Assembly: GCA_938002965.1 (NCBI GenBank)
Contig: CALKZY010000014.1
Coordinates: forward strand, 1-64,000
Direction: 5' to 3'
DNA from: an uncultured Acidimicrobiales bacterium
Lineage (GTDB): Bacteria; Actinomycetota; Acidimicrobiia; Acidimicrobiales; SZUA-35
Length of the DNA: 64,000 bases
The position numbers and the translations under genes are program-made. The notes beneath the pieces are model-generated. The model made no database searches, was not told the DNA's origin, and was given only the letters and a program-made list of their open reading frames with translations. Within the stretch, counting starts at the first letter, position 1. The number at the start of each line of letters is the position of its first letter. Of this stretch, positions 1 to 64,000 are shown one piece after another.

Positions 1-1
1 C

Positions 2-1018
2 ATCTGGGTCGGGGTGCTGTTCCTCAGCGTGCTCGGCAACGGCTTGATTCAGTATCGGGTCGACCCCGACTGGACACGGATCGTTCAAGGCTCGGTCCTC
101 GTTGCTTCTGCCGGTTTCCAAGTGCTGATCGTCAAGGCGGCGGGCCGCCATCGTGTTGCGGCGAAATCTGTAGGAGACGGTGATGCCCGATCGGGCATCA
201 CCGAATCCGATCCACCTCAGCCGAGGTATGTCGGTTCCTCCGACGACACGACTAGGTCGTCTCTCGTGGTCAAGGGATTGACCAAGCGGTTCGGCGCTAT
301 TACGGCACTCCATGATGTTTCGTTCTCGGTGAACGCCGGTCAAGTCGTTGCGCTTCTGGGGGACAATGGAGCGGGTAAAAGTACGCTTGTCAAGACGCTC
401 ACGGGGTTGCATCAGCCTGATGACGGCATCCTTGAACTCGACGGCATCGCTCAGCGTCCGGCATCTCCAGCTCATGCCCAGGCGCTCGGAATTGAAGCCG
501 TCCAACAAGGTCTAGGGGTGGTTGGCCTCTTCAGTTCCGCGGAGAACCTGTTCCTTGGACGCGAACCGTCGCCGCCCGGCCCGCTCAAGTACCTCGGATG
601 GATCGACCGAGAAGTCATGCGCTCGAAAACAGCTGAGGAGCTTGAGGGGCTCCATGTTTCCGTCCATTCGGTAGACGCACCGATAATTTCGTTGTCCGGC
701 GGCCAGCGGCAGTCGATCGCCGTAGCGAGGGCAAGTCTGTGGGCCACATCAGTTGTTATTCTCGATGAGCCGACGGCGGCGCTCGGGGTCGAGCAGTCCG
801 CCGAACTACTTCGGTTGGTTCGACGCCTTGCCGACTCCGGTACGGCTGTGATCCTGGTCACCCACGACATGCCCCAGGTCCTGGCGGTGTGCGACAAAGC
901 CGTTGTGCTTCGACATGGACGGTGCATCGCTGATGAAATAGTGGGCGTCGAAACCGACGTTACACGACTGGTCGGTCTTGTCACCGGCTCCGTTGAAGGT
1001 CGCTTCGATGCCAAATAG
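2..1018 (+). CDS. ABC sugar transporter, permease-ATPase fusion (5' partial)
   Basis: The frame is open to the left edge, so the start lies outside the window. The first 45 or so residues look like the last membrane segment of an RbsC/FrcB-type sugar permease (LFLSVLGNGL, then a second hydrophobic stretch). A linker of about 40 residues leads into one RbsA/FrcA-type ATPase domain. Counted from the GTG at 14, Walker A GDNGAGKST is at 116-124, the signature LSGGQRQ at 227-233 and Walker B VVILDEPTAA at 247-256. The family imports monosaccharides, usually with permease and ATPase on separate chains and often two ATPase domains; here one ATPase domain is fused to the permease. The substrate cannot be told. 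The stop overlaps the start of the next gene by 11 bases. Confidence 0.85.
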   Translation: MWVGVLFLSVLGNGLIQYRVDPDWTRIVQGSVLVASAGFQVLIVKAAGRHRVAAKSVGDGDARSGITESDPPQPRYVGSSDDTTRSSLVVKGLTKRFGAITALHDVSFSVNAGQVVALLGDNGAGKSTLVKTLTGLHQPDDGILELDGIAQRPASPAHAQALGIEAVQQGLGVVGLFSSAENLFLGREPSPPGPLKYLGWIDREVMRSKTAEELEGLHVSVHSVDAPIISLSGGQRQSIAVARASLWATSVVILDEPTAALGVEQSAELLRLVRRLADSGTAVILVTHDMPQVLAVCDKAVVLRHGRCIADEIVGVETDVTRLVGLVTGSVEGRFDAK

Positions 1019-1409
1019 GAGGCGAACAGTCGCGCTGTTGATTGCTGCGCTGTTGCTGTTGGGTGGTTGCTTCAGGCTCCCGGAAACATCATCGGAAAGT
1101 CAGGACACCACCAGTACAGGTGAGGCAAATCTTCGTTCCCTCACCGATTTTGAGTCTCTAGGGATCTGCACTGAAGACGGCTGGTCCGGCTCATTGTCGA
1201 ATGACTCAGATGTCGATCTCGAAGCGGAGATCGTCGTCGATTTCATTGGTCTTGGCTCTGAACCCCTGGGATCGGGCCGCAGCACGATTACTGTCGCCGC
1301 AGGGGCAAGTACGGACTTTGAGGTTACGCCGCGGCGTCCGCTTGCCGATGTTGCCATCTCCTGCAATATTGACCTGGCACGGCTGGTGCCTCTCACCCAC
1401 GACGGGTAG
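1008..1409 (+). CDS. small secreted lipoprotein of unknown function
   Basis: A 133-residue product. It begins MPNRRRTVALL, giving a basic n-region, a hydrophobic core and the lipobox LLGGC, so it is probably exported and lipid-anchored on the outer face of the membrane. The ATG at 1008 is preferred over an in-frame upstream start at 978 because it places the arginines directly before the hydrophobic core. The mature part is rich in Ser, Thr, Glu and Asp, contains two further cysteines that could form a disulfide, and reads like a small beta-rich domain (alternating hydrophobic residues, AEIVVDFIGL). It overlaps the sugar ABC gene and is presumably co-transcribed. No family is recognised; it is too small to be the sugar-binding protein. 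Confidence 0.6.
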   Translation: MPNRRRTVALLIAALLLLGGCFRLPETSSESQDTTSTGEANLRSLTDFESLGICTEDGWSGSLSNDSDVDLEAEIVVDFIGLGSEPLGSGRSTITVAAGASTDFEVTPRRPLADVAISCNIDLARLVPLTHDG

Positions 1410-1558
1410 GTCGACTCGTCTCGTATAGCCGTCCTCCAGTGGGTGACGAATATCGGTGCGGTTCGGCGCAACGCGATACTGGAGCCGGCCTGGTCGCGAA
1501 GCGCTAGCCAGGTGAGCTCCTATGTCTATTGGGGGGGTTGTTTTGGAGGTGGGTCCAG

Positions 1559-1630
1559 ATGCGGTCTGAGTCCATTCGTGAGGGTGGGCGTACTGTTGGT
1601 GCTGGTCGTGGCACCAAGATCGTCGAATAG
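1559..1630 (+). pseudogene. EF-Tu C-terminal tail mini-ORF (tuf remnant)
   Basis: An ATG opens a 23-residue frame that ends [19 protein letters not shown], which is the C-terminal end of bacterial EF-Tu. The DNA from about 1574 to 1608 is nearly identical, codon for codon, to the end of the intact tuf gene (34829-34863), including its unusual T-ending codons. Nothing resembling the rest of EF-Tu lies upstream. A GGAGG at 1545-1549 sits 9 bases before the ATG, so translation is possible. I read it as the tail of a deleted or partly copied tuf gene; a functional short peptide is the less likely alternative. The rest of 1410-1829 holds only this and the hairpin after it. Confidence 0.7.
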
Positions 1631-1686
1631 CATTCAAAATGGGTAAATCTAGTCCGATTACATCACCGCTTTGATTTAGCACAAAT

Positions 1687-1712
1687 CCCTTCAATTCCAT
1701 TAAATTGAAGGG
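1687..1712. terminator. perfect 10-bp hairpin after the tuf remnant
   Basis: CCCTTCAATT and AATTGAAGGG are exact inverted repeats around a 6-base loop, followed by the T-containing stretch CTTTGTCGTTT. It resembles an intrinsic terminator and would fit as the old terminator of a tuf gene. No other gene needs it on the plus strand. Confidence 0.55.
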
Positions 1713-1829
1713 CTTTGTCGTTTAGGGGAACGTTTTCTGCCTGGCAGTTGATTGTATGTTCGAGTGGCTAAAAGGCCCGCAGGCAGCCGATTCCGATGAG
1801 AACAACCCCGACCGTATGCAGGGGCCCCA

Positions 1830-2168
1830 TTAGGAATCCGAGTCCAAGGCCGATGCCTCGGGCTTGGACTCGTCATCGACTTTGACCGACCAGTTATAGA
1901 AATCTTTCAGGAAAAGCAACAGTGCTGCGATGACGAGCAGCCAGGCAGCCAGCTGCTCAAGGCCCGGGCGTAGCGTGGAGAATCCGGCGGCAACGGCGAG
2001 ACCGAGAAGCATCGCTCCTTGCTGATAGCAGCTCTCATGAGCCAGCGAGAGATATCGAGGCACAGTCGGGTGGTCTTTGCGGCTCCATCCCATCAGGTTG
2101 TCTGTTGCGATTCCAAGAACCAGCATTGCCAATCCCCCGAGGATCAAGATCTGTTGCGACGTTTCCAT
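1830..2168 (-). CDS. small membrane protein, about three TM segments
   Basis: A 112-residue product starting METSQQILIL. Three hydrophobic stretches are seen: about residues 6-24 (LGGLAMLVLGIATDNLMGW), 49-64 (AMLLGLAVAAGF) and 73-90 (AAWLLVIAALLLFLKDF). The C-terminal tail is acidic (DDESKPEASALDSDS). The ATG at 2168 is chosen because the in-frame upstream extension overlaps the preceding monooxygenase gene on the same strand and has no membrane-protein character. It lies 34 bases downstream of that gene and may be co-transcribed with it. The family is not recognised. Confidence 0.65.
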   Translation of the reverse strand: METSQQILILGGLAMLVLGIATDNLMGWSRKDHPTVPRYLSLAHESCYQQGAMLLGLAVAAGFSTLRPGLEQLAAWLLVIAALLLFLKDFYNWSVKVDDESKPEASALDSDS

Positions 2169-2202
2169 AGGGCGGCAATAGTCGCTTGTCTCGGTGCCGG
2201 GT

Positions 2203-3831
2203 CTACCCCCGTCGGTAACCGATCGAGGTGTAACACATCTCGTCGTGCGTTCCCTCGGCCCAGACGACATAGCGGCTCTCGACGCCTTCAGGCCACAGCG
2301 ATCGATCCCACTTGCATTCGATTCGGAGAGCGTCGCCACGTTCAAAGACGAGAGGCTCGGCTGGTGAGTACCCGGTTTGCCACTGGAAATCCCACTGGTC
2401 GATATCGACTAGAACCTTTTCGTTTTGTGTGCCGGGATTCAAGGTGAGTCGGTAGCCGATGCCGAGTTCATGCATGTGTGGCCAAATCGAGATGATGTGG
2501 CCGACCGGCGCCGGTAGATCACATGACGAGCTTGCTTGACCGTCGATCATCTGGGCGTAGGTGGCCGGTGTCACGCCACATAGTCGGTTGACGAATCCGG
2601 GAATGCCGGCGGCTTGATCTCCGAACTCTTGGCGAATCCGATCGATCGCCCGGTCTCGGTCGCACAATGGGCCCTGTTCGTTCCGCGAGCAGGGAATCTC
2701 GACCGGTCCGAGAAGTTGCACACTTCGAAGTGGTTCCAGGCGGCCTCCGTCATTCTCCAGCTCGGCCTTTGTGGCCAGTTGAATGCCGAGACCCGAATTG
2801 TCTTCAATCGGTCCACTGTCATAGTGGTAGTGCCACTGCACGATGAAGGCATCGCCGGGTTTCATTTGAATCCCGGTTCTTTCGGGGAGGATGATGGGAC
2901 CGGCTCCGGGGGCCCACCCTCCGAGGTTGGGAAGAGGGACTGCTTGCAGAGGAACGGTCGGGCATGACCAGCCTGGCTTGCCGTCGCTCCCGTCCAGTTG
3001 TTCGGCTTGTCCGCGGACGTCATCAAACAACTTGAAGAGAACGGCGTGATGCAGGTTTGGCTTCTGGTCGGGCAGTACTTCGATGGCCCTGATCCACGAC
3101 GGCTCCCCGAATGCGGGGTCAATGATGCGGCAGCGGTAGTCGTCCAGCTGGCCTGAATCGGGGTAGGCGTCATCTGGTCGAAGGACTAGGTCGGCTTCGA
3201 CCGTGGGGTGAGTCTGGCCCCGGGCGACGAGGGCCGCGTCGTCGGCCAGGTCGAGGGTGGCGCCTTGATTCACCCAGTCAACAATTGTTTGACGTTCCTC
3301 GTTGGTTATTCGTGGGCTGTACTTGTATTTCACGTCTTCCAGCCCGCTTAGTCGCCACGGGGGCATGTGTCGGTCCTCAACCTCTGAGCCGATGAAGTCG
3401 GCCAGTGTTGCCACCTGCGCCGCGGTCTCAAATCGCACGTGGGCGGTGCCGGGTCCGGATGAGGAGTGGCAGGACACGCAGTTCTGTTCCAGCACCGGCA
3501 TGACGTCGTCGGCGAACGAAGGCCCTCCGTAGTCCGGACCGATCGTAGTCAACGAGGCTGCCTCGGTGGTCTCGGCCTCGACCCCCGTCGTGGATTTGAT
3601 CGTGGATTTGATCGTGGATCGGGTTGATGGAGTTTCGTCTCGGGCGACGTTAGTGGTTGTCGTTTGCTCGGTCTCGCTCGATGTCGACGCACAAGCGGCG
3701 AAAAGTGGGCCGGCCAGCATGAATGCGACGACGGGGGCGATGTGTCGACCCAGGCCACGCTGTTGACCGCGATCACACGGCTGACCTGGATCTACTGGTC
3801 GACCTCGATCACACGGTTGACATGGATCCAT
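2203..3831 (-). CDS. copper type II monooxygenase-like lipoprotein with cytochrome c motif
   Basis: A 542-residue product. An export signal (HIAPVVAFMLAGPLFAAC) ends in a lipobox with Cys47, followed by a Ser/Thr-rich linker. A heme c motif CVSCH at 118-122 with a candidate distal Met in HMPPW (about 156) forms a small cytochrome c domain. The rest looks like the two-domain fold of ascorbate-dependent copper monooxygenases (DBH/PHM type): LHHAV near 260, WHYHY near 333 and PHMHELG near 455 supply copper-binding histidines. It should act outside the membrane as a redox enzyme; the substrate is unknown. The start is uncertain: ATG 3831 is the only start before the signal peptide, but it adds about 25 residues with a DPxQPCDRG duplication. 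It is divergent from an ECF sigma gene. Confidence 0.75.
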   Translation of the reverse strand: MDPCQPCDRGRPVDPGQPCDRGQQRGLGRHIAPVVAFMLAGPLFAACASTSSETEQTTTTNVARDETPSTRSTIKSTIKSTTGVEAETTEAASLTTIGPDYGGPSFADDVMPVLEQNCVSCHSSSGPGTAHVRFETAAQVATLADFIGSEVEDRHMPPWRLSGLEDVKYKYSPRITNEERQTIVDWVNQGATLDLADDAALVARGQTHPTVEADLVLRPDDAYPDSGQLDDYRCRIIDPAFGEPSWIRAIEVLPDQKPNLHHAVLFKLFDDVRGQAEQLDGSDGKPGWSCPTVPLQAVPLPNLGGWAPGAGPIILPERTGIQMKPGDAFIVQWHYHYDSGPIEDNSGLGIQLATKAELENDGGRLEPLRSVQLLGPVEIPCSRNEQGPLCDRDRAIDRIRQEFGDQAAGIPGFVNRLCGVTPATYAQMIDGQASSSCDLPAPVGHIISIWPHMHELGIGYRLTLNPGTQNEKVLVDIDQWDFQWQTGYSPAEPLVFERGDALRIECKWDRSLWPEGVESRYVVWAEGTHDEMCYTSIGYRRG

Positions 3832-4009
3832 AGCCGTCCACGCTACTTTCCCGGCCGACCGGGGCGGTCTCGCTCGGCGTGATGTGGGGACCGTGGACGT
3901 TGACCGGCAACGCGATCGGTGTCACAAAACCGTAAGATGAATGGCGGGAGCAGGCGCTCGAACGTAACCCAACCGGTCGAACACGGGTCAAACGAATCGG
4001 ATTCCAAAC

Positions 4010-4582
4010 ATGGACTCTAAGTCAATCGAAGACCTGGTCGCAGCGGCCAAAGAAGGTAGCCATCAAGCCTTCGAAGCTCTGGTGCGACATACGTACGCCG
4101 ACATCTACACCTTGGCTTATCGACTTGTAGGTGACGAGGAGGACGCTCGAGACGTGGTTCAAGAGGCATACCTCAGAGCCCACCGGGGCATCAAGAAGTT
4201 TCGTGGCGATGCCCAGTTTTCGACGTGGATGCACCGGATTACGGCCAACTGTGCCAACACGTATCTCGGTCGTCGTAGCCGTCATCGTCACGATCAGCTG
4301 ATCGACGAGGTCGACATCCCCGATCTCACCCCTCATCTTGATCCGGTCCACCAGGCCGACATCGATGTGTTGCGTACGCAGCTTGTCGCCGCTCTTATGC
4401 AACTTCCACCCAAGCTGCGATCGGTGGTCGTCCTGCGAGACATCTACGACCTTTCGCATGAGGCCATCGCTGAACAGCTGGACATAACCGAGTCGGCGGC
4501 CAAGGTGCGGCTACACCGTGCCCGCAAGCGTCTTCGAGAACGCCTGTACCCGTTGGGGGAGGAGCGAGCCGATGCGATTTGA
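4010..4582 (+). CDS. ECF-type RNA polymerase sigma factor
   Basis: A 190-residue protein of the usual ECF size. Region 2 spans about residues 15-90 (EALVRHTYADIYTLAYRLVG, DVVQEAYLRA, FSTWMHRITAN) and region 4 about 125-180 (LPPKLRSVVVLRDIYDLSH, then an HTH ending RLHRARKRLRERL). It redirects RNA polymerase to stress- or envelope-related promoters. The stop overlaps the next gene, which encodes a zinc-finger anti-sigma-like protein, so the two form a classic sigma/anti-sigma pair. The copper monooxygenase is divergent, with a 178-bp shared spacer, and is an attractive but unproven target. Confidence 0.9.
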   Translation: MDSKSIEDLVAAAKEGSHQAFEALVRHTYADIYTLAYRLVGDEEDARDVVQEAYLRAHRGIKKFRGDAQFSTWMHRITANCANTYLGRRSRHRHDQLIDEVDIPDLTPHLDPVHQADIDVLRTQLVAALMQLPPKLRSVVVLRDIYDLSHEAIAEQLDITESAAKVRLHRARKRLRERLYPLGEERADAI

Positions 4583-4991
4583 ACAGCCGACGGCAACAGT
4601 TGGAACAATGGTGAATGAGTGCCACCTCTTCGCCACGGAGTTGTCCGAAGTGGTCGACGGGGGAGACTGTCTTGACCCCACGGCCACTGAACACTTTGGT
4701 TCTTGCCTGCGTTGCCAGGCTGAATTGGCCCAGTACAAAAAGCTGCTGCGGGCGCTATCGAACCTTCGGGGCCAGACGGTGGCTCCCGATGATTTTCTTC
4801 TGCACGAGATCTTACGGGCCCTTGATCGAGCCGGTGAGGGTTGGCGTCGACATCTAACAGGTCTGGGTGAGCGGCCCGGCTTTCTCCGGGGGGCGGGTGC
4901 CATTGCCGCCACCGCCGGTGCCGCCGCCTGCACGGCTGGCGCCATTGTTCTGGCTAATCGGCTGACGTCTCGTCACCGCCTGGTTGGGTGA
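4572..4991 (+). CDS. zinc-finger anti-sigma factor, membrane-anchored
   Basis: A 139-residue product. HFGSCLRC near residues 41-48 gives the HxxxCxxC motif of ZAS-type anti-sigma factors. A single hydrophobic, alanine-rich segment (about 105-128, GAGAIAATAGAAACTAGAIV) would anchor it, leaving a very short outside tail. The ATG at 4572 is chosen; it overlaps the sigma stop by 11 bases, implying translational coupling. The ATG at 4608 (MVNECHLF) is an alternative. The near absence of an outer sensor domain suggests release from the sigma by a cytoplasmic or redox signal rather than by regulated proteolysis of an outside domain; that is inference. Confidence 0.75.
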   Translation: MRFEQPTATVGTMVNECHLFATELSEVVDGGDCLDPTATEHFGSCLRCQAELAQYKKLLRALSNLRGQTVAPDDFLLHEILRALDRAGEGWRRHLTGLGERPGFLRGAGAIAATAGAAACTAGAIVLANRLTSRHRLVG

Positions 4992-5102
4992 CCGTTTCAA
5001 TCGGGTCTGGTCGGCGGCGGTTTCGCGGCGGTTCCCGGGATTTCACCTGCTAGCCTCATAAGGTCGGTTGATACGCGACCTCGGTTGCGCCGACTACACC
5101 CT

Positions 5103-5175
5103 AGGGCAGTAGCTCAATTGGCAGAGCACCGGTCTCCAAAACCGGGGGTTGGGGGTTCAAATCCCTCCTGCCCTG
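5103..5175 (+). tRNA. trnW: tRNA-Trp (CCA)
   Basis: A full cloverleaf can be drawn. The acceptor AGGGCAG pairs with CTGCCCT, with G as discriminator. The D-loop contains AGCTCAATTGGCAGAGC. The anticodon stem CCGGT/ACCGG holds the loop CTCCAAA with anticodon CCA at 5136-5138. The T-arm has GGTTCAAATCC. The 3' CCA is not encoded. tRNA-Trp directly before secE is a common bacterial order. The remainder of the 313-bp gap between the anti-sigma gene and secE shows no other gene. Confidence 0.97.
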
Positions 5176-5304
5176 CGTTGGTGTCAGATCCTTTAGTTCG
5201 GTTCTGACCCATAGCTTGCAATCCATCGCCTTTGGTGGTGGGCACAGCAAAAAACAAAAGTCGCATCCGAAGAACAGCAAGTTTTATTTGAGGATTCAGT
5301 CACT

Positions 5305-5610
5305 ATGGCGATGAACCGCGAACAGCGTCGTTATCTCCAACGTCAAGGTCAGATGGACAGCGAGGGCAACCCGATTGCCACTCGCCGTGAGAACCGCGCC
5401 GGCTCGAACGAACGAGTCACGCCCGTGGAGTACATGGGTGAGGTTCGCTCTGAGCTGAACCGTGTCATTTGGCCCGACCGGCCGACGTTGATCAACTACA
5501 CAATCGTCGTGGTCATCACGTTTTTGTTGGTGACCGGCCTCGTGGCGCTCCTCGACTACATATTTGCCGAAGGTTTCCTGGCCCTGTTGCGGGCCGGGAC
5601 GGAGGGATAG
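5305..5610 (+). CDS. secE: preprotein translocase subunit SecE
   Basis: A 101-residue protein. SecE clamps SecY in the SecYEG channel of the cytoplasmic membrane. The C-terminal half has the conserved amphipathic helix (YMGEVRSELNRVIWPDRP) followed by one membrane segment (TIVVVITFLLVTGLVALLDYIF). The N-terminal 40 residues are basic and hydrophilic (MNREQRRYLQRQG), longer than in minimal SecE proteins. It is 3 bases from nusG, the almost universal secE-nusG pair. Confidence 0.97.
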   Translation: MAMNREQRRYLQRQGQMDSEGNPIATRRENRAGSNERVTPVEYMGEVRSELNRVIWPDRPTLINYTIVVVITFLLVTGLVALLDYIFAEGFLALLRAGTEG

Positions 5611-5613
5611 ACC

Positions 5614-6555
5614 ATGAGCGATGTCACCGACGCCACCACTGTGAGCGACGACGTCGAGGCTCTGGCCACAGACGAAGCCGCCTCCGCTGAAACCGACCAG
5701 GCCGCCCCGGTCGCTGATGTGGCTGAAGAAGCCGCCCCGGTCGCTGACGAAACAGCGTCCGAGGATGCTCCGGCTTCCGAAGACGCTGAAGAGGTCGAAG
5801 CCGACACGTCAGAGTCAACCGACTCCGAGTCGACCGATTCCGAGGCCGCTGATTCCGAGTCAACCGACTCCGAGCCCGCTGACTCACAAGCCGATGCCGA
5901 GGGCGCCAGCGAATCCGAAGACGCCGAAGACGCCGAAGACGCCGAAGAAGGCGAAGGCGCTGAAGAAGGCGAAGACGAAGAGGCTCCCCGCCGTCGCCGT
6001 GATTCCCCTTATGATCGACCTGGCCGCTGGTATGTGATTCACACCCAGTCGGGCTATGAGAACAAGGTTCGCAGTAATCTGCTGGCCCGGACCCAGTCCA
6101 TGAACATGGAGGAGCGGATCTTCGAGGTCGTCATTCCTCTCGAGGACGTGGTCGAGTTCAAGAACGGCAAGAAGGTCGTCGTTCAAAAGAAGGTCTTCCC
6201 GGGTTACCTGTTGACTCGCATGCGCCTCGACGACGACTCCTGGTTTGTTGTCCGCAACACCCCTGGTGTCACCGGGTTTATCGGCGCAGGCAACAAGCCG
6301 TCGCCGCTGCCTCGACGTGATGTCGAAAACTTCCTCACCGTCAAGGAGGAGGGTGGCGAGACCACCCGCAAAGGTCGTCCCCGCCTTGAGTACCAGATGG
6401 GCGAAACCGTACGCGTCAAGGAAGGTCCGTTCGCCGACTTCCAGGGCGAGATCGTGGAAATCAATGAAGATCAGCTCCGCCTTAAGGTGCTGGTCAATAT
6501 CTTCGGGCGGGAAACCCCGGTCGAATTGCAGTTCTCCGAGGTGGCCAAAATCTAG
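5614..6555 (+). CDS. nusG: transcription elongation/antitermination factor NusG
   Basis: A 313-residue product. The NGN domain begins at about 137 (GRWYVIHTQSGYENKVRSNL) and includes FPGYLLTRM and VRNTPGVTGFIG; a KOW domain fills the last 50 residues (VKEGPFADFQGEI). NusG binds RNA polymerase and links it to Rho or ribosomes. The first 130 or so residues are an extension made of Asp, Glu, Ser and Ala in short repeats (SESTDSE, EDAEDAE), expected to be disordered and very acidic. Actinobacterial NusG proteins often have such an extension, but this one is long. It is downstream of secE and upstream of rplK. Confidence 0.97.
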   Translation: MSDVTDATTVSDDVEALATDEAASAETDQAAPVADVAEEAAPVADETASEDAPASEDAEEVEADTSESTDSESTDSEAADSESTDSEPADSQADAEGASESEDAEDAEDAEEGEGAEEGEDEEAPRRRRDSPYDRPGRWYVIHTQSGYENKVRSNLLARTQSMNMEERIFEVVIPLEDVVEFKNGKKVVVQKKVFPGYLLTRMRLDDDSWFVVRNTPGVTGFIGAGNKPSPLPRRDVENFLTVKEEGGETTRKGRPRLEYQMGETVRVKEGPFADFQGEIVEINEDQLRLKVLVNIFGRETPVELQFSEVAKI

Positions 6556-6607
6556 GCCATGCTTCCAACAACGACGACTAACGAGATAGACAGACAAGAA
6601 AAGTTCG

Positions 6608-7036
6608 ATGGCTAAGAAACAAGTTCTTGCAGTAGTAAAAATCCAAATTCCCGCTGGTCAGGCTTCGCCTGCCCCTCCTGTGGGCACCGCCCTTGGCCCG
6701 TACGGCTTGCAGATCATGGACTTCTGCAAGGAGTACAACGCCAGGACCGAGTCACAGCGTGGGCAGATCGTTCCGGTTGAGATCACCGTGTTCGAGGACC
6801 GGACCTTCAGCTTTGTGCTGAAGACACCCCCGACCTCGGAGCTGATCAAGAAAGCGGCCAAGATTGCTAAAGGCGCTGGCGATCCGCTACGTGACCGGGC
6901 TGGATCCATCACCGACGCTCAGCTGACAGAGATCGCCGAGCTGAAGATGCCTGATCTCAACGCCTACGACATCGATGCGGCCAAAAAGCAGGTTGCCGGA
7001 ACCGCCCGTCAAATGGGCGTCATCGTTCGGGGCTAA
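6608..7036 (+). CDS. rplK: 50S ribosomal protein L11
   Basis: A 142-residue protein of the usual length. The N-terminal domain contains [20 protein letters not shown], and the C-terminal RNA-binding domain contains [17 protein letters not shown] and ends [13 protein letters not shown]11 binds the GTPase centre of 23S rRNA and is needed for the stringent response via RelA. It is followed by rplA after a 105-bp spacer, longer than usual for this pair. Confidence 0.98.
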
Positions 7037-7141
7037 TCCAGCTCATCTCTACGGATTGCCTATCCGCTGAGTACATATATTCGTGTAAACCGCTGACCGG
7101 GAGGACCTCGCCCGGCAGCCCTAACCCCTGAGGGAGCCGAA

Positions 7142-7855
7142 ATGGCGAAAGGTAAGCGTTACAGCGACGCGTCAAAGCGTTACGACAAGGAACTACTGCA
7201 CGGACCCGGTGAGGCCATTGATCTGGTCAAGTCACTGGCGGCGACCAAGTTCGACGAATCAGTCGATGTCGTCTTTGTCCTCGGGGTTGACCCCCGTAAA
7301 GCCGAGCAGATCGTCCGTGGCACGGTGGCATTGCCCGCCGGTACCGGCAAGGACGTACGGGTTGCCGTGTTCGCCACCGGTGAAGCGGCGACGGCGGCTA
7401 AGGACGCCGGAGCTGACATCGTCGGCGCCGAAGAGCTCGTCGCCGAGGTTGAGGGCGGCATGCTTGATTTCGATCTGGCCATCGCCACTCCGGAGATGAT
7501 GCCCCAGGTCGGCAAGCTGGGACGGGTACTTGGTCCTCGAGGCCTGATGCCCAACCCAAAGACCGGCACTGTCACCCCCGATGCGGCCAAGGCCGTGGAG
7601 CAGTTCAAGGGCGGGACGGTCGAGTATCGAACCGACCGCAACGGCAACGTCCACGTGTCGGTTGGCAAAGCCAGCTTCGACGGTGGGGCTCTGCGCACCA
7701 ACCTTGGTGCCTTGGTCGATGAGATCAACCGGGCCAAGCCTGCTTCGGCCAAGGGACGCTACGTCAAGAAGGTGACCCTCTCTTCAACGATGGGTCCCGG
7801 CGTGAAGGTCGATCCAGGTCGTCTCGACGAAGTCGTCGAAGCCGTAGCTGACTAG
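7142..7855 (+). CDS. rplA: 50S ribosomal protein L1
   Basis: A 237-residue protein of typical length. It starts KGKRYSDASKRYDKELLHGP and contains the family motif GRVLGPRGLMPNPKTGTVT. L1 forms the mobile L1 stalk that handles E-site tRNA and, in many bacteria, represses its own mRNA. The ATG follows a clear purine-rich stretch (GAGGGAGCC). An asparaginase gene starts 25 bases after the stop. Confidence 0.98.
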   Translation: MAKGKRYSDASKRYDKELLHGPGEAIDLVKSLAATKFDESVDVVFVLGVDPRKAEQIVRGTVALPAGTGKDVRVAVFATGEAATAAKDAGADIVGAEELVAEVEGGMLDFDLAIATPEMMPQVGKLGRVLGPRGLMPNPKTGTVTPDAAKAVEQFKGGTVEYRTDRNGNVHVSVGKASFDGGALRTNLGALVDEINRAKPASAKGRYVKKVTLSSTMGPGVKVDPGRLDEVVEAVAD

Positions 7856-7880
7856 CTTTCGTTCCTAAGTCCAGGGCCAA

Positions 7881-8852
7881 ATGATTGTCGAAGTCCACCG
7901 AGGCGACATTGTTGAAAGCCGTCATGAGGTGGATGCGGTTGTGGTCTCGGTTTCTGGGCCAGAAGCGACAGCCGACGTGGTCCAGGCTTACGGGGATTCG
8001 AACCGTTCGGTAATGCCTCGATCGGCTATCAAGCCGATCCAGGCACTTCCGTTGGTTCGCTCCGGTGCTGCTGACGCACTCAACCTAGATCAAGCTGATT
8101 TGGCGTTGGCCTGCGCATCTCACAATGGTGAGCAGGCGCACGTTGAGCGTGTCACCGCGTGGCTTGATCGTCTCCGGCTGTCGCCTGCTGATCTTGAGTG
8201 TGGATCGCAGTGGCCGGTCTTCGAATGGGCCCGCGACCAACTAGTGGCAGCTGGCGTGGACCGTGGACCGCAGCACAACAATTGCTCCGGAAAGCACACT
8301 GGCTTCCTTTCGGTTTGCACTCATCTCGGGCTGAAGCCTCAGGGGTACATTGCCCCTGACCATCCGCTCCAACGTGATCACATCTCTGCGGCCATTGAGG
8401 AGCTGTGCCAAATCAGTCTTGGCGGTCAAACGCCGACCGTCGACGGTTGCGGCATTCCGGTTTGGTCGATTCCGCTGGAGTCATTGGCTGCTGGATGGGG
8501 CCGGCTGGCGGCGTTGGAAGACGGACGCCGAATCATTGATTCGATGATGGCCGAGCCGTTCTATGTGGCTGGCACGGAACGGGCTTGTACTGAGTTCATG
8601 TCCGACGCCCTCAAGCCTCTGGCTGTCAAGGTTGGAGCCGAGGGTGTCTACTGCGCTGTCATCCCAGCGGAGAAGTCTGGCGCTCACCAAATCGGTATCG
8701 CTTTGAAGGTACGTGATGGTGCGTTTCGGGCTGCTGAGGTTGCCATGGCCGCGTTGCTTGAGCGGTCAGGTGTTCTACCTCACCGGGAATGGCCACTTCA
8801 CAACCACGCCGGTCGGCTCGTCGGCGAAGTAGTGGCTGACGGGATTGGCTAG
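7881..8852 (+). CDS. asparaginase II family protein
   Basis: A 323-residue protein of the asparaginase II family (the Rhizobium AnsA type, unrelated to the E. coli enzymes). Recognisable are MIVEVHRGDIVESRH at the start, PRSAIKPIQALPLV, ALACASHNGE and the highly conserved NNCSGKHTGFL. Members hydrolyse L-asparagine to aspartate and ammonia; no signal peptide is visible, so it should be cytoplasmic. The gene stands between rplA and rplJ, where L1 and L10 genes are normally adjacent, in the same direction and close enough for co-transcription. The codons are somewhat more T-rich than those of the ribosomal genes, compatible with insertion. Confidence 0.88.
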   Translation: MIVEVHRGDIVESRHEVDAVVVSVSGPEATADVVQAYGDSNRSVMPRSAIKPIQALPLVRSGAADALNLDQADLALACASHNGEQAHVERVTAWLDRLRLSPADLECGSQWPVFEWARDQLVAAGVDRGPQHNNCSGKHTGFLSVCTHLGLKPQGYIAPDHPLQRDHISAAIEELCQISLGGQTPTVDGCGIPVWSIPLESLAAGWGRLAALEDGRRIIDSMMAEPFYVAGTERACTEFMSDALKPLAVKVGAEGVYCAVIPAEKSGAHQIGIALKVRDGAFRAAEVAMAALLERSGVLPHREWPLHNHAGRLVGEVVADGIG

Positions 8853-9075
8853 GGGCGCCACCGAGGGTTAGTGGCGAAGCCACGTTAACCTGACAGTTGG
8901 TATCGCCGAGCGCTGTGCGACCGCCCCCGGGTGGTTGTTCGGCTCGACGGAAAATCGAATAACCCCTCGCCAGAGACCTCAGGTTGGTTCCGCTTTCGGG
9001 TGGGCCGTAAAGAACTCCTGATATAGGCGATTGCTTCTCCTCTTCATCTCCGAGCGTTTGCTCCGTGAGTTGTCG

Positions 9076-9122
9076 TGGTGTCGTGTGATCGGCGAACCGG
9101 GCGTCGAGATCCAGCGACACCA
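9076..9122 (+). promoter_or_regulatory. candidate L10 leader hairpin upstream of rplJ
   Basis: The 314 bases before rplJ hold no gene. TGGTGTCG (9076-9083) pairs with CGACACCA (9115-9122) around a GATC...GATC inner arm, about 45 bases before the rplJ start. Many bacteria have an RNA leader here that binds the L10-L12 complex for autoregulation; position and length fit, but the kink-turn was not verified. A second hairpin, GGTTAGTGGC/GCCACGTTAACC, lies at 8866-8890 just after the asparaginase stop and may be a terminator or processing site. Confidence 0.4.
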
Positions 9123-9166
9123 TAAACAACAACACACGTACAGCGAGTACATGAGAGGAGGTGCAT

Positions 9167-9865
9167 ATGGAAAACCCGAGACCAGAGAAGGTAGCGGCAA
9201 TTGCCGAAGTCAAGGATCGTCTTGAGTCGGCGACCTCGGTGGTTGTAACCGAATACCGAGGGCTTACCGTGACCCAGCTCCGAGAGCTTCGATCGACTCT
9301 TCGAACGAGTGGTGGTCGCTACAAGGTGTACAAAAACACTTTGGTGCGACGTGCCGCTGATGAAGCAGGAATCGACCTTGAGGAGTATCTCGTAGGTCCG
9401 ACGGCACTGGCGTTCGCCGAACCGCAAGGTGACGATGAACGTGGTGACGTGGTTGGTATGGCAAAGGCGCTTCGCGACTTCGCCAAGACCAATCCGGAAC
9501 TGGTGATCAAGGGTGGTTTGTTCGACGGAAGTGCAATTGACGCCGACGGCGTGAAAGCACTGGCTGACATCGAACCGCGTGAGGTCCTACTGGCCAAGCT
9601 GGCCGGCCTGATGGCCGCCCCGCTCCAGCAGTTCGCCGGTCTGTTGCAGGCCGTACCGCGAGACTTTGCCTATGGGCTCCAAGCACTTATTGATGAGGGC
9701 GGTGCGTCAGACGCACCGGCCAGTGAACCGGCAGCTGAAGAAGCGGCCGGCGACGAACCTGCAGCCGAGGCAAGTGCCGAGGCAGCCAGTGATGAACCTG
9801 CAGCTGAGGCCGAGGCCGAGGCTGCCGATAGCACCGAAACCCAAGACGCCGGAGAAGAAGAATAA
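9167..9865 (+). CDS. rplJ: 50S ribosomal protein L10
   Basis: A 232-residue product. It starts [20 protein letters not shown], with the conserved [18 protein letters not shown] and [12 protein letters not shown]. The ATG at 9167 is chosen because AGGAGG at 9155-9160 lies 6 bases before it; the GTG at 9161 is too close to that site. L10 is the base of the L7/L12 stalk. The last 60 residues are an unusual low-complexity tail rich in Ala and Glu ([19 protein letters not shown]), making it longer than the common 165-175 residues. The stop overlaps the rplL start by one base. Confidence 0.97.
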
Positions 9866-10236
9866 TGTCCAAGGAAGAAATCCTCGACGCCATCGCATCG
9901 ATGAGCGTCCTCGAATTGTCAGAACTGCTCACCGACTTCGAAGAGAAGTTTGGTGTGACTGCAGCCGCCCCGATGGCGATGGCTGCTGCCCCTGCTGCTG
10001 GCGGTGGCGAAGCCGAAGAAGAGAAGACCGAGTTTGATGTCGAGCTCACCGGAGCCGGCGAGAACAAGATCAAGGTCATCAAGGCCGTCCGCGGTCTCAC
10101 CGGTCTTGGCCTCAAGGAGGCCAAGGATCTGGTCGAGAGCGCTCCGGCCAAGGTTCTCGAGGGAGCCAACAAGGATGATGCCGAAGCAGCCAAGGCCCAA
10201 ATTGAAGAGGCCGGCGGCGCGGTTGAACTTAAGTAA
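9865..10236 (+). CDS. rplL: 50S ribosomal protein L7/L12
   Basis: A 123-residue protein of standard length. The N-terminal dimerisation domain ([20 protein letters not shown]) is followed by an Ala-rich hinge and the factor-binding C-terminal domain ([36 protein letters not shown]). It recruits EF-Tu and EF-G to the ribosome. Translation is coupled to rplJ by the TAATG overlap. A terminator follows, so rpoB is expressed from its own promoter at least in part. Confidence 0.98.
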
Positions 10237-10281
10237 TACCCCCGAGCGGTGATCCGCTCAGGCGGATCTCCACTCTGATTG

Positions 10282-10316
10282 AAGCCCGCTGTCTCGCATG
10301 CCGAGGCGGCGGGCTT
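10282..10316 (+). terminator. terminator after rplL
   Basis: AAGCCCGC pairs with GCGGGCTT and is followed by TTGTCGTTCTTG. A smaller exact hairpin (GATCCGC/GCGGATC) lies just before it at 10251-10268. Together they close the secE-to-rplL unit. Confidence 0.75.
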
Positions 10317-10413
10317 TGTCGTTCTTGCCTTGTTTGTTGGGTTTCTGTCCTTCCCCACGTGACCTAGAAATGCTAGAATCAACAACGTTCACCCTAAACA
10401 TCGCCCTCAAAGC

Positions 10414-10442
10414 TTGACCTGAGCGGACGATTCTCGTATTAT
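10414..10442 (+). promoter_or_regulatory. promoter for rpoBC
   Basis: TTGACC (-35, 10414-10419) and TATTAT (-10, 10437-10442) are separated by exactly 17 bases, matching a housekeeping sigma promoter. It lies after the rplL terminator and about 100 bases before rpoB. A second candidate, the extended -10 TGCTAGAAT at 10371-10379, has a weak -35. Nothing else is seen in the 311-bp gap. Confidence 0.75.
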
Positions 10443-10547
10443 TCGCGGGTCCTGCGGTTGTTGGTTGTATTCTCGCGGCTATCCTGGTAAGGCCGTGCTT
10501 GCTCGCTTGTCCCCACTCTCCGACAACCATCGGCCAGGGGGACACAG

Positions 10548-13500
10548 TTGTCAGGCATGGTTCAAAGCTGCCCGCAGGTCGGCGGGACAGCTCCGTGCTC
10601 AACATGTTGGTGGTGCCCCTTGCCTGCACGTACAGTCGCTCGTGATCGTTTCTCCTTTGGCAACCTTGAAGAGGCCCTGGAACTCCCGGACCTGATCGCT
10701 GTTCAACGCGATTCATTTCAATGGTTTCTGGAGCAGGGTCTCGCAGACGCTTTTCGAGATATCAGTCCCATCAAGGACTTCACTGAGACACTTCAGCTCG
10801 AGCTGGAGTTCGATCCCTTTGATGAGGATCTGAAGCCTTACCCCAAGTTCTCCGTCGAGGAGTGCAAAGAGAAAGACATGACCTACTCGGCCCCGATCTT
10901 CGTTCGGGCCCGATTCGTCAATGCCGGTACCGGGGAAATCAAGGAACAAACCGTGTTCCTCGGTGACTTCCCGATGATGACCGACAAAGGTACGTTCGTA
11001 ATCAACGGCACCGAGCGTGTCGTTGTGTCGCAGCTGGTTCGTTCTCCCGGTGTCATCTTCCAGCCTGGTGAGCGGTTCCGTCTTCGTAACCTGGCCAAGC
11101 ACCAGATGGTTACCGGAACCATCCACCCCTATCGAGGTGAGTGGATCGAATTCGACGTCGAGCAAAAGCCGGGTAAGGATCCGACCGCCGGTGTTCGCGT
11201 CGCCCGTAAGCGTCGCCTGTCGCTGTTCGTCATGCTGCGAGCTCTCGGCTACGACGACGAAAACGCCCCGGGCTTCCTCGAAGCCTTCGTTCGCCACTTC
11301 GAGTTCCTCGAAGGTCAGTGGGAGAAAGATCGCGAGATCGCCCCCACTCAGGACGAGGCCTTGATCGAGATCTACAAGCGAGCCCGCCCGGGCGAACCGC
11401 CCACCCTCGAAGCCGCTCGCACCTACCTGCGTAACGCCTTCTTCGAGAACCGGCGTTACGACCTGTCTCGGGTCGGCCGCTACAAGCTCAACCGCAAACT
11501 CGGTCCGGAGATCGACAAGCTGGAAAAGCTGTTCCCCATGCTGGACCTGGACAAGCCGGACATCGACCAGCCGGTACTGTCTCGGTGCGAGGTTCTGGCT
11601 TCAGCCACCTACCTCCTTCACCTCATGGTTGCCGAGCCGGGCTACCGTTTGGACGACCAGGACCACTTCGCCAACCGTCGAGTCCGCTCGGTCGGCGAGC
11701 TCATCCAGAACCAGGTTCGCATCGGTCTCTCCCGCATGGAGCGTGTGGTCCGAGAGCGCATGACCACTCAAGATGTGGAGGCCATCACCCCACAAACCTT
11801 GATCAACATCAGACCGGTAGTGGCGGCCATCAAGGAGTTCTTCGGAACGTCCCAGCTGTCGCAGTTCATGGATCAGGTGAATCCGCTTTCGGGTCTCACC
11901 CACCGTCGTCGCCTTTCGGCTCTCGGCCCGGGTGGTCTGTCCCGCGAGCGTGCCGGCTTCGAAGTGCGAGACGTTCACTTCAGCCACTACGGACGAATGT
12001 GTCCGATCGAAACACCCGAGGGACCAAACATCGGTCTGATCGGCTACCTGTCTTCCTACGCCAGGGTTAACGAGTTCGGCTTCTTGGAGACGCCGTACCG
12101 CAAGGTTGAAAACGGCACTGTCTCCGACGAGATCGTCTTCCTCACAGCTGATGAGGAAGAGGAGTACGTCGTTGCTCAGGCCAACGCCAAGCTGAACCCT
12201 GACCGCAGCTTCAAAGAGGACCGGATCCTTTCCCGTCGCTCACCGCAGGCTGCGTCACTGCGTGACCTGAAACTCCAGTTGGAGCGCGACGTCTTCTTCG
12301 GTGCCACCACCGAGATCTCCCAAGTTCCGGCCGACGAAGTCCAGATGATGGACGTTTCGCCCAAGCAGATCGTGTCCATCGGTACCGGCCTTATTCCGTT
12401 CCTTGAACACGACGACGCAAACCGGGCCCTTATGGGTGCCAACATGCAGCGTCAGGCTGTGCCGCTACTCACCGCTGAGGCACCTTATATAGGTACCGGC
12501 ATTGAGCGTCGAGCGGCATCCGATGCCGCCGACACGCTGGTAGCCGAAGAAGACGGCCATGTCATCGCCGTTGATGGTCGCACCATCGAGATCGAATACA
12601 AGAAGTCCGGTCGCAAGATTTACCGCCTTCTCAAGTTCGCTCGTTCAAACCAGGACACCTGCATCAACCAGAAGCCGAGAGTCAAAGCCGGTGACCGATT
12701 TAAGGTCGGTGATCTGCTGGCCGACGGTCCTTCCACCGACAATGGTGAGCTGGCCCTGGGTAAGAACCTGGTTGTGGCCTTCATGCCGTGGGAGGGTTAC
12801 AACTTTGAGGATGCCATCATCCTCAGCGAGCGTCTTGCCCGTGACGACGTACTTACCTCGATTCACATCAAGGAGCACGAGATCGATGCTCGTGACACCA
12901 AGTTGGGCCCGGAGGAAATCACTCGGGATATCCCCAACCTGGCCGACGACATTCTGGCCGACCTCGACGAGCGAGGCATCGTTCGTGTCGGCGCCGATGT
13001 AGGTCCTGGCGACGTATTGGTCGGCAAGGTCACCCCGAAGGGTGAAACGGAGCTGACCCCCGAAGAGCGACTCCTGCGGGCCATCTTCGGCGAGAAGGCT
13101 CGCGAGGTTCGTGACACGTCGCTGAAGGTTCCGCACGGCGAGACCGGCAAGGTCATTGACGTCAAGGTCTTCAACCGCGACGACAGCCACGAGCTGCCCC
13201 CCGGCGTCAATCAGCTGGTTCGGGTTTACGTGGCCCAGAAGCGCAAGATCAGCGTTGGTGACAAGTTGGCTGGACGCCACGGCAACAAGGGTGTGATTTC
13301 CCGCATCCTGCCGGTGGAGGACATGCCGTACATGGCCGACGGAACGCCGGTCGACATCATCTTGAACCCGCTGGGCGTTCCGTCCCGTATGAACGTGGGC
13401 CAGGTGTTGGAATCGCACTTGGGTTACGCCGCCCGCTGGGGTTGGACCGTTGACGGTGAAACCGTTGGTGAGCCTCCGGTACGAGGAACCGAAAACAAAA

Positions 13501-14204
13501 CCCGACCGTTCACCACTCCGTCAACGCTGGTTTCCACACCGGTGTTCGACGGGGCCAAGTGGGACGAAGTGGAACTGGCCGGCGTCAAGCCCACCATCCA
13601 GTCCATCTTTGAGAACCTGAATCCGGAGTCGAAAGACGGCGACCGTCTTATTGGCGCCGACGGCAAGGCCACGTTGTACGACGGTCGAACCGGTCGAGCG
13701 TTCGACAACCCGATCATGGTCGGCATCATGTACGTGCTGAAGCTGTCCCACCTCGTGGACGACAAGATTCACGCCCGTTCCACCGGTCCGTACTCCATGA
13801 TCACTCAGCAGCCGCTCGGTGGTAAGGCCCAGTTCGGTGGCCAGCGCTTCGGTGAGATGGAAGTGTGGGCGCTAGAAGCCTATGGCGCCGCCTACTGTCT
13901 GCAGGAGCTGCTCACTATCAAGTCCGACGACGTGCTTGGCCGAGTCAAGGTCTACGAGTCGATCGTGAAGGGTGAGAACATCCCTGAGCCGGGTATCCCC
14001 GAGTCCTTCAAGGTGCTCATCAAGGAGATGCAGGCGCTGTGCCTGAACGTCGAAGTTCTGGCCGAAGACGGCAAGGAAATCGAGATGCGAGAGCTCGACG
14101 ATGAGCTGTATCGCACCGCCGAGGAACTCGGAATCGACCTCAGTCGACCCGAGCGAGGCTCAGACGAAGACGACGCACGCCGGGCAGCGGGGAACCGAGC
14201 GTAG
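10548..14204 (+). CDS. rpoB: RNA polymerase beta subunit
   Basis: A 1218-residue product, close to actinobacterial length. Seen in order: the beta N-terminus ([20 protein letters not shown]), [18 protein letters not shown], the rifampicin region [18 protein letters not shown] then [68 protein letters not shown] and [16 protein letters not shown] near the C-terminus. The start is uncertain: TTG 10548 has AGGGGGA 5 bases upstream, while ATG 10557 is the nearest stronger codon; both give a Cys-rich 30-residue lead that is not typical. Relative to E. coli, the rifampicin pocket carries Val for Asn518 and Arg for Lys527. A strong hairpin separates it from rpoC. Confidence 0.98.
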
Positions 14205-14221
14205 CTCGGGTTCCTTCGAGT

Positions 14222-14250
14222 AAATCTGACAGCCGTTGGCTGTCAGATTT
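14222..14250 (+). terminator. 13-bp perfect hairpin between rpoB and rpoC
   Basis: AAATCTGACAGCC and GGCTGTCAGATTT are exact inverted repeats around GTT, 17 bases after the rpoB stop. The run after it is TTTCTCGGG, so the U-tract is short. It may be a partial terminator, an RNA processing site or a 3'-end stabiliser. Confidence 0.55.
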
Positions 14251-14402
14251 CTCGGGCCCGCGGGCCTTCTTGACAAGGCGGCACAGCAGCCGCTTTGAAC
14301 TTACAGAACTCACTAGATAGACGCATCGGGATAGAGCAACCTGCGAGGGTTGCCAGGGACACGACAACTCAGCTGAGTTGCACGGGAAACAGGAACTACA
14401 GA

Positions 14403-18386
<3,984 letters not shown>

Positions 18387-18413
18387 TAGAAGCGAAAAGC
18401 ATTGTGAGTCGAC

Positions 18414-18447
18414 GGCCCACCGCCCGTATTAATCCGGGGGGTGGGCC
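18414..18447 (+). terminator. hairpin after rpoC
   Basis: GGCCCACC and GGTGGGCC form an exact 8-bp stem with an 18-base loop, about 30 bases after the rpoC stop. No T-run follows, so this is only a likely 3'-end structure. Confidence 0.4.
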
Positions 18448-18635
18448 TCGTCGCGTCACAGAAGGTGGCCGTTTCTGCCGCCGTTTACCTTTACGCCAGG
18501 CTTACCTCGGACCACCTATGGTGATTGACGGTCAGGTTGGCTGTGTTGTCCGACAGCACTGCTGCCGACGGTCGCCGGGCACCGCATGGGTAGGTTCACC
18601 GGGCAAGTCCAGAAGCATCGAGTAAGTTGGGAACC

Positions 18636-19223
18636 ATGTCGTACTCGACGATTAATACGATCACGCTGTTCTTCGCCATGCTGGCGATGTTGGCCGCTGC
18701 CATAACTGTGTTGATTGCCGTTTCGGCGTTGACTGGGGATCGTTTGGGCGTCATTCGCTCTTTGCGATCGGTGGCAGTTGAGTTGGCGGCAGCCGTAGCA
18801 GTGACCAGCACCGTTGGTTCCCTGATCATGTCCGAAGTGTTGAACTTCGAACCGTGTTTGAACTGCTGGGTGCAGCGTGGATTCATGTATCCGGCCGCAG
18901 CCTTGCTGGCGATCGCCGCCTTCACCCGACGCATGATGCTGGTTAAGCTCGCTGGCCTCCTGGCCTTAGTGGGGCTTCCACTATCTATCTTCCATCGCTA
19001 TGAGCAGGCTGCCGGTATTGAGATCGGTGGCTTGTGTGGCGATGGGGCACCGTGTTCGGCTAAGTACTTCGAGCACTTCGGCTTCGTAACCATCCCTACC
19101 ATGGCCGGTATCGGCTTCGCTGCCATCATCGCCTTGGTGCTGGTGGCCGTTCGAGCACCGGTCGAGACTATCGACCACGACACTGCGCTCGACCAAACCG
19201 AGTCGGACAACGCACTGGTGTAG
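18636..19223 (+). CDS. DsbB-like disulfide bond formation membrane protein
   Basis: A 195-residue product from ATG 18636 (an in-frame TTG lies 9 bases upstream). Four to five hydrophobic segments are present. A PCLNC motif (in FEPCLNCWVQRG) just after the second segment and a CGDGAPC pair in a later loop match the two redox cysteine pairs of DsbB, and WVQRGFMYP resembles the quinone-side motif of that family. It would re-oxidise a periplasmic or extracytoplasmic thiol oxidase and pass electrons to quinones. The next gene encodes a membrane-anchored thioredoxin-fold protein, its natural partner. Confidence 0.85.
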   Translation: MSYSTINTITLFFAMLAMLAAAITVLIAVSALTGDRLGVIRSLRSVAVELAAAVAVTSTVGSLIMSEVLNFEPCLNCWVQRGFMYPAAALLAIAAFTRRMMLVKLAGLLALVGLPLSIFHRYEQAAGIEIGGLCGDGAPCSAKYFEHFGFVTIPTMAGIGFAAIIALVLVAVRAPVETIDHDTALDQTESDNALV

Positions 19224-19290
19224 GTCGTCGACGTGCACGACATCAACTTCGCAATTATCCGTAACGAGACAACCACAAATAGGTAACGAA

Positions 19291-20028
19291 ATGGCCCAGG
19301 CAACGAACCCCAAGAAAGACAAAGAGTCGAAGAGAGCAGCAGCGGCTGCCAACTCGACCAACAATCCGATCGCCAATCCGAATGAGGGCGGCAACAAGTT
19401 CTTCATGCTGGCCATTGGAGCCATTCTGGTTCTCGGCATCGGTGCGGTGGCGTTGGTCGTGACCAATCGTGAGGTGTCGAACTTCGACGGCGATCAGACG
19501 GCTGCAGTTGAGGTCGAGGGCGATTCGCTTCCGCTGCCTGCCAACCCTGACCAGGTGTCAATCGACCCGGCCAGCGATCCAACGATTGGTACCCAGCTTC
19601 CAACCGTGACCGGCACCGACTTCGCCGACCTCCCGGTCTCTATTGAGAACGACGGTCGGGCAAAGGCGATCTACTTCTTGGCTCACTGGTGCCCTCACTG
19701 CCAAGAAGAGGTCCCGAACGTAGTTGAGTTGGTCGAAGAGGGCCGCAAGCCCGACGCTCTTGACATTTACGCCGTCTCAACTTCGGTTGACCCGTCACGG
19801 GGTAACTACCCGCCGGTCCGCTGGCTCGACATCGAGGAGTTCACCTTCCCGGTAATTCGTGACTCCGATGCCAGCGAAGCGTTCGCCCAGATGGGTGGAC
19901 AGGGATTCCCGTACACCATCTACGTTGACGCCGACAACAACATCGTGGCCCGAAGCTCCGGCACCCTTGGCGCCGATGCCATCGCCGAGCTGTGGAGCTT
20001 GGCCGCCGGATCAGCCGGCTCCGAGTAG
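19291..20028 (+). CDS. membrane-anchored thioredoxin-fold protein (TlpA/DsbA-like)
   Basis: A 245-residue product. A charged, Lys-rich cytoplasmic start of about 38 residues is followed by one membrane segment (FMLAIGAILVLGIGAVALVV, about 38-58). An outside thioredoxin-like domain carries the active site WCPHC in IYFLAHWCPHCQEE and the cis-proline region QGFPYTIYVDADNN. The CPHC sequence is the one found in DsbA, so a thiol oxidase role is plausible. The DsbB-like gene lies 67 bases upstream. Confidence 0.85.
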   Translation: MAQATNPKKDKESKRAAAAANSTNNPIANPNEGGNKFFMLAIGAILVLGIGAVALVVTNREVSNFDGDQTAAVEVEGDSLPLPANPDQVSIDPASDPTIGTQLPTVTGTDFADLPVSIENDGRAKAIYFLAHWCPHCQEEVPNVVELVEEGRKPDALDIYAVSTSVDPSRGNYPPVRWLDIEEFTFPVIRDSDASEAFAQMGGQGFPYTIYVDADNNIVARSSGTLGADAIAELWSLAAGSAGSE

Positions 20029-20103
20029 ACCGGAGCGTCGACAGCCAGTCGATTCGTATCGATTGGCCGTCTGGTCCTCAATCTACAGATAGTGGTCGTT
20101 AGT

Positions 20104-20130
20104 CTCCGGGCGGTCTTGGACCGCCCGGAG
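20104..20130. terminator. 12-bp perfect hairpin
   Basis: CTCCGGGCGGTC and GACCGCCCGGAG are exact inverted repeats around TTG. It lies 75 bases after the thioredoxin-fold gene and ends 17 bases before the EamA gene, so it could end the first transcript or fold in the leader of the second. No T-run follows. Confidence 0.45.
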
Positions 20131-20147
20131 GCGCGTACGCTGGCCCG

Positions 20148-21029
20148 ATGCAAAAATGGGGCCGTGTGGCCGTCATTGGCGGTGTGACCTGCTGGTCAGT
20201 CGGCAATCTGATCGTTAGAGATACGACGCTTGACGGCCCCCAGGCGGCCTTGTGGCGCTACGTCATCGGCGCAGTCTTGTACAGCACCGTGTATCGGATC
20301 GCCGTCGGCCCGCTTCGTTGGTCCCATGCCGTCACGGCGGCACCGGCAGCGGTGGCGATCGCCATCGAAATCGCCTTGTTCTTCACGGCCATTCAACGAA
20401 CGACGGTGGCCAATGTGACTGTCATCGCCTCACTCCTACCGCTGCTGTTGATGGGAGTCGCCGTCCGACGGTACAAGGAGTCGATCCCGCCGTTGGTCGT
20501 GGCGGCAACAGCTGCCGGTGTGGCCGGAGTTGCGGCCGTAGTTTTGGGCTCGTCGTCCTCGGTGCGGTGGTCGACGTCCGGTGACTTGTTGGCCGTGGCT
20601 GCGCTGGTGTTTTTCGCCGCGTACTTCCTGGCGGCCAAGGAAGCCAGGGCCGGCTTGAGCGCTTTTGCTCTTCAGACGTACTCGATGATTATTGGGATTC
20701 CGGTCCTGGTGGGGGCCTGCCTGGTGTTAGGGGCGGATCTGGCGGCCCCGGTTGGTTCCGCCTGGCTGCACCCGATCGGTTTGGTGGCGGTTCCTTCAAC
20801 CGGCCATCTGCTGATCAACTGGGCTCACCGCCATGTGACGCTCACGTTCACCTCGCTCATGACGCTCTCGGTGCCGGTGTTGTCCGCTGGTGGGGCGTGG
20901 GCTGTTTTCGGCGAGGAACTTAATGTCACCCAGGTGGCGGGCATGGTTGTGGTTCTTGTCGTGCTGGCCGTGGTCGTGGTGGAAGGCGAACGCGGTCGGT
21001 TTCGGGATCAAGGCGCTGAGGTGAGCTAG
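20148..21029 (+). CDS. EamA/DMT family transporter
   Basis: A 293-residue membrane protein with about ten hydrophobic segments in two repeated halves, the layout of the drug/metabolite transporter superfamily. Typical pieces are the first helix (GGVTCWSVGNLIVRDTTLDG), WRYVIGAVLYS, and the second-half LINWAHRHVTLTFTSLMTL, followed by SVPVLSAGGAWAVFGEELN. Members export amino acids, nucleosides or other metabolites; the substrate cannot be inferred. It is monocistronic by spacing. Confidence 0.85.
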   Translation: MQKWGRVAVIGGVTCWSVGNLIVRDTTLDGPQAALWRYVIGAVLYSTVYRIAVGPLRWSHAVTAAPAAVAIAIEIALFFTAIQRTTVANVTVIASLLPLLLMGVAVRRYKESIPPLVVAATAAGVAGVAAVVLGSSSSVRWSTSGDLLAVAALVFFAAYFLAAKEARAGLSAFALQTYSMIIGIPVLVGACLVLGADLAAPVGSAWLHPIGLVAVPSTGHLLINWAHRHVTLTFTSLMTLSVPVLSAGGAWAVFGEELNVTQVAGMVVVLVVLAVVVVEGERGRFRDQGAEVS

Positions 21030-21067
21030 CGCACCGATTGGTTTTGTGTAAAGGTTGGAGGTTGGTG

Positions 21068-21101
21068 GGACAATCCCAAACGGGCGACGTTGGGATGGTC
21101 C
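21068..21101 (+). promoter_or_regulatory. 12-bp inverted repeat upstream of coxS
   Basis: GGACAATCCCAA pairs with TTGGGATGGTCC, with one mismatch, around a 10-base loop. It lies between the EamA gene and coxS and could end the former or regulate the latter. No good -35/-10 pair was found in this 161-bp gap. Confidence 0.35.
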
Positions 21102-21190
21102 TGCTCGACGGTGGCTGGTTCGGCTGCCGTGGTTTCAGAAACCATTCGGGGTCTGCGGCCCCGTAGCCATACACAACAAAAGGGGATCAT

Positions 21191-21682
21191 ATGCAGGTCG
21201 AGATGACCGTCAACGGTCAGTCGATGTCGGCTGACGTTGAAGCGCGCACCCTCTTGGTTCACTACTTACGTGACCATTTGGATTTGACCGGTACGAACGT
21301 CGGATGTGACACGTCCTCCTGCGGAGCGTGCACCATCCACATCAACGGGGAGTCGGCGAAGTCTTGCACTATGCTGGCCGCTCAGGCTCGAGGGGCTGAG
21401 TTGACCACGATCGAAGGGATGGCAACCCAAGGCGCCGACGGGTCGCCGGATCTGCATCCGATGCAGCAAGCCTTCATGGAGTGTCACGGTTTGCAGTGTG
21501 GCTCCTGCACTCCCGGCATGGTCATGGCTGCCACCTCACTGTTGAACGAGAACCCCAATCCCACTGAGGCCGAGGTTCGGGAAGGTCTTGAGGGCAACCT
21601 CTGCCGCTGCACCGGCTATCACAACATTGTCAAGGCCGTCCTGTCGGCGGCGAACGCATCGACGAATGGGAGCGCATCATGA
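21191..21682 (+). CDS. coxS: CO dehydrogenase-type small subunit, two [2Fe-2S] clusters
   Basis: A 163-residue iron-sulfur subunit of the xanthine oxidase family. The plant-type cluster site [17 protein letters not shown] and a further Cys (KSCTML) are followed by the second cluster site ([13 protein letters not shown], then [11 protein letters not shown]). It transfers electrons from the molybdenum site to FAD. The stop overlaps the coxL ATG by 4 bases. Gene order small-large-medium is that of form II CODH operons. Confidence 0.92.
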
Positions 21683-24072
21683 CGGCAACAGAATCAGCCC
21701 CGGCTGGAGTGGTCGGAACACCTCGCCTCCGCAAGGAGGACCCAAAGCTTCTAACCGGTGAGGGCAAGTATGTGGACGACATCCACGTACCGGGTGAGTT
21801 GTGGATGGGCATGGTCCGTTCACCTCACGCCCACGCCAAGATTTCGTCCATCGATACCTCGGCCGCCGAGCAATTCGAAGGCGTTCACGGGGTCTACACC
21901 GGCGCCCAGTTGGCCGAGATGGGTCTGTGGGTCGCTCCTCTTCCCTGTGCCTGGCCGGTAACCGACGACATGGTCAACCCACCGCACTTTCCGGTGGCGA
22001 CCGAGGCCGCTCACCATGTGGGCGACATCGTGGCAGTGGTACTGTCCGACTCCCGTTATGGGGCGGCGGACGCCGCCGAGCTGGTTGATGTCCAGTACGA
22101 GGTACTGCCTGCGGTGGCATCTATTGCTGAAGCCCGAGACGGCTCGGCTACCGCCCACCACGACCTGGAGTCCAACAAGGCCTTCCACTGGCCTTTGATT
22201 CCCGACCCTGATGCGCTCGAGGCAGCCTTTGCTTCAGCCACTCACGTGGTCAAGGGTGAGTTCATCCAGCAGCGGCTCATCCCGGCGGCCATGGAGCCCC
22301 GCGGTGTGTTGGCCATCCCGTCGCCGGCCGGTGGTGAGGTGACGCTGTACAGCGCAACTCAGGTGCCGCACATTCTCAAGGTGATGATTGCCGCCACCAC
22401 CGGTATCGCTGAGGCCAAGCTGCGGATCATCGCCCCGGCGGTCGGTGGCGGTTTCGGAGCCAAGCTCAACGTGAATCCCGACGAGTTGTTGGCAGTAACA
22501 CTGTCAAACAAGCTTGGTCGTGCCGTTCGTTGGACGGAGTCTCGTTCCGAGGCGGCATTCTCAACCCACCAAGGGCGAGGCCAGCTGCAAACCATCGAGG
22601 TTGCCGCTGATGACTCGGGCAAGATCAAAGGGGTTCGAGTTCACTTAGATGCCGACATGGGCGCCTACATGATGCTGATCACCCCAGGTGTGCCCTTGCT
22701 TGGCAGTTTCCTCTACACCGGCGTGTATGACGTGCCGGCATTCGGATTCACCTGCGACGGCTACTTCACCAACCTCACACCAACCGACGCCTACCGTGGC
22801 GCTGGCCGCCCGGAGGCGTCGTACGCCATTGAGCGGGCCATGGACATGTTGGCGGGCGAGGTCGGGGTTGGCCCCGACGAGATTCGCCGCCGCAACTACC
22901 TCGGCGGGGGAGGACCGTTTGAAAATCTGGAGACGGCCTCAACTCTGGTGTTCGACTCGGGTAACTACGGCCCAAGCATGGATGCCGCTTTGGACATGGC
23001 GGGCTACGACGATCTGCGGGCCGAACAGCAGCGACGTCGTGATGCGGGCGAGTCCAAACAACTCGGCATCGGCTTGTGTACCTACGTGGAGATCTGCGGT
23101 CTGGCCCCTAGCCGGGCCCTCGGTGGTCTCAACTACGGTGCCGGCGGTTGGGAGCACGCGGTTGTCCGCTTCTTGCCCACGGGCAAGGTTGAGGTTGTCA
23201 CCGGTTCCACGCCGCACGGTCAAGGCCATGAGACGTCGTGGTCGATGATCGTGGCTGACAAGCTCGGCATCGATCCCGACGACGTACAGGTGCTTCACTC
23301 CGACACCGCCATAAGCCCACTTGGTCTTGACACCTACGGCAGTCGATCACTGGCTGTTGGCGGTGTGGCCGTAGCGATGGCTTGCGACAAAGTTGTCGAG
23401 AAGGCCAAGCTGATTGCCGCTCACCAGATGGAGGCCAATGCCGACGATCTGGAGTTTGTCGGCGGTGCGTTTACGGTCAAGGGTTCGCCTGAAAGCACGA
23501 TGCCCATCCAGGCCATCGCCTTCGGAGCGTTCACGGCTCACAACCTGCCTGATGGGATGGAGCCGAATCTGCAGGAACAGGTGACGTTCGATCCGCCGAA
23601 CTTCGCCTTCCCCTTCGGTACCCATGTGGCCGTCGTCGAAGTCGACGAGGACACCGGCGACGTCACGCTTATGGACTACACGGCCATTGATGATTGCGGG
23701 ACGCAGATCAACCCGCTGATCGTCGAAGGTCAGGTTCATGGCGGCATCGTGCAAGGTGTGGCACAGGCCCTATGGGAGGAGGCCAGCTATGACGCTGACG
23801 GCAACTGCAAGAATCCGTCGTTCCTGGACTACCTCGTCCCATCGGCGGCCGAGGTCCCCTCAATGAAGCTCGGTTCAACCACAACGCCGAGTACCAGCAA
23901 CCCGCTCGGTGTCAAGGGTGTCGGCGAGGCCGGAACAATCGGTTCGGCGGCGGCGGTCATCAACGCCGTGTGTGATGCGCTCAGCCCATACGGAGTTACC
24001 GACATCCAGATGCCGGCCACGCCGGCTCGAGTTTGGAAGACTATTCAGCAGGCCAAGGGAGGCCAGTCATGA
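21679..24072 (+). CDS. coxL: form II CODH-like molybdenum hydroxylase large subunit
   Basis: A 797-residue protein of the usual length for molybdopterin subunits. It contains GGGFGAK (molybdopterin contact region), the active-site loop [11 protein letters not shown] at about 371-381 and the C-terminal [12 protein letters not shown] with the catalytic Glu. The AYRGAGR loop marks form II enzymes; form I, with proven high-affinity CO oxidation, has AYxCSFR. The substrate may therefore be CO or another small carbon or aromatic molecule. It forms an L2M2S2 complex with the flanking subunits and overlaps both genes. Confidence 0.92.
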
Positions 24073-24899
24073 TTCCGGCACCAGTTGACTACGTCGAGGC
24101 CGACTCGGTCGATGCCGCTATTGCGGCGCTTACCCAGCACGGTGACGAGGCCAAGTTGTTGGCCGGTGGTCACAGCTTGATCCCGCTGATGAAGTTTCGT
24201 CTGGCCACGCCGACTGTGCTGGTCGACATCGGTCGCTTGAGCGACTTGAGCTACATCAACGACGGTGGCGATCACATCGCCATTGGAGCATTGACCACAC
24301 ACCGGGCGCTGGAGACCAGCTCGTTGTTACAGGCTGACGCTCCGATCATGGCCCATGTCGCTTCCCAGGTCGGCGATCCGGCGGTTCGCCACCGGGGAAC
24401 CTTAGGCGGCTCGTTGGCCCACGGTGATCCAGCATCGGATCTTCCGGCGGCGCTGTTGGCCTCCGGTGGCTCGGTAGTGGCCAAGGGGCCCAACGGCGAG
24501 CGTGTCATCGCCGCCGACCAGCTGTTCACCGGCTTCTTGGAGACGGCACTTGCTCCCGATGAGCTAATGACCGAGGTTCGGATTCCGAAAGCCACTGGGG
24601 CTGGCTGGTCCTACCAGAAGTTCAACCGACGGGCCCAGGATTGGGCCATTGTCGGGGCCGCTGCGGTGGCATCGAGTAATGGCGCAGGTGCCAGGGTTGC
24701 CCTGGTCAACATGGGTCCAACGCCGATGTTGTCCAGCGCGGTCGGCGCAGCGTTAAGCGGCGGCGCCGATGCCGGCACCGCTTCTGCAGTTGCTGCTGAA
24801 GGAACCTCGCCTCCTGAGGACCTGAACGGCGATGCCGAGTACCGAAGCCACCTGGCTCGGGTTTTGGTGAAGCGGGCTTTGGACGAAGTCGGTTCGTAG
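24069..24899 (+). CDS. coxM: CO dehydrogenase-type medium subunit, FAD-binding
   Basis: A 276-residue protein from the ATG at 24069, which overlaps the coxL stop (ATGA). FAD-binding motifs of the PCMH-type fold are AGGHSLIPLMKFRL (about 33-46) and TLGGSLAHGDPASDLP (about 113-128). It receives electrons from the iron-sulfur subunit and passes them to a quinone or another acceptor. Two successive hairpins follow the stop, the second with a T-run, so the structural operon ends here. Confidence 0.92.
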   Translation: MIPAPVDYVEADSVDAAIAALTQHGDEAKLLAGGHSLIPLMKFRLATPTVLVDIGRLSDLSYINDGGDHIAIGALTTHRALETSSLLQADAPIMAHVASQVGDPAVRHRGTLGGSLAHGDPASDLPAALLASGGSVVAKGPNGERVIAADQLFTGFLETALAPDELMTEVRIPKATGAGWSYQKFNRRAQDWAIVGAAAVASSNGAGARVALVNMGPTPMLSSAVGAALSGGADAGTASAVAAEGTSPPEDLNGDAEYRSHLARVLVKRALDEVGS

Positions 24900-24908
24900 C
24901 GGACGTGT

Positions 24909-24941
24909 CAGTGAGTTCGTAACAAAGTTACGGACTCACTG
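24909..24941 (+). terminator. first hairpin after coxM
   Basis: CAGTGAGTTCGTAAC and GTTACGGACTCACTG make a 15-bp stem with one T-G wobble and an AAA loop, 9 bases after the coxM stop. There is no T-run directly after it. Confidence 0.5.
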
Positions 24942-24975
24942 GCAGTTCTTCGGGCTGCTGCTACCCTTTTATAGG

Positions 24976-25036
24976 TCGGTCGTGGGCTCACTCTCGGGGA
25001 GAGGAAAAGATTGAGCCCACGACCGATTACTTTTTT
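24976..25036 (+). terminator. strong intrinsic terminator between coxM and coxD
   Basis: TCGGTCGTGGGCTCA (24976-24990) and TGAGCCCACGACCGA (25012-25026) are perfect 15-bp inverted repeats, followed by TTACTTTTTT. This is the clearest intrinsic terminator in the window and separates the structural cox genes from the accessory genes. Confidence 0.85.
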
Positions 25037-25098
25037 CTATCGGTGTGCCGTTGGGGTACCCATGGATTCTTTTGGTAGCGGCGTAATCCACTACCCTG

Positions 25099-26046
25099 AT
25101 GCCGGTGAGTGACTCCATGAGCGGCGCAGCGTCTAACCCCACCTCGGTGAACGAGGTGGTCAAAGGCTTGGCCGACAACGACTATCTGCCCGATGAGGGT
25201 CTGGCTACATCGATCTTCCTGGCGGTCACACTTCGCCGCCCTCTCTTCTTGGAGGGCGAGGCCGGGGTCGGCAAAACCGAGGTGGCAAAAGTGCTGGCTC
25301 GGTGGATGCAGGCCGAGTTCATCAGGCTCCAGTGTTACGAGGGTATTGACGCCACGCAGGCCGTCTACGAATGGGACTACGTTCGACAGCTTCTGCATTT
25401 ACGGACGGCGGAGGCCACCGGTGATGCCTCCACGGGCGAATCGGACAAGTTGGAAGCCGAGCTGTATGACGAGCGCTTCCTGACTCGGCGGCCGTTGCTC
25501 CAAGCCATTGACCGTCCGGCCGACTCAGTAGCCGTTCTCCTTATCGATGAGGTCGACCGGGCCGACGACGAATTCGAAGCCTTTCTGCTCGAGGCGTTGT
25601 CCGACTACACAATCACGGTTCCAGAGCTGGGAACGTTCACCGCGGCGACGCCGCCGTTGGTCATCTTGACGTCCAACCGGACACGCGATGTGCACGACGC
25701 GCTCAAGCGTCGTTGCCTGTATCACTGGGTCGAGCATCCTGACTTCGAGCGGGAAGTGGAGATCGTCAAGCTGCGCGCCCCTGGCGTTGCCGACTCGCTG
25801 GCCCGCCAGGTTGCGGCCTCAACTGAAGTCATGCGCAATCTCGGACTCTACAAGCCGCCTGGTGTGGCCGAGAGCATTGATTGGGCCATGTCGTTGTCGG
25901 CGTTGGGTCAACAGATGATGGACGAACGTTCGGTCATGGCCACGTTGGGTAGCGTCTTGAAGTATCGAGAAGATCAACATCGCGTGGCCGAGCACGGTAT
26001 TCCCAACTTGATTCGTGATGCGTTACTTCGGGGCGGCGCCGCTTGA
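25099..26046 (+). CDS. coxD: MoxR-type AAA+ ATPase (CoxD-like)
   Basis: A 315-residue AAA+ protein. Walker A is GEAGVGKT (53-60) and Walker B is AVLLIDEVDR (about 145-154); ILTSNRTRDVHDALKRRCLY supplies sensor 1 and the arginine finger. CoxD proteins remodel the molybdenum-copper or molybdenum site of CODH together with the VWA protein CoxE. The adjacent VWA gene, overlapping by 4 bases, supports this assignment. The family is broad (MoxR), so the symbol rests on context. Confidence 0.85.
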   Translation: MPVSDSMSGAASNPTSVNEVVKGLADNDYLPDEGLATSIFLAVTLRRPLFLEGEAGVGKTEVAKVLARWMQAEFIRLQCYEGIDATQAVYEWDYVRQLLHLRTAEATGDASTGESDKLEAELYDERFLTRRPLLQAIDRPADSVAVLLIDEVDRADDEFEAFLLEALSDYTITVPELGTFTAATPPLVILTSNRTRDVHDALKRRCLYHWVEHPDFEREVEIVKLRAPGVADSLARQVAASTEVMRNLGLYKPPGVAESIDWAMSLSALGQQMMDERSVMATLGSVLKYREDQHRVAEHGIPNLIRDALLRGGAA

Positions 26047-27209
26047 CGCCGATAACGCCAGCTTCCGACACCCAACCCCCGGTTGACGGCGAGCGTATGG
26101 CGGTGGCGTTCTGCCGAGTGCTTCGGGCCGCCGGTCTGCGGCTGCCTCCCACGTCGACCATTAACTTTGTGCGCTCACTGGGCTTGGTTGGAGCCGAATC
26201 CCGCTCGGCTGTCTACTGGGCAGGGCGTGCCACTCTTGTCCATCGGCCGGAGGACCTTGAGCTGTTCGATCGGGTTTTCGCCGCTTTCTGGGAGCAGGAA
26301 ACCTGGGAGACGATGACGGCCGAGAGTGTTCCCGAGGACGTCATAATCGCTCTTGACCTTGACGACGACGACTCCGACGATGACTCTGATGACGACGACT
26401 CTGATGACGATGAGGGCCCCGACGGCGATGTGCAGGAGGTTCGATTCTCCAGCATCGAGGTCTTGACCGACAAGGACTTTGCCGAATGCACCGACGAAGA
26501 AATCGTCGAGTTGAATCGGCTGATGTCGGCCATGCGCTTCACCACTCACCAGCGTCGTAGCCGTCGGTTGACGGCCACTAGGGCCCGCAATGGTCGCCCC
26601 GATCTGCGACGGACCGTCAGGTGGGCGTTACGTCATCAGGGTGAGCCTGTCCGCCGGGCGTTTCAGGAACAGTCCACCAGGCCTCGTCGACTGGTCTTTG
26701 TCCTCGATGTGTCGGGGTCGATGGAAGCGTATGCCCGTGCGTTGATCCGCTTCAGCCACGCCGCGATTAGCGCTCGTAGTCGGGTGGAGGTCTTCGCCCT
26801 CGGCACCCGACTGACCCGCCTGACCCGACACTTGACTAGTCGCGATCCTGATCGGGCCATGCACGAGGCACTGCCCAAGGTTAAGGACTGGGCCGGAGGC
26901 ACCCGGCTGGGCGACGGCATCGCCGAGTTCAACAGCGAGTGGGCGGTGCGTGGAATGGGACGGGGTGCCGTGGTTGTTGTACTGAGTGACGGCTGGGATC
27001 GAGGCGATCCGGAGCTGCTCGGTTCCGAAATGCAACGCTTGCATCGCGTTACCCACGAGTTGATTTGGGTCAACCCGTTGAAAGCCACTCCTGGTTACGC
27101 CCCGTTGGCTGCAGGTATGGCGGCGTCCCTCCCGCATGTTGATCGTTTTGTTGAAGGCCACTCCTACGCTTCATTGGAGCAGTTGGCCAACATTATCGCC
27201 GTCGAGTGA
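26043..27209 (+). CDS. coxE: VWA domain protein (CoxE-like)
   Basis: A 388-residue product from a TTG that overlaps the coxD stop; the in-frame ATG at 26097 is an alternative. The C-terminal von Willebrand A domain has the MIDAS motif DVSGSM (222-227) and VVVLSDGWDRGD. The N-terminal helical region matches CoxE-type proteins. Between about 106 and 127 there is an almost pure Asp/Ser stretch (DLDDDDSDDDSDDDDS), likely flexible and metal-binding. It would act with the MoxR ATPase on enzyme maturation. Similar MoxR-VWA pairs also serve other complexes. Confidence 0.85.
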   Translation: MTPITPASDTQPPVDGERMAVAFCRVLRAAGLRLPPTSTINFVRSLGLVGAESRSAVYWAGRATLVHRPEDLELFDRVFAAFWEQETWETMTAESVPEDVIIALDLDDDDSDDDSDDDDSDDDEGPDGDVQEVRFSSIEVLTDKDFAECTDEEIVELNRLMSAMRFTTHQRRSRRLTATRARNGRPDLRRTVRWALRHQGEPVRRAFQEQSTRPRRLVFVLDVSGSMEAYARALIRFSHAAISARSRVEVFALGTRLTRLTRHLTSRDPDRAMHEALPKVKDWAGGTRLGDGIAEFNSEWAVRGMGRGAVVVVLSDGWDRGDPELLGSEMQRLHRVTHELIWVNPLKATPGYAPLAAGMAASLPHVDRFVEGHSYASLEQLANIIAVE

Positions 27210-27226
27210 ACAGACTACTGACTAAG

Positions 27227-27260
27227 CCGAATAGACCGGATGACCGAATAGACCGGATGA
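27227..27260 (+). repeat. 17-bp tandem duplication
   Basis: CCGAATAGACCGGATGA occurs twice without a spacer in the gap between coxE and the CPBP gene. No function is evident. Confidence 0.8.
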
Positions 27261-27264
27261 ATCC

Positions 27265-28122
27265 ATGACAACCCCACCGCCACCCGAGTCTCCCGCCGAC
27301 GATCTTCGCGGCGTGCCCTTCCCCGCTCCCGAACCTCTTCCTCCGGCTCCAACATCGGGCTCTGCTGAAAGGCCCCGCTGGGGGATTCTTGATGTCATCC
27401 TCGGGTTCCCGTTCTTTCTGATCATGGCGTTGGTCGGCCTGGCTGTCGGCGTGGTCATCGAGGGGGTCGATTTTGCTGCGTTGTCCGAACCAGCGGCGAC
27501 TGATGCCTTGCCTATCGGGGTGTTGGCGCTGTCGCTGTTGTTCCAGCAGCTCTCCCAGGCCGGCTGGCCGTGGCTGGTCTCGAAGTGGAAGGGCATCGGT
27601 TTCCAGGCGGACTGGCGGGTCTATTTCAAGGTCGAGGACATTTGGCTGGGTTTCGTCACCGCCGTTATCGGCCTGGCAGCCGCCTTCATTGCCGGATCGG
27701 CTGTGTCTTGGCTGGTCGACTTGAGCGACGAGGCCGAGGCCGACAATACGCAGTTCCTACGTGATGCCGAGGGCTCGCCGTGGCTCTACGTGATGCTGTT
27801 CGCTGTGGTGGTTGGCGCTCCGGTCTCCGAAGAACTGTTCTTTCGTGGTCTGGCCCTTCGAGCGTTCGAACGCACGGCGAGAGGGAATAAGGTCGTCGCC
27901 GTTTTGGCCTCGGCCTTTGTGTTCTCGCTTCCCCATTTCATTGGAACCGGTTGGCAGGGGACGGCGGTGTTGTTGTCGTCGATCTTCATGGTTGGTGTTG
28001 TCTTAGCCGTCGCCGTTTACCAGACCGGTCGTCTTGGAACGGCTATTGTCGCTCACATGATGTTCAACGCCGTCGGAGCGGCCGGTGCCTTGGGGTACTT
28101 CGACCAATTCGTTCCTTCGTGA
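27265..28122 (+). CDS. CPBP family intramembrane metalloprotease
   Basis: A 285-residue membrane protein with a proline-rich cytoplasmic start of about 35 residues and roughly seven hydrophobic segments. The three CPBP (Abi) motifs are present: SEELFFRG (EE at 189-190, Arg194), SLPHF (His224) and HMMFN near 265. These form the metal site of Rce1-like proteases. Targets in bacteria are mostly unknown; some members process prenylated-like or bacteriocin peptides. The gene lies 34 bases before a second membrane protein gene in the same direction. Confidence 0.85.
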   Translation: MTTPPPPESPADDLRGVPFPAPEPLPPAPTSGSAERPRWGILDVILGFPFFLIMALVGLAVGVVIEGVDFAALSEPAATDALPIGVLALSLLFQQLSQAGWPWLVSKWKGIGFQADWRVYFKVEDIWLGFVTAVIGLAAAFIAGSAVSWLVDLSDEAEADNTQFLRDAEGSPWLYVMLFAVVVGAPVSEELFFRGLALRAFERTARGNKVVAVLASAFVFSLPHFIGTGWQGTAVLLSSIFMVGVVLAVAVYQTGRLGTAIVAHMMFNAVGAAGALGYFDQFVPS

Positions 28123-28156
28123 GCGCTGCCCTGTTGGCCGCATCTGTTGGCGGTAG

Positions 28157-28768
28157 ATGTTCATGAGTACCGGAGTGCTTCGGCTGGATCGTCAATCCTG
28201 GGTCCGTGTTGTGAACTTGGTGGTTAAAGCCTTGCTGGTGCTGACGTTTGCCGTGGCTATCTTCGTTCCACCTGAGGCGGTTCAGGGCAAGGCGATGGGG
28301 TTTCGCGCCCCACTGTTTCTGGCGCCGGCCGTCATCGTGCCCATCTTGGCCCGGGTGCGTGGTTGGGACCCCTATCCCCACACTGCCGACGCACTGGCTT
28401 CGGCTCCGTTCCTTTTAGACACGCTGGGCAACCTGTTCGGGTTCTACGACAACTACAACCTGACCGATGATGTGTTGCACGGGCTGAACTGGATATTGCT
28501 GGTCGGTGCGTTCCACGCCTTCAGGTTTCGTAACGTCTTTGATCGGCGCGACGCGGTGTTTCTCGGCTACGGCTTCGGCGCGCTCGCCATCATCTGGTGG
28601 GAAATCATGGAGTGGGTGGTTTCCGAGGACGGCTTTGGCGGAGCCGGTGGCCTGTCGCTGACCTACGAGGACACAATTGGCGACTTGTTGTTGTCCAGCA
28701 CGGGGGGTTTTGTGGGTTCGTTGTTGGCCGTGTCAATCCTCGGCCCGATACGAGATGGCCGTTCGTGA
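28157..28768 (+). CDS. DUF2238-like integral membrane protein
   Basis: A 203-residue protein with about five or six hydrophobic segments. Conserved-looking loops TDDVLHGLNW, WWEIMEWVVS and TYEDTIGDLLLSSTGGFVGS resemble DUF2238 (YjdF-type) membrane proteins of unknown function. The start may be the ATG at 28157 or the one at 28163. It is probably co-transcribed with the CPBP protease gene. The family match is from memory of motifs only. Confidence 0.65.
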   Translation: MFMSTGVLRLDRQSWVRVVNLVVKALLVLTFAVAIFVPPEAVQGKAMGFRAPLFLAPAVIVPILARVRGWDPYPHTADALASAPFLLDTLGNLFGFYDNYNLTDDVLHGLNWILLVGAFHAFRFRNVFDRRDAVFLGYGFGALAIIWWEIMEWVVSEDGFGGAGGLSLTYEDTIGDLLLSSTGGFVGSLLAVSILGPIRDGRS

Positions 28769-28824
28769 CCGATCGGCCGGTCGCGTCCGCCCATCACCTT
28801 CGAACGTGAGGTGGATACCGAGGG

Positions 28825-29361
28825 TCAGGTCAGTTGATCGAGTCGCTTTCGGGCTCGCGTCGCCACCGATTTTCGCCGGGAGTGGGTGAGTTGCCGCAGC
28901 TTCGGCCCCAGCCAGGCTGCCAGCGTTGTGTCACCGGCCCAGTCGGCGAGGGTGTCGATGGTGGCGTTCTGCACGATCCAGTCGTCAGAGCGTTCCAAGT
29001 ACCCTTTGAGCCGCTCTTTCGCTTCGGCCCGCTGAGGTGGCGTCAGCAGGTGATCCAGTTCGCGACAGAGCTGGGCGAACGTCCAATTGATCGACGGTTG
29101 GTCGATGGTCGATACGTGGTAGACGAATCCTTTGATGTATGGCTGAACCAGTTTCTCGTCGGCCCGCCACAACCGTTTGAATGAACTGGAAACCCGTAGG
29201 CGCACCCACTCGTCGGGCTGAAAGTAGCAGCTGTACAAGTCGTCGATGAGTTGCGGGTCGGCGAGCACCATGGCGACCACGTCCTCAGTTCTACCCAACG
29301 TGTTCACCGGTTCGTTCAACATGTCAACGAAGCGTTTGGCCTGTGGAGACAGTGCCGCCAT
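28825..29361 (-). CDS. HEAT-repeat-like protein
   Basis: A 178-residue, mostly helical protein. It looks like short antiparallel helix pairs (VVAMVLADPQLIDDLYSCYF, WIVQNATIDTLADWAGD, SVATRARKRLDQL), as in HEAT/ARM-type adaptor proteins. No catalytic motif is seen. It is transcribed convergently to the DUF2238-like gene and divergently from the enoyl-CoA hydratase gene. The function is unknown. Confidence 0.6.
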   Translation of the reverse strand: MAALSPQAKRFVDMLNEPVNTLGRTEDVVAMVLADPQLIDDLYSCYFQPDEWVRLRVSSSFKRLWRADEKLVQPYIKGFVYHVSTIDQPSINWTFAQLCRELDHLLTPPQRAEAKERLKGYLERSDDWIVQNATIDTLADWAGDTTLAAWLGPKLRQLTHSRRKSVATRARKRLDQLT

Positions 29362-29426
29362 GTCGCCACGGTAGTCGACGGTCCGCCTTGGAAGGAGCGG
29401 TGCGCCATGGGCTAGGGTTTGTCGCC

Positions 29427-30230
29427 ATGGCTGACGGTTCGCTCGACGTATATAAACGGTTCTCGGGATTGGCTATTGACCGACCGGAGGACGGCATCTT
29501 GCGAATTGTGCTGGATACTCCCGGAAAGTTGAACGCCGTGGATCGGGTCAAGCACTCGGATCTAGCCGATGTCTGGGTGGAGATCGGTCGTGATTCCCAC
29601 ACCAATGTGGTTCTTGTGCATGGAGCCAACGGGGCGTTCTCGGCTGGCGGTGATATGGCGATGATCGATGACATGATGTCCGACCCGGCCTACCGCAACG
29701 AGGTGTTCCACGAAGCCCGGAACCTCGTCTACAACATGATCAACTGCCCCAAGCCGATCGTGTCCGCTATCGAGAAGGTAGCGGTCGGGGCAGGTTTGGC
29801 CACAGCTCTCATGGCCGATGTCTCGGTCTGTGGCCGCAATGCCCGCATAATCGATGGCCACACCAAGATTGGTGTCGCAGCCGGCGATCACGCAGCCATT
29901 ATCTGGCCGCTGTTGTGTGGCATGGCGAAGGCCAAGTACTACCTGATGACCTGTGACCCGTTGACCGGTGCCGAGGCGGAACGTATTGGTTTGGTGTCGT
30001 TGGCCGTTGACGACGACCAGGTTATTGCCGAGGCCACCGAGGTGGCCCGCAAACTCAACCGAGGCTCAAGTCAGGCCATCCAGTGGACGAAGTTGGCGCT
30101 CAACAATTGGTTGCGAATGGCCGGACCTACATTCGACGCCTCGGTGGCTCTTGAAATGCTGGGCTTCGGCGGTGCCGACGCTGCCGAGGGCGTGGCTGCG
30201 GTGAAGGAGAAGCGCCAGCCCGACTTCTAG
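29427..30230 (+). CDS. enoyl-CoA hydratase/isomerase family protein
   Basis: A 267-residue crotonase-fold protein from the ATG at 29427; an in-frame upstream start at 29343 overlaps the divergent gene. NGAFSAGGDMAMIDDM forms the first oxyanion-hole segment and EKVAVGAGLATALMADVSV the second. The loop DGHTKIGVAAGDHAAIIWPL replaces the usual Glu of hydratases with His or Asp, so hydratase chemistry is not certain; isomerase, hydrolase or dehalogenase activity is possible. It stands alone. Confidence 0.8.
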   Translation: MADGSLDVYKRFSGLAIDRPEDGILRIVLDTPGKLNAVDRVKHSDLADVWVEIGRDSHTNVVLVHGANGAFSAGGDMAMIDDMMSDPAYRNEVFHEARNLVYNMINCPKPIVSAIEKVAVGAGLATALMADVSVCGRNARIIDGHTKIGVAAGDHAAIIWPLLCGMAKAKYYLMTCDPLTGAEAERIGLVSLAVDDDQVIAEATEVARKLNRGSSQAIQWTKLALNNWLRMAGPTFDASVALEMLGFGGADAAEGVAAVKEKRQPDF

Positions 30231-30370
30231 ACGCTGCCCGCCAGCGAGCGTCGAATCCCCCGAAGCCTCTTCTCCGGACCTATTTTCAATGAAATTGGCT
30301 CTCAAGGTCGTGTCTTCCGCCAGCCCGATAGGCTTGTAAGAGGTCGTTGCGGCTCCGAATACCACATTCG

Positions 30371-30399
30371 TTGTGAACGGACCAATCCGGCCGTAGCCT
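30371..30399 (+). promoter_or_regulatory. weak promoter candidate for the str operon
   Basis: TTGTGA and TAGCCT are 17 bases apart in the 356-bp gap before rpsL. The rest of the gap holds a small hairpin GTGAC/GTCAC at 30490-30506 in the likely leader; no other gene or repeat was found. Confidence 0.3.
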
Positions 30400-30586
30400 A
30401 ACTAGCTGGCGCTTAATGCACCTGTGGTGCATCGCGTCGCCCGCCTCGGAGTTCCACTCCACTGGCCGGGGCCTATGACTGCACGGTACGGTGACGCTTT
30501 TTGTCACAACTATCCGTCGGACAATGGCTGTCGACCGACTCGAGGCTTCCCCCCGAAAAGTTTCCGCCCTGCCCAAGAGGTGCCTG

Positions 30587-30955
30587 GTGCCCACAATACA
30601 ACAGCTGGTCCGCAAGGGCCGTAAAGACAAGACACGCAAGGGTACGACACCGGCCTTGATGGGTTCTCCCCAACGCCGGGGCGTCTGCACCAGGGTGTAC
30701 ACGGCCACGCCGAAGAAGCCGAACTCGGCTCTTCGCAAGGTCGCCCGTGTTCGTCTCACCAGCGGCATTGAGGTGACCGCCTACATTCCCGGTGAGGGAC
30801 ATAATCTCCAGGAGCACTCGATGGTCCTGGTCCGCGGCGGTCGTGTGAAAGACCTGCCCGGTGTTCGCTACAAGATCATTCGTGGCACGCTCGACACGTC
30901 CGGTGTCCGCGACCGCAAGCAGGCCCGTAGCCGTTACGGCGCAAAGAAGGATTAG
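30587..30955 (+). CDS. rpsL: 30S ribosomal protein S12
   Basis: A 122-residue product from the GTG at 30587, giving the conserved start [12 protein letters not shown] with AAGAGG 6 bases upstream; the frame is open further upstream but the extension is not S12-like. [19 protein letters not shown] and [15 protein letters not shown] carry the two lysines that are mutated in streptomycin resistance, both wild type here. S12 monitors decoding in the A site. It is the first gene of the str operon, 5 bases before rpsG. Confidence 0.98.
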
Positions 30956-30960
30956 TAACC

Positions 30961-31431
30961 ATGCCCCGTAAAGGCCCGGCCCCCCGACGCGAACTCGCCC
31001 CCGACCCGGTTTACCGGTCGGTACTGGTGACACAGCTGATCAACAAGGTTCTGCTGTCCGGCAAGAAGACGACGGCTGAACGAATTGTCTACGGTGCGTT
31101 CGACATCGTTGGCGAGAAGACCGGCGGCGACCCAGTCGCCGCGTTCAAGCGTGCGGTGGACAACGTTCGCCCTCAGCTTGAGGTACGCAGCCGTCGTGTC
31201 GGCGGTGCCACGTATCAGGTTCCGGTCGAGGTTCGTCCTCGTCGGGCCACCACGCTTGCCGTTCGCTGGCTGGTCACCTACTCCCGTGAACGACGTGAGC
31301 GGACTATGGCCGAGCGTTTGGCCAATGAGATTTTGGATGCCTCGAACGGCATCGGTGCGTCGGTAAAACGACGTGAAGACCTTCACAAGATGGCCGAGTC
31401 CAACAAGGCCTTCGCCCACTATCGCTGGTAA
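30961..31431 (+). CDS. rpsG: 30S ribosomal protein S7
   Basis: A 156-residue protein of standard length. It starts [18 protein letters not shown], with the conserved [19 protein letters not shown] and AEANR-type C-terminal region ([21 protein letters not shown]). S7 nucleates assembly of the 30S head. It lies between rpsL and fusA as expected. Confidence 0.98.
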
Positions 31432-31458
31432 CTGAATTCAAGGACCATCTGACTCGCC

Positions 31459-33564
31459 ATGGCTGACCGACCCTCACCTCTCGACAAGTACCGCAACATC
31501 GGCATCATGGCCCACATTGATGCCGGTAAGACGACAACCACCGAGCGCATCCTCTTCTACACCGGTAAGAACTACAAGATCGGTGAGGTCCACGATGGTG
31601 GCGCCACCATGGACTGGATGGAGCAAGAGCAAGAGCGTGGTATCACTATCACGTCTGCTGCCACCACCTGTTTCTGGGATGATCACCGGATCAACATCAT
31701 CGACACCCCCGGCCACGTCGACTTCACTGTCGAGGTTGAGCGATCATTGCGCGTCCTCGATGGCGCCGTCGCTGTCTTCGACGGCGTTGCCGGTGTCGAA
31801 CCGCAAACCGAGACGGTGTGGCGTCAAGCTGACCGTTACGGCGTTCCACGCATGTGTTTCGTCAACAAGCTCGACCGAACCGGCGCCGACTTCTTCTTCT
31901 GCGTCGACACCATCAAGGAACGTCTGACCAACGACATCGCCGTTCTTCAACTTCCAATCGGCACCGAGTCGGACTTCACTGGCGTTATCGATCTCGTGCA
32001 GATGAAAGCTCTCGTCTGGCCGAAGGCCACGGACGAGAAAGATCTCGGCGCCACCTACGAGGTTGAGGACATTCCTGCCGACTTGGCCGACCAGGCTGAG
32101 GAGTACCGCGCCGAGCTGATGGACATCGTTGCCGGCGCCGACGAGACTCTCATGGAGAAGTACCTCGAGGACGAGGTCATCACCGACGACGAGCTCAGGG
32201 CCGGTATCCGAGCTGCAACTATTGCCGGTGCGATCGTGCCCATCCTGTGCGGCACGGCGTTCAAGAACAAAGGTGTGCAGCCGCTGCTCGACGCCGTCGT
32301 GAGCTACCTGCCATCACCGCTCGATCTTCCCCCGGTTGAAGGCAATCTGCTGAAAGGCGGCGATGCCGTCGAGCGCAAGCCCAGCGACACCGAGCCGTTC
32401 TCCGCTCTGGCGTTCAAGATTATGAACTCGCCTCAGCAGGGTGAAGGCAAGCTTACGTACTTCAGGGTTTACTCTGGGCGATTGGAACAAGGCGCTCAGG
32501 TGCTCAATGCCCGTACGGGCAACAAGGAGCGGATCGGTCGCCTCGTCGAGATGCACTCCATCAAAAAGGAGATGCGCGAAGTCGCCATGACCGGCGACAT
32601 CCTGGCCGTCCTCGGTCTCAAGGACGTGCGCACAGGTGACACGCTGACCGACGCTGACAATGCAATTGTTCTTGAGTCGCTTGACTTCCCGGATCCGGTT
32701 ATCCACGTTGCGATCGAACCCAAAACCAAGGGTGATCAGGACAAACTGGCCAAAGCACTCACCGAACTTTCCGCTGAGGACCCGACCTTCACCGTCACAA
32801 CCGATGAAGACACCGGGCAGACGATCATCGCCGGTATGGGCGAGCTCCATCTCGAGGTGCTCGTTGACCGCATGATGCGCGAGTTCAAGGTGGACGCCAC
32901 CGTGGGCAAGCCTCAGGTTGCCTACCGCGAAACCATTACTTCTAAAGTCGACAAAGACACCTACACCCACAAGAAGCAGACCGGTGGTTCCGGCCAATTC
33001 GCTGAGGTCACCATCATGATGGAGCCCAACGAGGTCGGTGGTGGCTACGAATTCGTCGACAAGATCACCGGTGGACGTATTCCCAAGGAGTACATCCCTT
33101 CGGTAAGCCATGGCATCGTCGAGGCGATGACCAATGGCGTTCTGGCCGGTTTCCCAACCGTCGACGTCCGAGTGACCTTGCTTGACGGCAAGTATCACGA
33201 CGTTGACTCATCGGAAATGGCCTTCAAGATCGCCGGGAACATGGCGTTCAAGCAGACGGCTCGCAAGGCGAGCCCCGTTCTGCTGGAGCCCGTCATGTCC
33301 GTCGAGGTGGTGACGCCCGAGGATTACATGGGCGATGTCATCGGCGACCTGAACTCACGACGAGGTCGGGTCGGTCAAATGGAAGCGCGTGGACTGAACC
33401 AGGTGGTGTCGGCCGAGGTGCCGCTGTCCGAAATGTTCGCCTACTCGAACGACCTGCGGTCAAAGACCCAGGGTCGGGCCACCTACACCATGCAATTCCA
33501 GAACTATCAACAAACACCCGGTAACGTGCAGGAAGAAATCGTCCAGCGCATCCGGGGTGAGTGA
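31459..33564 (+). CDS. fusA: elongation factor G
   Basis: A 701-residue translational GTPase. The G1 motif is [16 protein letters not shown]3 is DTPGHVDFT and G4 is NKLDR. Domain IV and V motifs include [11 protein letters not shown] and [17 protein letters not shown] drives translocation of the ribosome and recycling. Codon use is strongly C-ending, in contrast with the tuf gene that follows after 130 bases. Confidence 0.98.
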
Positions 33565-33694
33565 GTGTGGCGAGGCTCTGCCTCGTCACCCCGAAGTTTC
33601 ACCCGCCTGCGGCGCCTGAAACCTGGGGAAACCTGAACGTACATCAAGCACCGGTCACACTAACTCGGTCCGGAAAAGCGAGAAGGAAACGGCT

Positions 33695-34882
33695 ATGGCC
33701 AAGGAAAAGTTTGAGCGTAATAAGCCTCATGTGAATGTGGGGACGATGGGTCATATTGACCATGGTAAGACGACGTTGACGGCTGCGATTACGAAGGTTT
33801 TGTCGGATCGTGTTGAGGGTTCGAATGCGACGGCGTTTGAGGATATTGACAAGGCTCCGGAGGAGCGTGAGCGTGGTATCACGATCAATGTTTCTCATGT
33901 GGAGTATGAGACGGATGCTCGGCATTATGCGCATGTTGATATGCCGGGGCATGCTGATTACATCAAGAATATGATTACGGGTGCTGCTCAGGTTGATGGG
34001 GCGATTTTGGTGGTTTCGGCTGCTGATGGTCCGATGCCGCAGACTCGTGAGCATGTGTTGTTGGCTCGTCAGGTTGGTGTGCCTGCGATTGTGGTGGCGT
34101 TGAATAAGGCCGACATGGTTGATGATGAGGAGCTTTTGGAGCTTGTTGAGATGGAGGCTCGTGAGCTTCTTAGTGAGTATGAGTTTCCGGGTGATGATGT
34201 GCCGGTTGTTCATGTGTCGGCGTTGAAGGCGTTGGAGGGTGATTCTGATGCTGGTGACAAGGTGATGGAGTTGATGGCTGCGGTGGATGAGTACATCCCG
34301 ATGCCGGAGCGTGATTTGGATAAGCCGTTCTTGATGCCGATTGAGGATGTGTTTTCGATTACTGGTCGTGGCACGGTGGTGACTGGCAAGATTGAGCAGG
34401 GGATGGTGAATACTGGTGATGAGTTGGAGATCATTGGTATTCGGGATACGCAGAAGACGACGTGTACTGGTGTGGAGATGTTCCGTAAGTTGCTTGATCA
34501 GGGTCAGGCTGGGGACAATATTGGTGCGTTGTTGAGGGGTATTGAGAAGGATGAGGTGCAGCGGGGTCAGGTGTTGGCTAAGCCTGGCAGTATCACTCCG
34601 CATACTGATTTTGAGGCTCAGGTGTATGTGTTGACGAAGGAGGAGGGTGGTCGCCATAAGCCGTTCTTTGGGAATTATCGTCCGCAGTTTTATTTCCGTA
34701 CGACTGATATTACGGGGACGGTGACGTTGCCTGAGGGTACGGAGATGTGCATGCCGGGTGATAATACGGAGATGTCGGTTGAGTTGATTAATCCGATTGC
34801 TATGGATGAGGGTTTGCGGTTTGCTATTCGTGAGGGTGGTCGTACTGTTGGTGCTGGCCGCGTCACCAAAATCATCAAATAA
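33695..34882 (+). CDS. tuf: elongation factor Tu
   Basis: A 395-residue protein of standard length. G1 is [15 protein letters not shown]3 is DMPGHADY (Met where Cys or Ala is more common) and G4 is NKAD; it ends [18 protein letters not shown]-Tu delivers aminoacyl-tRNA to the ribosome. The gene has very T-rich third positions (GTT, GAT, GCT, CGT and TTG are dominant) from the first few codons to about 34855, while rpsG, fusA and rpsJ on both sides prefer C. This sharp switch is unusual and may reflect transfer, gene conversion or selection. A tail-only copy lies at 1559-1630. Confidence 0.98.
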
Positions 34883-34903
34883 GAGACTGGATACCAAGCA
34901 CCG

Positions 34904-35224
34904 ATGGCAGGCAAGCAGAAGATACGCATCCGGCTCAAGGCCTACGACCACGAGATCGTCGATCAGTCAACGAAGAAGATCGTCGAAACCGTGGCCAGGA
35001 CCAATGCTGCATTCCGCGGTCCTATCCCACTGCCGACCGAGAAGCATCGCTTTTGCGTGATTCGGTCGCCGCACAAGGACAAGGACAGTCGGGAACACTT
35101 CGAGATGCGCATTCACAAGCGCCTCATCGACATCCTGGAACCCAACCCCAAAACGGTTGACTCCCTACAGCGGCTGGAACTGCCGGCCGGTGTCGACATC
35201 GAACTGAAGATCCAAGAGGTCTAG
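34904..35224 (+). CDS. rpsJ: 30S ribosomal protein S10
   Basis: A 106-residue protein of standard length. It includes [20 protein letters not shown], the [16 protein letters not shown] loop and GVDIELKI at the end. S10 is part of the 30S head and, as NusE, of antitermination complexes with NusB. It lies 21 bases after tuf. The genes that usually follow (rplC, rplD and so on) are absent; a cluster of hairpins comes instead. Confidence 0.97.
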
Positions 35225-35232
35225 GGCAACCG

Positions 35233-35325
35233 GCAACCCTTTGGGTTGCTGCGAGTTTCGCTTGGCGAGACTCGGGCCGTAGAAAGACTTGTAGGCAAAG
35301 CCCGGGCGCAATGCCCGGGCTTTGC
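35233..35325 (+). terminator. three hairpins ending the str operon
   Basis: GCAACCC/GGGTTGC (35233-35249) and a GAGTTTCGC/GCGAGACTC arm (about 35253-35273) precede the strong GCAAAGCCCGGGC/GCCCGGGCTTTGC hairpin (35295-35325). The last has a 13-bp stem and a GCAAT loop and is probably the main terminator. Confidence 0.7.
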
Positions 35326-35640
35326 CGCGCACGGGACTGCTCAGACGGCTCACCATTTAGGTGCATAAATGGGGGAGCATGACGTGGATTGTCGCTGCGT
35401 CTGCCTTGGAGCGATAACACACCTCTACAGCGTCCCGACGGCTCATTCCTTTCTTGAGCAATACTGCTTGCCCGATTGGGATCGCTAACCGGTGTGGCTA
35501 CGCAGCGTCGGTTTGTCACATGCTGGCTCTGATAAAATGGCTGCTTGTTTGCCACCTTCTCCAGGTCGGGGCGGCGTATGCTTTGCGTGATGTGCACGGC
35601 GCCATGTCGTGTTCACTTGATTATCCGAGGAGAGAGACAC
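35326..35640 (+). promoter_or_regulatory. leader region of the polyol ABC operon
   Basis: This 315-bp stretch has no convincing gene. A -10-like TGATAAAAT at about 35529-35537 is the best promoter hint, but the upstream -35 is poor. GAGGAGAGAGACAC directly before the next ATG is a good ribosome site. Confidence 0.3.
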
Positions 35641-37095
35641 ATGAAAGACAAAAGGGCATGGATAGCGCTCGCGCTTGCCTTTTCGCTAATCGTTGCCGCC
35701 TGCGGTAGCAGCGATGACGACGCCGGAGGCGACGAAGACGACAGCACAGCTTCCACTGCTGAGTCTGCCGAAGACGAAGCCATGGAAGACGAAGAAGCCA
35801 TGGAAGACGAAGAAGCCATGGAAGACGAAGAAGCCATGGAAGACGAAGAGGGCGCTGCTGATGGCGCCGATCGTTCGATCACCGTTGCTCTCGTCGGTAA
35901 CGACAACATCACTCGCATGGGCGAGCTCGCGGCGGAGTACTTCACGCCCGAGACCGGCATCGAAGTGAACCTGACCGTGCTCGATGAGCAGACACTGCGC
36001 GAGGTCACCACCCGTGACGTCGGCGCTGGCGGCGAGCAGTTCGACGTTGTCCAGATCGGTATGTACGAGACGCCGCAGTTCGGCGCCAACGGTTGGTTGG
36101 TTGGTCTTAACGACCTAGCCGCCGCATCCGACACCTACGACATCGATGACCTCATCCCGGCCGTCCGCAATGGTCTCTCAGTAGACGGTGAGCTTTACTC
36201 TTCACCGTTCTACGCTGAGTCGTCATTCGTCATGTACCGCTCGGACATCATCGACAACATGCCAGAAGCTCCCACCTGGGAAGAGGTCGCGGCGATCGCT
36301 CGCGAGATCGACTCGGACGAAATGGCCGGCATCTGCCTTCGTGGCAAGCCAGGCTGGGGCGACCTTGGCGCCGCCTTCACCACCGTGCTTAACACCTTCG
36401 GTGGCACCTGGTGGGAAGCAAACGCTGATGGCTCCATCGGCGCTTCACAGGTTGATCAACCCGAGTTCGCCGAAGCGCTGAACTTCTACGTTGACCTCCT
36501 CAATGACGCTGGCGAAGACGATGCTGCTAACTCCAGCTTCAACGAGTGCAAGACGCTCTACGAAGAGGGCAAGGTTGCAATGTGGTACGACGCCACCGTA
36601 GCTGCCAGCCTCTTCCCTGAAGACGTTGTTGAAAACACTGCCTTCGCTTTGGCTCCGACCAAGGAAACTGACGCATCAGGTTGGCTGTGGGCCTGGACCC
36701 TCGCTATCCCAGTGAGCACAAGTGATCAGGACGCCGCATGGCAGTTCATCGACTGGGCAACCAATGCCGGGTACCACGAGATCATCGCTGAAGAAGATGG
36801 CTGGCGTGCAGTTCCTCCGGGCACCCGTCAGTCGCTCTACGAGCGAGCCGAGTACCTCGAGGCCGCTGACGCATTCGCTCAGCGCACCCTTGATGCCATG
36901 CTCGCCGCACCGATCGACAACCCTGGCACCACGCCACGGCCCGGTCTTCCTGGCGTGCAGTACGTCGGTGTTCCTGAGTTCCAGGACGTCGGCACCCGCT
37001 GCACCGAGCTGTTCTCGTCAGCAATCGCTGGCTCGACTAGCGTCGAAGATGCACTGGCTGATTGCCACATCATCGCATCTGAAGTAAGCAGCTAA
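35641..37095 (+). CDS. polyol-type ABC transporter substrate-binding lipoprotein
   Basis: A 484-residue product from the ATG at 35641. The signal peptide MKDKRAWIALALAFSLIVAAC ends in lipobox Cys21. An acidic linker contains four copies of MEDEEA (residues 48-71). The rest is a family 1 solute-binding protein most like SmoE/MtlE mannitol/sorbitol-binding proteins: SPFYAESSFVMYRSDI, GICLRGKPGWGD, NTFGGTWWEA, WYDATVAAS and GWLWAWTLAIPVS. It would present a hexitol to the permeases encoded directly downstream. Two stacked hairpins after the stop separate it from the permeases and probably allow higher expression. Confidence 0.9.
   Translation: MKDKRAWIALALAFSLIVAACGSSDDDAGGDEDDSTASTAESAEDEAMEDEEAMEDEEAMEDEEAMEDEEGAADGADRSITVALVGNDNITRMGELAAEYFTPETGIEVNLTVLDEQTLREVTTRDVGAGGEQFDVVQIGMYETPQFGANGWLVGLNDLAAASDTYDIDDLIPAVRNGLSVDGELYSSPFYAESSFVMYRSDIIDNMPEAPTWEEVAAIAREIDSDEMAGICLRGKPGWGDLGAAFTTVLNTFGGTWWEANADGSIGASQVDQPEFAEALNFYVDLLNDAGEDDAANSSFNECKTLYEEGKVAMWYDATVAASLFPEDVVENTAFALAPTKETDASGWLWAWTLAIPVSTSDQDAAWQFIDWATNAGYHEIIAEEDGWRAVPPGTRQSLYERAEYLEAADAFAQRTLDAMLAAPIDNPGTTPRPGLPGVQYVGVPEFQDVGTRCTELFSSAIAGSTSVEDALADCHIIASEVSS
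35782..35853 (+). repeat. four tandem 18-bp units encoding MEDEEA
   Basis: Units start at 35782, 35800, 35818 and 35836; the first three are identical and the last diverges at its end. They lengthen the acidic linker between the lipid anchor and the binding domain. Copy number could vary between strains without breaking the frame. Confidence 0.9.
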
Positions 37096-37149
37096 TCCCA
37101 ACACTTTCAGTGTTGGGACCGGCCGTAGCACAATGCTACGGCCGGTCCC
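37096..37149 (+). promoter_or_regulatory. two overlapping hairpins between binding protein and permease
   Basis: TCCCAACACT/AGTGTTGGGA (37096-37118) and GGGACCGGCCGTAGCA/TGCTACGGCCGGTCCC (37115-37149, perfect 16 bp) share the bases 37115-37118, so both cannot form completely at once. The layout suits attenuation or mRNA stabilisation of the binding-protein message. Confidence 0.65.
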
Positions 37150-37201
37150 GGCTGCTGTGAATGTTGGGCGGAGCGTTGATTTGGACGGAGCTGGAGAACG
37201 C

Positions 37202-38116
37202 ATGGCCACTGCTGTGATCAGTCACGAAGAGGAAGTACGCCAACTTCAACGGAGAGAAGGATGGAGGCGTCGGCTCCCGATTCTCCCGGCGTTGATCTTC
37301 ACGATTGCGGTGACACAGATCCCCTTCCTGTTCACCCTCTTCTACAGCCTCACCGATTGGCGCATCGACACGGTCGATCCTCGCCAGTTCATTGGAGTCG
37401 AGAACTACACCAGCCTGGGTGGTGACAAGTTCTTCCTCGATGCGGCGTTCGTGACTGTCCAGATGACCGTCATGGCCGTGCTGGGCTCACTGATCGTGGG
37501 GACGGGCCTGGCCCTTCTGCTTGATCGTAAGTTCTTCGGGCAGGGATTCATCCGCACGCTACTCATCACGCCGTTCCTGGTCATGCCGGTCGTCGCCGGC
37601 TTCATGTGGAAGACGCAGATGTTCAACGCCACCTTCGGTGTGATCAACTGGGTCCTCAACACGGTCGGCATCGACTCGATCGAGTTCGCTACCAAGTATC
37701 CACTGGCTTCGGTGGTGGTGGTGCTCATCTGGCAGTGGAGCCCGTTCATGATGTTGATCATCCTGGCTGGCCTCCAGGGTCAGGACGCTTCGGTGTTAGA
37801 AGCGGCTCGGGTTGACGGTGCCACTGCGTGGGGGACCTTCCGCCAAATCACCCTGCCCCAGCTTCGGCCGTTCCTCGAACTCGGAACCCTGCTCGGTGCG
37901 ATCTATCTCATTCAGGTGTACGACCACATCGAAGTCATCGTGGGCGGCCAACCCGGCGCCAAGAACCTGCCGTTCTACATTGCACAGCGCTCGATCGGTG
38001 GCGGTAATCGTTTCGGCCTCGCATCGTCGTACTCGATCATCGTGGTGATCGCCTCGATCATCATCGCCAACATTGGTTTGCGAGTGCTCTCCAACCTGCT
38101 GGAGGACGATTCCTGA
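37202..38116 (+). CDS. polyol ABC transporter permease 1
   Basis: A 304-residue permease from the ATG at 37202. About six hydrophobic segments are seen, beginning at ILPALIFTIAVTQIPFLFTLF. The EAA loop that contacts the ATPase is EAARVDGATAWGTFRQITLP. It resembles SmoF/MalF-type permeases of the carbohydrate uptake-1 group. It overlaps the second permease gene by one base and should form a heterodimer with it. Confidence 0.9.
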   Translation: MATAVISHEEEVRQLQRREGWRRRLPILPALIFTIAVTQIPFLFTLFYSLTDWRIDTVDPRQFIGVENYTSLGGDKFFLDAAFVTVQMTVMAVLGSLIVGTGLALLLDRKFFGQGFIRTLLITPFLVMPVVAGFMWKTQMFNATFGVINWVLNTVGIDSIEFATKYPLASVVVVLIWQWSPFMMLIILAGLQGQDASVLEAARVDGATAWGTFRQITLPQLRPFLELGTLLGAIYLIQVYDHIEVIVGGQPGAKNLPFYIAQRSIGGGNRFGLASSYSIIVVIASIIIANIGLRVLSNLLEDDS

Positions 38117-38985
38117 TGCCCCTGTTCTCCAGAGCTCCCAAGGCCGAACCCATCCTCGGTCAGAACCGTTTAGTGGCAGCCTTGCTCGGGCTGCTGACCT
38201 GGTTCATCGGCCTCCTGTTCTTCTTCCCGTTGTTCTGGCTCGTGCTTAACGGGTTCAAGGAAGAGTCTGTAGCCAACGCAAGCCCGACGCTGATCTTCGA
38301 TCCAACGCTCGATCGCTTCTCCGAAGTCACCGAAGCAAACTCGGGTCTGCTGAGCTTCGCGGAAGCGTTCGGTAACTCGTTTTGGATTGTGTTGATCTCG
38401 ACGGTTTTGGTTATGATCCTCGCCGTTCCGGCGGCGTACGCACTGGCGATCCGCCCGATGCAGAAGTGGCGCGACGTGCTGTTCTTCTTCATCTCGACGA
38501 AGTTTCTACCCATCGTTGGTGTGATCATGCCGATTTGGATCATCGCTCGCGACCTCAACTTGCTGGGTACCCGCACCGTCCTCGTCGTCCTCTACACGGC
38601 AATGAACCTGCCCCTCGCCGTGTGGATGTTGCGATCGTTCTTCGCCGAAGTACCAAAGGAACTCATCGAAGCTGCCCAGATCGACGGCTGCAGCTTGCTG
38701 GGCCAACTACGTCAGGTGATCCTGCCGATCGTGGCACCTGGCCTGGCAGCCACCGCTCTGCTCTGCGTGATCTTTGCATGGAACGAGTTCTTCTTCGCCA
38801 TCCAGTTGAACCCGACCGGTGCGTCCACTATGCCGGTCTGGGTCAACTCCCAACAAAAGTTCCAAGGCCAGTTCCTTGCTGGACTTAGCGCTGCATCGGT
38901 TTTAGCCACGCTCCCGGTGGTTGTTGCGGGTTGGGTTGCACAGAAGCGCATGATTCGAGGCCTGGCAATGGGAGCAATCAAGTGA
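38116..38985 (+). CDS. polyol ABC transporter permease 2
   Basis: A 289-residue permease with six hydrophobic segments, starting with the long LLGLLTWFIGLLFFFPLFWL. The EAA motif is EAAQIDGCSLLGQLRQVILP. It matches SmoG/MalG-type permeases. It lies 48 bases before the ATPase gene. Confidence 0.9.
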   Translation: MPLFSRAPKAEPILGQNRLVAALLGLLTWFIGLLFFFPLFWLVLNGFKEESVANASPTLIFDPTLDRFSEVTEANSGLLSFAEAFGNSFWIVLISTVLVMILAVPAAYALAIRPMQKWRDVLFFFISTKFLPIVGVIMPIWIIARDLNLLGTRTVLVVLYTAMNLPLAVWMLRSFFAEVPKELIEAAQIDGCSLLGQLRQVILPIVAPGLAATALLCVIFAWNEFFFAIQLNPTGASTMPVWVNSQQKFQGQFLAGLSAASVLATLPVVVAGWVAQKRMIRGLAMGAIK

Positions 38986-39033
38986 TGCCCCGCACGACGA
39001 ATGCAAGCAGTTACGACACGAGGGGCATGACCC

Positions 39034-40113
<1,080 letters not shown>

Positions 40114-40322
40114 CTCTCTGGCTTGACGCCCGGCGACCGACGTCTTAGATCGCCCCGGTGGCCTCGCTCAGCTAATTGTGACGTTCCTGGCGCGCCGCGC
40201 CGGTTTGGCACAGCCCTGTTCCGGCAAAATGGCCCTTGTTAAGGCTGGGATAACCGACTCACAATAGGGTGCCCTGTCGAGCACGGTTCCGGCGTGTTCG
40301 CGATGAACCTTGGGAGGCAACC

Positions 40323-42104
40323 ATGGCAAGCACCGACGGTGGCAGTACAGCGTGGTCCGTTAAGGCTTTTCGACGAGGGGAGACTCCGCTTCCCGAACCA
40401 AATCTTGGGTGGAACGTTTACGGCAAGGGCGTCGAGTCCATCGGCCGTGACGGTGACCCTGAGACCATCGAGGTACCCGAACCGGCGCCCGACCAACTCC
40501 TCATTCGTATTGACGCTGTCGGACTGTGCTTCTCTGACGTCAAGTTGGTAAATCAGGGTGGCGACCACCCCAAGCTGTATGGGCGAGATCTCAAGGTTGA
40601 GCCGACCCGCTTGGGTCATGAGACATCGGTGACCGTGGTCGAGGTCGGCAGTGAACTGGCGGATAAGTATCACCCCGGCCAGCGCCTCGCCATTCAACCT
40701 GACATTCACGTCGACGGCCGCAGCACGGCCTACGGGTACACGATTCCGGGGGGCCTTATTCAGTATCACGTGATCGGGTCCGAGGTTCTCGATGCCGATG
40801 ACGGCGCCTATGTGATCCCGGTCAGCGACGACATCGGCTACGCCGCCGCTGCGTTGTCCGAACCATGGGCTTGTGTCGAGGCGGCCTACACCCAGCGTCG
40901 ACGTTTGCAGCCACTGGACGGCGGGATCATGTGGATCGTTGGCCGCCCCGACGATGACCGGGCATATGAGTTCAGCGCCGGCCTCGAGGCACCGGGCACT
41001 ATTGTCCTCACCGATGTTGCGCCCCAGGTAGCCGAAATGGTTCGCTCCGATAGCAGAGCAGGGGCGACTATCATCGAGCGCAATGGCCTGGCCCCCGGCG
41101 ACTACGCCGAGCTGTCAGCCGAGCTGACCGAGTCTGCTGGCTTCGATGACATTGTGCTCCTGGCACCCTCATCGGCGGACGTCGTCGAAGGATTGGGGAA
41201 GCTGATCGCCTTCCGAGGCACGATGAATCTGATCGGGACCTCGAAGATTGAGGGCAAGCCGAATATCGATGTCGGTCGGATTCACTACCACTACACGGCG
41301 TTCGTCGGGAACACTGGCCCTGATATTGCCGCCTCCTACGGCGAAGCCCGCAACCGGGCGGACGTTAAGTCCGGGGGAGTGGCCGTCTATGTCGGTGCCG
41401 GCGGACCGATGGGGCAGATGCACATGCAGCGAGCCCTCGAGAGCGCTAATGGTCCGGCGACGGTGATCGGCGTTGACCTTGACAGCGACCGGTTGGCGGT
41501 GGCCTGGAAGATGTTGGCCCAGTTGGCCGACGACAAGGGTCGGACTTTTGTGCTGTTCAACCCGAATGAAGCCGACGAGACAGTAGAGGAATTGGTGGCG
41601 CGCCACACCGAGGGGCGAGGTGCCGATGACGTCATCGTGACGGTTCCCAGTGGTCCGCTGATGTCCAACTCGGCTGAGCTTTTGGCCGATGACGGGATGC
41701 TGGTTCTGTTTGCCGGCGTTCCCAACGGCACAATGGCCCCTCTCGACATGTCCGATGTGTACCTCCACAACATGCAATTCACCGGTACTTCCGGTTCGAG
41801 CATCGAGGACCAGGCTCACGTCTTGGACAAAGCTGAGCGCGGTGACCTGTCTCCAGATCGTTCGCTGGCCGCGGTTGGAGGGATCGAGGCAGCTCAAGAT
41901 GGTGTGCAAGCCATGTTGGAGGGGCGGTTCGCCGGAAAGATCGTAATTTTCCCCCAATTGAGCGGGCTGCCGCTGACCGGTATAGGGGATCTGGCGTCAG
42001 AGCATCCTGATATCAAGGAGGCCATGACCGACGACGAGCTCTGGACTTTCGAAGCGGAAAACGTGCTGTTGCAGAAGTTCGCCAGCTCCGGCTCGTCGAT
42101 CTAA
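40323..42104 (+). CDS. zinc-type MDR dehydrogenase with two Rossmann segments
   Basis: A 593-residue product from the ATG at 40323, which has GGGAGG just upstream. The N-terminal GroES-like domain has catalytic zinc ligands Cys69 (GLCFSD), His99-Glu100 (GHE) and Glu180 (SEPWAC). Unlike usual 350-residue MDR enzymes, there are two nucleotide-binding-like segments: one at about 198-310 with a degenerate IVGRPDDD loop, and one at about 350-470 with a good VYVGAGGPMGQMH loop and VIGVDLDSDR. It resembles polyol-phosphate or sorbose-phosphate dehydrogenases. Placed between the polyol importer and a sugar-phosphate kinase, it probably oxidises the imported hexitol or its phosphate; the substrate is inferred. 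Confidence 0.75.
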   Translation: MASTDGGSTAWSVKAFRRGETPLPEPNLGWNVYGKGVESIGRDGDPETIEVPEPAPDQLLIRIDAVGLCFSDVKLVNQGGDHPKLYGRDLKVEPTRLGHETSVTVVEVGSELADKYHPGQRLAIQPDIHVDGRSTAYGYTIPGGLIQYHVIGSEVLDADDGAYVIPVSDDIGYAAAALSEPWACVEAAYTQRRRLQPLDGGIMWIVGRPDDDRAYEFSAGLEAPGTIVLTDVAPQVAEMVRSDSRAGATIIERNGLAPGDYAELSAELTESAGFDDIVLLAPSSADVVEGLGKLIAFRGTMNLIGTSKIEGKPNIDVGRIHYHYTAFVGNTGPDIAASYGEARNRADVKSGGVAVYVGAGGPMGQMHMQRALESANGPATVIGVDLDSDRLAVAWKMLAQLADDKGRTFVLFNPNEADETVEELVARHTEGRGADDVIVTVPSGPLMSNSAELLADDGMLVLFAGVPNGTMAPLDMSDVYLHNMQFTGTSGSSIEDQAHVLDKAERGDLSPDRSLAAVGGIEAAQDGVQAMLEGRFAGKIVIFPQLSGLPLTGIGDLASEHPDIKEAMTDDELWTFEAENVLLQKFASSGSSI

Positions 42105-42107
42105 CAC

Positions 42108-43124
42108 ATGGCGATTTGCACTCTCACCCCGAACCCAAGCGTTGATCGGACTCTGGCCATCGATGTTCTGGTTCCCGGTGGCGTGCATCGCAGCGCCGCC
42201 GCCACGGTTGAGGCCGGTGGCAAGGGAATCAACGTCAGCCGGGCGTTGATCCGCCACGGAATTCAATCGCTGGCTATCGTCCCCTGTGATCCGGAGGTCG
42301 ACCCCGGTTTCCTCGATCTTCTTCGCAAGGCCGAGGTGCCGTTCAAGGCCATTGCCACCCCGGGCCCTGTCAGGTCGAATATCAGCCTCATCGAGGCCGA
42401 CGGCCGCACGACCAAAATCAACGAGCCCGGGGCTGGTGTCTCTGACGATGTTGTGCAACGGGTCTTGGATGCCTGTGGGCGGATTGCCAACGGATTCACG
42501 TGGCTGGCGGGCTGCGGATCGTTGCCGCCGGGTATGGATTCCGACTTCTACGCCCGTCTCGGTGACCGGGTCGACGAAACCGTCAAGATTGCCGTCGATA
42601 CGAGTGGCCCCGGCCTACGGCAGCTACTCGGCGGGCGTTGTACCGTGGTGAAGCCCAATCGTCGGGAGCTGGAAGAGATGCTTGATGTGACAGTGCGCAC
42701 GATCGGAGATGTCGTCTCGGTTAGTCGCGACGTGGTCGCCGACGGCTCAGGTCCCGGTGGGCGAGGTCCTCAAAACATGCTGGTGTCGTTGGGAAGCGAT
42801 GGCGCTCTGCTCATCACGCCTGATCTGGTGGTCCACGGCAGCTTGACTTCGGCCGAGGTGCGCAACACCGTCGGTGCCGGCGATTCGTTGTTGGCTGGGT
42901 TTCTTGCCGGAGCCCAAGCGGTTTCGTCTTCGTCGACCGGATTTGGGCCTGAGTGTTTGGCCGAGGCTTTGGCCTGGGCCCGAGCGTCACTGCGTTCGGA
43001 GACGACGGCGTTCGCCCCAGCTGACGATGTCGATAGAGACGCGGTAGAACTCACCGCTATCGTCGACAATGGTGTGTTGGTTAACGAGTCCCTGCTACTG
43101 CGGGAACTGGTCGATGAGTCCTGA
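42108..43124 (+). CDS. PfkB-family kinase (1-phosphofructokinase or tagatose-6-phosphate kinase type)
   Basis: A 338-residue protein. It starts with TLTPNPSVDRTLAIDVL and has GGKGINVSRAL, the FruK/LacC pattern, and the catalytic motif NTVGAGDSLLAGFLAG. It would convert a ketose monophosphate to a bisphosphate ready for aldolase. It begins 3 bases after the dehydrogenase. The pairing of an MDR dehydrogenase with a PfkB kinase resembles the galactitol route, and a FruK role with fructose 1-phosphate is the alternative. Confidence 0.85.
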   Translation: MAICTLTPNPSVDRTLAIDVLVPGGVHRSAAATVEAGGKGINVSRALIRHGIQSLAIVPCDPEVDPGFLDLLRKAEVPFKAIATPGPVRSNISLIEADGRTTKINEPGAGVSDDVVQRVLDACGRIANGFTWLAGCGSLPPGMDSDFYARLGDRVDETVKIAVDTSGPGLRQLLGGRCTVVKPNRRELEEMLDVTVRTIGDVVSVSRDVVADGSGPGGRGPQNMLVSLGSDGALLITPDLVVHGSLTSAEVRNTVGAGDSLLAGFLAGAQAVSSSSTGFGPECLAEALAWARASLRSETTAFAPADDVDRDAVELTAIVDNGVLVNESLLLRELVDES

Positions 43125-43133
43125 GGGGGAGTC

Positions 43134-43901
43134 ATGAGTGAAACAGCGAAGACCAGCAGCGGAGCTTTTCCCATTGGTCCCGGGCGTCTGTTCCGCCAAG
43201 CGTTTGCCGGCTACGTCCGTGGGGTTGTTCCCATTTCTGTCGCCGGCTTGGTCACGCTTGTTACCTTCTATTTGGCGGTAGCCCTCCCATCGCAGTCGCT
43301 TGAGAGCGATGGCACACTGATCGGGCGAGCGGTCGAGGTCATCGTGTTGATACTCGGCCTGTCACTGGTGGGAACCATGGCCTATCCGTGGTACTCCTAT
43401 GTGCTCGACGCTGTTGATGGCGTTGGCGTTCGGCTCCGTCGCCCGTTTGAGCAGCCCGGGCTATTCATGGCTCAGGCCGTGTCGTCGTTCTGGTTCTGGG
43501 CCGGGGTCGGCTTGGGTTTCCGCTACCTGGCCGGTATTCCTTCAATCTTCGTCGTGTTGTTGTACGCCTTCCACGGCTACTTCATTGCCGACCGTCTCTC
43601 CGACAGCGGGCTTAAGGCGCTTGGTCTGAGTGTCCGCATGACTCAGGGGCGTCGTCTGAGCCTGTTCTCTCTAGGTGCCCTGTTGTTGTTGTTCACGATG
43701 ATGGGGGCGTTGGCGTTGGGTTGGCCCGACGCCAACGGTGACCCGGTCGTTAGTCCGCTCACGATTTCGTTGGCGGTCTTGGGTTTGACGATCACATCAA
43801 GTATCACTCTTGTAGCCGGTGCGGTCTTGTATCGATATCTGCAGGCCGAGGGTGATATCGGCGTTACTTCCTTGTCCAAGTCCACTCGCAAAGCAAGGTG
43901 A
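43134..43901 (+). CDS. polytopic membrane protein of unknown function
   Basis: A 255-residue protein with about six hydrophobic segments (VVPISVAGLVTLVTFYLAVAL, VIVLILGLSLVGTMAYPWYS, SIFVVLLYAFHGYF and two near the C-terminus). A short basic loop RRPFEQPGLF lies between segments 2 and 3. No family is recognised. Tight spacing (9 bases on each side) places it in the sugar operon between the kinase and enzyme I, so a role in the same pathway is possible. Confidence 0.6.
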   Translation: MSETAKTSSGAFPIGPGRLFRQAFAGYVRGVVPISVAGLVTLVTFYLAVALPSQSLESDGTLIGRAVEVIVLILGLSLVGTMAYPWYSYVLDAVDGVGVRLRRPFEQPGLFMAQAVSSFWFWAGVGLGFRYLAGIPSIFVVLLYAFHGYFIADRLSDSGLKALGLSVRMTQGRRLSLFSLGALLLLFTMMGALALGWPDANGDPVVSPLTISLAVLGLTITSSITLVAGAVLYRYLQAEGDIGVTSLSKSTRKAR

Positions 43902-43910
43902 GGCCAGCGT

Positions 43911-45602
43911 ATGAAAGAGTTCACTGGAGCCGGAGCGTCACCCGGCATAGCGGCGGCACCGGTCAACATCATCGGCCACGAACGGCCCAAGGTTTCCAGT
44001 CCTGACGATCCCACTTCGGCGTTGGCCGAAGCCACGGCTGCTGTGGCGGCCGAGTTAACCGAGTTGGGTTCCAAAGCGTCGAAACGTGGTCAGGGCGAAG
44101 CGGCTGGGGTGTTGGAAGCCCAGTCGCTGATGGCCCAGGATCCGATGATTGTGGACACGGTCATGGAGAACTTGGAGGCCGGAGCGTCGTTCGATGATGC
44201 GTTGAACCAGACGTCGGACCACTTGACCGAGATGTTTCGAGCGATTCCCGACCCGTACTTGGCCGCTCGCGCCGATGACGTCGGCGAAGTGATTGATCGT
44301 ATCTGCTGGCGCCTGTCCGGCGAGCCCATGCCTAATGCAGTGTCGCTGACCGAGCCCGCCATCCTCTGCGCCAGATTGTTGACTGCGGCCGAAACGGCTT
44401 TGCTCGACCCCGACCTAGTTGCCGGTTTCGCTACTGAGGAGGGCGGGCCAACCAGCCACGTTTCCATCATTGCCCGTTCGATGGGTGTCCCTGCTGTGGT
44501 GGGTGTTGCCGGTTTGATGGACGGAGCGGAATCCGGGTTGAACGCTGTTCTCGATGGCTCGACCGGCGAGGTCGTGTTCGACCCTGATGAAGACACGGTC
44601 GCTGAGTTCCGCGGCCGGGCACGACGTGAAGAGCAGGCTCGCCTTTCGATGCAGAAGTATCGGGGCGTCGAAGTTTCGTTTGGCGATCAGCCGATGGCAG
44701 TCAGCGCCAACGTCGGCAACGCTTCGGACGTCGAGCGGGCGGTGGCTCAAGGAGCCGACGGTATCGGCCTGATGCGCACCGAGTTCTTGTACATGGATCG
44801 CCTCGAGCCGCCGACGGAGGACGAGCAGGTTGAGATCTACGTCGGTGCGTTGAGCTCGTTTCATCACACGGTCACCATCCGAACCTTCGACATTGGTGGA
44901 GACAAGCCGGCCAAGTTCATGAACATGGAAGCGGAGGAGAATCCGTTTCTTGGTATTCGCGGTGTTCGGACGTACGGGGCCTACCCCAAACTGCTTCGTA
45001 CTCAGATGCGGGCCTTGTTGAGAGCCTCGGTTCACGGCAAGTTGGCCATCATGGTTCCGATGATTGCTACTCCGGCCGAGGCATCTGAGGTCAAGGCGAT
45101 CCTCGAAGAGTTGGTGGTCGAATTGGCAGACGAGGGCCATGAGGTTGGTTCGTATGAGTACGGCGTGATGATTGAGGTGCCGTCGGCCGCACTGTTAGCC
45201 GAGCAAATGGCCCCCATCGTCGACTTCTTCTCAATCGGAACGAATGACCTGACGCAATACACCATGGCCGCCGACCGTATGAACACCGCACTTGAGCACC
45301 TGCACGACCCTCTTCACCCGGCGGTGCTGTCGTTGTGTCGCATGACGGCCGAGGTTGGTCAGCGGCACGGAAAGTCTGTGTCGGTTTGTGGCCTGGCTGC
45401 CGCCGATCCGCTGGCCGCTAGTCTGTTTGCTGAGATGGGTATCGACAAGTTGTCCGTGGCCGCCCCGTCGGTCAACCTCATCAAGTCCACCGTCGCCGAG
45501 CTCAATGTCGACGAGGTGCGCTCCGCTGCGGTTGAGCTCAGAGCAGCGGGCGACGTCGAGGAAATCCGTCGATCGACTCTGAACACATTGCTTGATTCGT
45601 GA
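43911..45602 (+). CDS. ptsI: PTS enzyme I
   Basis: A 563-residue protein of the usual length. The phosphorylated His183 lies in EEGGPTSHVSIIARS, and PEP-binding motifs include GIGLMRTEFLYMDR, FDIGGDKPAKF and SIGTNDLTQYTMAADR. Enzyme I takes phosphate from PEP and gives it to HPr; here HPr is fused to IIA further downstream. The stop overlaps the regulator gene start by 3 bases. Confidence 0.95.
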   Translation: MKEFTGAGASPGIAAAPVNIIGHERPKVSSPDDPTSALAEATAAVAAELTELGSKASKRGQGEAAGVLEAQSLMAQDPMIVDTVMENLEAGASFDDALNQTSDHLTEMFRAIPDPYLAARADDVGEVIDRICWRLSGEPMPNAVSLTEPAILCARLLTAAETALLDPDLVAGFATEEGGPTSHVSIIARSMGVPAVVGVAGLMDGAESGLNAVLDGSTGEVVFDPDEDTVAEFRGRARREEQARLSMQKYRGVEVSFGDQPMAVSANVGNASDVERAVAQGADGIGLMRTEFLYMDRLEPPTEDEQVEIYVGALSSFHHTVTIRTFDIGGDKPAKFMNMEAEENPFLGIRGVRTYGAYPKLLRTQMRALLRASVHGKLAIMVPMIATPAEASEVKAILEELVVELADEGHEVGSYEYGVMIEVPSAALLAEQMAPIVDFFSIGTNDLTQYTMAADRMNTALEHLHDPLHPAVLSLCRMTAEVGQRHGKSVSVCGLAAADPLAASLFAEMGIDKLSVAAPSVNLIKSTVAELNVDEVRSAAVELRAAGDVEEIRRSTLNTLLDS

Positions 45603-47158
45603 CCGCACCGGTCGACTCCCGGGTTGTTCGCATTGTTCGATGGCTGATCGGGCAGACGGTGTCGCGAAGCACGTCGGAGTTGGCTACTGACCTTGGTCTC
45701 AGTAATCGGGTTGTCCGTTACCGGCTTGATGCCGTTGAGCGCTATCTGTCTTCGTTCGGCGCTGAGCTGAGTCGCCAGCCAGGTCTCGGTTTGAGCGTCG
45801 CTGCTTCGGCCGAGGTTCGGGCCGCGATCTTGGCTGACCTTGAAGATCGGCTCCAGGCCCCAAGGGTGTACAGCCAAGATGAGCGGGAGCATTTGATGAC
45901 CGCCACACTGCTGGCCGCGGCCCCGGATGTGGTGACCCTGGACGGGTTGACTGAGGAGTTGGAAGTCTCCAAGACATCGGCCCGCCGTGATCTTCGTCGG
46001 TGTGAGGAGTGGTTTGAGCGCAACGAGCTCCCGGTCTACCGCAAACCGGGCAAAGGTCTGATGGTCTTTGGCTCTGAGCGCAGGATTCGTCGGGCTAGCG
46101 TTCAGCTCTTTCTTGAGACCATCCCGCCTGAAGCTCTCGATGAGTTGACATCGGTTGACTACGGGAACGCCGAGCTGATCCGAACTAGAGTCCCGGCCGG
46201 CCTACGTGATCGAATTGCTGACCTTCCGATTCGATCCTGCTATGAGGCTGTGACTCACAGCGACCTACGACTGGGTGAGGAAGCCGGCAACCTAGACATT
46301 GTCTTGGCCATGTATTTGGCTGTGACCTTGAATCGGTTCGGCCGGGGTCGGCCGATCAAGCTCGACCCTGGACAGTTTGTATCGCTGGTCGATCATCCGG
46401 CGTCAGGGGCGGTGGCCTCCCTGGTAGCCGCGGTGGCCGAGAAAACTGAAGTTGTGCTTCCTCCAGAGGAGGCGGCTGGCATCACCGAGTACGTGTTGGG
46501 CCTCGATGCGCTGGTAGCGGTCGAACAGCCAACGGCTGACATGAGTCAGGCGATCGACGATCTATTGAGCGTGGCAGCCCAACGGCTGCACCCCAGCTTG
46601 GCCGATGATCCGGCGTTGCGGAGCAGTCTGGCGATGCACGTTGCTCGCCTGGGCGTTCGGTTGCGTCATGGCTTGCCGGTGCACAACCCGCTCTTGGATG
46701 AAGTGGTGGAGCGCTACCCCGAAGTTCACGCTGTTGCTCGGGAGCTTTGCGCTGATCTGACGGAGAAGTTCGGCACGGCTATCAGCCAGGACGAAGTGGG
46801 TTTCGTCACGATGTACTTGTCGGGGGCAATGGAGAGGCTCCAGCTTCATCCGCAGCGCCGAGCGTTGATTGTCTGTCCGAGTGGCATGGCGACGGCTTGG
46901 GTGCTGGTCTCTCGGATCCAGGCTGAGTTCCCTGAACTGTCGGTGGTTGACGTTCGCAGCGCCCGACGGGTGAACACTGCCAGCTCCAACGCCGACAATT
47001 TAGGAGTCACGGCGACGGTCGGCAAGCCCGAGCCTTATGACATGATTGTTTCGACGATCCCGTTGAGCGATGCTGCCGTTCCGGTAGTTGTCGTGACACC
47101 ACTTTTGAGCGCCACAGATATTCAGGCGGTTCGGGCTCTTCTGGCCGACGGAGCGTAA
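45599..47158 (+). CDS. PRD-containing transcriptional regulator (MtlR/BglG-like)
   Basis: A 519-residue product from a GTG overlapping the ptsI stop. Two N-terminal winged-helix segments (about 10-60 STSELATDLGLSNRVVRYRL, about 95-150 LTEELEVSKTSARRDLRRC) are followed by two PTS regulation domains (about 180-400, with the histidine-containing MHVARLGVRLRHG) and a IIB-like domain (RRALIVCPSGMATAWVL, about 420-515). No C-terminal IIA domain is visible. Proteins of this type are switched by PTS phosphorylation and activate the adjacent PTS operon. The mtl-type genes begin 191 bases downstream and carry repeated TCACAT boxes. Confidence 0.85.
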   Translation: MTAPVDSRVVRIVRWLIGQTVSRSTSELATDLGLSNRVVRYRLDAVERYLSSFGAELSRQPGLGLSVAASAEVRAAILADLEDRLQAPRVYSQDEREHLMTATLLAAAPDVVTLDGLTEELEVSKTSARRDLRRCEEWFERNELPVYRKPGKGLMVFGSERRIRRASVQLFLETIPPEALDELTSVDYGNAELIRTRVPAGLRDRIADLPIRSCYEAVTHSDLRLGEEAGNLDIVLAMYLAVTLNRFGRGRPIKLDPGQFVSLVDHPASGAVASLVAAVAEKTEVVLPPEEAAGITEYVLGLDALVAVEQPTADMSQAIDDLLSVAAQRLHPSLADDPALRSSLAMHVARLGVRLRHGLPVHNPLLDEVVERYPEVHAVARELCADLTEKFGTAISQDEVGFVTMYLSGAMERLQLHPQRRALIVCPSGMATAWVLVSRIQAEFPELSVVDVRSARRVNTASSNADNLGVTATVGKPEPYDMIVSTIPLSDAAVPVVVVTPLLSATDIQAVRALLADGA

Positions 47159-47208
47159 AGGGCCGCCGCGGTCTAGGTGAGTCCGTTCAGATGGCGCTTA
47201 GGTAACGG

Positions 47209-47274
47209 TCACATGACAGTGACATTACTGAAACCTCCAGTCACATTTGTCACATGGGTTCTACGACCTATTGG
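47209..47274 (+). promoter_or_regulatory. promoter and repeated TCACAT boxes before the PTS genes
   Basis: TCACAT occurs at 47209, 47241 and 47250, the first inside a GTCACaTGACAgTGAC arrangement. The last box overlaps a possible promoter TTGTCA (47247-47252), 16 bases, TATTGG (47269-47274). These are good candidates for binding by the PRD regulator encoded just upstream. Confidence 0.4.
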
Positions 47275-47349
47275 GACTGGCGGAGCACCAACGAGGCGCG
47301 CCATTCTGGAACGACCAACACAACTCCGTAGGGGGAAGGTGCTTAACTA

Positions 47350-48528
47350 ATGCTTCAACGAATACAAAAATTCGGTGGCTTTGTCGCAGGCATGGTGATT
47401 CCCAACATTGGTGCATTCATCGCCTGGGGCTTAATCACTGCTCTTGTTATCCCGCCTGGCTGGCTGGCAAAAACCGGTCTCGACTGGGACTGGGGTGTAC
47501 TCACCAGTGGTGAGGAAGGAACGCTTGGTGCGGGTGGGCTTGTAGTCCCCATGATCAAGTTCCTGCTGCCCATTCTGGTCGCCTATACCGGTGGCAAGCT
47601 GATTCACGGTCACCGTGGCGGCGTGCTCGGTGCTATCGCAGTCATGGGTGTAATCGCCGGTGCCAGCTTCTCGCTGGACTCCGGTGCGGCCGGTGACCCG
47701 CCCCAGTTCTTGGGTGCGATGGTTATGGGCCCACTGGCTGGGTGGATCATGAAGAAGATTGATGACTTCCTCGAGGACCGCACTCCTGCGGGCTTCGAGA
47801 TGTTGTTCAACAACTTCAGCCAGGGTATCGCCGGCGTGGGACTCGTAGCCCTTGGCTATGTGGCCATTGGCCCGATCATGGCAGCTATCGCTTCGGCGTT
47901 CGGCAACATGGTGGAGGGCATCGCCAGCGCTGGTCTTTTGCCGCTGGCCGATATTCCCATCGAGGTTGGAAAGGTGCTGTTCTTGAACAACGCCATCAAC
48001 CACGGTGTGCTCACTCCTCTTGGTGCTGATCAGGTACTCGAGGAAGGCCGCTCGATCTACTACATGCTCGAGTCCAACCCCGGTCCGGGTCTTGGTTTGC
48101 TCGGCGCTTACTGGCTTGCCGGTAAGGGTCTGGCCAAGCTGAGCGCCCCTGGTGCCATCATCATCCACTTCTTCGGTGGCATCCACGAGGTGTACTTCCC
48201 GTACGTTCTCATGAACCCGGTCATGATCGGCGCCATGTGGGTCGGCGGCATTGCCGCCGACGTCGTGTTCGTCGCCACCGGTGCCGGTCTGGTAAGCCCG
48301 CCGTCTCCAGGCAGTATCTTCGCTTACCTGGCTGCTCTGCCGCCAGAAGGCGGTGCCGCCTTCGGTGTGCTGCTTGGTGTAGCCGTGGGTGCAATCGGCT
48401 CGTTCATCGCTGGGGCTGTGCTACTGCGCCTGTTCCCTGTGGCTGACATGACCGACAATGTTGACGAAGTCGGTGTCGCCGACGCCATGCCGGACATTCC
48501 GGGAATGGCTTCGCCCGCCACCAGCTAG
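47350..48528 (+). CDS. PTS mannitol-type IIC component
   Basis: A 392-residue membrane protein of the MtlA IIC family. It starts MLQRIQKFGGFVAGMVIPNI and has the conserved NNAINHGVLTPLG and GGIHEVYFPYVLMNP. It transports and phosphorylates a hexitol together with IIB and IIA. In E. coli, IIC, IIB and IIA are one chain; here IIC ends after an additional 30-residue tail and IIB is a separate gene. The substrate is most likely mannitol or a related hexitol. Confidence 0.93.
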   Translation: MLQRIQKFGGFVAGMVIPNIGAFIAWGLITALVIPPGWLAKTGLDWDWGVLTSGEEGTLGAGGLVVPMIKFLLPILVAYTGGKLIHGHRGGVLGAIAVMGVIAGASFSLDSGAAGDPPQFLGAMVMGPLAGWIMKKIDDFLEDRTPAGFEMLFNNFSQGIAGVGLVALGYVAIGPIMAAIASAFGNMVEGIASAGLLPLADIPIEVGKVLFLNNAINHGVLTPLGADQVLEEGRSIYYMLESNPGPGLGLLGAYWLAGKGLAKLSAPGAIIIHFFGGIHEVYFPYVLMNPVMIGAMWVGGIAADVVFVATGAGLVSPPSPGSIFAYLAALPPEGGAAFGVLLGVAVGAIGSFIAGAVLLRLFPVADMTDNVDEVGVADAMPDIPGMASPATS

Positions 48529-48565
48529 TCGGTAGTAAGAACCCATCAGTTTGAATGGGCGCTTT

Positions 48566-48601
48566 CCGGGGGTGGGTGGATTTCCAGCCACCTGCCCCCG
48601 G
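48566..48601 (+). promoter_or_regulatory. 14-bp hairpin between IIC and IIB genes
   Basis: CCGGGGGTGGGTGG pairs with CCACCTGCCCCCGG, with two central wobble pairs and an 8-base loop. It lies 37 bases after the IIC stop, with no T-run, and may protect or attenuate the message. Confidence 0.5.
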
Positions 48602-48637
48602 TAGTCCAACCACCACCTAACCAATCAAGGAGCGCAC

Positions 48638-48967
48638 ATGTCCGATCCCGTTGTAAAAGCGGCAGCCGATGTCCGTCTGATTGTCTTTGCCTGTGAGGCC
48701 GGTATGGGTAGCAGCCTGATGGGTGCAAACCAGCTGCGCAAGCTATGCAAGAAAGCCAAGCTGGATGTGACCGTGGTGCATGCTCCGGTCCAACAGATCC
48801 CTGATGGCGTCGATGTCATCGTTACCCACCAATCGATGGCTGCATCCGCCAAGGCTAAGGCTCCCGGTGCTGCCATTGTTCCGTTCATGATGTTTTTCGG
48901 CGACCCGGCGGTTAAAGGTCTGGTTGAGACGTTGAAGAACAACGACCCAGTGGTCTCCGCGGTCTAG
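48638..48967 (+). CDS. PTS mannitol-type IIB component
   Basis: A 109-residue cytoplasmic protein. The phosphorylated cysteine lies in IVFACEAGMGSSLMGANQL, the mannitol IIB P-loop. HAPVQQIPDGVDVIVTHQS is also typical of the family. It passes phosphate from IIA to the sugar bound by IIC. It stands 11 bases before the IIA-HPr gene. Confidence 0.93.
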   Translation: MSDPVVKAAADVRLIVFACEAGMGSSLMGANQLRKLCKKAKLDVTVVHAPVQQIPDGVDVIVTHQSMAASAKAKAPGAAIVPFMMFFGDPAVKGLVETLKNNDPVVSAV

Positions 48968-48978
48968 AGCTGAATCGT

Positions 48979-49710
48979 ATGGATAGCACAGCAGTAGAGA
49001 ATGTCGTTTCTGTAGGCGACGTACATGTCGGCCAGAAGGCCGCCACGATGGACGAAGCTATTGACTTCGTCGGTCAAGAAATGATCGAGCGGGGTCTTGC
49101 CCCGATGTCCTATGTCGAGAGCATGAAGGTTCGTGAGCGGGCCACCTCGACGTTCCTAGGCAACGGTGTGGCGATGCCACACGGAACGCTTGAGGAAAAA
49201 GACAGTGTGATGAGCACCGGAATTGTGGTCGCCCAGTACCCCGAAGGCGTCGACTGGGGGCCGGGAACGGCTCACTTGGTTATTGGCCTGGCGGCAAACG
49301 GTGACGAGCACGTGCAGCTACTTGCCCAGATGGCTGAGGTGCTCCAGGATGAGGGTCTATGCGAGCAGCTGTGGGTTACCCCTGATGCTGCTTGGTTGCA
49401 TGGCGTTCTGAGTGGCTCGGTGGAAATCGACTTGGATGCCGAAGACGGCCAGGTCACGTTGGAGATCGCCAATCCGGCTGGTCTTCACGCCCGTCCGGCA
49501 ACCCGCGTTGTCGAGTTGGCCAAGGCCTCATCAAGTGATGTGTTGATCATCAAGGACGGCAAGCAGGCCAAGGGCGACAGCATCATGAGCGTTCTAGCGC
49601 TCGGCGCAACCCAGGGCGATACCGTTACCGTTGAGGTTTCCGGCCCCGACTCCGAGCAGACAATGGCTGCTGTTGTCGAGATTCTTTCCGCAACCGAAGA
49701 AGGCGAGTAA
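48979..49710 (+). CDS. PTS IIA-HPr fusion protein
   Basis: A 243-residue two-domain protein. Residues 1-145 form a mannitol/fructose-type IIA domain with active His68 in GNGVAMPHG. Residues 158-243 form HPr with His170 in NPAGLHARPATRVVEL and Ser201 in the regulatory-site position (KGDSIMSVLALGA). Phosphate can pass from enzyme I to HPr and IIA on one chain. It resembles the E. coli FruB protein in composition, but without the central module. With ptsI in the same cluster, the relay is complete. Confidence 0.93.
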   Translation: MDSTAVENVVSVGDVHVGQKAATMDEAIDFVGQEMIERGLAPMSYVESMKVRERATSTFLGNGVAMPHGTLEEKDSVMSTGIVVAQYPEGVDWGPGTAHLVIGLAANGDEHVQLLAQMAEVLQDEGLCEQLWVTPDAAWLHGVLSGSVEIDLDAEDGQVTLEIANPAGLHARPATRVVELAKASSSDVLIIKDGKQAKGDSIMSVLALGATQGDTVTVEVSGPDSEQTMAAVVEILSATEEGE

Positions 49711-49712
49711 CC

Positions 49713-50018
49713 GTGGCTTCACGCTATAACCATGATCAGCTGGTGGAGGGGGCCAAGGCCACCCTCGCAGCGACCGATGATCCCAGTGGAGAGGCCGACC
49801 TGGTCTGTGACAAGGGCGCGATTATTGTCGCCGCTCAACCTGAGGATATGAAGGCTGCATTTAAGCGGGCCAAGAAGCTCAAGGGTTACCGCTGGGTGTT
49901 GATCAACGAAGCTGACTTGTTCGCCGCCAACACGCTGTCTCTCGGTTCAAAAGCCGGGATGTTGACGGTGGACGGCAAAGTCCTAAAGAACGCTGACATT
50001 CCCCGCAAGAAGGTCTAA
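49713..50018 (+). CDS. small conserved-looking protein of unknown function
   Basis: A 101-residue product from a GTG 2 bases after the IIA-HPr stop. It is basic at the end (LKNADIPRKKV), with an alternating strand-helix pattern (GAIIVAAQPEDMKAAFKRAK, YRWVLINEADLFAANTLS). It has no PTS active-site motif and no membrane segment. Position as the last gene of the PTS operon suggests a linked job, but nothing in it tells which. A hairpin follows directly. Confidence 0.6.
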   Translation: MASRYNHDQLVEGAKATLAATDDPSGEADLVCDKGAIIVAAQPEDMKAAFKRAKKLKGYRWVLINEADLFAANTLSLGSKAGMLTVDGKVLKNADIPRKKV

Positions 50019-50021
50019 GTC

Positions 50022-50040
50022 GTAGGCGCGGGGCGCCTAC
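50022..50040. terminator. hairpin between convergent genes
   Basis: GTAGGCGC and GCGCCTAC form a perfect 8-bp stem around GGG, 4 bases after the end of the PTS operon. It can serve both this operon and the opposing methyltransferase gene. Confidence 0.55.
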
Positions 50041-50095
50041 ATTGCTAGCTGCTACGCAACTCGCTGGCTTTGTGGGTTTCGCCGACTACGACGAG

Positions 50096-50785
50096 CTAGA
50101 GAGCTGTTAGCAGGTGGTACTGCTTGGGCTGATCGAAGGCGACACCGTAGTCGGTCTTGCGGCCGTTGGCTTCGAACGCTTCGGCTACTGCATCTTTGAC
50201 TTGTTCGTAGATGGCTGCCCGCTCAGGGTCGATGCCAACCATGGCCTTACCGAAAGCGTTGACGTCGCTGTAAACGTATTCGTCGAGGTATCGACCCTCG
50301 GCGGCGATCTGTAGGCCTGCCTGGGCGCAATCGGAAAGAACGGCTTGGGCCTGTGCTCGGACTTCGGCTTCGTCGTCGACAAGTCGACCCACGGCGTAGG
50401 TTGGTCCGTCGGCGATTGGCTCCGAAACGTAGATCTGTCCGCCGGGGCGCAAGACTCGAACCGCTTCACGCAGTGAGGCGATCATCTCATCGGCCGGGAT
50501 GTGGTGTAGTGACGCCAAGAACATGACGGCGTCAGCCGAGTCGTCGGTCACCGGCAAATCTTGGCCGACTCCTTCGCGTACATCACCGCTGTTGAGCCGT
50601 TGCGCTTCGGCCAGCATGACCTCGCCGCACTCAACACCGATTGGCGTGAGGTGTCTGGCGGCCAGCCAACGTACAAATCCACCGGTGCCGCAGCCGACGT
50701 CGACCACTGTTTGTCCGGGCTGTAGGTTCAGTGCCCGCATGGCGTGATCGTAGGTTCCAATCTTCTCCAACTGCGTGTAATCCAC
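50096..50785 (-). CDS. class I SAM-dependent methyltransferase
   Basis: A 229-residue protein. SAM motif I is VVDVGCGTGG (27-36), followed by the acidic loop IGVECGEV and motif LPVTDDSADAVMFLASLHHI, as in UbiE/small-molecule methyltransferases. The substrate is not evident. It is convergent to the PTS operon and stands in the same direction as, but 47 bases downstream of, the kinase gene. Confidence 0.85.
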   Translation of the reverse strand: MDYTQLEKIGTYDHAMRALNLQPGQTVVDVGCGTGGFVRWLAARHLTPIGVECGEVMLAEAQRLNSGDVREGVGQDLPVTDDSADAVMFLASLHHIPADEMIASLREAVRVLRPGGQIYVSEPIADGPTYAVGRLVDDEAEVRAQAQAVLSDCAQAGLQIAAEGRYLDEYVYSDVNAFGKAMVGIDPERAAIYEQVKDAVAEAFEANGRKTDYGVAFDQPKQYHLLTAL

Positions 50786-50832
50786 GTCGTGATACTACTG
50801 CGAGGGTTGCGCTGGCGGCGTAGTGGGTGGAG

Positions 50833-52152
50833 TTAGGAAACGACTTCGATATCGATGGCTACGGTGATCTTTTCACCGGCGGGCGTGGTGGCGATCAGCG
50901 TGACCTCCCCTTTGCCAGGGTTGGTGGCTTCGAGGGGAAGGCTGGGTTCGTTTGAGTGGAAGGTTCCGGCTGGGCTGATCCAAACCCACTCGGTGATCGC
51001 GGGGTCGAGGTTGGCGGTGTAGGTGACCGTAGAGCCGAGCTCGATCATGTTCGGCCCGCTGATCGAGACGCTGATATCGGCGGTGGTGGCGGTGGATGTG
51101 GCTGTTCCCTGGTCGACTTCGGTGTTGAATCCTCGCCCAGTGAACTCTCCAAAGGACGAGGCGGCAAGCCCCAGGGCTAAGCCGACCAGCAATGCCAGCA
51201 CCGACGCCGTGATGGCTAAGGTCCGTGAGCTGCCAGGTTTGGTGTGGCTGTTAGCGCGGGCCGACGAGCCGGTCGTAGCTGGTGCTGATCGTAAGGCGGT
51301 GTCGATGTTCTGGTACCAGGAGGCCATACTCGGTGGCCGGTCGCTTGGGCTTTCCGCCAGGCCTGCTTCGATGGCGCTGATGAGTTCGGGGGTGGCCATC
51401 GGCGCCAGACTGTCTTGTCGCAGCGTCGTCGAGTCGCTGGGGGGATAGCCGACGAGGTACCAGTACATGATGGCCGACGCGCCCCAGATATCGGCTCGAT
51501 GATCGACTTGGCCCGCTTGGCGTTGCTCGGGTGGGGTGTAGCCCGGTGTTCCTCCGCCCACGGTTAGCCCGGAGTTCTGAGCAAGGTCTTTGGCGAAACC
51601 GAGGTCGCTTAGTAATACTGTCTCACCTCGATTTATTAGCGGACCGACAATTCTCGTCTGAGCATCCGGGACGGCCTTGCGGGCCCCGAAGATCAACAGA
51701 TTGGACGGTTTGAGGTCCCGATGTACAACGCCTTGCTCGTGGAGTCCGGCTACGACGTGGGTAAGGATTTCGGCTAGGTGGCGTGTGTCATCGATGGTGG
51801 GGACTGCCACCCGCCGCCATCCTTCGATTCGGGTGGCTAAATCGCCTCCGTCGGCCAGCGGCATAACCAGGAACGGTTGGCCGCTTGGGGTTTCGCCGGT
51901 GTCGTAAACCGGCACGACCGGGCCGGGGTTCTTTCGCAATAGGAGCGCTTCGGAAAGAAAGCGTTCACGGATATCGAGATTAGTTGAAAGGTTGTCAGCT
52001 AAGACCTTGATGGCAACAGGGCTTTCAAACCTGCTGTCGATGGCCGAGTACACGGTGGAAAATCCACCTGCGCCAACGATTCCGGTGACACTCCAGCGGT
52101 TGTTGGGGCCCAGCGACTCAACCGCCTGTTGGCCTGGCTGTATGTTACTCAC
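50833..52152 (-). CDS. receptor-type Ser/Thr protein kinase
   Basis: A 439-residue product from the GTG at 52152; a longer in-frame extension would overlap the sigma gene. The kinase domain has GAGGFSTVY (27-35), Lys49 in VAIKVL, HRDLKPSN (144-151), SDLG in place of DFG (182-185) and YTPPEQ. One membrane segment (about 311-333) leads to an outer part of about 100 residues that reads like an Ig/PKD fold (GSTVTYTANLDP, GEVTLIATTPAGEK) rather than PASTA repeats. It should sense an outside signal and phosphorylate cytoplasmic targets. It lies 22 bases after the sigma gene, a likely partner. Confidence 0.85.
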   Translation of the reverse strand: MSNIQPGQQAVESLGPNNRWSVTGIVGAGGFSTVYSAIDSRFESPVAIKVLADNLSTNLDIRERFLSEALLLRKNPGPVVPVYDTGETPSGQPFLVMPLADGGDLATRIEGWRRVAVPTIDDTRHLAEILTHVVAGLHEQGVVHRDLKPSNLLIFGARKAVPDAQTRIVGPLINRGETVLLSDLGFAKDLAQNSGLTVGGGTPGYTPPEQRQAGQVDHRADIWGASAIMYWYLVGYPPSDSTTLRQDSLAPMATPELISAIEAGLAESPSDRPPSMASWYQNIDTALRSAPATTGSSARANSHTKPGSSRTLAITASVLALLVGLALGLAASSFGEFTGRGFNTEVDQGTATSTATTADISVSISGPNMIELGSTVTYTANLDPAITEWVWISPAGTFHSNEPSLPLEATNPGKGEVTLIATTPAGEKITVAIDIEVVS

Positions 52153-52174
52153 GCCTCGATACCGGTCATCGGAT

Positions 52175-52729
52175 CTAGGTGGCCAACAACGACTGGGCGG
52201 CAATGGCTCGGCCGCGGGCCAAGCGGGATCGAACCGTGCCGATGTTGATTGTGAGGCGGCTGGCGATGTCGTCGTAGCTGAGGCCGTCAACGTCTCGAAG
52301 TAGCACGACGTCGCGGTAGTGGTCGGGTAGTCCGTTGAGGGCCGATTCGATGTCCTGGCGGCTGGAGATAATGGAACTAACCCGCTGGGTGGGGGAGATG
52401 TCATCGTCTCGGAGTTCAACATCACTGCGTTTACGTCGCAGATGGTTAATAGCGCAGTTGCGGGCCACAGTATGAAGCCAGGTGGTGAACTTGGCTTCAC
52501 CTTTAAAGGAAGTGATGCCCGAGGACACCTTTATAAGGACGTCCTGGGCGAGGTCGTCGGCATCGGTGTCGTCGACGATGAGGGAACGTATCGCCGGGCG
52601 GGCCAGTCGTTTGGTGTCGATGATGGTGAGTAGCCGGTCGAGCGCTTGAGTATCTCCGGCCGCGGCTTGCCGGGCCAGAACATCGATATCAGCCGTTTGG
52701 GTCATCGCACGCCGCCGCTCCACCCCCAT
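52175..52729 (-). CDS. ECF-like sigma factor paired with a kinase
   Basis: A 184-residue product from the ATG at 52729, which has AGGA 8 bases upstream; the ATG at 52705 is an alternative. Region 2 (DADDLAQDVLIKVSS, FTTWLHTVARNCAINHLRRK) and region 4 (LPDHYRDVVLLRDVDGLSYDD, then RSRLARGRAI) are clear. No anti-sigma gene is adjacent; a receptor kinase follows instead, so phosphorylation may control it. The insertion sequence ends 57 bases upstream of the start and may have displaced or supplied the promoter. Confidence 0.88.
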   Translation of the reverse strand: MGVERRRAMTQTADIDVLARQAAAGDTQALDRLLTIIDTKRLARPAIRSLIVDDTDADDLAQDVLIKVSSGITSFKGEAKFTTWLHTVARNCAINHLRRKRSDVELRDDDISPTQRVSSIISSRQDIESALNGLPDHYRDVVLLRDVDGLSYDDIASRLTINIGTVRSRLARGRAIAAQSLLAT

Positions 52730-52785
52730 GGTGCGAATCCTATCGTGGGTCCATGATTGCCGCAGCTTGGGGACTGTACCGATCT

Positions 52786-54183
52786 TTGTGTAAGCGGGGT
52801 GGTCATCGTTTAGGTGTGGGCGGTCAGTCGGTCGTGGTAGTGGATGGTCAATGTGTTCAAGATACTTTTCCATCCGTTGATTCGCCCGGTCGGGTTTGAC
52901 CGGTTCTTCTGTCGGTCGATCGAGACGAGATACAGCACTTTCAGCGCCGATTGCTCGGTGGGGAAATGGCCTCTGCGGACAGCGGCTTTACGGAACCTTG
53001 AGTTCAGCGACTCTATGGCGTTTGTCGTGTAAACGACCTTGCGGAGTTCGACCGGAAACTCCAGGAACGGGACGAAGTTATCCCAGGCGTCTCGCCAAGA
53101 TTTGATCATCGCCGGGTAGGTGTCTTCCCAGGTTTCGATGAACTCTGCTAGCTCGACCTCGGCAGCGTCTAGTGACGGGGCAATGTAAATGTCTTTCAAC
53201 TGCCGGGTGATCGCTGGCCAGCGTTTCTTCGACGCGAACCGGAGCGAGTTGCGAACCAGATGAACAACACACAACTGGACATCAACCAGTGGCCACACTG
53301 CCCTCGCTGAGTCCGGTAAACCTCTGAGGCCGTCGCAGCATAAGACCAACACATCCGCGATGCCCCGGTTCTTGAGTTCGGTCATGACCGACAACCAGAA
53401 CTTCGGGGATTCCCCACCGGTAGGCCCGACCCACAGGCCCAAGATGTCGCGGTGACCGTCCATATTGATCCCCATCACCACATACACGGTGCGGTTAGTG
53501 ACGGTGCCGTCACGGATCTTGATCCGGATTCCATCCACCAGCAACACTGGATAGACGACGTCGAGAGGTCTCGACTGCCACGCCAGCATGTCCTCAACCA
53601 CCGCATCAGTGATCCGACTGATCGTGGAACGGGGCACGACCTGGCCGGTCAGTTCCTCCAAAATGGGCTTCGATGTCACCGGTGGTAAGACCCTTGGCAT
53701 ACAGCGAGATCACCGCTTGATCTAAACCGGTCAACCGGCGTTCACCTTTGGGAACCGTGACCGGATCAAAGGTGCCGTTGCGATCCCTGGGCACCTCGAC
53801 ACGAACGTCACCAACCTCGGTTCGGACCGTTTTCGGGTATGTCCCGTTGCGTGAGTTCCCGCTACGCTTTCCCTCGACGGCGTGGGGTTCGTAGCCGAGA
53901 TGATCGGTCAGTTCGGTTTCGAGGGCGGTGTGCATGACCTGTTGAATCAAACCAGTCAACAACCCACCGTCACCGGTTAGCGAGACACCATCAGTCCGGG
54001 CTTGATCGACCAGCCGATCGGCCAGCATCGCTAGCCCAGCATCGGGCGGCAATGCCAACTCCGCCGAGGCTCGAGGCTCGAGGCTCAGCCGAACCAGAAT
54101 TCTTGTTGTCAGTCATCAAAGTGATCCTTCCAGATCCACAACCAGAAATCGTGGATCAATCAGGACCACCCTCACTTACACAA
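52786..54183. mobile_element. IS256-family insertion sequence (inactive)
   Basis: A transposase of the IS256/Mutator family is flanked by imperfect terminal inverted repeats: TTGTGTAAGCGGGGTGGTC at 52786-52804 and its partner TTGTGTAAGTGAGGGTGGTC read from 54183 to 54164 on the minus strand (one gap, one mismatch). The length of about 1.4 kb fits the family. No exact target duplication was seen. It separates the sigma/kinase operon from mcrBC. Confidence 0.85.
52810..54116 (-). pseudogene. IS256-family transposase, two frameshifts
   Basis: The original start is probably the ATG at 54116 (AAGGA 8 bases upstream), reading MTDNKNSGSAEPRAS. Three exact copies of GAGGCTC (54066-54086 on the plus strand) push it out of frame; two copies would restore MTDNKNSGSAEPRASAELAL. 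A second break near 53663 has one extra G after IEAHF, so the frame switches to EELTGQVVPRSTISRITDAV. The rest holds DDE-type motifs (VLLVDGIRIKIRD, VLVLCCDGLRGL, YTTNAIESLNSRFRKA). Programmed frameshifting is unlikely in this family, so the element should be immobile unless helped in trans or the sequence is in error. Confidence 0.85.
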
Positions 54184-54285
54184 TCAGTGGTACAGCCCCG
54201 GGAGCCCGACAAGTAGCAGGTTCGAACGGAATAGATTGGTGAGGAGAGAGCACATCGATCATCTGTTTATACCGAGGAGGATTGC

Positions 54286-56820
54286 GTGACCACCGAAGCT
54301 GGGCGGTGCCTGAGTCTTGATCAGGCTGCAAAGGAATGGGACCGTGAGGCGATTGTCCCGCGGGTCGAGCAGGCAACCTCAGAGCGGGAGCAGTTTATTG
54401 AACAGTTCCCGCTCTCGGTTTGGCCGGACTTGCCCTTAGATAGGTATGCGCTCGGCCTGCCGAATAGCCAGGAGAGCCTCTGTTACCTGCTGGAGTTTGC
54501 GTCGGTCATCACTGGCTCCATAAAGGGTGGCTCGGCTAGCAAGCACCTGATCTTCATGCGCCAGGACGGAACGGGTTGGGCATTCCCCAAGAAGTATGCG
54601 TCCGTTGAGGAAGCGTGGGATGCCATCCGCCGTGGTTTCGCTGAGGTAGTCAAACTCCTCGCCGAGCAGCGTTGGAACGAGGCCGACGAGGTTGAGGCGA
54701 CCTGGGAGGCATCTGCGGTCCGGACGAAACTGGCTTGGATGTACTTTCCCGATCAGCTACTGCCTATTTACTCATTCCGGCACCTCGACTATTTCATCGA
54801 CATCTTCGGTCTTGATTCCAATGTTGACGGGACGATCAACAAGAACCGGCTGCTCTTTGAGGATCTCACCTCACGGGATATCTTCAAAGGCTGGTCGCCA
54901 CTTGAGATCATGTACTTTCTGTACAGCTGGACCGACCCTACGCCCAGTCATCAGATCGTGAAGATCGCTCCCGGGTCTGACGCTCATCTGTGGGACGATT
55001 GCAAGTCCAATGGCTACGTCCGGGTCGGCTGGGATGCGGTCGGTGACCTGACGCTGTTTGACGACGTTGACGCCATTCGTCGAGCGCTGCAGTCCCGGGA
55101 AGGAATGGAGCACCGGGGGACGATCACCAAGACCGCTAGGGCCCTCGACAAGCTACGGTCGCTACAAGACGGCGACATAGTAATCGCCAACCGAGGGACG
55201 AGTGCCGTGGTCGGCCTGGGACGGGTAGCCGGCGGATACGAGTTCCGCCGGGACCTTCCGGATCATCAGCACACGGTCATGGTCGACTGGTTCGATGCCG
55301 AGGAGCGTGCCGTCGACTTTGGGGCGGCCTGGCGCCCGACCATCGTCAACGTTCGACCGGGGGAGTATCACCAGATTCTGCAGGCCGGCGACGAGCCGAC
55401 AAACCCGGGCAATCTCCCGCTTCCTCCGGTGGACCCGGTTCTGCTAGAGGTCGAACGGCTGCTTGAACGTAGTGGCCAGGTGATCCTGTATGGCCCGCCC
55501 GGGACCGGCAAGACCTATACCGCCAGCCGGTTTGCAACGTGGCTGCTGTCGGGTGGTTCAGCTGATCCGGAAGCGGCCCGGGTCTTTGAGTCGACGGAGA
55601 TGCTTCGCTCCCACCGGGACGCGCTCTCAACAAGCACGGCCAGCGACGAGCGCCCGGCGTGGTTGGTTGTTGCCAACCCTCAGGAGTGGGCCTGGAAGCA
55701 GTTGGTCGAAGAGGGTGTTGTCGACTACAGGTACGGACGCATCAAGGCCAACTATGACGACCTCGAGCCCGGTGACGCTGTTTACGCCTACGAGGCTACT
55801 CCGGTGAAGGCCGTCGTTGGCAAGGCCCGAATCCAACACGGGCTTCACACCAACGCCGAGGGGGACAAGAAAATTCTGATCGATCGTGGTGAGTTGATCG
55901 ACGGCGGGCCAACCTGGGCACAGTTGCAGGCCGACCCGGTTCTGGCCCAATGCGAAGCCGTCCGACACAGCATGCAGGGCACCGTCTTCCGGTTGGAGCC
56001 CAACGAGGCCGCTCACCTCGATTCGCTGCTCGGCAAGGGGAATGTCAATACGAAGCCGAGCGGTATGGCTCAGCTGGTACAGGTCACCTTCCACCCGTCG
56101 TACACCTACGAGGACTTCATCGAAGGTTACAAGCCGGTTGAATCCGGGGGCGCCGGCCTTGAGTTGAGGATGAGAGACGGAGTCTTCAAGCGATTGTGCC
56201 GGGCCGCGGCCGCCGACCCGGACCGGAAGTACGTTCTTCTGATTGATGAGATCAACCGCGGTAACGTTCCGAAAATCTTTGGCGAGCTGATCACCCTCAT
56301 TGAGGCAGATAAGCGCGGCACTATAGTGACGCTGCCTCAGTCGGGTGAGTCGTTTGCCGTCCCTCCCAACGTTCACATCATCGGGACCATGAATACCGCG
56401 GACCGGAGCATCCACATCTTGGACACGGCTCTGCGCCGTCGCTTTGCTTTCCTGGAGTTGTTACCTGAACCGGCGCACCTGGAGGGTGTAGCGGTCGGCA
56501 ACCTGCCTGTCGATGAGCTCCTTCGCGAGCTCAACGGCCTCATTCGCTCCGAGATTGGTAGGGAAAAACAGATCGGTCATGCTGTGCTGATGTCAGGCGG
56601 CAAGCCGATTTCCAGCGCTGATGAGCTGGCTTTGGCGTTTAGGTACGAAGTCCTCCCCCTGCTTCAGGAGTATACCTACGGCGATTACAGCGATCTGGCC
56701 CTCCTTCTGGGCGACGAGATCATCGACACGGAGAACCAGACTCCACGCGAGTCGGTCTTGAAAGACCCTGAGCTTCTGGTTTCTGCGCTGGCCACCCACC
56801 TCAATATCGCTTCGTCGTGA
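54286..56820 (+). CDS. mcrB: McrB-type AAA+ GTPase with two EVE/PUA-like reader segments
   Basis: An 844-residue product from a GTG with GAGGAGG just upstream. Residues 1-215 form a helical N-terminal domain. Residues 223-366 look like an EVE/PUA-type reader (HQIVKIAPGSDAHLWDDCK, SLQDGDIVIANRG, VGLGRVAGGY). The AAA+ core has Walker A GPPGTGKT (403-410), then a second EVE-like segment at about 458-575 (WLVVANPQEWAWKQLVEEG, LEPGDAVYAYEA, AVVGKARI), then TFHPSYTYEDFIEGYKP, Walker B LLIDEINRGN (651-660) and MNTADRS. McrB hydrolyses GTP to move DNA to McrC; the EVE segments would sense modified bases. A reader placed between Walker A and B is unusual. It overlaps mcrC by 4 bases. Confidence 0.88.
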   Translation: MTTEAGRCLSLDQAAKEWDREAIVPRVEQATSEREQFIEQFPLSVWPDLPLDRYALGLPNSQESLCYLLEFASVITGSIKGGSASKHLIFMRQDGTGWAFPKKYASVEEAWDAIRRGFAEVVKLLAEQRWNEADEVEATWEASAVRTKLAWMYFPDQLLPIYSFRHLDYFIDIFGLDSNVDGTINKNRLLFEDLTSRDIFKGWSPLEIMYFLYSWTDPTPSHQIVKIAPGSDAHLWDDCKSNGYVRVGWDAVGDLTLFDDVDAIRRALQSREGMEHRGTITKTARALDKLRSLQDGDIVIANRGTSAVVGLGRVAGGYEFRRDLPDHQHTVMVDWFDAEERAVDFGAAWRPTIVNVRPGEYHQILQAGDEPTNPGNLPLPPVDPVLLEVERLLERSGQVILYGPPGTGKTYTASRFATWLLSGGSADPEAARVFESTEMLRSHRDALSTSTASDERPAWLVVANPQEWAWKQLVEEGVVDYRYGRIKANYDDLEPGDAVYAYEATPVKAVVGKARIQHGLHTNAEGDKKILIDRGELIDGGPTWAQLQADPVLAQCEAVRHSMQGTVFRLEPNEAAHLDSLLGKGNVNTKPSGMAQLVQVTFHPSYTYEDFIEGYKPVESGGAGLELRMRDGVFKRLCRAAAADPDRKYVLLIDEINRGNVPKIFGELITLIEADKRGTIVTLPQSGESFAVPPNVHIIGTMNTADRSIHILDTALRRRFAFLELLPEPAHLEGVAVGNLPVDELLRELNGLIRSEIGREKQIGHAVLMSGGKPISSADELALAFRYEVLPLLQEYTYGDYSDLALLLGDEIIDTENQTPRESVLKDPELLVSALATHLNIASS

Positions 56821-58127
56821 CGCAGCGCATCGAACTCCTGGAGTGGGATCGACAGGTCGTTCCAGCGCCAGATCCGACCCGTGAAGATCTGGATCTGCTC
56901 GGGCGGCTTGAGGGTGATCTGGAGCGGCGCTTGGAGATTCGGTGGCTTCGCGATGGCCGGATTGACGTTCGCTCTCGATCGTGGGTGGGGGTGGTTCGGT
57001 TGTCGAATCTCACCATCTCGGTTCGCCCGAAGTTCGCCGGTTACGAGCTGGGTGTACTTCGGATGTTGTCGTACTCCGGTGGCTATCGGGCGTTCCGCAC
57101 GTTGGACAGTCCACGGAAGTTGCCCGAGGATGGCGTGGACCTGCTGGATCTCATTTGTCTTTTATTGGCCGAGCAGACCGAGAACATCCTGCGGGACGGT
57201 CTACTGAGGGACTACAGGACTCGGGAGGACAGCCTGACCACCTTGCGCGGTTTGCTTAGGATTCGGGATCAGGCTGTTCGCCGGTTCGGACAGCTCGATG
57301 TGCTCGAGTGTCGTTTCGACGAGTTCGAGTCGGACGTGCTCGAGAATCAGCTCTTGCGGTCAGGCCTGGCCGCTGCGGCGCGTTTGTGTGGCGATACGTC
57401 GACTCGACAGCGGCTTCGTCGGTTGGAGGTGGCGACGGCCGAGCTCTGCTCGGTCGGCCCGGTCGATGCTTCGTACTATCGGCAGCGACTCACGTACACC
57501 CGACGTAACGAGCGGTACCGTCACGCCCATGAGCTGGCCCTGTTACTCCTGGAGCGGCTTGGGGTGGATGACATCTTCGGTTCGGGCCGGACGGATTCGG
57601 TCGCCTTTTTGATCAACATGAACGACGTGTTTGAAGACTTTGTCACCGCTGTGGTGAATGAAGCGTTCGAGAAGACGCCTTGGCAGGCCAGCGGCCAGCA
57701 CCGGGAGGGCCGGGTCATTTTGAACCGCCACACCGGCAAACGGTATTCGTCCATCATTCCCGACATTGTCTTAAGTTCAGGCCAGGAGCAGGTCCCGTTT
57801 GACTGCAAGTACAAGCTCTATGGCAAAGGTGGCAAGAAGATCTCCTCCGGTGACATTTATCAGTCTTTTCTCTACGCCTATGCACTGTCCGATGGGCACT
57901 TCGAAGCTGTTGGTCGGGCAGGGATCATCTATCCGGCCTCTATTACCGGGACGTCTCATCATTTGGAGATAAAGCGTTTGGACGGCCCGGTTGGGGCCAG
58001 GCTGACAGGCATTTCGCTCGATTTGCTTGCGATGCTGCGCAGCCTTGAAGATAGACAGACCTGGCAGGAAACGCTGTCGACTGTTCGGGATGTCGTTGGC
58101 AGCGTTTTGGCCGTTCCATCGGGGTAA
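56817..58127 (+). CDS. mcrC: McrC-type endonuclease subunit
   Basis: A 436-residue protein of typical McrC length, starting at a GTG that overlaps the mcrB stop. The N-terminal beta-rich region (VGVVRLSNLTISVRPKF) binds McrB. The C-terminal PD-(D/E)xK nuclease has SSIIPDIVL (Pro315-Asp316) and PFDCKYK (Asp329, Lys331), with QSFLYAYAL after it. It cuts DNA when McrB recognises modified bases. All catalytic residues are present, so the pair looks active. Confidence 0.92.
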   Translation: MTQRIELLEWDRQVVPAPDPTREDLDLLGRLEGDLERRLEIRWLRDGRIDVRSRSWVGVVRLSNLTISVRPKFAGYELGVLRMLSYSGGYRAFRTLDSPRKLPEDGVDLLDLICLLLAEQTENILRDGLLRDYRTREDSLTTLRGLLRIRDQAVRRFGQLDVLECRFDEFESDVLENQLLRSGLAAAARLCGDTSTRQRLRRLEVATAELCSVGPVDASYYRQRLTYTRRNERYRHAHELALLLLERLGVDDIFGSGRTDSVAFLINMNDVFEDFVTAVVNEAFEKTPWQASGQHREGRVILNRHTGKRYSSIIPDIVLSSGQEQVPFDCKYKLYGKGGKKISSGDIYQSFLYAYALSDGHFEAVGRAGIIYPASITGTSHHLEIKRLDGPVGARLTGISLDLLAMLRSLEDRQTWQETLSTVRDVVGSVLAVPSG

Positions 58128-58136
58128 AGGACAATA

Positions 58137-58338
58137 ATGGCGAAGATGTTTCCGGAGCGCATCAACGATGGTGCGCCGCCTTCAGAGCACGCTGTATTTG
58201 AGGCGTTAAGCGATATCGATGATTCGTGGATGGTGTTCCATTCAGTCCGCTGGCAGGGCCAGAGAGCGACAGAATGATGGTGAGGCGGACTTCGTGCTGG
58301 CTCACCGTTCGAAAGGCATGCTCGTGTTGGAGCGGTGA
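58137..58338 (+). pseudogene. NERD-domain protein remnant
   Basis: A short frame from the ATG at 58137 (MAKMFPERINDGAPPSEHA) runs to a stop at 58277, ending VFHSVRWQGQRATE. A second frame from 58273, shifted by one, continues NDGEADFVLAHRSKGMLVLE and stops at 58338. Together they give the start of a NERD-domain nuclease-helicase type protein, which in intact members continues through a conserved EVKGG. The rest is missing. Such genes often sit in defence islands. The following bases to 58685 hold no clear gene apart from the doubtful short frame on the minus strand. Confidence 0.7.
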
Positions 58339-58496
58339 TTGGCCGGACCGAGGAGATGCTCGGCCTTTCTGGACCACCACCGAAGTTCGTCGAGGTCAAC
58401 GGCGCCGGCCAGGTACCGAAGAAGCTGGCGGCTTGACTCCACGAGCGAACCGCTGAGGATCAAGAGACTACTCCAGTCGGTCTCGTTCACTTCCAC
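58302..58496 (-). CDS. doubtful 64-residue protein
   Basis: This short frame reads SLVESSRQLLRYLAGAVDLD then ELRWWSRKAEHLLG, which has the composition of a real helical protein. Its last 11 residues lie antisense to the NERD remnant, and no ribosome site is clear. It could be a small orphan gene, a fragment, or chance. Confidence 0.25.
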   Translation of the reverse strand: MEVNETDWSSLLILSGSLVESSRQLLRYLAGAVDLDELRWWSRKAEHLLGPANHRSNTSMPFER

Positions 58497-58685
58497 TTTC
58501 TAAGCCAGAAGCGTCGCTCGGTTGCGATTCGCCATCCTCGACCCCAACCTGAGCTAGAGCAGCGGCTTACATGCGCCGGCCATTGCCTTCGAGTCGTCAA
58601 GTCGAACTACCTCCCTGTCCGGTGGCTGATGAAATCAGGCCCGCGGTTCGACCTGCCATGAGCACGGCTTAGCTAGTAGTTCCTG

Positions 58686-59387
58686 CTACCCAGCCAGGTT
58701 CACCACCGCAAGCTCTTCCACTCCAAGCGTTCTGGCTTGCGTCTCCACTACTTGGTCCAAGTCTTCAGGTGATCCGCTGGTGTCAGCTAGAAGAGCGAAC
58801 CAGTCACTGAGTGTCGACACCCCGTACCTCTCAGTAAGGAACTCCGCATTATCGTCGGGCCATCTCCGCAGTCCAGCTTCGACCATTGATAGCGATTCCG
58901 ACAGGCTTTCCGTCTCTCGCAAGACACTCGAAAGCAGTATCAAGAACTCGGCCTCTAGAATCGCTGGCATGCCCTGTTCAATTCTTCGCGCGACAAAACG
59001 ACGGGCAACTGCTAGTACGTCTTGCTTCGAAAGCGGCGAAGACAGAGGGAGCGGATACAGCTCAATCAGCCGAGTCGCAGATTCAGCAAAGCGATCTTCA
59101 TGTTGGGAGAACGAGATTTGATCAGGGGAGAGTGGCGGCTCATCAAACTGGCCTGTGAACATCAATGAGGGTTCTCCATCCCAACGTATGAAGAGCGGGT
59201 GAACGTGCGCAGTCGGGCGATAGTCATCAAACCGAGATCTGTTCAGCAGTATTCCTTGCAGGATGGGCCCGAAACGACGCATGAGCCAGAGGGGTTTCCA
59301 CACCTCAAAATCTGGAAAGCAGCCTGCCCAGTCCTCAGTGACTTTTTGTTTTCTTTGCTTAGACAGTCTCGCCATGAGTCCGATCAT
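58686..59387 (-). CDS. candidate immunity protein for the adjacent Rhs toxin
   Basis: A 233-residue soluble protein without signal or membrane segment. It begins 3 bases after the stop of the Rhs toxin gene, in the same direction, the standard place for an immunity gene. The N-terminal part is aromatic and basic (WAGCFPDFEVWKPLWLMRRF); the C-terminal half is acidic and helical (ESLSESLSMVEAGLRRWPDD, SPEDLDQVVETQ). The acidic half would suit neutralising a basic nuclease. No known immunity family is recognised. The start may be the ATG at 59387 or at 59375. Confidence 0.65.
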   Translation of the reverse strand: MIGLMARLSKQRKQKVTEDWAGCFPDFEVWKPLWLMRRFGPILQGILLNRSRFDDYRPTAHVHPLFIRWDGEPSLMFTGQFDEPPLSPDQISFSQHEDRFAESATRLIELYPLPLSSPLSKQDVLAVARRFVARRIEQGMPAILEAEFLILLSSVLRETESLSESLSMVEAGLRRWPDDNAEFLTERYGVSTLSDWFALLADTSGSPEDLDQVVETQARTLGVEELAVVNLAG

Positions 59388-59390
59388 ATC

Positions 59391-62300
59391 TCATGGCCTG
59401 ATGACCGTGACCGAGGTCGCCCCAGGCGTATTGCGAAGGATCCGCCTTAATTGCCGACTGCGAAGTCCGGCTCGCCCAAACTTGAAGTCCCAGACTCGAC
59501 CTGTAGAACTCTGGAACACGTCGAGCCGAACACTGCCGCGAGCCCCGTACCTACTCAGGAGACCACCCCTGAAACTAATTTCGGTTTCCAGTCCTCTGTG
59601 GCGGATCTTCGTTTGGTACCTATTGATCAGATCTTCGGCATGCTTATGCTTCATTGTTCCAAGTGTTCGAGCTGAGACTCTCTTGCCGGATGCAGCAACT
59701 TGTTTGTTGACTTCGCGGTCCGCAATCTTCGCAACGTTTTTGAGGAACGCGACATCGCAATTGTGGTTTAGATATGAGCGATCATCGACTCCCACATAGT
59801 ACGTATGCGTACCAGCGATAGTTAAATTATGTACCGTTGTTCTAGACCGCTTTTGTCTCTCAACTGCGAGGATGGCATCAGGATCGCCGTTGGAGTCTAA
59901 GAGAACATCTCCGGGATCCAGTCGACCAGCTTTCAGCCAGCTTCCTGATGACACAGACCAGAATGGGTGATTTGACGTTGCCGTGATCGAGACTAACCCC
60001 GTTTTCAGGGTGACTACTTCCTTGTTCCCACTGCCGACAATGGCCGCAGTAACGACCCCAACCGTCTCCTCACCTGCCTCTGTTGAATAACTCTGGACGA
60101 CGTTTCCGACCTTGACGTCTTCGATGGCGGCTAACGAACCGTCGGCCATCAATACCTTGGTGCCCGGTACGAACGAATTACTTGCCGCACACTTCGTTGC
60201 CAGGTTTGATGTGCTTGACTTGGCACTTCTCTTTGCCGATCTTTCGGCGAGCTTTTTGGCGCCCTTCGAAACACCCTGGGCGACATCGTCGCAGAGTTTC
60301 TTGCACAACCGTGCAGCGGTTGCAGCGTTGCCCGCTATTGGGATCATTGATGCAGCTGACAGGGCTGCGTTGGCGTAGTCACCCTTCAACAGATAGAGGC
60401 CGGCATTCGCTGCGTCAGCGAACTCCCCGATGACTGGCACCATGCCAGCGACATCGAGCGCGGTGTGAACATCAATCTTCTTGGCGGCTTCGACGGTCTT
60501 CTTGGCTGCCTTGGAGACTGCGCCTCCGGCCTTCTTCACAGTCTTCTTGATCGATGACAGGCCCCACTCCCCGTTTGGGTCGTAGAACGTCATCGGGTTG
60601 TTCATGGCATGGGTGTACCGGTTCAACGCCACCGGATCGTTGAAGTCCGGGACCGCCTGATCAGGCGAGATGAACCGGCCCAGGCTCGGGTCGTAGAACC
60701 GCATGCCGTAGTCGAGCAGATCAGTGACCTGGCTCAGCCGTTGGCTGTTGTAGCTCAGATGGCCGCCTATGGGGTCGCCACGGTTCTCACCCCACGGTGT
60801 GTACCGGCCGATCTCAATGTCGTTGATTGACGATGCCAGCGCTGCGGCCGAGTTCAGATGGTCGTTGAAGACGTACTTGGTGTCGCCCCCCTCGCTGACC
60901 GCCACCCGGCGACCACCGAGGTAGTAGTGCGAAACTTGAGAGCGGGTCTGGTCGTCGCTGCGCCACTCGAACGTGTCGCCCACATAGACGACGGCCTCAC
61001 GGCCCTGAATGCGGACAATCCGCATGCCATCGGCGTCGTAGAGGTATCGCTCGACGGTGTCGCCACCGTCCGAGCCTGACGACGGTTCACCCGGTCCGCC
61101 CGATCCGGCGTTGTCACACGAGTCTGAACTGAACGACACAGACACAGGGGCGACGGAGTTGAAGCTGTCCTTGGCTGTGAACAGTCGCGCCCGAATCGAG
61201 ACGGCGGCCCCAATGTTGACATCGCGAACTGTCGTCGTGTTTGTGGTGTCACCAACCGGCAGGTCGTCAGTCGGTGAGTCGACGGTGGTGAAGACGACAT
61301 GGCCCGCGTGATCCAAGCCTTCGATGAACCACTGCTCCTGCGGTTGATCAGGAGCGTCAGGGTGTGCCGGATCTGAGGAGACAAACGTCAGATCGTAGGT
61401 GCCGCCCGCAGCCAGTCCGACCAAGTCGACCGGTGGCGGCTGCTCCTGCTCAGCGCCCTGAGATCCGACAAGCTTCGTGCCGTCGAACTTTGCGACGTAA
61501 CAGACACCGCCCTTCCCATCACCACCGGTTGTCACGGTTGCCAGGCGATTGTCACTGTCGAAAGTGAGCGTTTGGGCGACACCGTCAACCGTGCGCATGG
61601 TCTGGTTGCCGTTGGCGTCATAGCCGTACTGATTGCCCGACTCGGTCGCCGTTACCTGCAACGGCCCGGCACCGTCACCACCGTAGGTGTAGACACCAAG
61701 GCCGGTTTTGGAGGACAGGCTGTGGTTGCGTCGGTACTGGTGCTCCTCATCGAAGGGGCTCTCGCCAATCGATGCATCATGCCCGCCGCAACCCTCGGCT
61801 CCAGTGAACGCCGTCGTCAAGCGAGAGAAGCTGTCATACGACAAACACTGGGTCTGACCGGCGTTGACACGATCCACAATTGAGGTGGTGTTGCCGCGCT
61901 GGTCGTAGCTGTACGACATGGCCACGACGTTCGAGGCTGAACCTCCAACGCCCGCCTCGTAGCTGGTGGTCCGCTCGGTGCGAGCGTCAACCTCCCAGCG
62001 CTCAACTGCAGCCTCACCAGACGGCCCGTACGTGCGGCTCCGCCGTTGACCGTCCGAGCCGTACACCGTGTCGTTGACCAACACACCCTGAATGTCCGAC
62101 GCAAGCCCGACGGGAAGGCCGGTTCGATTGTCAAAGTCGGTGGACACCAGCTCGCCGGTGTCGCCACCGGCATTAGCCGGGTAGCGAATGGAGAGCTGCT
62201 GACCGGCAAGGCCATAGGTGAAGTGTTGGTTGAACGTGCCACCGAACTCACCGGGGACAACCGTCTGCTGGTGAAGCAGTAAACCTTCCTCGTCGTAGGC

Positions 62301-63998
62301 CAGGTTGACGACATCCAGCGTTCCGTCCGGAGTGAACGAACGGCTTCGATGCAACCGGTCCCGGCCGGTGGACGGGTTGTCGTAGTGGAACTCGGCCAGC
62401 GGTTGGCCGCCAGACGCTGACTCGTTGGACTCTTGGCGTTTGGTCAGACGGTCAAGCGGGTCGTAGTCGAAACGCAGCCAGACCTCACGGGCGTCGCGTT
62501 GCAACGTCATGTTCCCGTTCGGGTCGTACCCGAAACGCCACTCGCCCAGGCTCGGATCGTCCAACGTCGTGCGGCGGCCCTGACGGTCGTAGGTCATCGA
62601 CGTAACATTGCTGTCAGCGTCAGTTGACGTGAGCAGCCGTTCAGCTGCGTCGTAGGTGTGAATAGAGCGGGCGTACTCGGTGGCGGAATCTCCCTGGCCC
62701 TCGTATTCCACGACGGTGGCCAGGTTGCCGAAGGCATCGTAGGTGTAGTCGGTCCGGTAGCCGAGCTCGGCCGACTCGTCGTACACCCGAGTCGTCCACC
62801 CGTCGTAGGCGTAGTCGATGTCCCAGTCGGTACTGTCTTGGCCCTCGGCGGTGCCGATGGTCCGGTCACGGGTCATCTCGCCGCGTGCATCATAGGAATA
62901 CTCGTGACGCAGCGGGACGGTTTCCCAATTTGGGGCGAAATAGTCGGATGCTTCCACCTCACCCGGCTGCTCGAATGCCGTCGAGTGGCGGGCCAACCGA
63001 CCGGCGTCATCAAAGTAGGCGGCCGAAATCCATCGGTTGCCGTCAGCCTGGGCCCGGGCCTGCATTTGGATGTCGCGTCCAAGACCGTCCATGTAGGACA
63101 CCGAAATCAGGTAGCGATCATCGCCAGACTCGGTGTCGTCGAACAACTGCCGGGACGTAACCTTGATCGGCCGAGCCTCAACGTCGTAGTCGAACCGATA
63201 GCTGGGATCACCGGTCTTGTTCCCGGGCAGTACAACAGTTGAAAGGCGGTCAAAATTGTCATACGAGAGGCGAGAGACCTTCTGATTGACATCGCTGACC
63301 GAAATCTGCCGACCGATGTCGTCGTAGTCGTACTCGGTCCTCCACCCCAGCGGATTCACTTCGGTGCGCAGCCACCCCTGAAGCGGATCCAAGTGGAATG
63401 TCGTTTGGTTCCCGTTCGGGTCGGTGGCGTCGATCAGCTGGCCACGCTCGTTGTAGCCCGACGACGACTGACTGGCCGACGACTCGTCGGTGAACGACCA
63501 CTCCGACGTCACCAGGCCACGTGACGGCTCCTGGCTACAGGCGGTGTCCGACTCCTGGCCCCGTTCAGCGTCATAACCCATGCGAGTCTCGCTGACCGTC
63601 TCGCCATCGGCGACTCCGGAAATCACCCGCTCCCGGCAGGGAGTCGAGACAATCCACTTGTCGACGTTCTTGACGAACTCGGTTTCCAAACGACGATCAT
63701 CGGAGTCACTATCAACGTCGCCCCGTTGGAACTCGGTGAGAACGTTGCCGTGAACGTCGTAGAGATAGTCGACCCTGCTGGTCTTATCGTTGCTGCCTGA
63801 AGAGGTTGTCTCGATACGCCACGGAGCTATGAACCGAGCCGCCTGGTCGCCTGAACCGGCGGTGATGAAGATGCCCTTCTCATCACCATCGGCGAAACCG
63901 TCCCGGGCAACGTCAAACTGGGTGAGTTCCCGCTCACGCTCGGTCCCATCGAGCTCCATGCGAACCATCTCGTACTGCTGACCATGCAAGATGCGAGG
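59391..63998 (-). CDS. Rhs/YD-repeat polymorphic toxin with HINT and REase-like C-terminus (5' partial)
   Basis: The frame is open to the right edge; the visible part is at least 1532 residues. Most of it is YD repeats (YDYDDIGRQISVSDV, RFGYDPNGNMTLQRD) that form the Rhs cage. The core end is MRFYDPSLGRFISPDQ and PMTFYDPNGEWG. A short helical linker leads to a pretoxin HINT domain of about 145 residues (NSFVPGTKVLMADGS, ATSNHPFWS, HNLTIAGTHTYYV, ending LNHNC). The last 121 residues are basic and carry SVRLDVFQ and VWDFKFGR, a PD-(D/E)xK-like pattern, suggesting a nuclease. HINT would cut the toxin free. A probable immunity gene follows. Confidence 0.88.
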   Translation of the reverse strand, partial: PRILHGQQYEMVRMELDGTERERELTQFDVARDGFADGDEKGIFITAGSGDQAARFIAPWRIETTSSGSNDKTSRVDYLYDVHGNVLTEFQRGDVDSDSDDRRLETEFVKNVDKWIVSTPCRERVISGVADGETVSETRMGYDAERGQESDTACSQEPSRGLVTSEWSFTDESSASQSSSGYNERGQLIDATDPNGNQTTFHLDPLQGWLRTEVNPLGWRTEYDYDDIGRQISVSDVNQKVSRLSYDNFDRLSTVVLPGNKTGDPSYRFDYDVEARPIKVTSRQLFDDTESGDDRYLISVSYMDGLGRDIQMQARAQADGNRWISAAYFDDAGRLARHSTAFEQPGEVEASDYFAPNWETVPLRHEYSYDARGEMTRDRTIGTAEGQDSTDWDIDYAYDGWTTRVYDESAELGYRTDYTYDAFGNLATVVEYEGQGDSATEYARSIHTYDAAERLLTSTDADSNVTSMTYDRQGRRTTLDDPSLGEWRFGYDPNGNMTLQRDAREVWLRFDYDPLDRLTKRQESNESASGGQPLAEFHYDNPSTGRDRLHRSRSFTPDGTLDVVNLAYDEEGLLLHQQTVVPGEFGGTFNQHFTYGLAGQQLSIRYPANAGGDTGELVSTDFDNRTGLPVGLASDIQGVLVNDTVYGSDGQRRSRTYGPSGEAAVERWEVDARTERTTSYEAGVGGSASNVVAMSYSYDQRGNTTSIVDRVNAGQTQCLSYDSFSRLTTAFTGAEGCGGHDASIGESPFDEEHQYRRNHSLSSKTGLGVYTYGGDGAGPLQVTATESGNQYGYDANGNQTMRTVDGVAQTLTFDSDNRLATVTTGGDGKGGVCYVAKFDGTKLVGSQGAEQEQPPPVDLVGLAAGGTYDLTFVSSDPAHPDAPDQPQEQWFIEGLDHAGHVVFTTVDSPTDDLPVGDTTNTTTVRDVNIGAAVSIRARLFTAKDSFNSVAPVSVSFSSDSCDNAGSGGPGEPSSGSDGGDTVERYLYDADGMRIVRIQGREAVVYVGDTFEWRSDDQTRSQVSHYYLGGRRVAVSEGGDTKYVFNDHLNSAAALASSINDIEIGRYTPWGENRGDPIGGHLSYNSQRLSQVTDLLDYGMRFYDPSLGRFISPDQAVPDFNDPVALNRYTHAMNNPMTFYDPNGEWGLSSIKKTVKKAGGAVSKAAKKTVEAAKKIDVHTALDVAGMVPVIGEFADAANAGLYLLKGDYANAALSAASMIPIAGNAATAARLCKKLCDDVAQGVSKGAKKLAERSAKRSAKSSTSNLATKCAASNSFVPGTKVLMADGSLAAIEDVKVGNVVQSYSTEAGEETVGVVTAAIVGSGNKEVVTLKTGLVSITATSNHPFWSVSSGSWLKAGRLDPGDVLLDSNGDPDAILAVERQKRSRTTVHNLTIAGTHTYYVGVDDRSYLNHNCDVAFLKNVAKIADREVNKQVAASGKRVSARTLGTMKHKHAEDLINRYQTKIRHRGLETEISFRGGLLSRYGARGSVRLDVFQSSTGRVWDFKFGRAGLRSRQLRRILRNTPGATSVTVIRP

Positions 63999-64000
63999 AT

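Follow-up and report, generated by a model that had tools for sequence, protein, structure and literature searches.

McrB subunits form rings that hydrolyse GTP and drive the nuclease McrC, with N-terminal domains that read the modified base (PMC7680126). The closest structural reference for the protein described here is McrB of T. gammatolerans (TgMcrB; 6ut3-6ut8, 6P0F and 6P0G; PMC7680126), which is its best PDB match both by sequence and by fold and which combines an AAA+ GTPase core, an upstream PUA-superfamily reader and an McrC partner. The TgMcrB reader is a YTH domain that binds 6mA DNA with the modified base flipped into a pocket (PMC7897488). Three further systems employ the EVE domain. 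EVE-McrB fusions, found in nearly 300 genera, carry an EVE domain and an McrB motor in a single chain (PMC7641849; Bell et al., 2020). PcdA of Staphylococcus joins two EVE domains to an McrB-family AAA+ module (PMC10602043), and the EVE-HNH endonuclease VcaM4I uses its EVE domain as the modified-DNA reader of a restriction enzyme, flipping 5mC or 5hmC into a pocket (PMC7897488). A census of McrBC systems noted that the GTPase domains "frequently contained insertions", which are likely to be specificity domains (Bell et al., 2024; PMC11090510).

The window analysed here, a 64,000-nucleotide stretch of contig CALKZY010000014.1 from an uncultured Acidimicrobiales bacterium, encodes an McrB-like protein that shares with TgMcrB the AAA+ core, an upstream PUA-superfamily reader and an adjacent McrC, but has two readers rather than one, the second being an EVE domain located within the motor itself. 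In TgMcrB about 15 residues separate the Walker A helix from the F-H-x-S-Y motif, in contrast to about 180 in the window protein with its EVE domain. EVE-McrB proteins examined outside the window family have the EVE domain upstream of Walker A and not inside the core. PcdA likewise differs in that both of its EVE domains are N-terminal, its GTPase is degenerate and its role is in cell division (PMC10602043), whereas in VcaM4I the EVE domain is joined end to end with an HNH nuclease and a motor is absent (PMC7897488). The features of the locus are as follows.

54274..54280, plus strand: GAGGAGG, the likely ribosome-binding site of mcrB (from reading the sequence)
54286..56820, plus strand: mcrB, 844 amino acids, GTG start
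54343..54945, plus strand: N-terminal, mostly helical domain, McrB residues 20-220 (PADLOC PD-T4-1, E 1.8e-19 at residues 26-214; helices in the model)
54946..55401, plus strand: EVE/YTH-like reader 'd2', residues 221-372 (PADLOC PDC-S02, E 1.7e-12; predicted model, Foldseek and hhalign)
55492..55515, plus strand: Walker A, GPPGTGKT, residues 403-410
55654..56028, plus strand: nested EVE domain within the AAA+ core, residues 457-581 (Pfam, profiles, AlphaFold2 and Foldseek)
56089..56103, plus strand: F-H-P-S-Y motif, residues 602-606, at the point of return to the AAA+ core
56230..56250, plus strand: Walker B region, residues 649-655 (IDEINR at 653-658)
56392..56403, plus strand: NTAD, the McrB NxxD signature, residues 703-706 (motif meaning from PMC11090510)
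56434..56442, plus strand: RRR, residues 717-719, at the place of the two McrB arginines (role from PMC7680126)
56817..58127, plus strand: mcrC, 436 amino acids, downstream of mcrB with a 4-base overlap (PF10117, 161.2 bits, cut-off 23.9)

The neighbouring genes lie on the minus strand. Just upstream of mcrB is an IS256/Mutator transposase in two overlapping ORFs in different frames that looks broken (52810-54058), and further out are overlapping ORFs for a Ser/Thr protein kinase and an ECF-type sigma factor (50833-52873). On the other side of mcrBC is a 1532-residue RHS-repeat protein with a Pretoxin-HINT match near its C-terminus (59391-63989).

The GTPase motif set of the window McrB is complete, comprising Walker A, F-H-x-S-Y, Walker B, NxxD and the arginines. 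PF07728 is matched at 64.8 bits against a cut-off of 22, and the best PDB matches by sequence are the McrB proteins of T. gammatolerans and E. coli (E 1.4e-49). The NCBIfam equivalogs for McrB (NF008457, 141.2 of the 637 bits needed) and McrC (NF007277, 83.3 of 338) score far under their cut-offs, so the pair is classed as McrB/McrC homologues and not as E. coli-type equivalogs. The protein has the NxxD signature (NTAD) and not the NxD of the CoCoNuT branch. A comparison set of 168 unique McrB-like ORFs was assembled, 147 of which contain all three spacing motifs; the 21 lacking one were left out of the spacing counts. The distance from Walker A to F-H-x-S-Y is 199 residues in the window protein against 20-69 residues in 134 of the 147. 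An uninterrupted Walker A/F-H-x-S-Y segment is thus a trait of most McrBs, one that the window protein lacks, and not a defining property of the family.

The preliminary description, made from the sequence, had read an EVE-type domain between the Walker A motif and the F-H-P-S-Y and Walker B motifs, and this order was confirmed by Pfam in relatives, by profile searches and by the predicted fold. The proposed extent of 458-575 held for the EVE assignment, with the end of the domain corrected to about residue 581 and the whole extra segment spanning roughly residues 430-597. Pfam EVE (PF01878, cut-off 23) scores 19.0 bits against the full-length window protein, 22.2 and 23.0 bits against the excised insert, and 25.9, 31.1 and 31.1 bits in the relatives L018, L019 and L020, all above the cut-off; by Pfam the window copy taken alone is therefore borderline. 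A profile built from the four nested domains alone matches the EVE structure 2gbs with E 4.8e-7 (1zce and 2g2x, at 0.22 and 0.38, are not significant), and a 13-row EVE profile, with the four nested domains and nine from other McrBs, matches 2ar1, 2gbs, 1zce, 2eve and 2g2x at 2.8e-14 to 3.6e-8. The nested domain retains the N-P, G-D and Q-G-T-x-F features common to the upstream EVE domains of other McrBs. One of the two named pocket residues of 2eve, Y82, sits in a loop that is missing from the shorter window domain, as counted by hand on the alignment.

A full-length AlphaFold2 model, calculated with a fragment-free alignment of 37 rows (A8), has a mean pLDDT of 87.5 and a pTM of 0.59, the latter leaving the relative placement of the domains unsettled. 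The EVE order of strands and helices appears at residues 458-581, between the AAA+ helix 409-421 and strand 597-601, with a pLDDT of 63-93 by blocks of ten over residues 461-580. In Foldseek the model pairs with McrB chains, of which 6ut5 is the best (E 3.6e-18), and separately with the EVE structures 2gbs, 2ar1, 1zce, 2g2x and 2eve (E 6.2e-6 to 1.6e-5, target TM 0.70-0.75). The EVE matches are assigned to the insert because 2gbs matches residues 459-562 by sequence and because the other reader has a lower TM, only 0.52-0.54 against 2ar1, 1zce and 2eve. The possibility that residues 458-575 are merely an enlarged AAA+ loop is ruled out by the EVE barrel of the predicted fold; as modelled, the insert is an EVE barrel in an otherwise intact McrB core.

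Upstream of the motor, a second PUA/EVE-like stretch had been proposed at residues 223-366, and this proposal stands. The isolated model of the upstream reader (pLDDT 94.0, pTM 0.87) resembles YTH and EVE structures: the best 50 of its 245 PDB matches by Foldseek comprise 43 YTH and seven EVE-type chains, at modest E values of 1.5e-4 to 2.9e-3. By hhalign the upstream-reader profile matches the EVE profile at 93.4%, with three control pairs at 0.13-0.35%. No Pfam match was found for residues 221-372 of the window protein, EVE appearing in only one of 27 family members (E 0.061), and a PDB search with the upstream-reader profile returned no solved structure apart from one chance-like match at 0.18. 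The region is known to PADLOC as part of PDC-S02. From model and profiles, residues 221-372 are assigned to an EVE/YTH-like fold of the PUA superfamily and are placed in neither the EVE nor the YTH family. Domains of this EVE/YTH-like family, which is without a Pfam entry, occur in 46 of the 168 unique McrB-like ORFs, placed either ahead of Walker A or in the stretch from F-H-x-S-Y to Walker B, in a count that uses an alignment (A5) including some of those domains by construction.

The N-terminal domain of the window protein matches PD-T4-1, a defence protein listed with PD-(D/E)xK nuclease (PMC10952713). No such match is present in the relative L020, which has other sequence in its place, and the constant unit is therefore taken to be the upstream reader, the motor and the nested EVE domain.

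Scanning peptides of the query against about 85,000 species genomes produced 30 relatives. The nested EVE domain is present in three (L018, L019 and L020; L002 and L003 represent the same genes as L019 and L018, respectively); their inserts are 50, 36 and 30% identical to that of the window protein, without stops. Since four genomes share the layout, it is more than a chance event. All three relatives have mcrC downstream (PF10117), and in L019 Type I M and S genes lie beyond mcrBC. The McrB frame of L019 also remains open for more than 300 codons, from about position 5032, ahead of the start corresponding to that of the window protein; this stretch could encode an additional N-terminal domain or belong to a preceding gene in the same frame. 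Relative to the nearest homolog the insert is 50% identical, the upstream reader 48% and the core 71%; both readers have drifted more than the motor.

Searches with the insert profile covered several samples. In the window's phylum two of 396 genomes matched, namely the window and one with EVE upstream; in its order two of 298 matched, the window and G077. Seven chosen records yielded two matches, L020's genome and a haloarchaeal plasmid with EVE upstream, and the phylum of L020's genome yielded one of seven, that genome itself. In a planctomycete-centred sample 14 of 147 genomes matched, in every case in ORFs lacking an McrB core match. No nested EVE domain beyond the four genomes was found in these phylum, order, record and planctomycete samples, and the figures for spread are lower bounds, given that the peptide scan detects only close relatives and that the samples may have genomes in common. 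Among viral contigs 23 stretches matched the insert profile by pattern, not one of them a relative, and none of the 14 phage records with an McrB-like match covers 80% of the query. Two plasmid records match the insert; both are haloarchaeal, and in both the EVE domain precedes Walker A. Three plasmid McrBs from proteobacteria gave an unbroken alignment across the insert but were set aside, since their additional residues are located after F-H-x-S-Y, before Walker B, and give no EVE match.

A quick tree was calculated from three joined core segments from each of 136 McrBs, omitting the inserts (11 of the 147 ORFs were excluded); it has long branches, and 56 of its 133 inner branches have support below 80, so it is to be read with caution. 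A single branch (SH-aLRT 96) separates the four EVE-bearing cores from the rest, and the seven cores bearing the other insert described below are likewise set apart (SH-aLRT 96). The nearest core to the EVE-bearing four is L083, from a Flavobacteriales-centred sample, in which the upstream reader is present and 53 residues separate Walker A from F-H-x-S-Y. The simplest reading of these sequences would be a single gain of the EVE domain inside an McrB that already bore the upstream reader.

Other McrB cores in the comparison set also contain nested domains. The EVE domain occupies the site between Walker A and F-H-x-S-Y in four of the 147 ORFs (spacing 199-203). In seven others (L024, L058, L062, L063, L080, L122 and L123; spacing 154-160) the same site is filled by a different, mutually similar domain of about 100-130 residues, denoted A9, which hhalign relates to EVE at only 0.16%. 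No match to the A9 domain was found in Pfam, with four of the seven members scanned alone, or by PDB profile search, and an identification with the winged-helix domains of HARE-HTH type gains no support from either. One further ORF (L127, GPPGTGKT) has a spacing of 134 to F-H-x-S-Y and is listed apart from both sets, and the spacing of 334 in L162 was rejected as deriving from a chance 'Walker A' motif, the proper one being further along the sequence.

With the four-row profile, nine proteins show an EVE domain of the window's subtype ahead of Walker A, six with E <=1.5e-12 and three weak (5e-5 to 6e-4). A second insertion point lies between F-H-x-S-Y and Walker B, where eleven ORFs have relatives of the upstream reader; eight of the eleven are included in alignment A5, so that their match to it is by construction, and an independent four-row profile finds all eleven, nine with E <=1e-5, L129 at 3.4e-5 and L131 at 9.8e-5 over part of the domain. 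Two of the eleven, L126 (residues 353-507 and 77-226) and L127 (354-508 and 5-144) from a cyanobacteria-centred sample, have copies of the reader both nested before Walker B and upstream, a two-reader arrangement that uses the second insertion point. The haloarchaeal plasmid McrBs L050 and L051 have both reader types upstream of Walker A, the first match in L051 being weaker and partial, and the pairing of EVE with an EVE/YTH-like domain therefore recurs wherever the EVE domain sits.

The part of the comparison set that came from five phylum samples covered 995 genomes with 138 matches, from which 123 loci were cut, 118 of them unique, giving 100 ORFs with the motifs after the window copy had been dropped as a duplicate. 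None of these 100 McrBs has an EVE domain at the window's site, which rules out the possibility that this is the standard McrB layout. An A9-type unrelated domain is present at that site in five of the 100, a reader before Walker B in 11 and an upstream EVE domain in ten. The EVE-in-core layout is real and conserved but rare; nested domains in McrB cores generally are not rare.

On balance, the window McrB probably serves as motor subunit in a modification-dependent restriction system of the McrBC type, with two base readers of the PUA superfamily and the EVE domain nested just after Walker A; by analogy, modification-dependent restriction with two readers is a likely function. The McrB subunits would assemble into a GTP-driven ring that cooperates with McrC, the nuclease of the adjacent gene. 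Every subunit would present a helical N-terminal domain, an EVE/YTH-like reader before the motor and, emerging from the motor between helix α-1 and strand β-2, an EVE domain; both readers would most likely contact the invading DNA. The upstream reader would recruit the ring to a modified base, while the nested, motor-fixed EVE domain would check a further base or one of the same class, so that only suitably marked DNA triggers cutting. Ring formation, GTP use, DNA cutting and base flipping are attributed to the window system from knowledge of the family and are expected by analogy. Both domains are putative base readers, and the nested one may affect assembly or GTP turnover; two modifications might be recognized, and recognition might be coupled to GTP turnover. 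As the nested EVE domain follows directly on the helix that starts at Walker A, the nucleotide site could sense binding. Because EVE proteins can act on RNA, DNA is only the probable target.

The nested EVE domain could instead serve as a DNA grip or spacer, holding any DNA beside the ring or propping the ring, with residues 221-372 alone setting the specificity. The presence of an unrelated domain (A9) at the same point in seven of the 147 McrBs indicates that the site tolerates domains of different kinds and agrees with such a role, as does the location of the TgMcrB N-terminal domains on the outside of the ring, where the DNA path is unsolved (PMC7680126). However, the nested domain retains the EVE features N-P, G-D and Q-G-T-x-F, and those EVE domains of restriction enzymes whose function is known bind modified cytosine (PMC7897488), making a purely mechanical role unlikely. 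It is less probable still, and rather improbable overall, that RNA or a modified nucleotide, and not phage DNA, is the target of the system. EVE and YTH domains do read RNA in eukaryotes, and RNA is the predicted target of one branch of McrB relatives, the CoCoNuTs (PMC11090510), but the window protein has the NxxD signature (NTAD) and not the NxD of CoCoNuTs, its McrC matches PF10117 and the mcrBC genes of L019 lie near Type I M and S genes, a DNA-restriction neighbourhood.

An insertion that is dead or accidental in one genome, arising from decay, misassembly or a loop that resembles EVE, would account for the whole-protein Pfam EVE score below the cut-off and for the IS256-type transposase in two overlapping frames just upstream. 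This explanation is highly improbable, as it is contradicted by the conservation of the insert in four genomes (30-50% identity, no stops), by the relatives that pass the Pfam cut-off and by the match of the predicted fold to EVE structures.

The preliminary description had suggested that the architecture might be undescribed. For the exact arrangement this holds: no description of an EVE domain at the Walker A/F-H-x-S-Y site was found in the passages of the literature consulted, and the census of McrBC insertions names, in the portion of its text considered here, no inserted domain, site or lineage (PMC11090510). It does not hold in general, since insertions in McrB cores are published as a class and nested readers are common at the second site in the sample. 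A more general idea, offered tentatively and as somewhat doubtful, is that McrB motors repeatedly acquired base readers at two fixed positions within the AAA+ core, allowing recognition to act directly on the GTPase in a two-key, motor-mounted form of proof-reading; the window clade would be the version at α-1/β-2, the other point being that between F-H-x-S-Y and Walker B.

How base sensing leads to GTP-driven cutting by the McrBC ring is unsolved, the reader domains in the structures of PMC7680126 being too poorly resolved to show it. The nested reader offers a handle on this problem, and a simple one, since a reader folded out from α-1 would be rigidly tied to the nucleotide site, so that its pocket could be mutated and GTPase activity and cutting measured. 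For the family, the existence of two points in the McrB core that accept whole domains would aid both the annotation of McrBs with a split Walker A region and the prediction of which bases they police.
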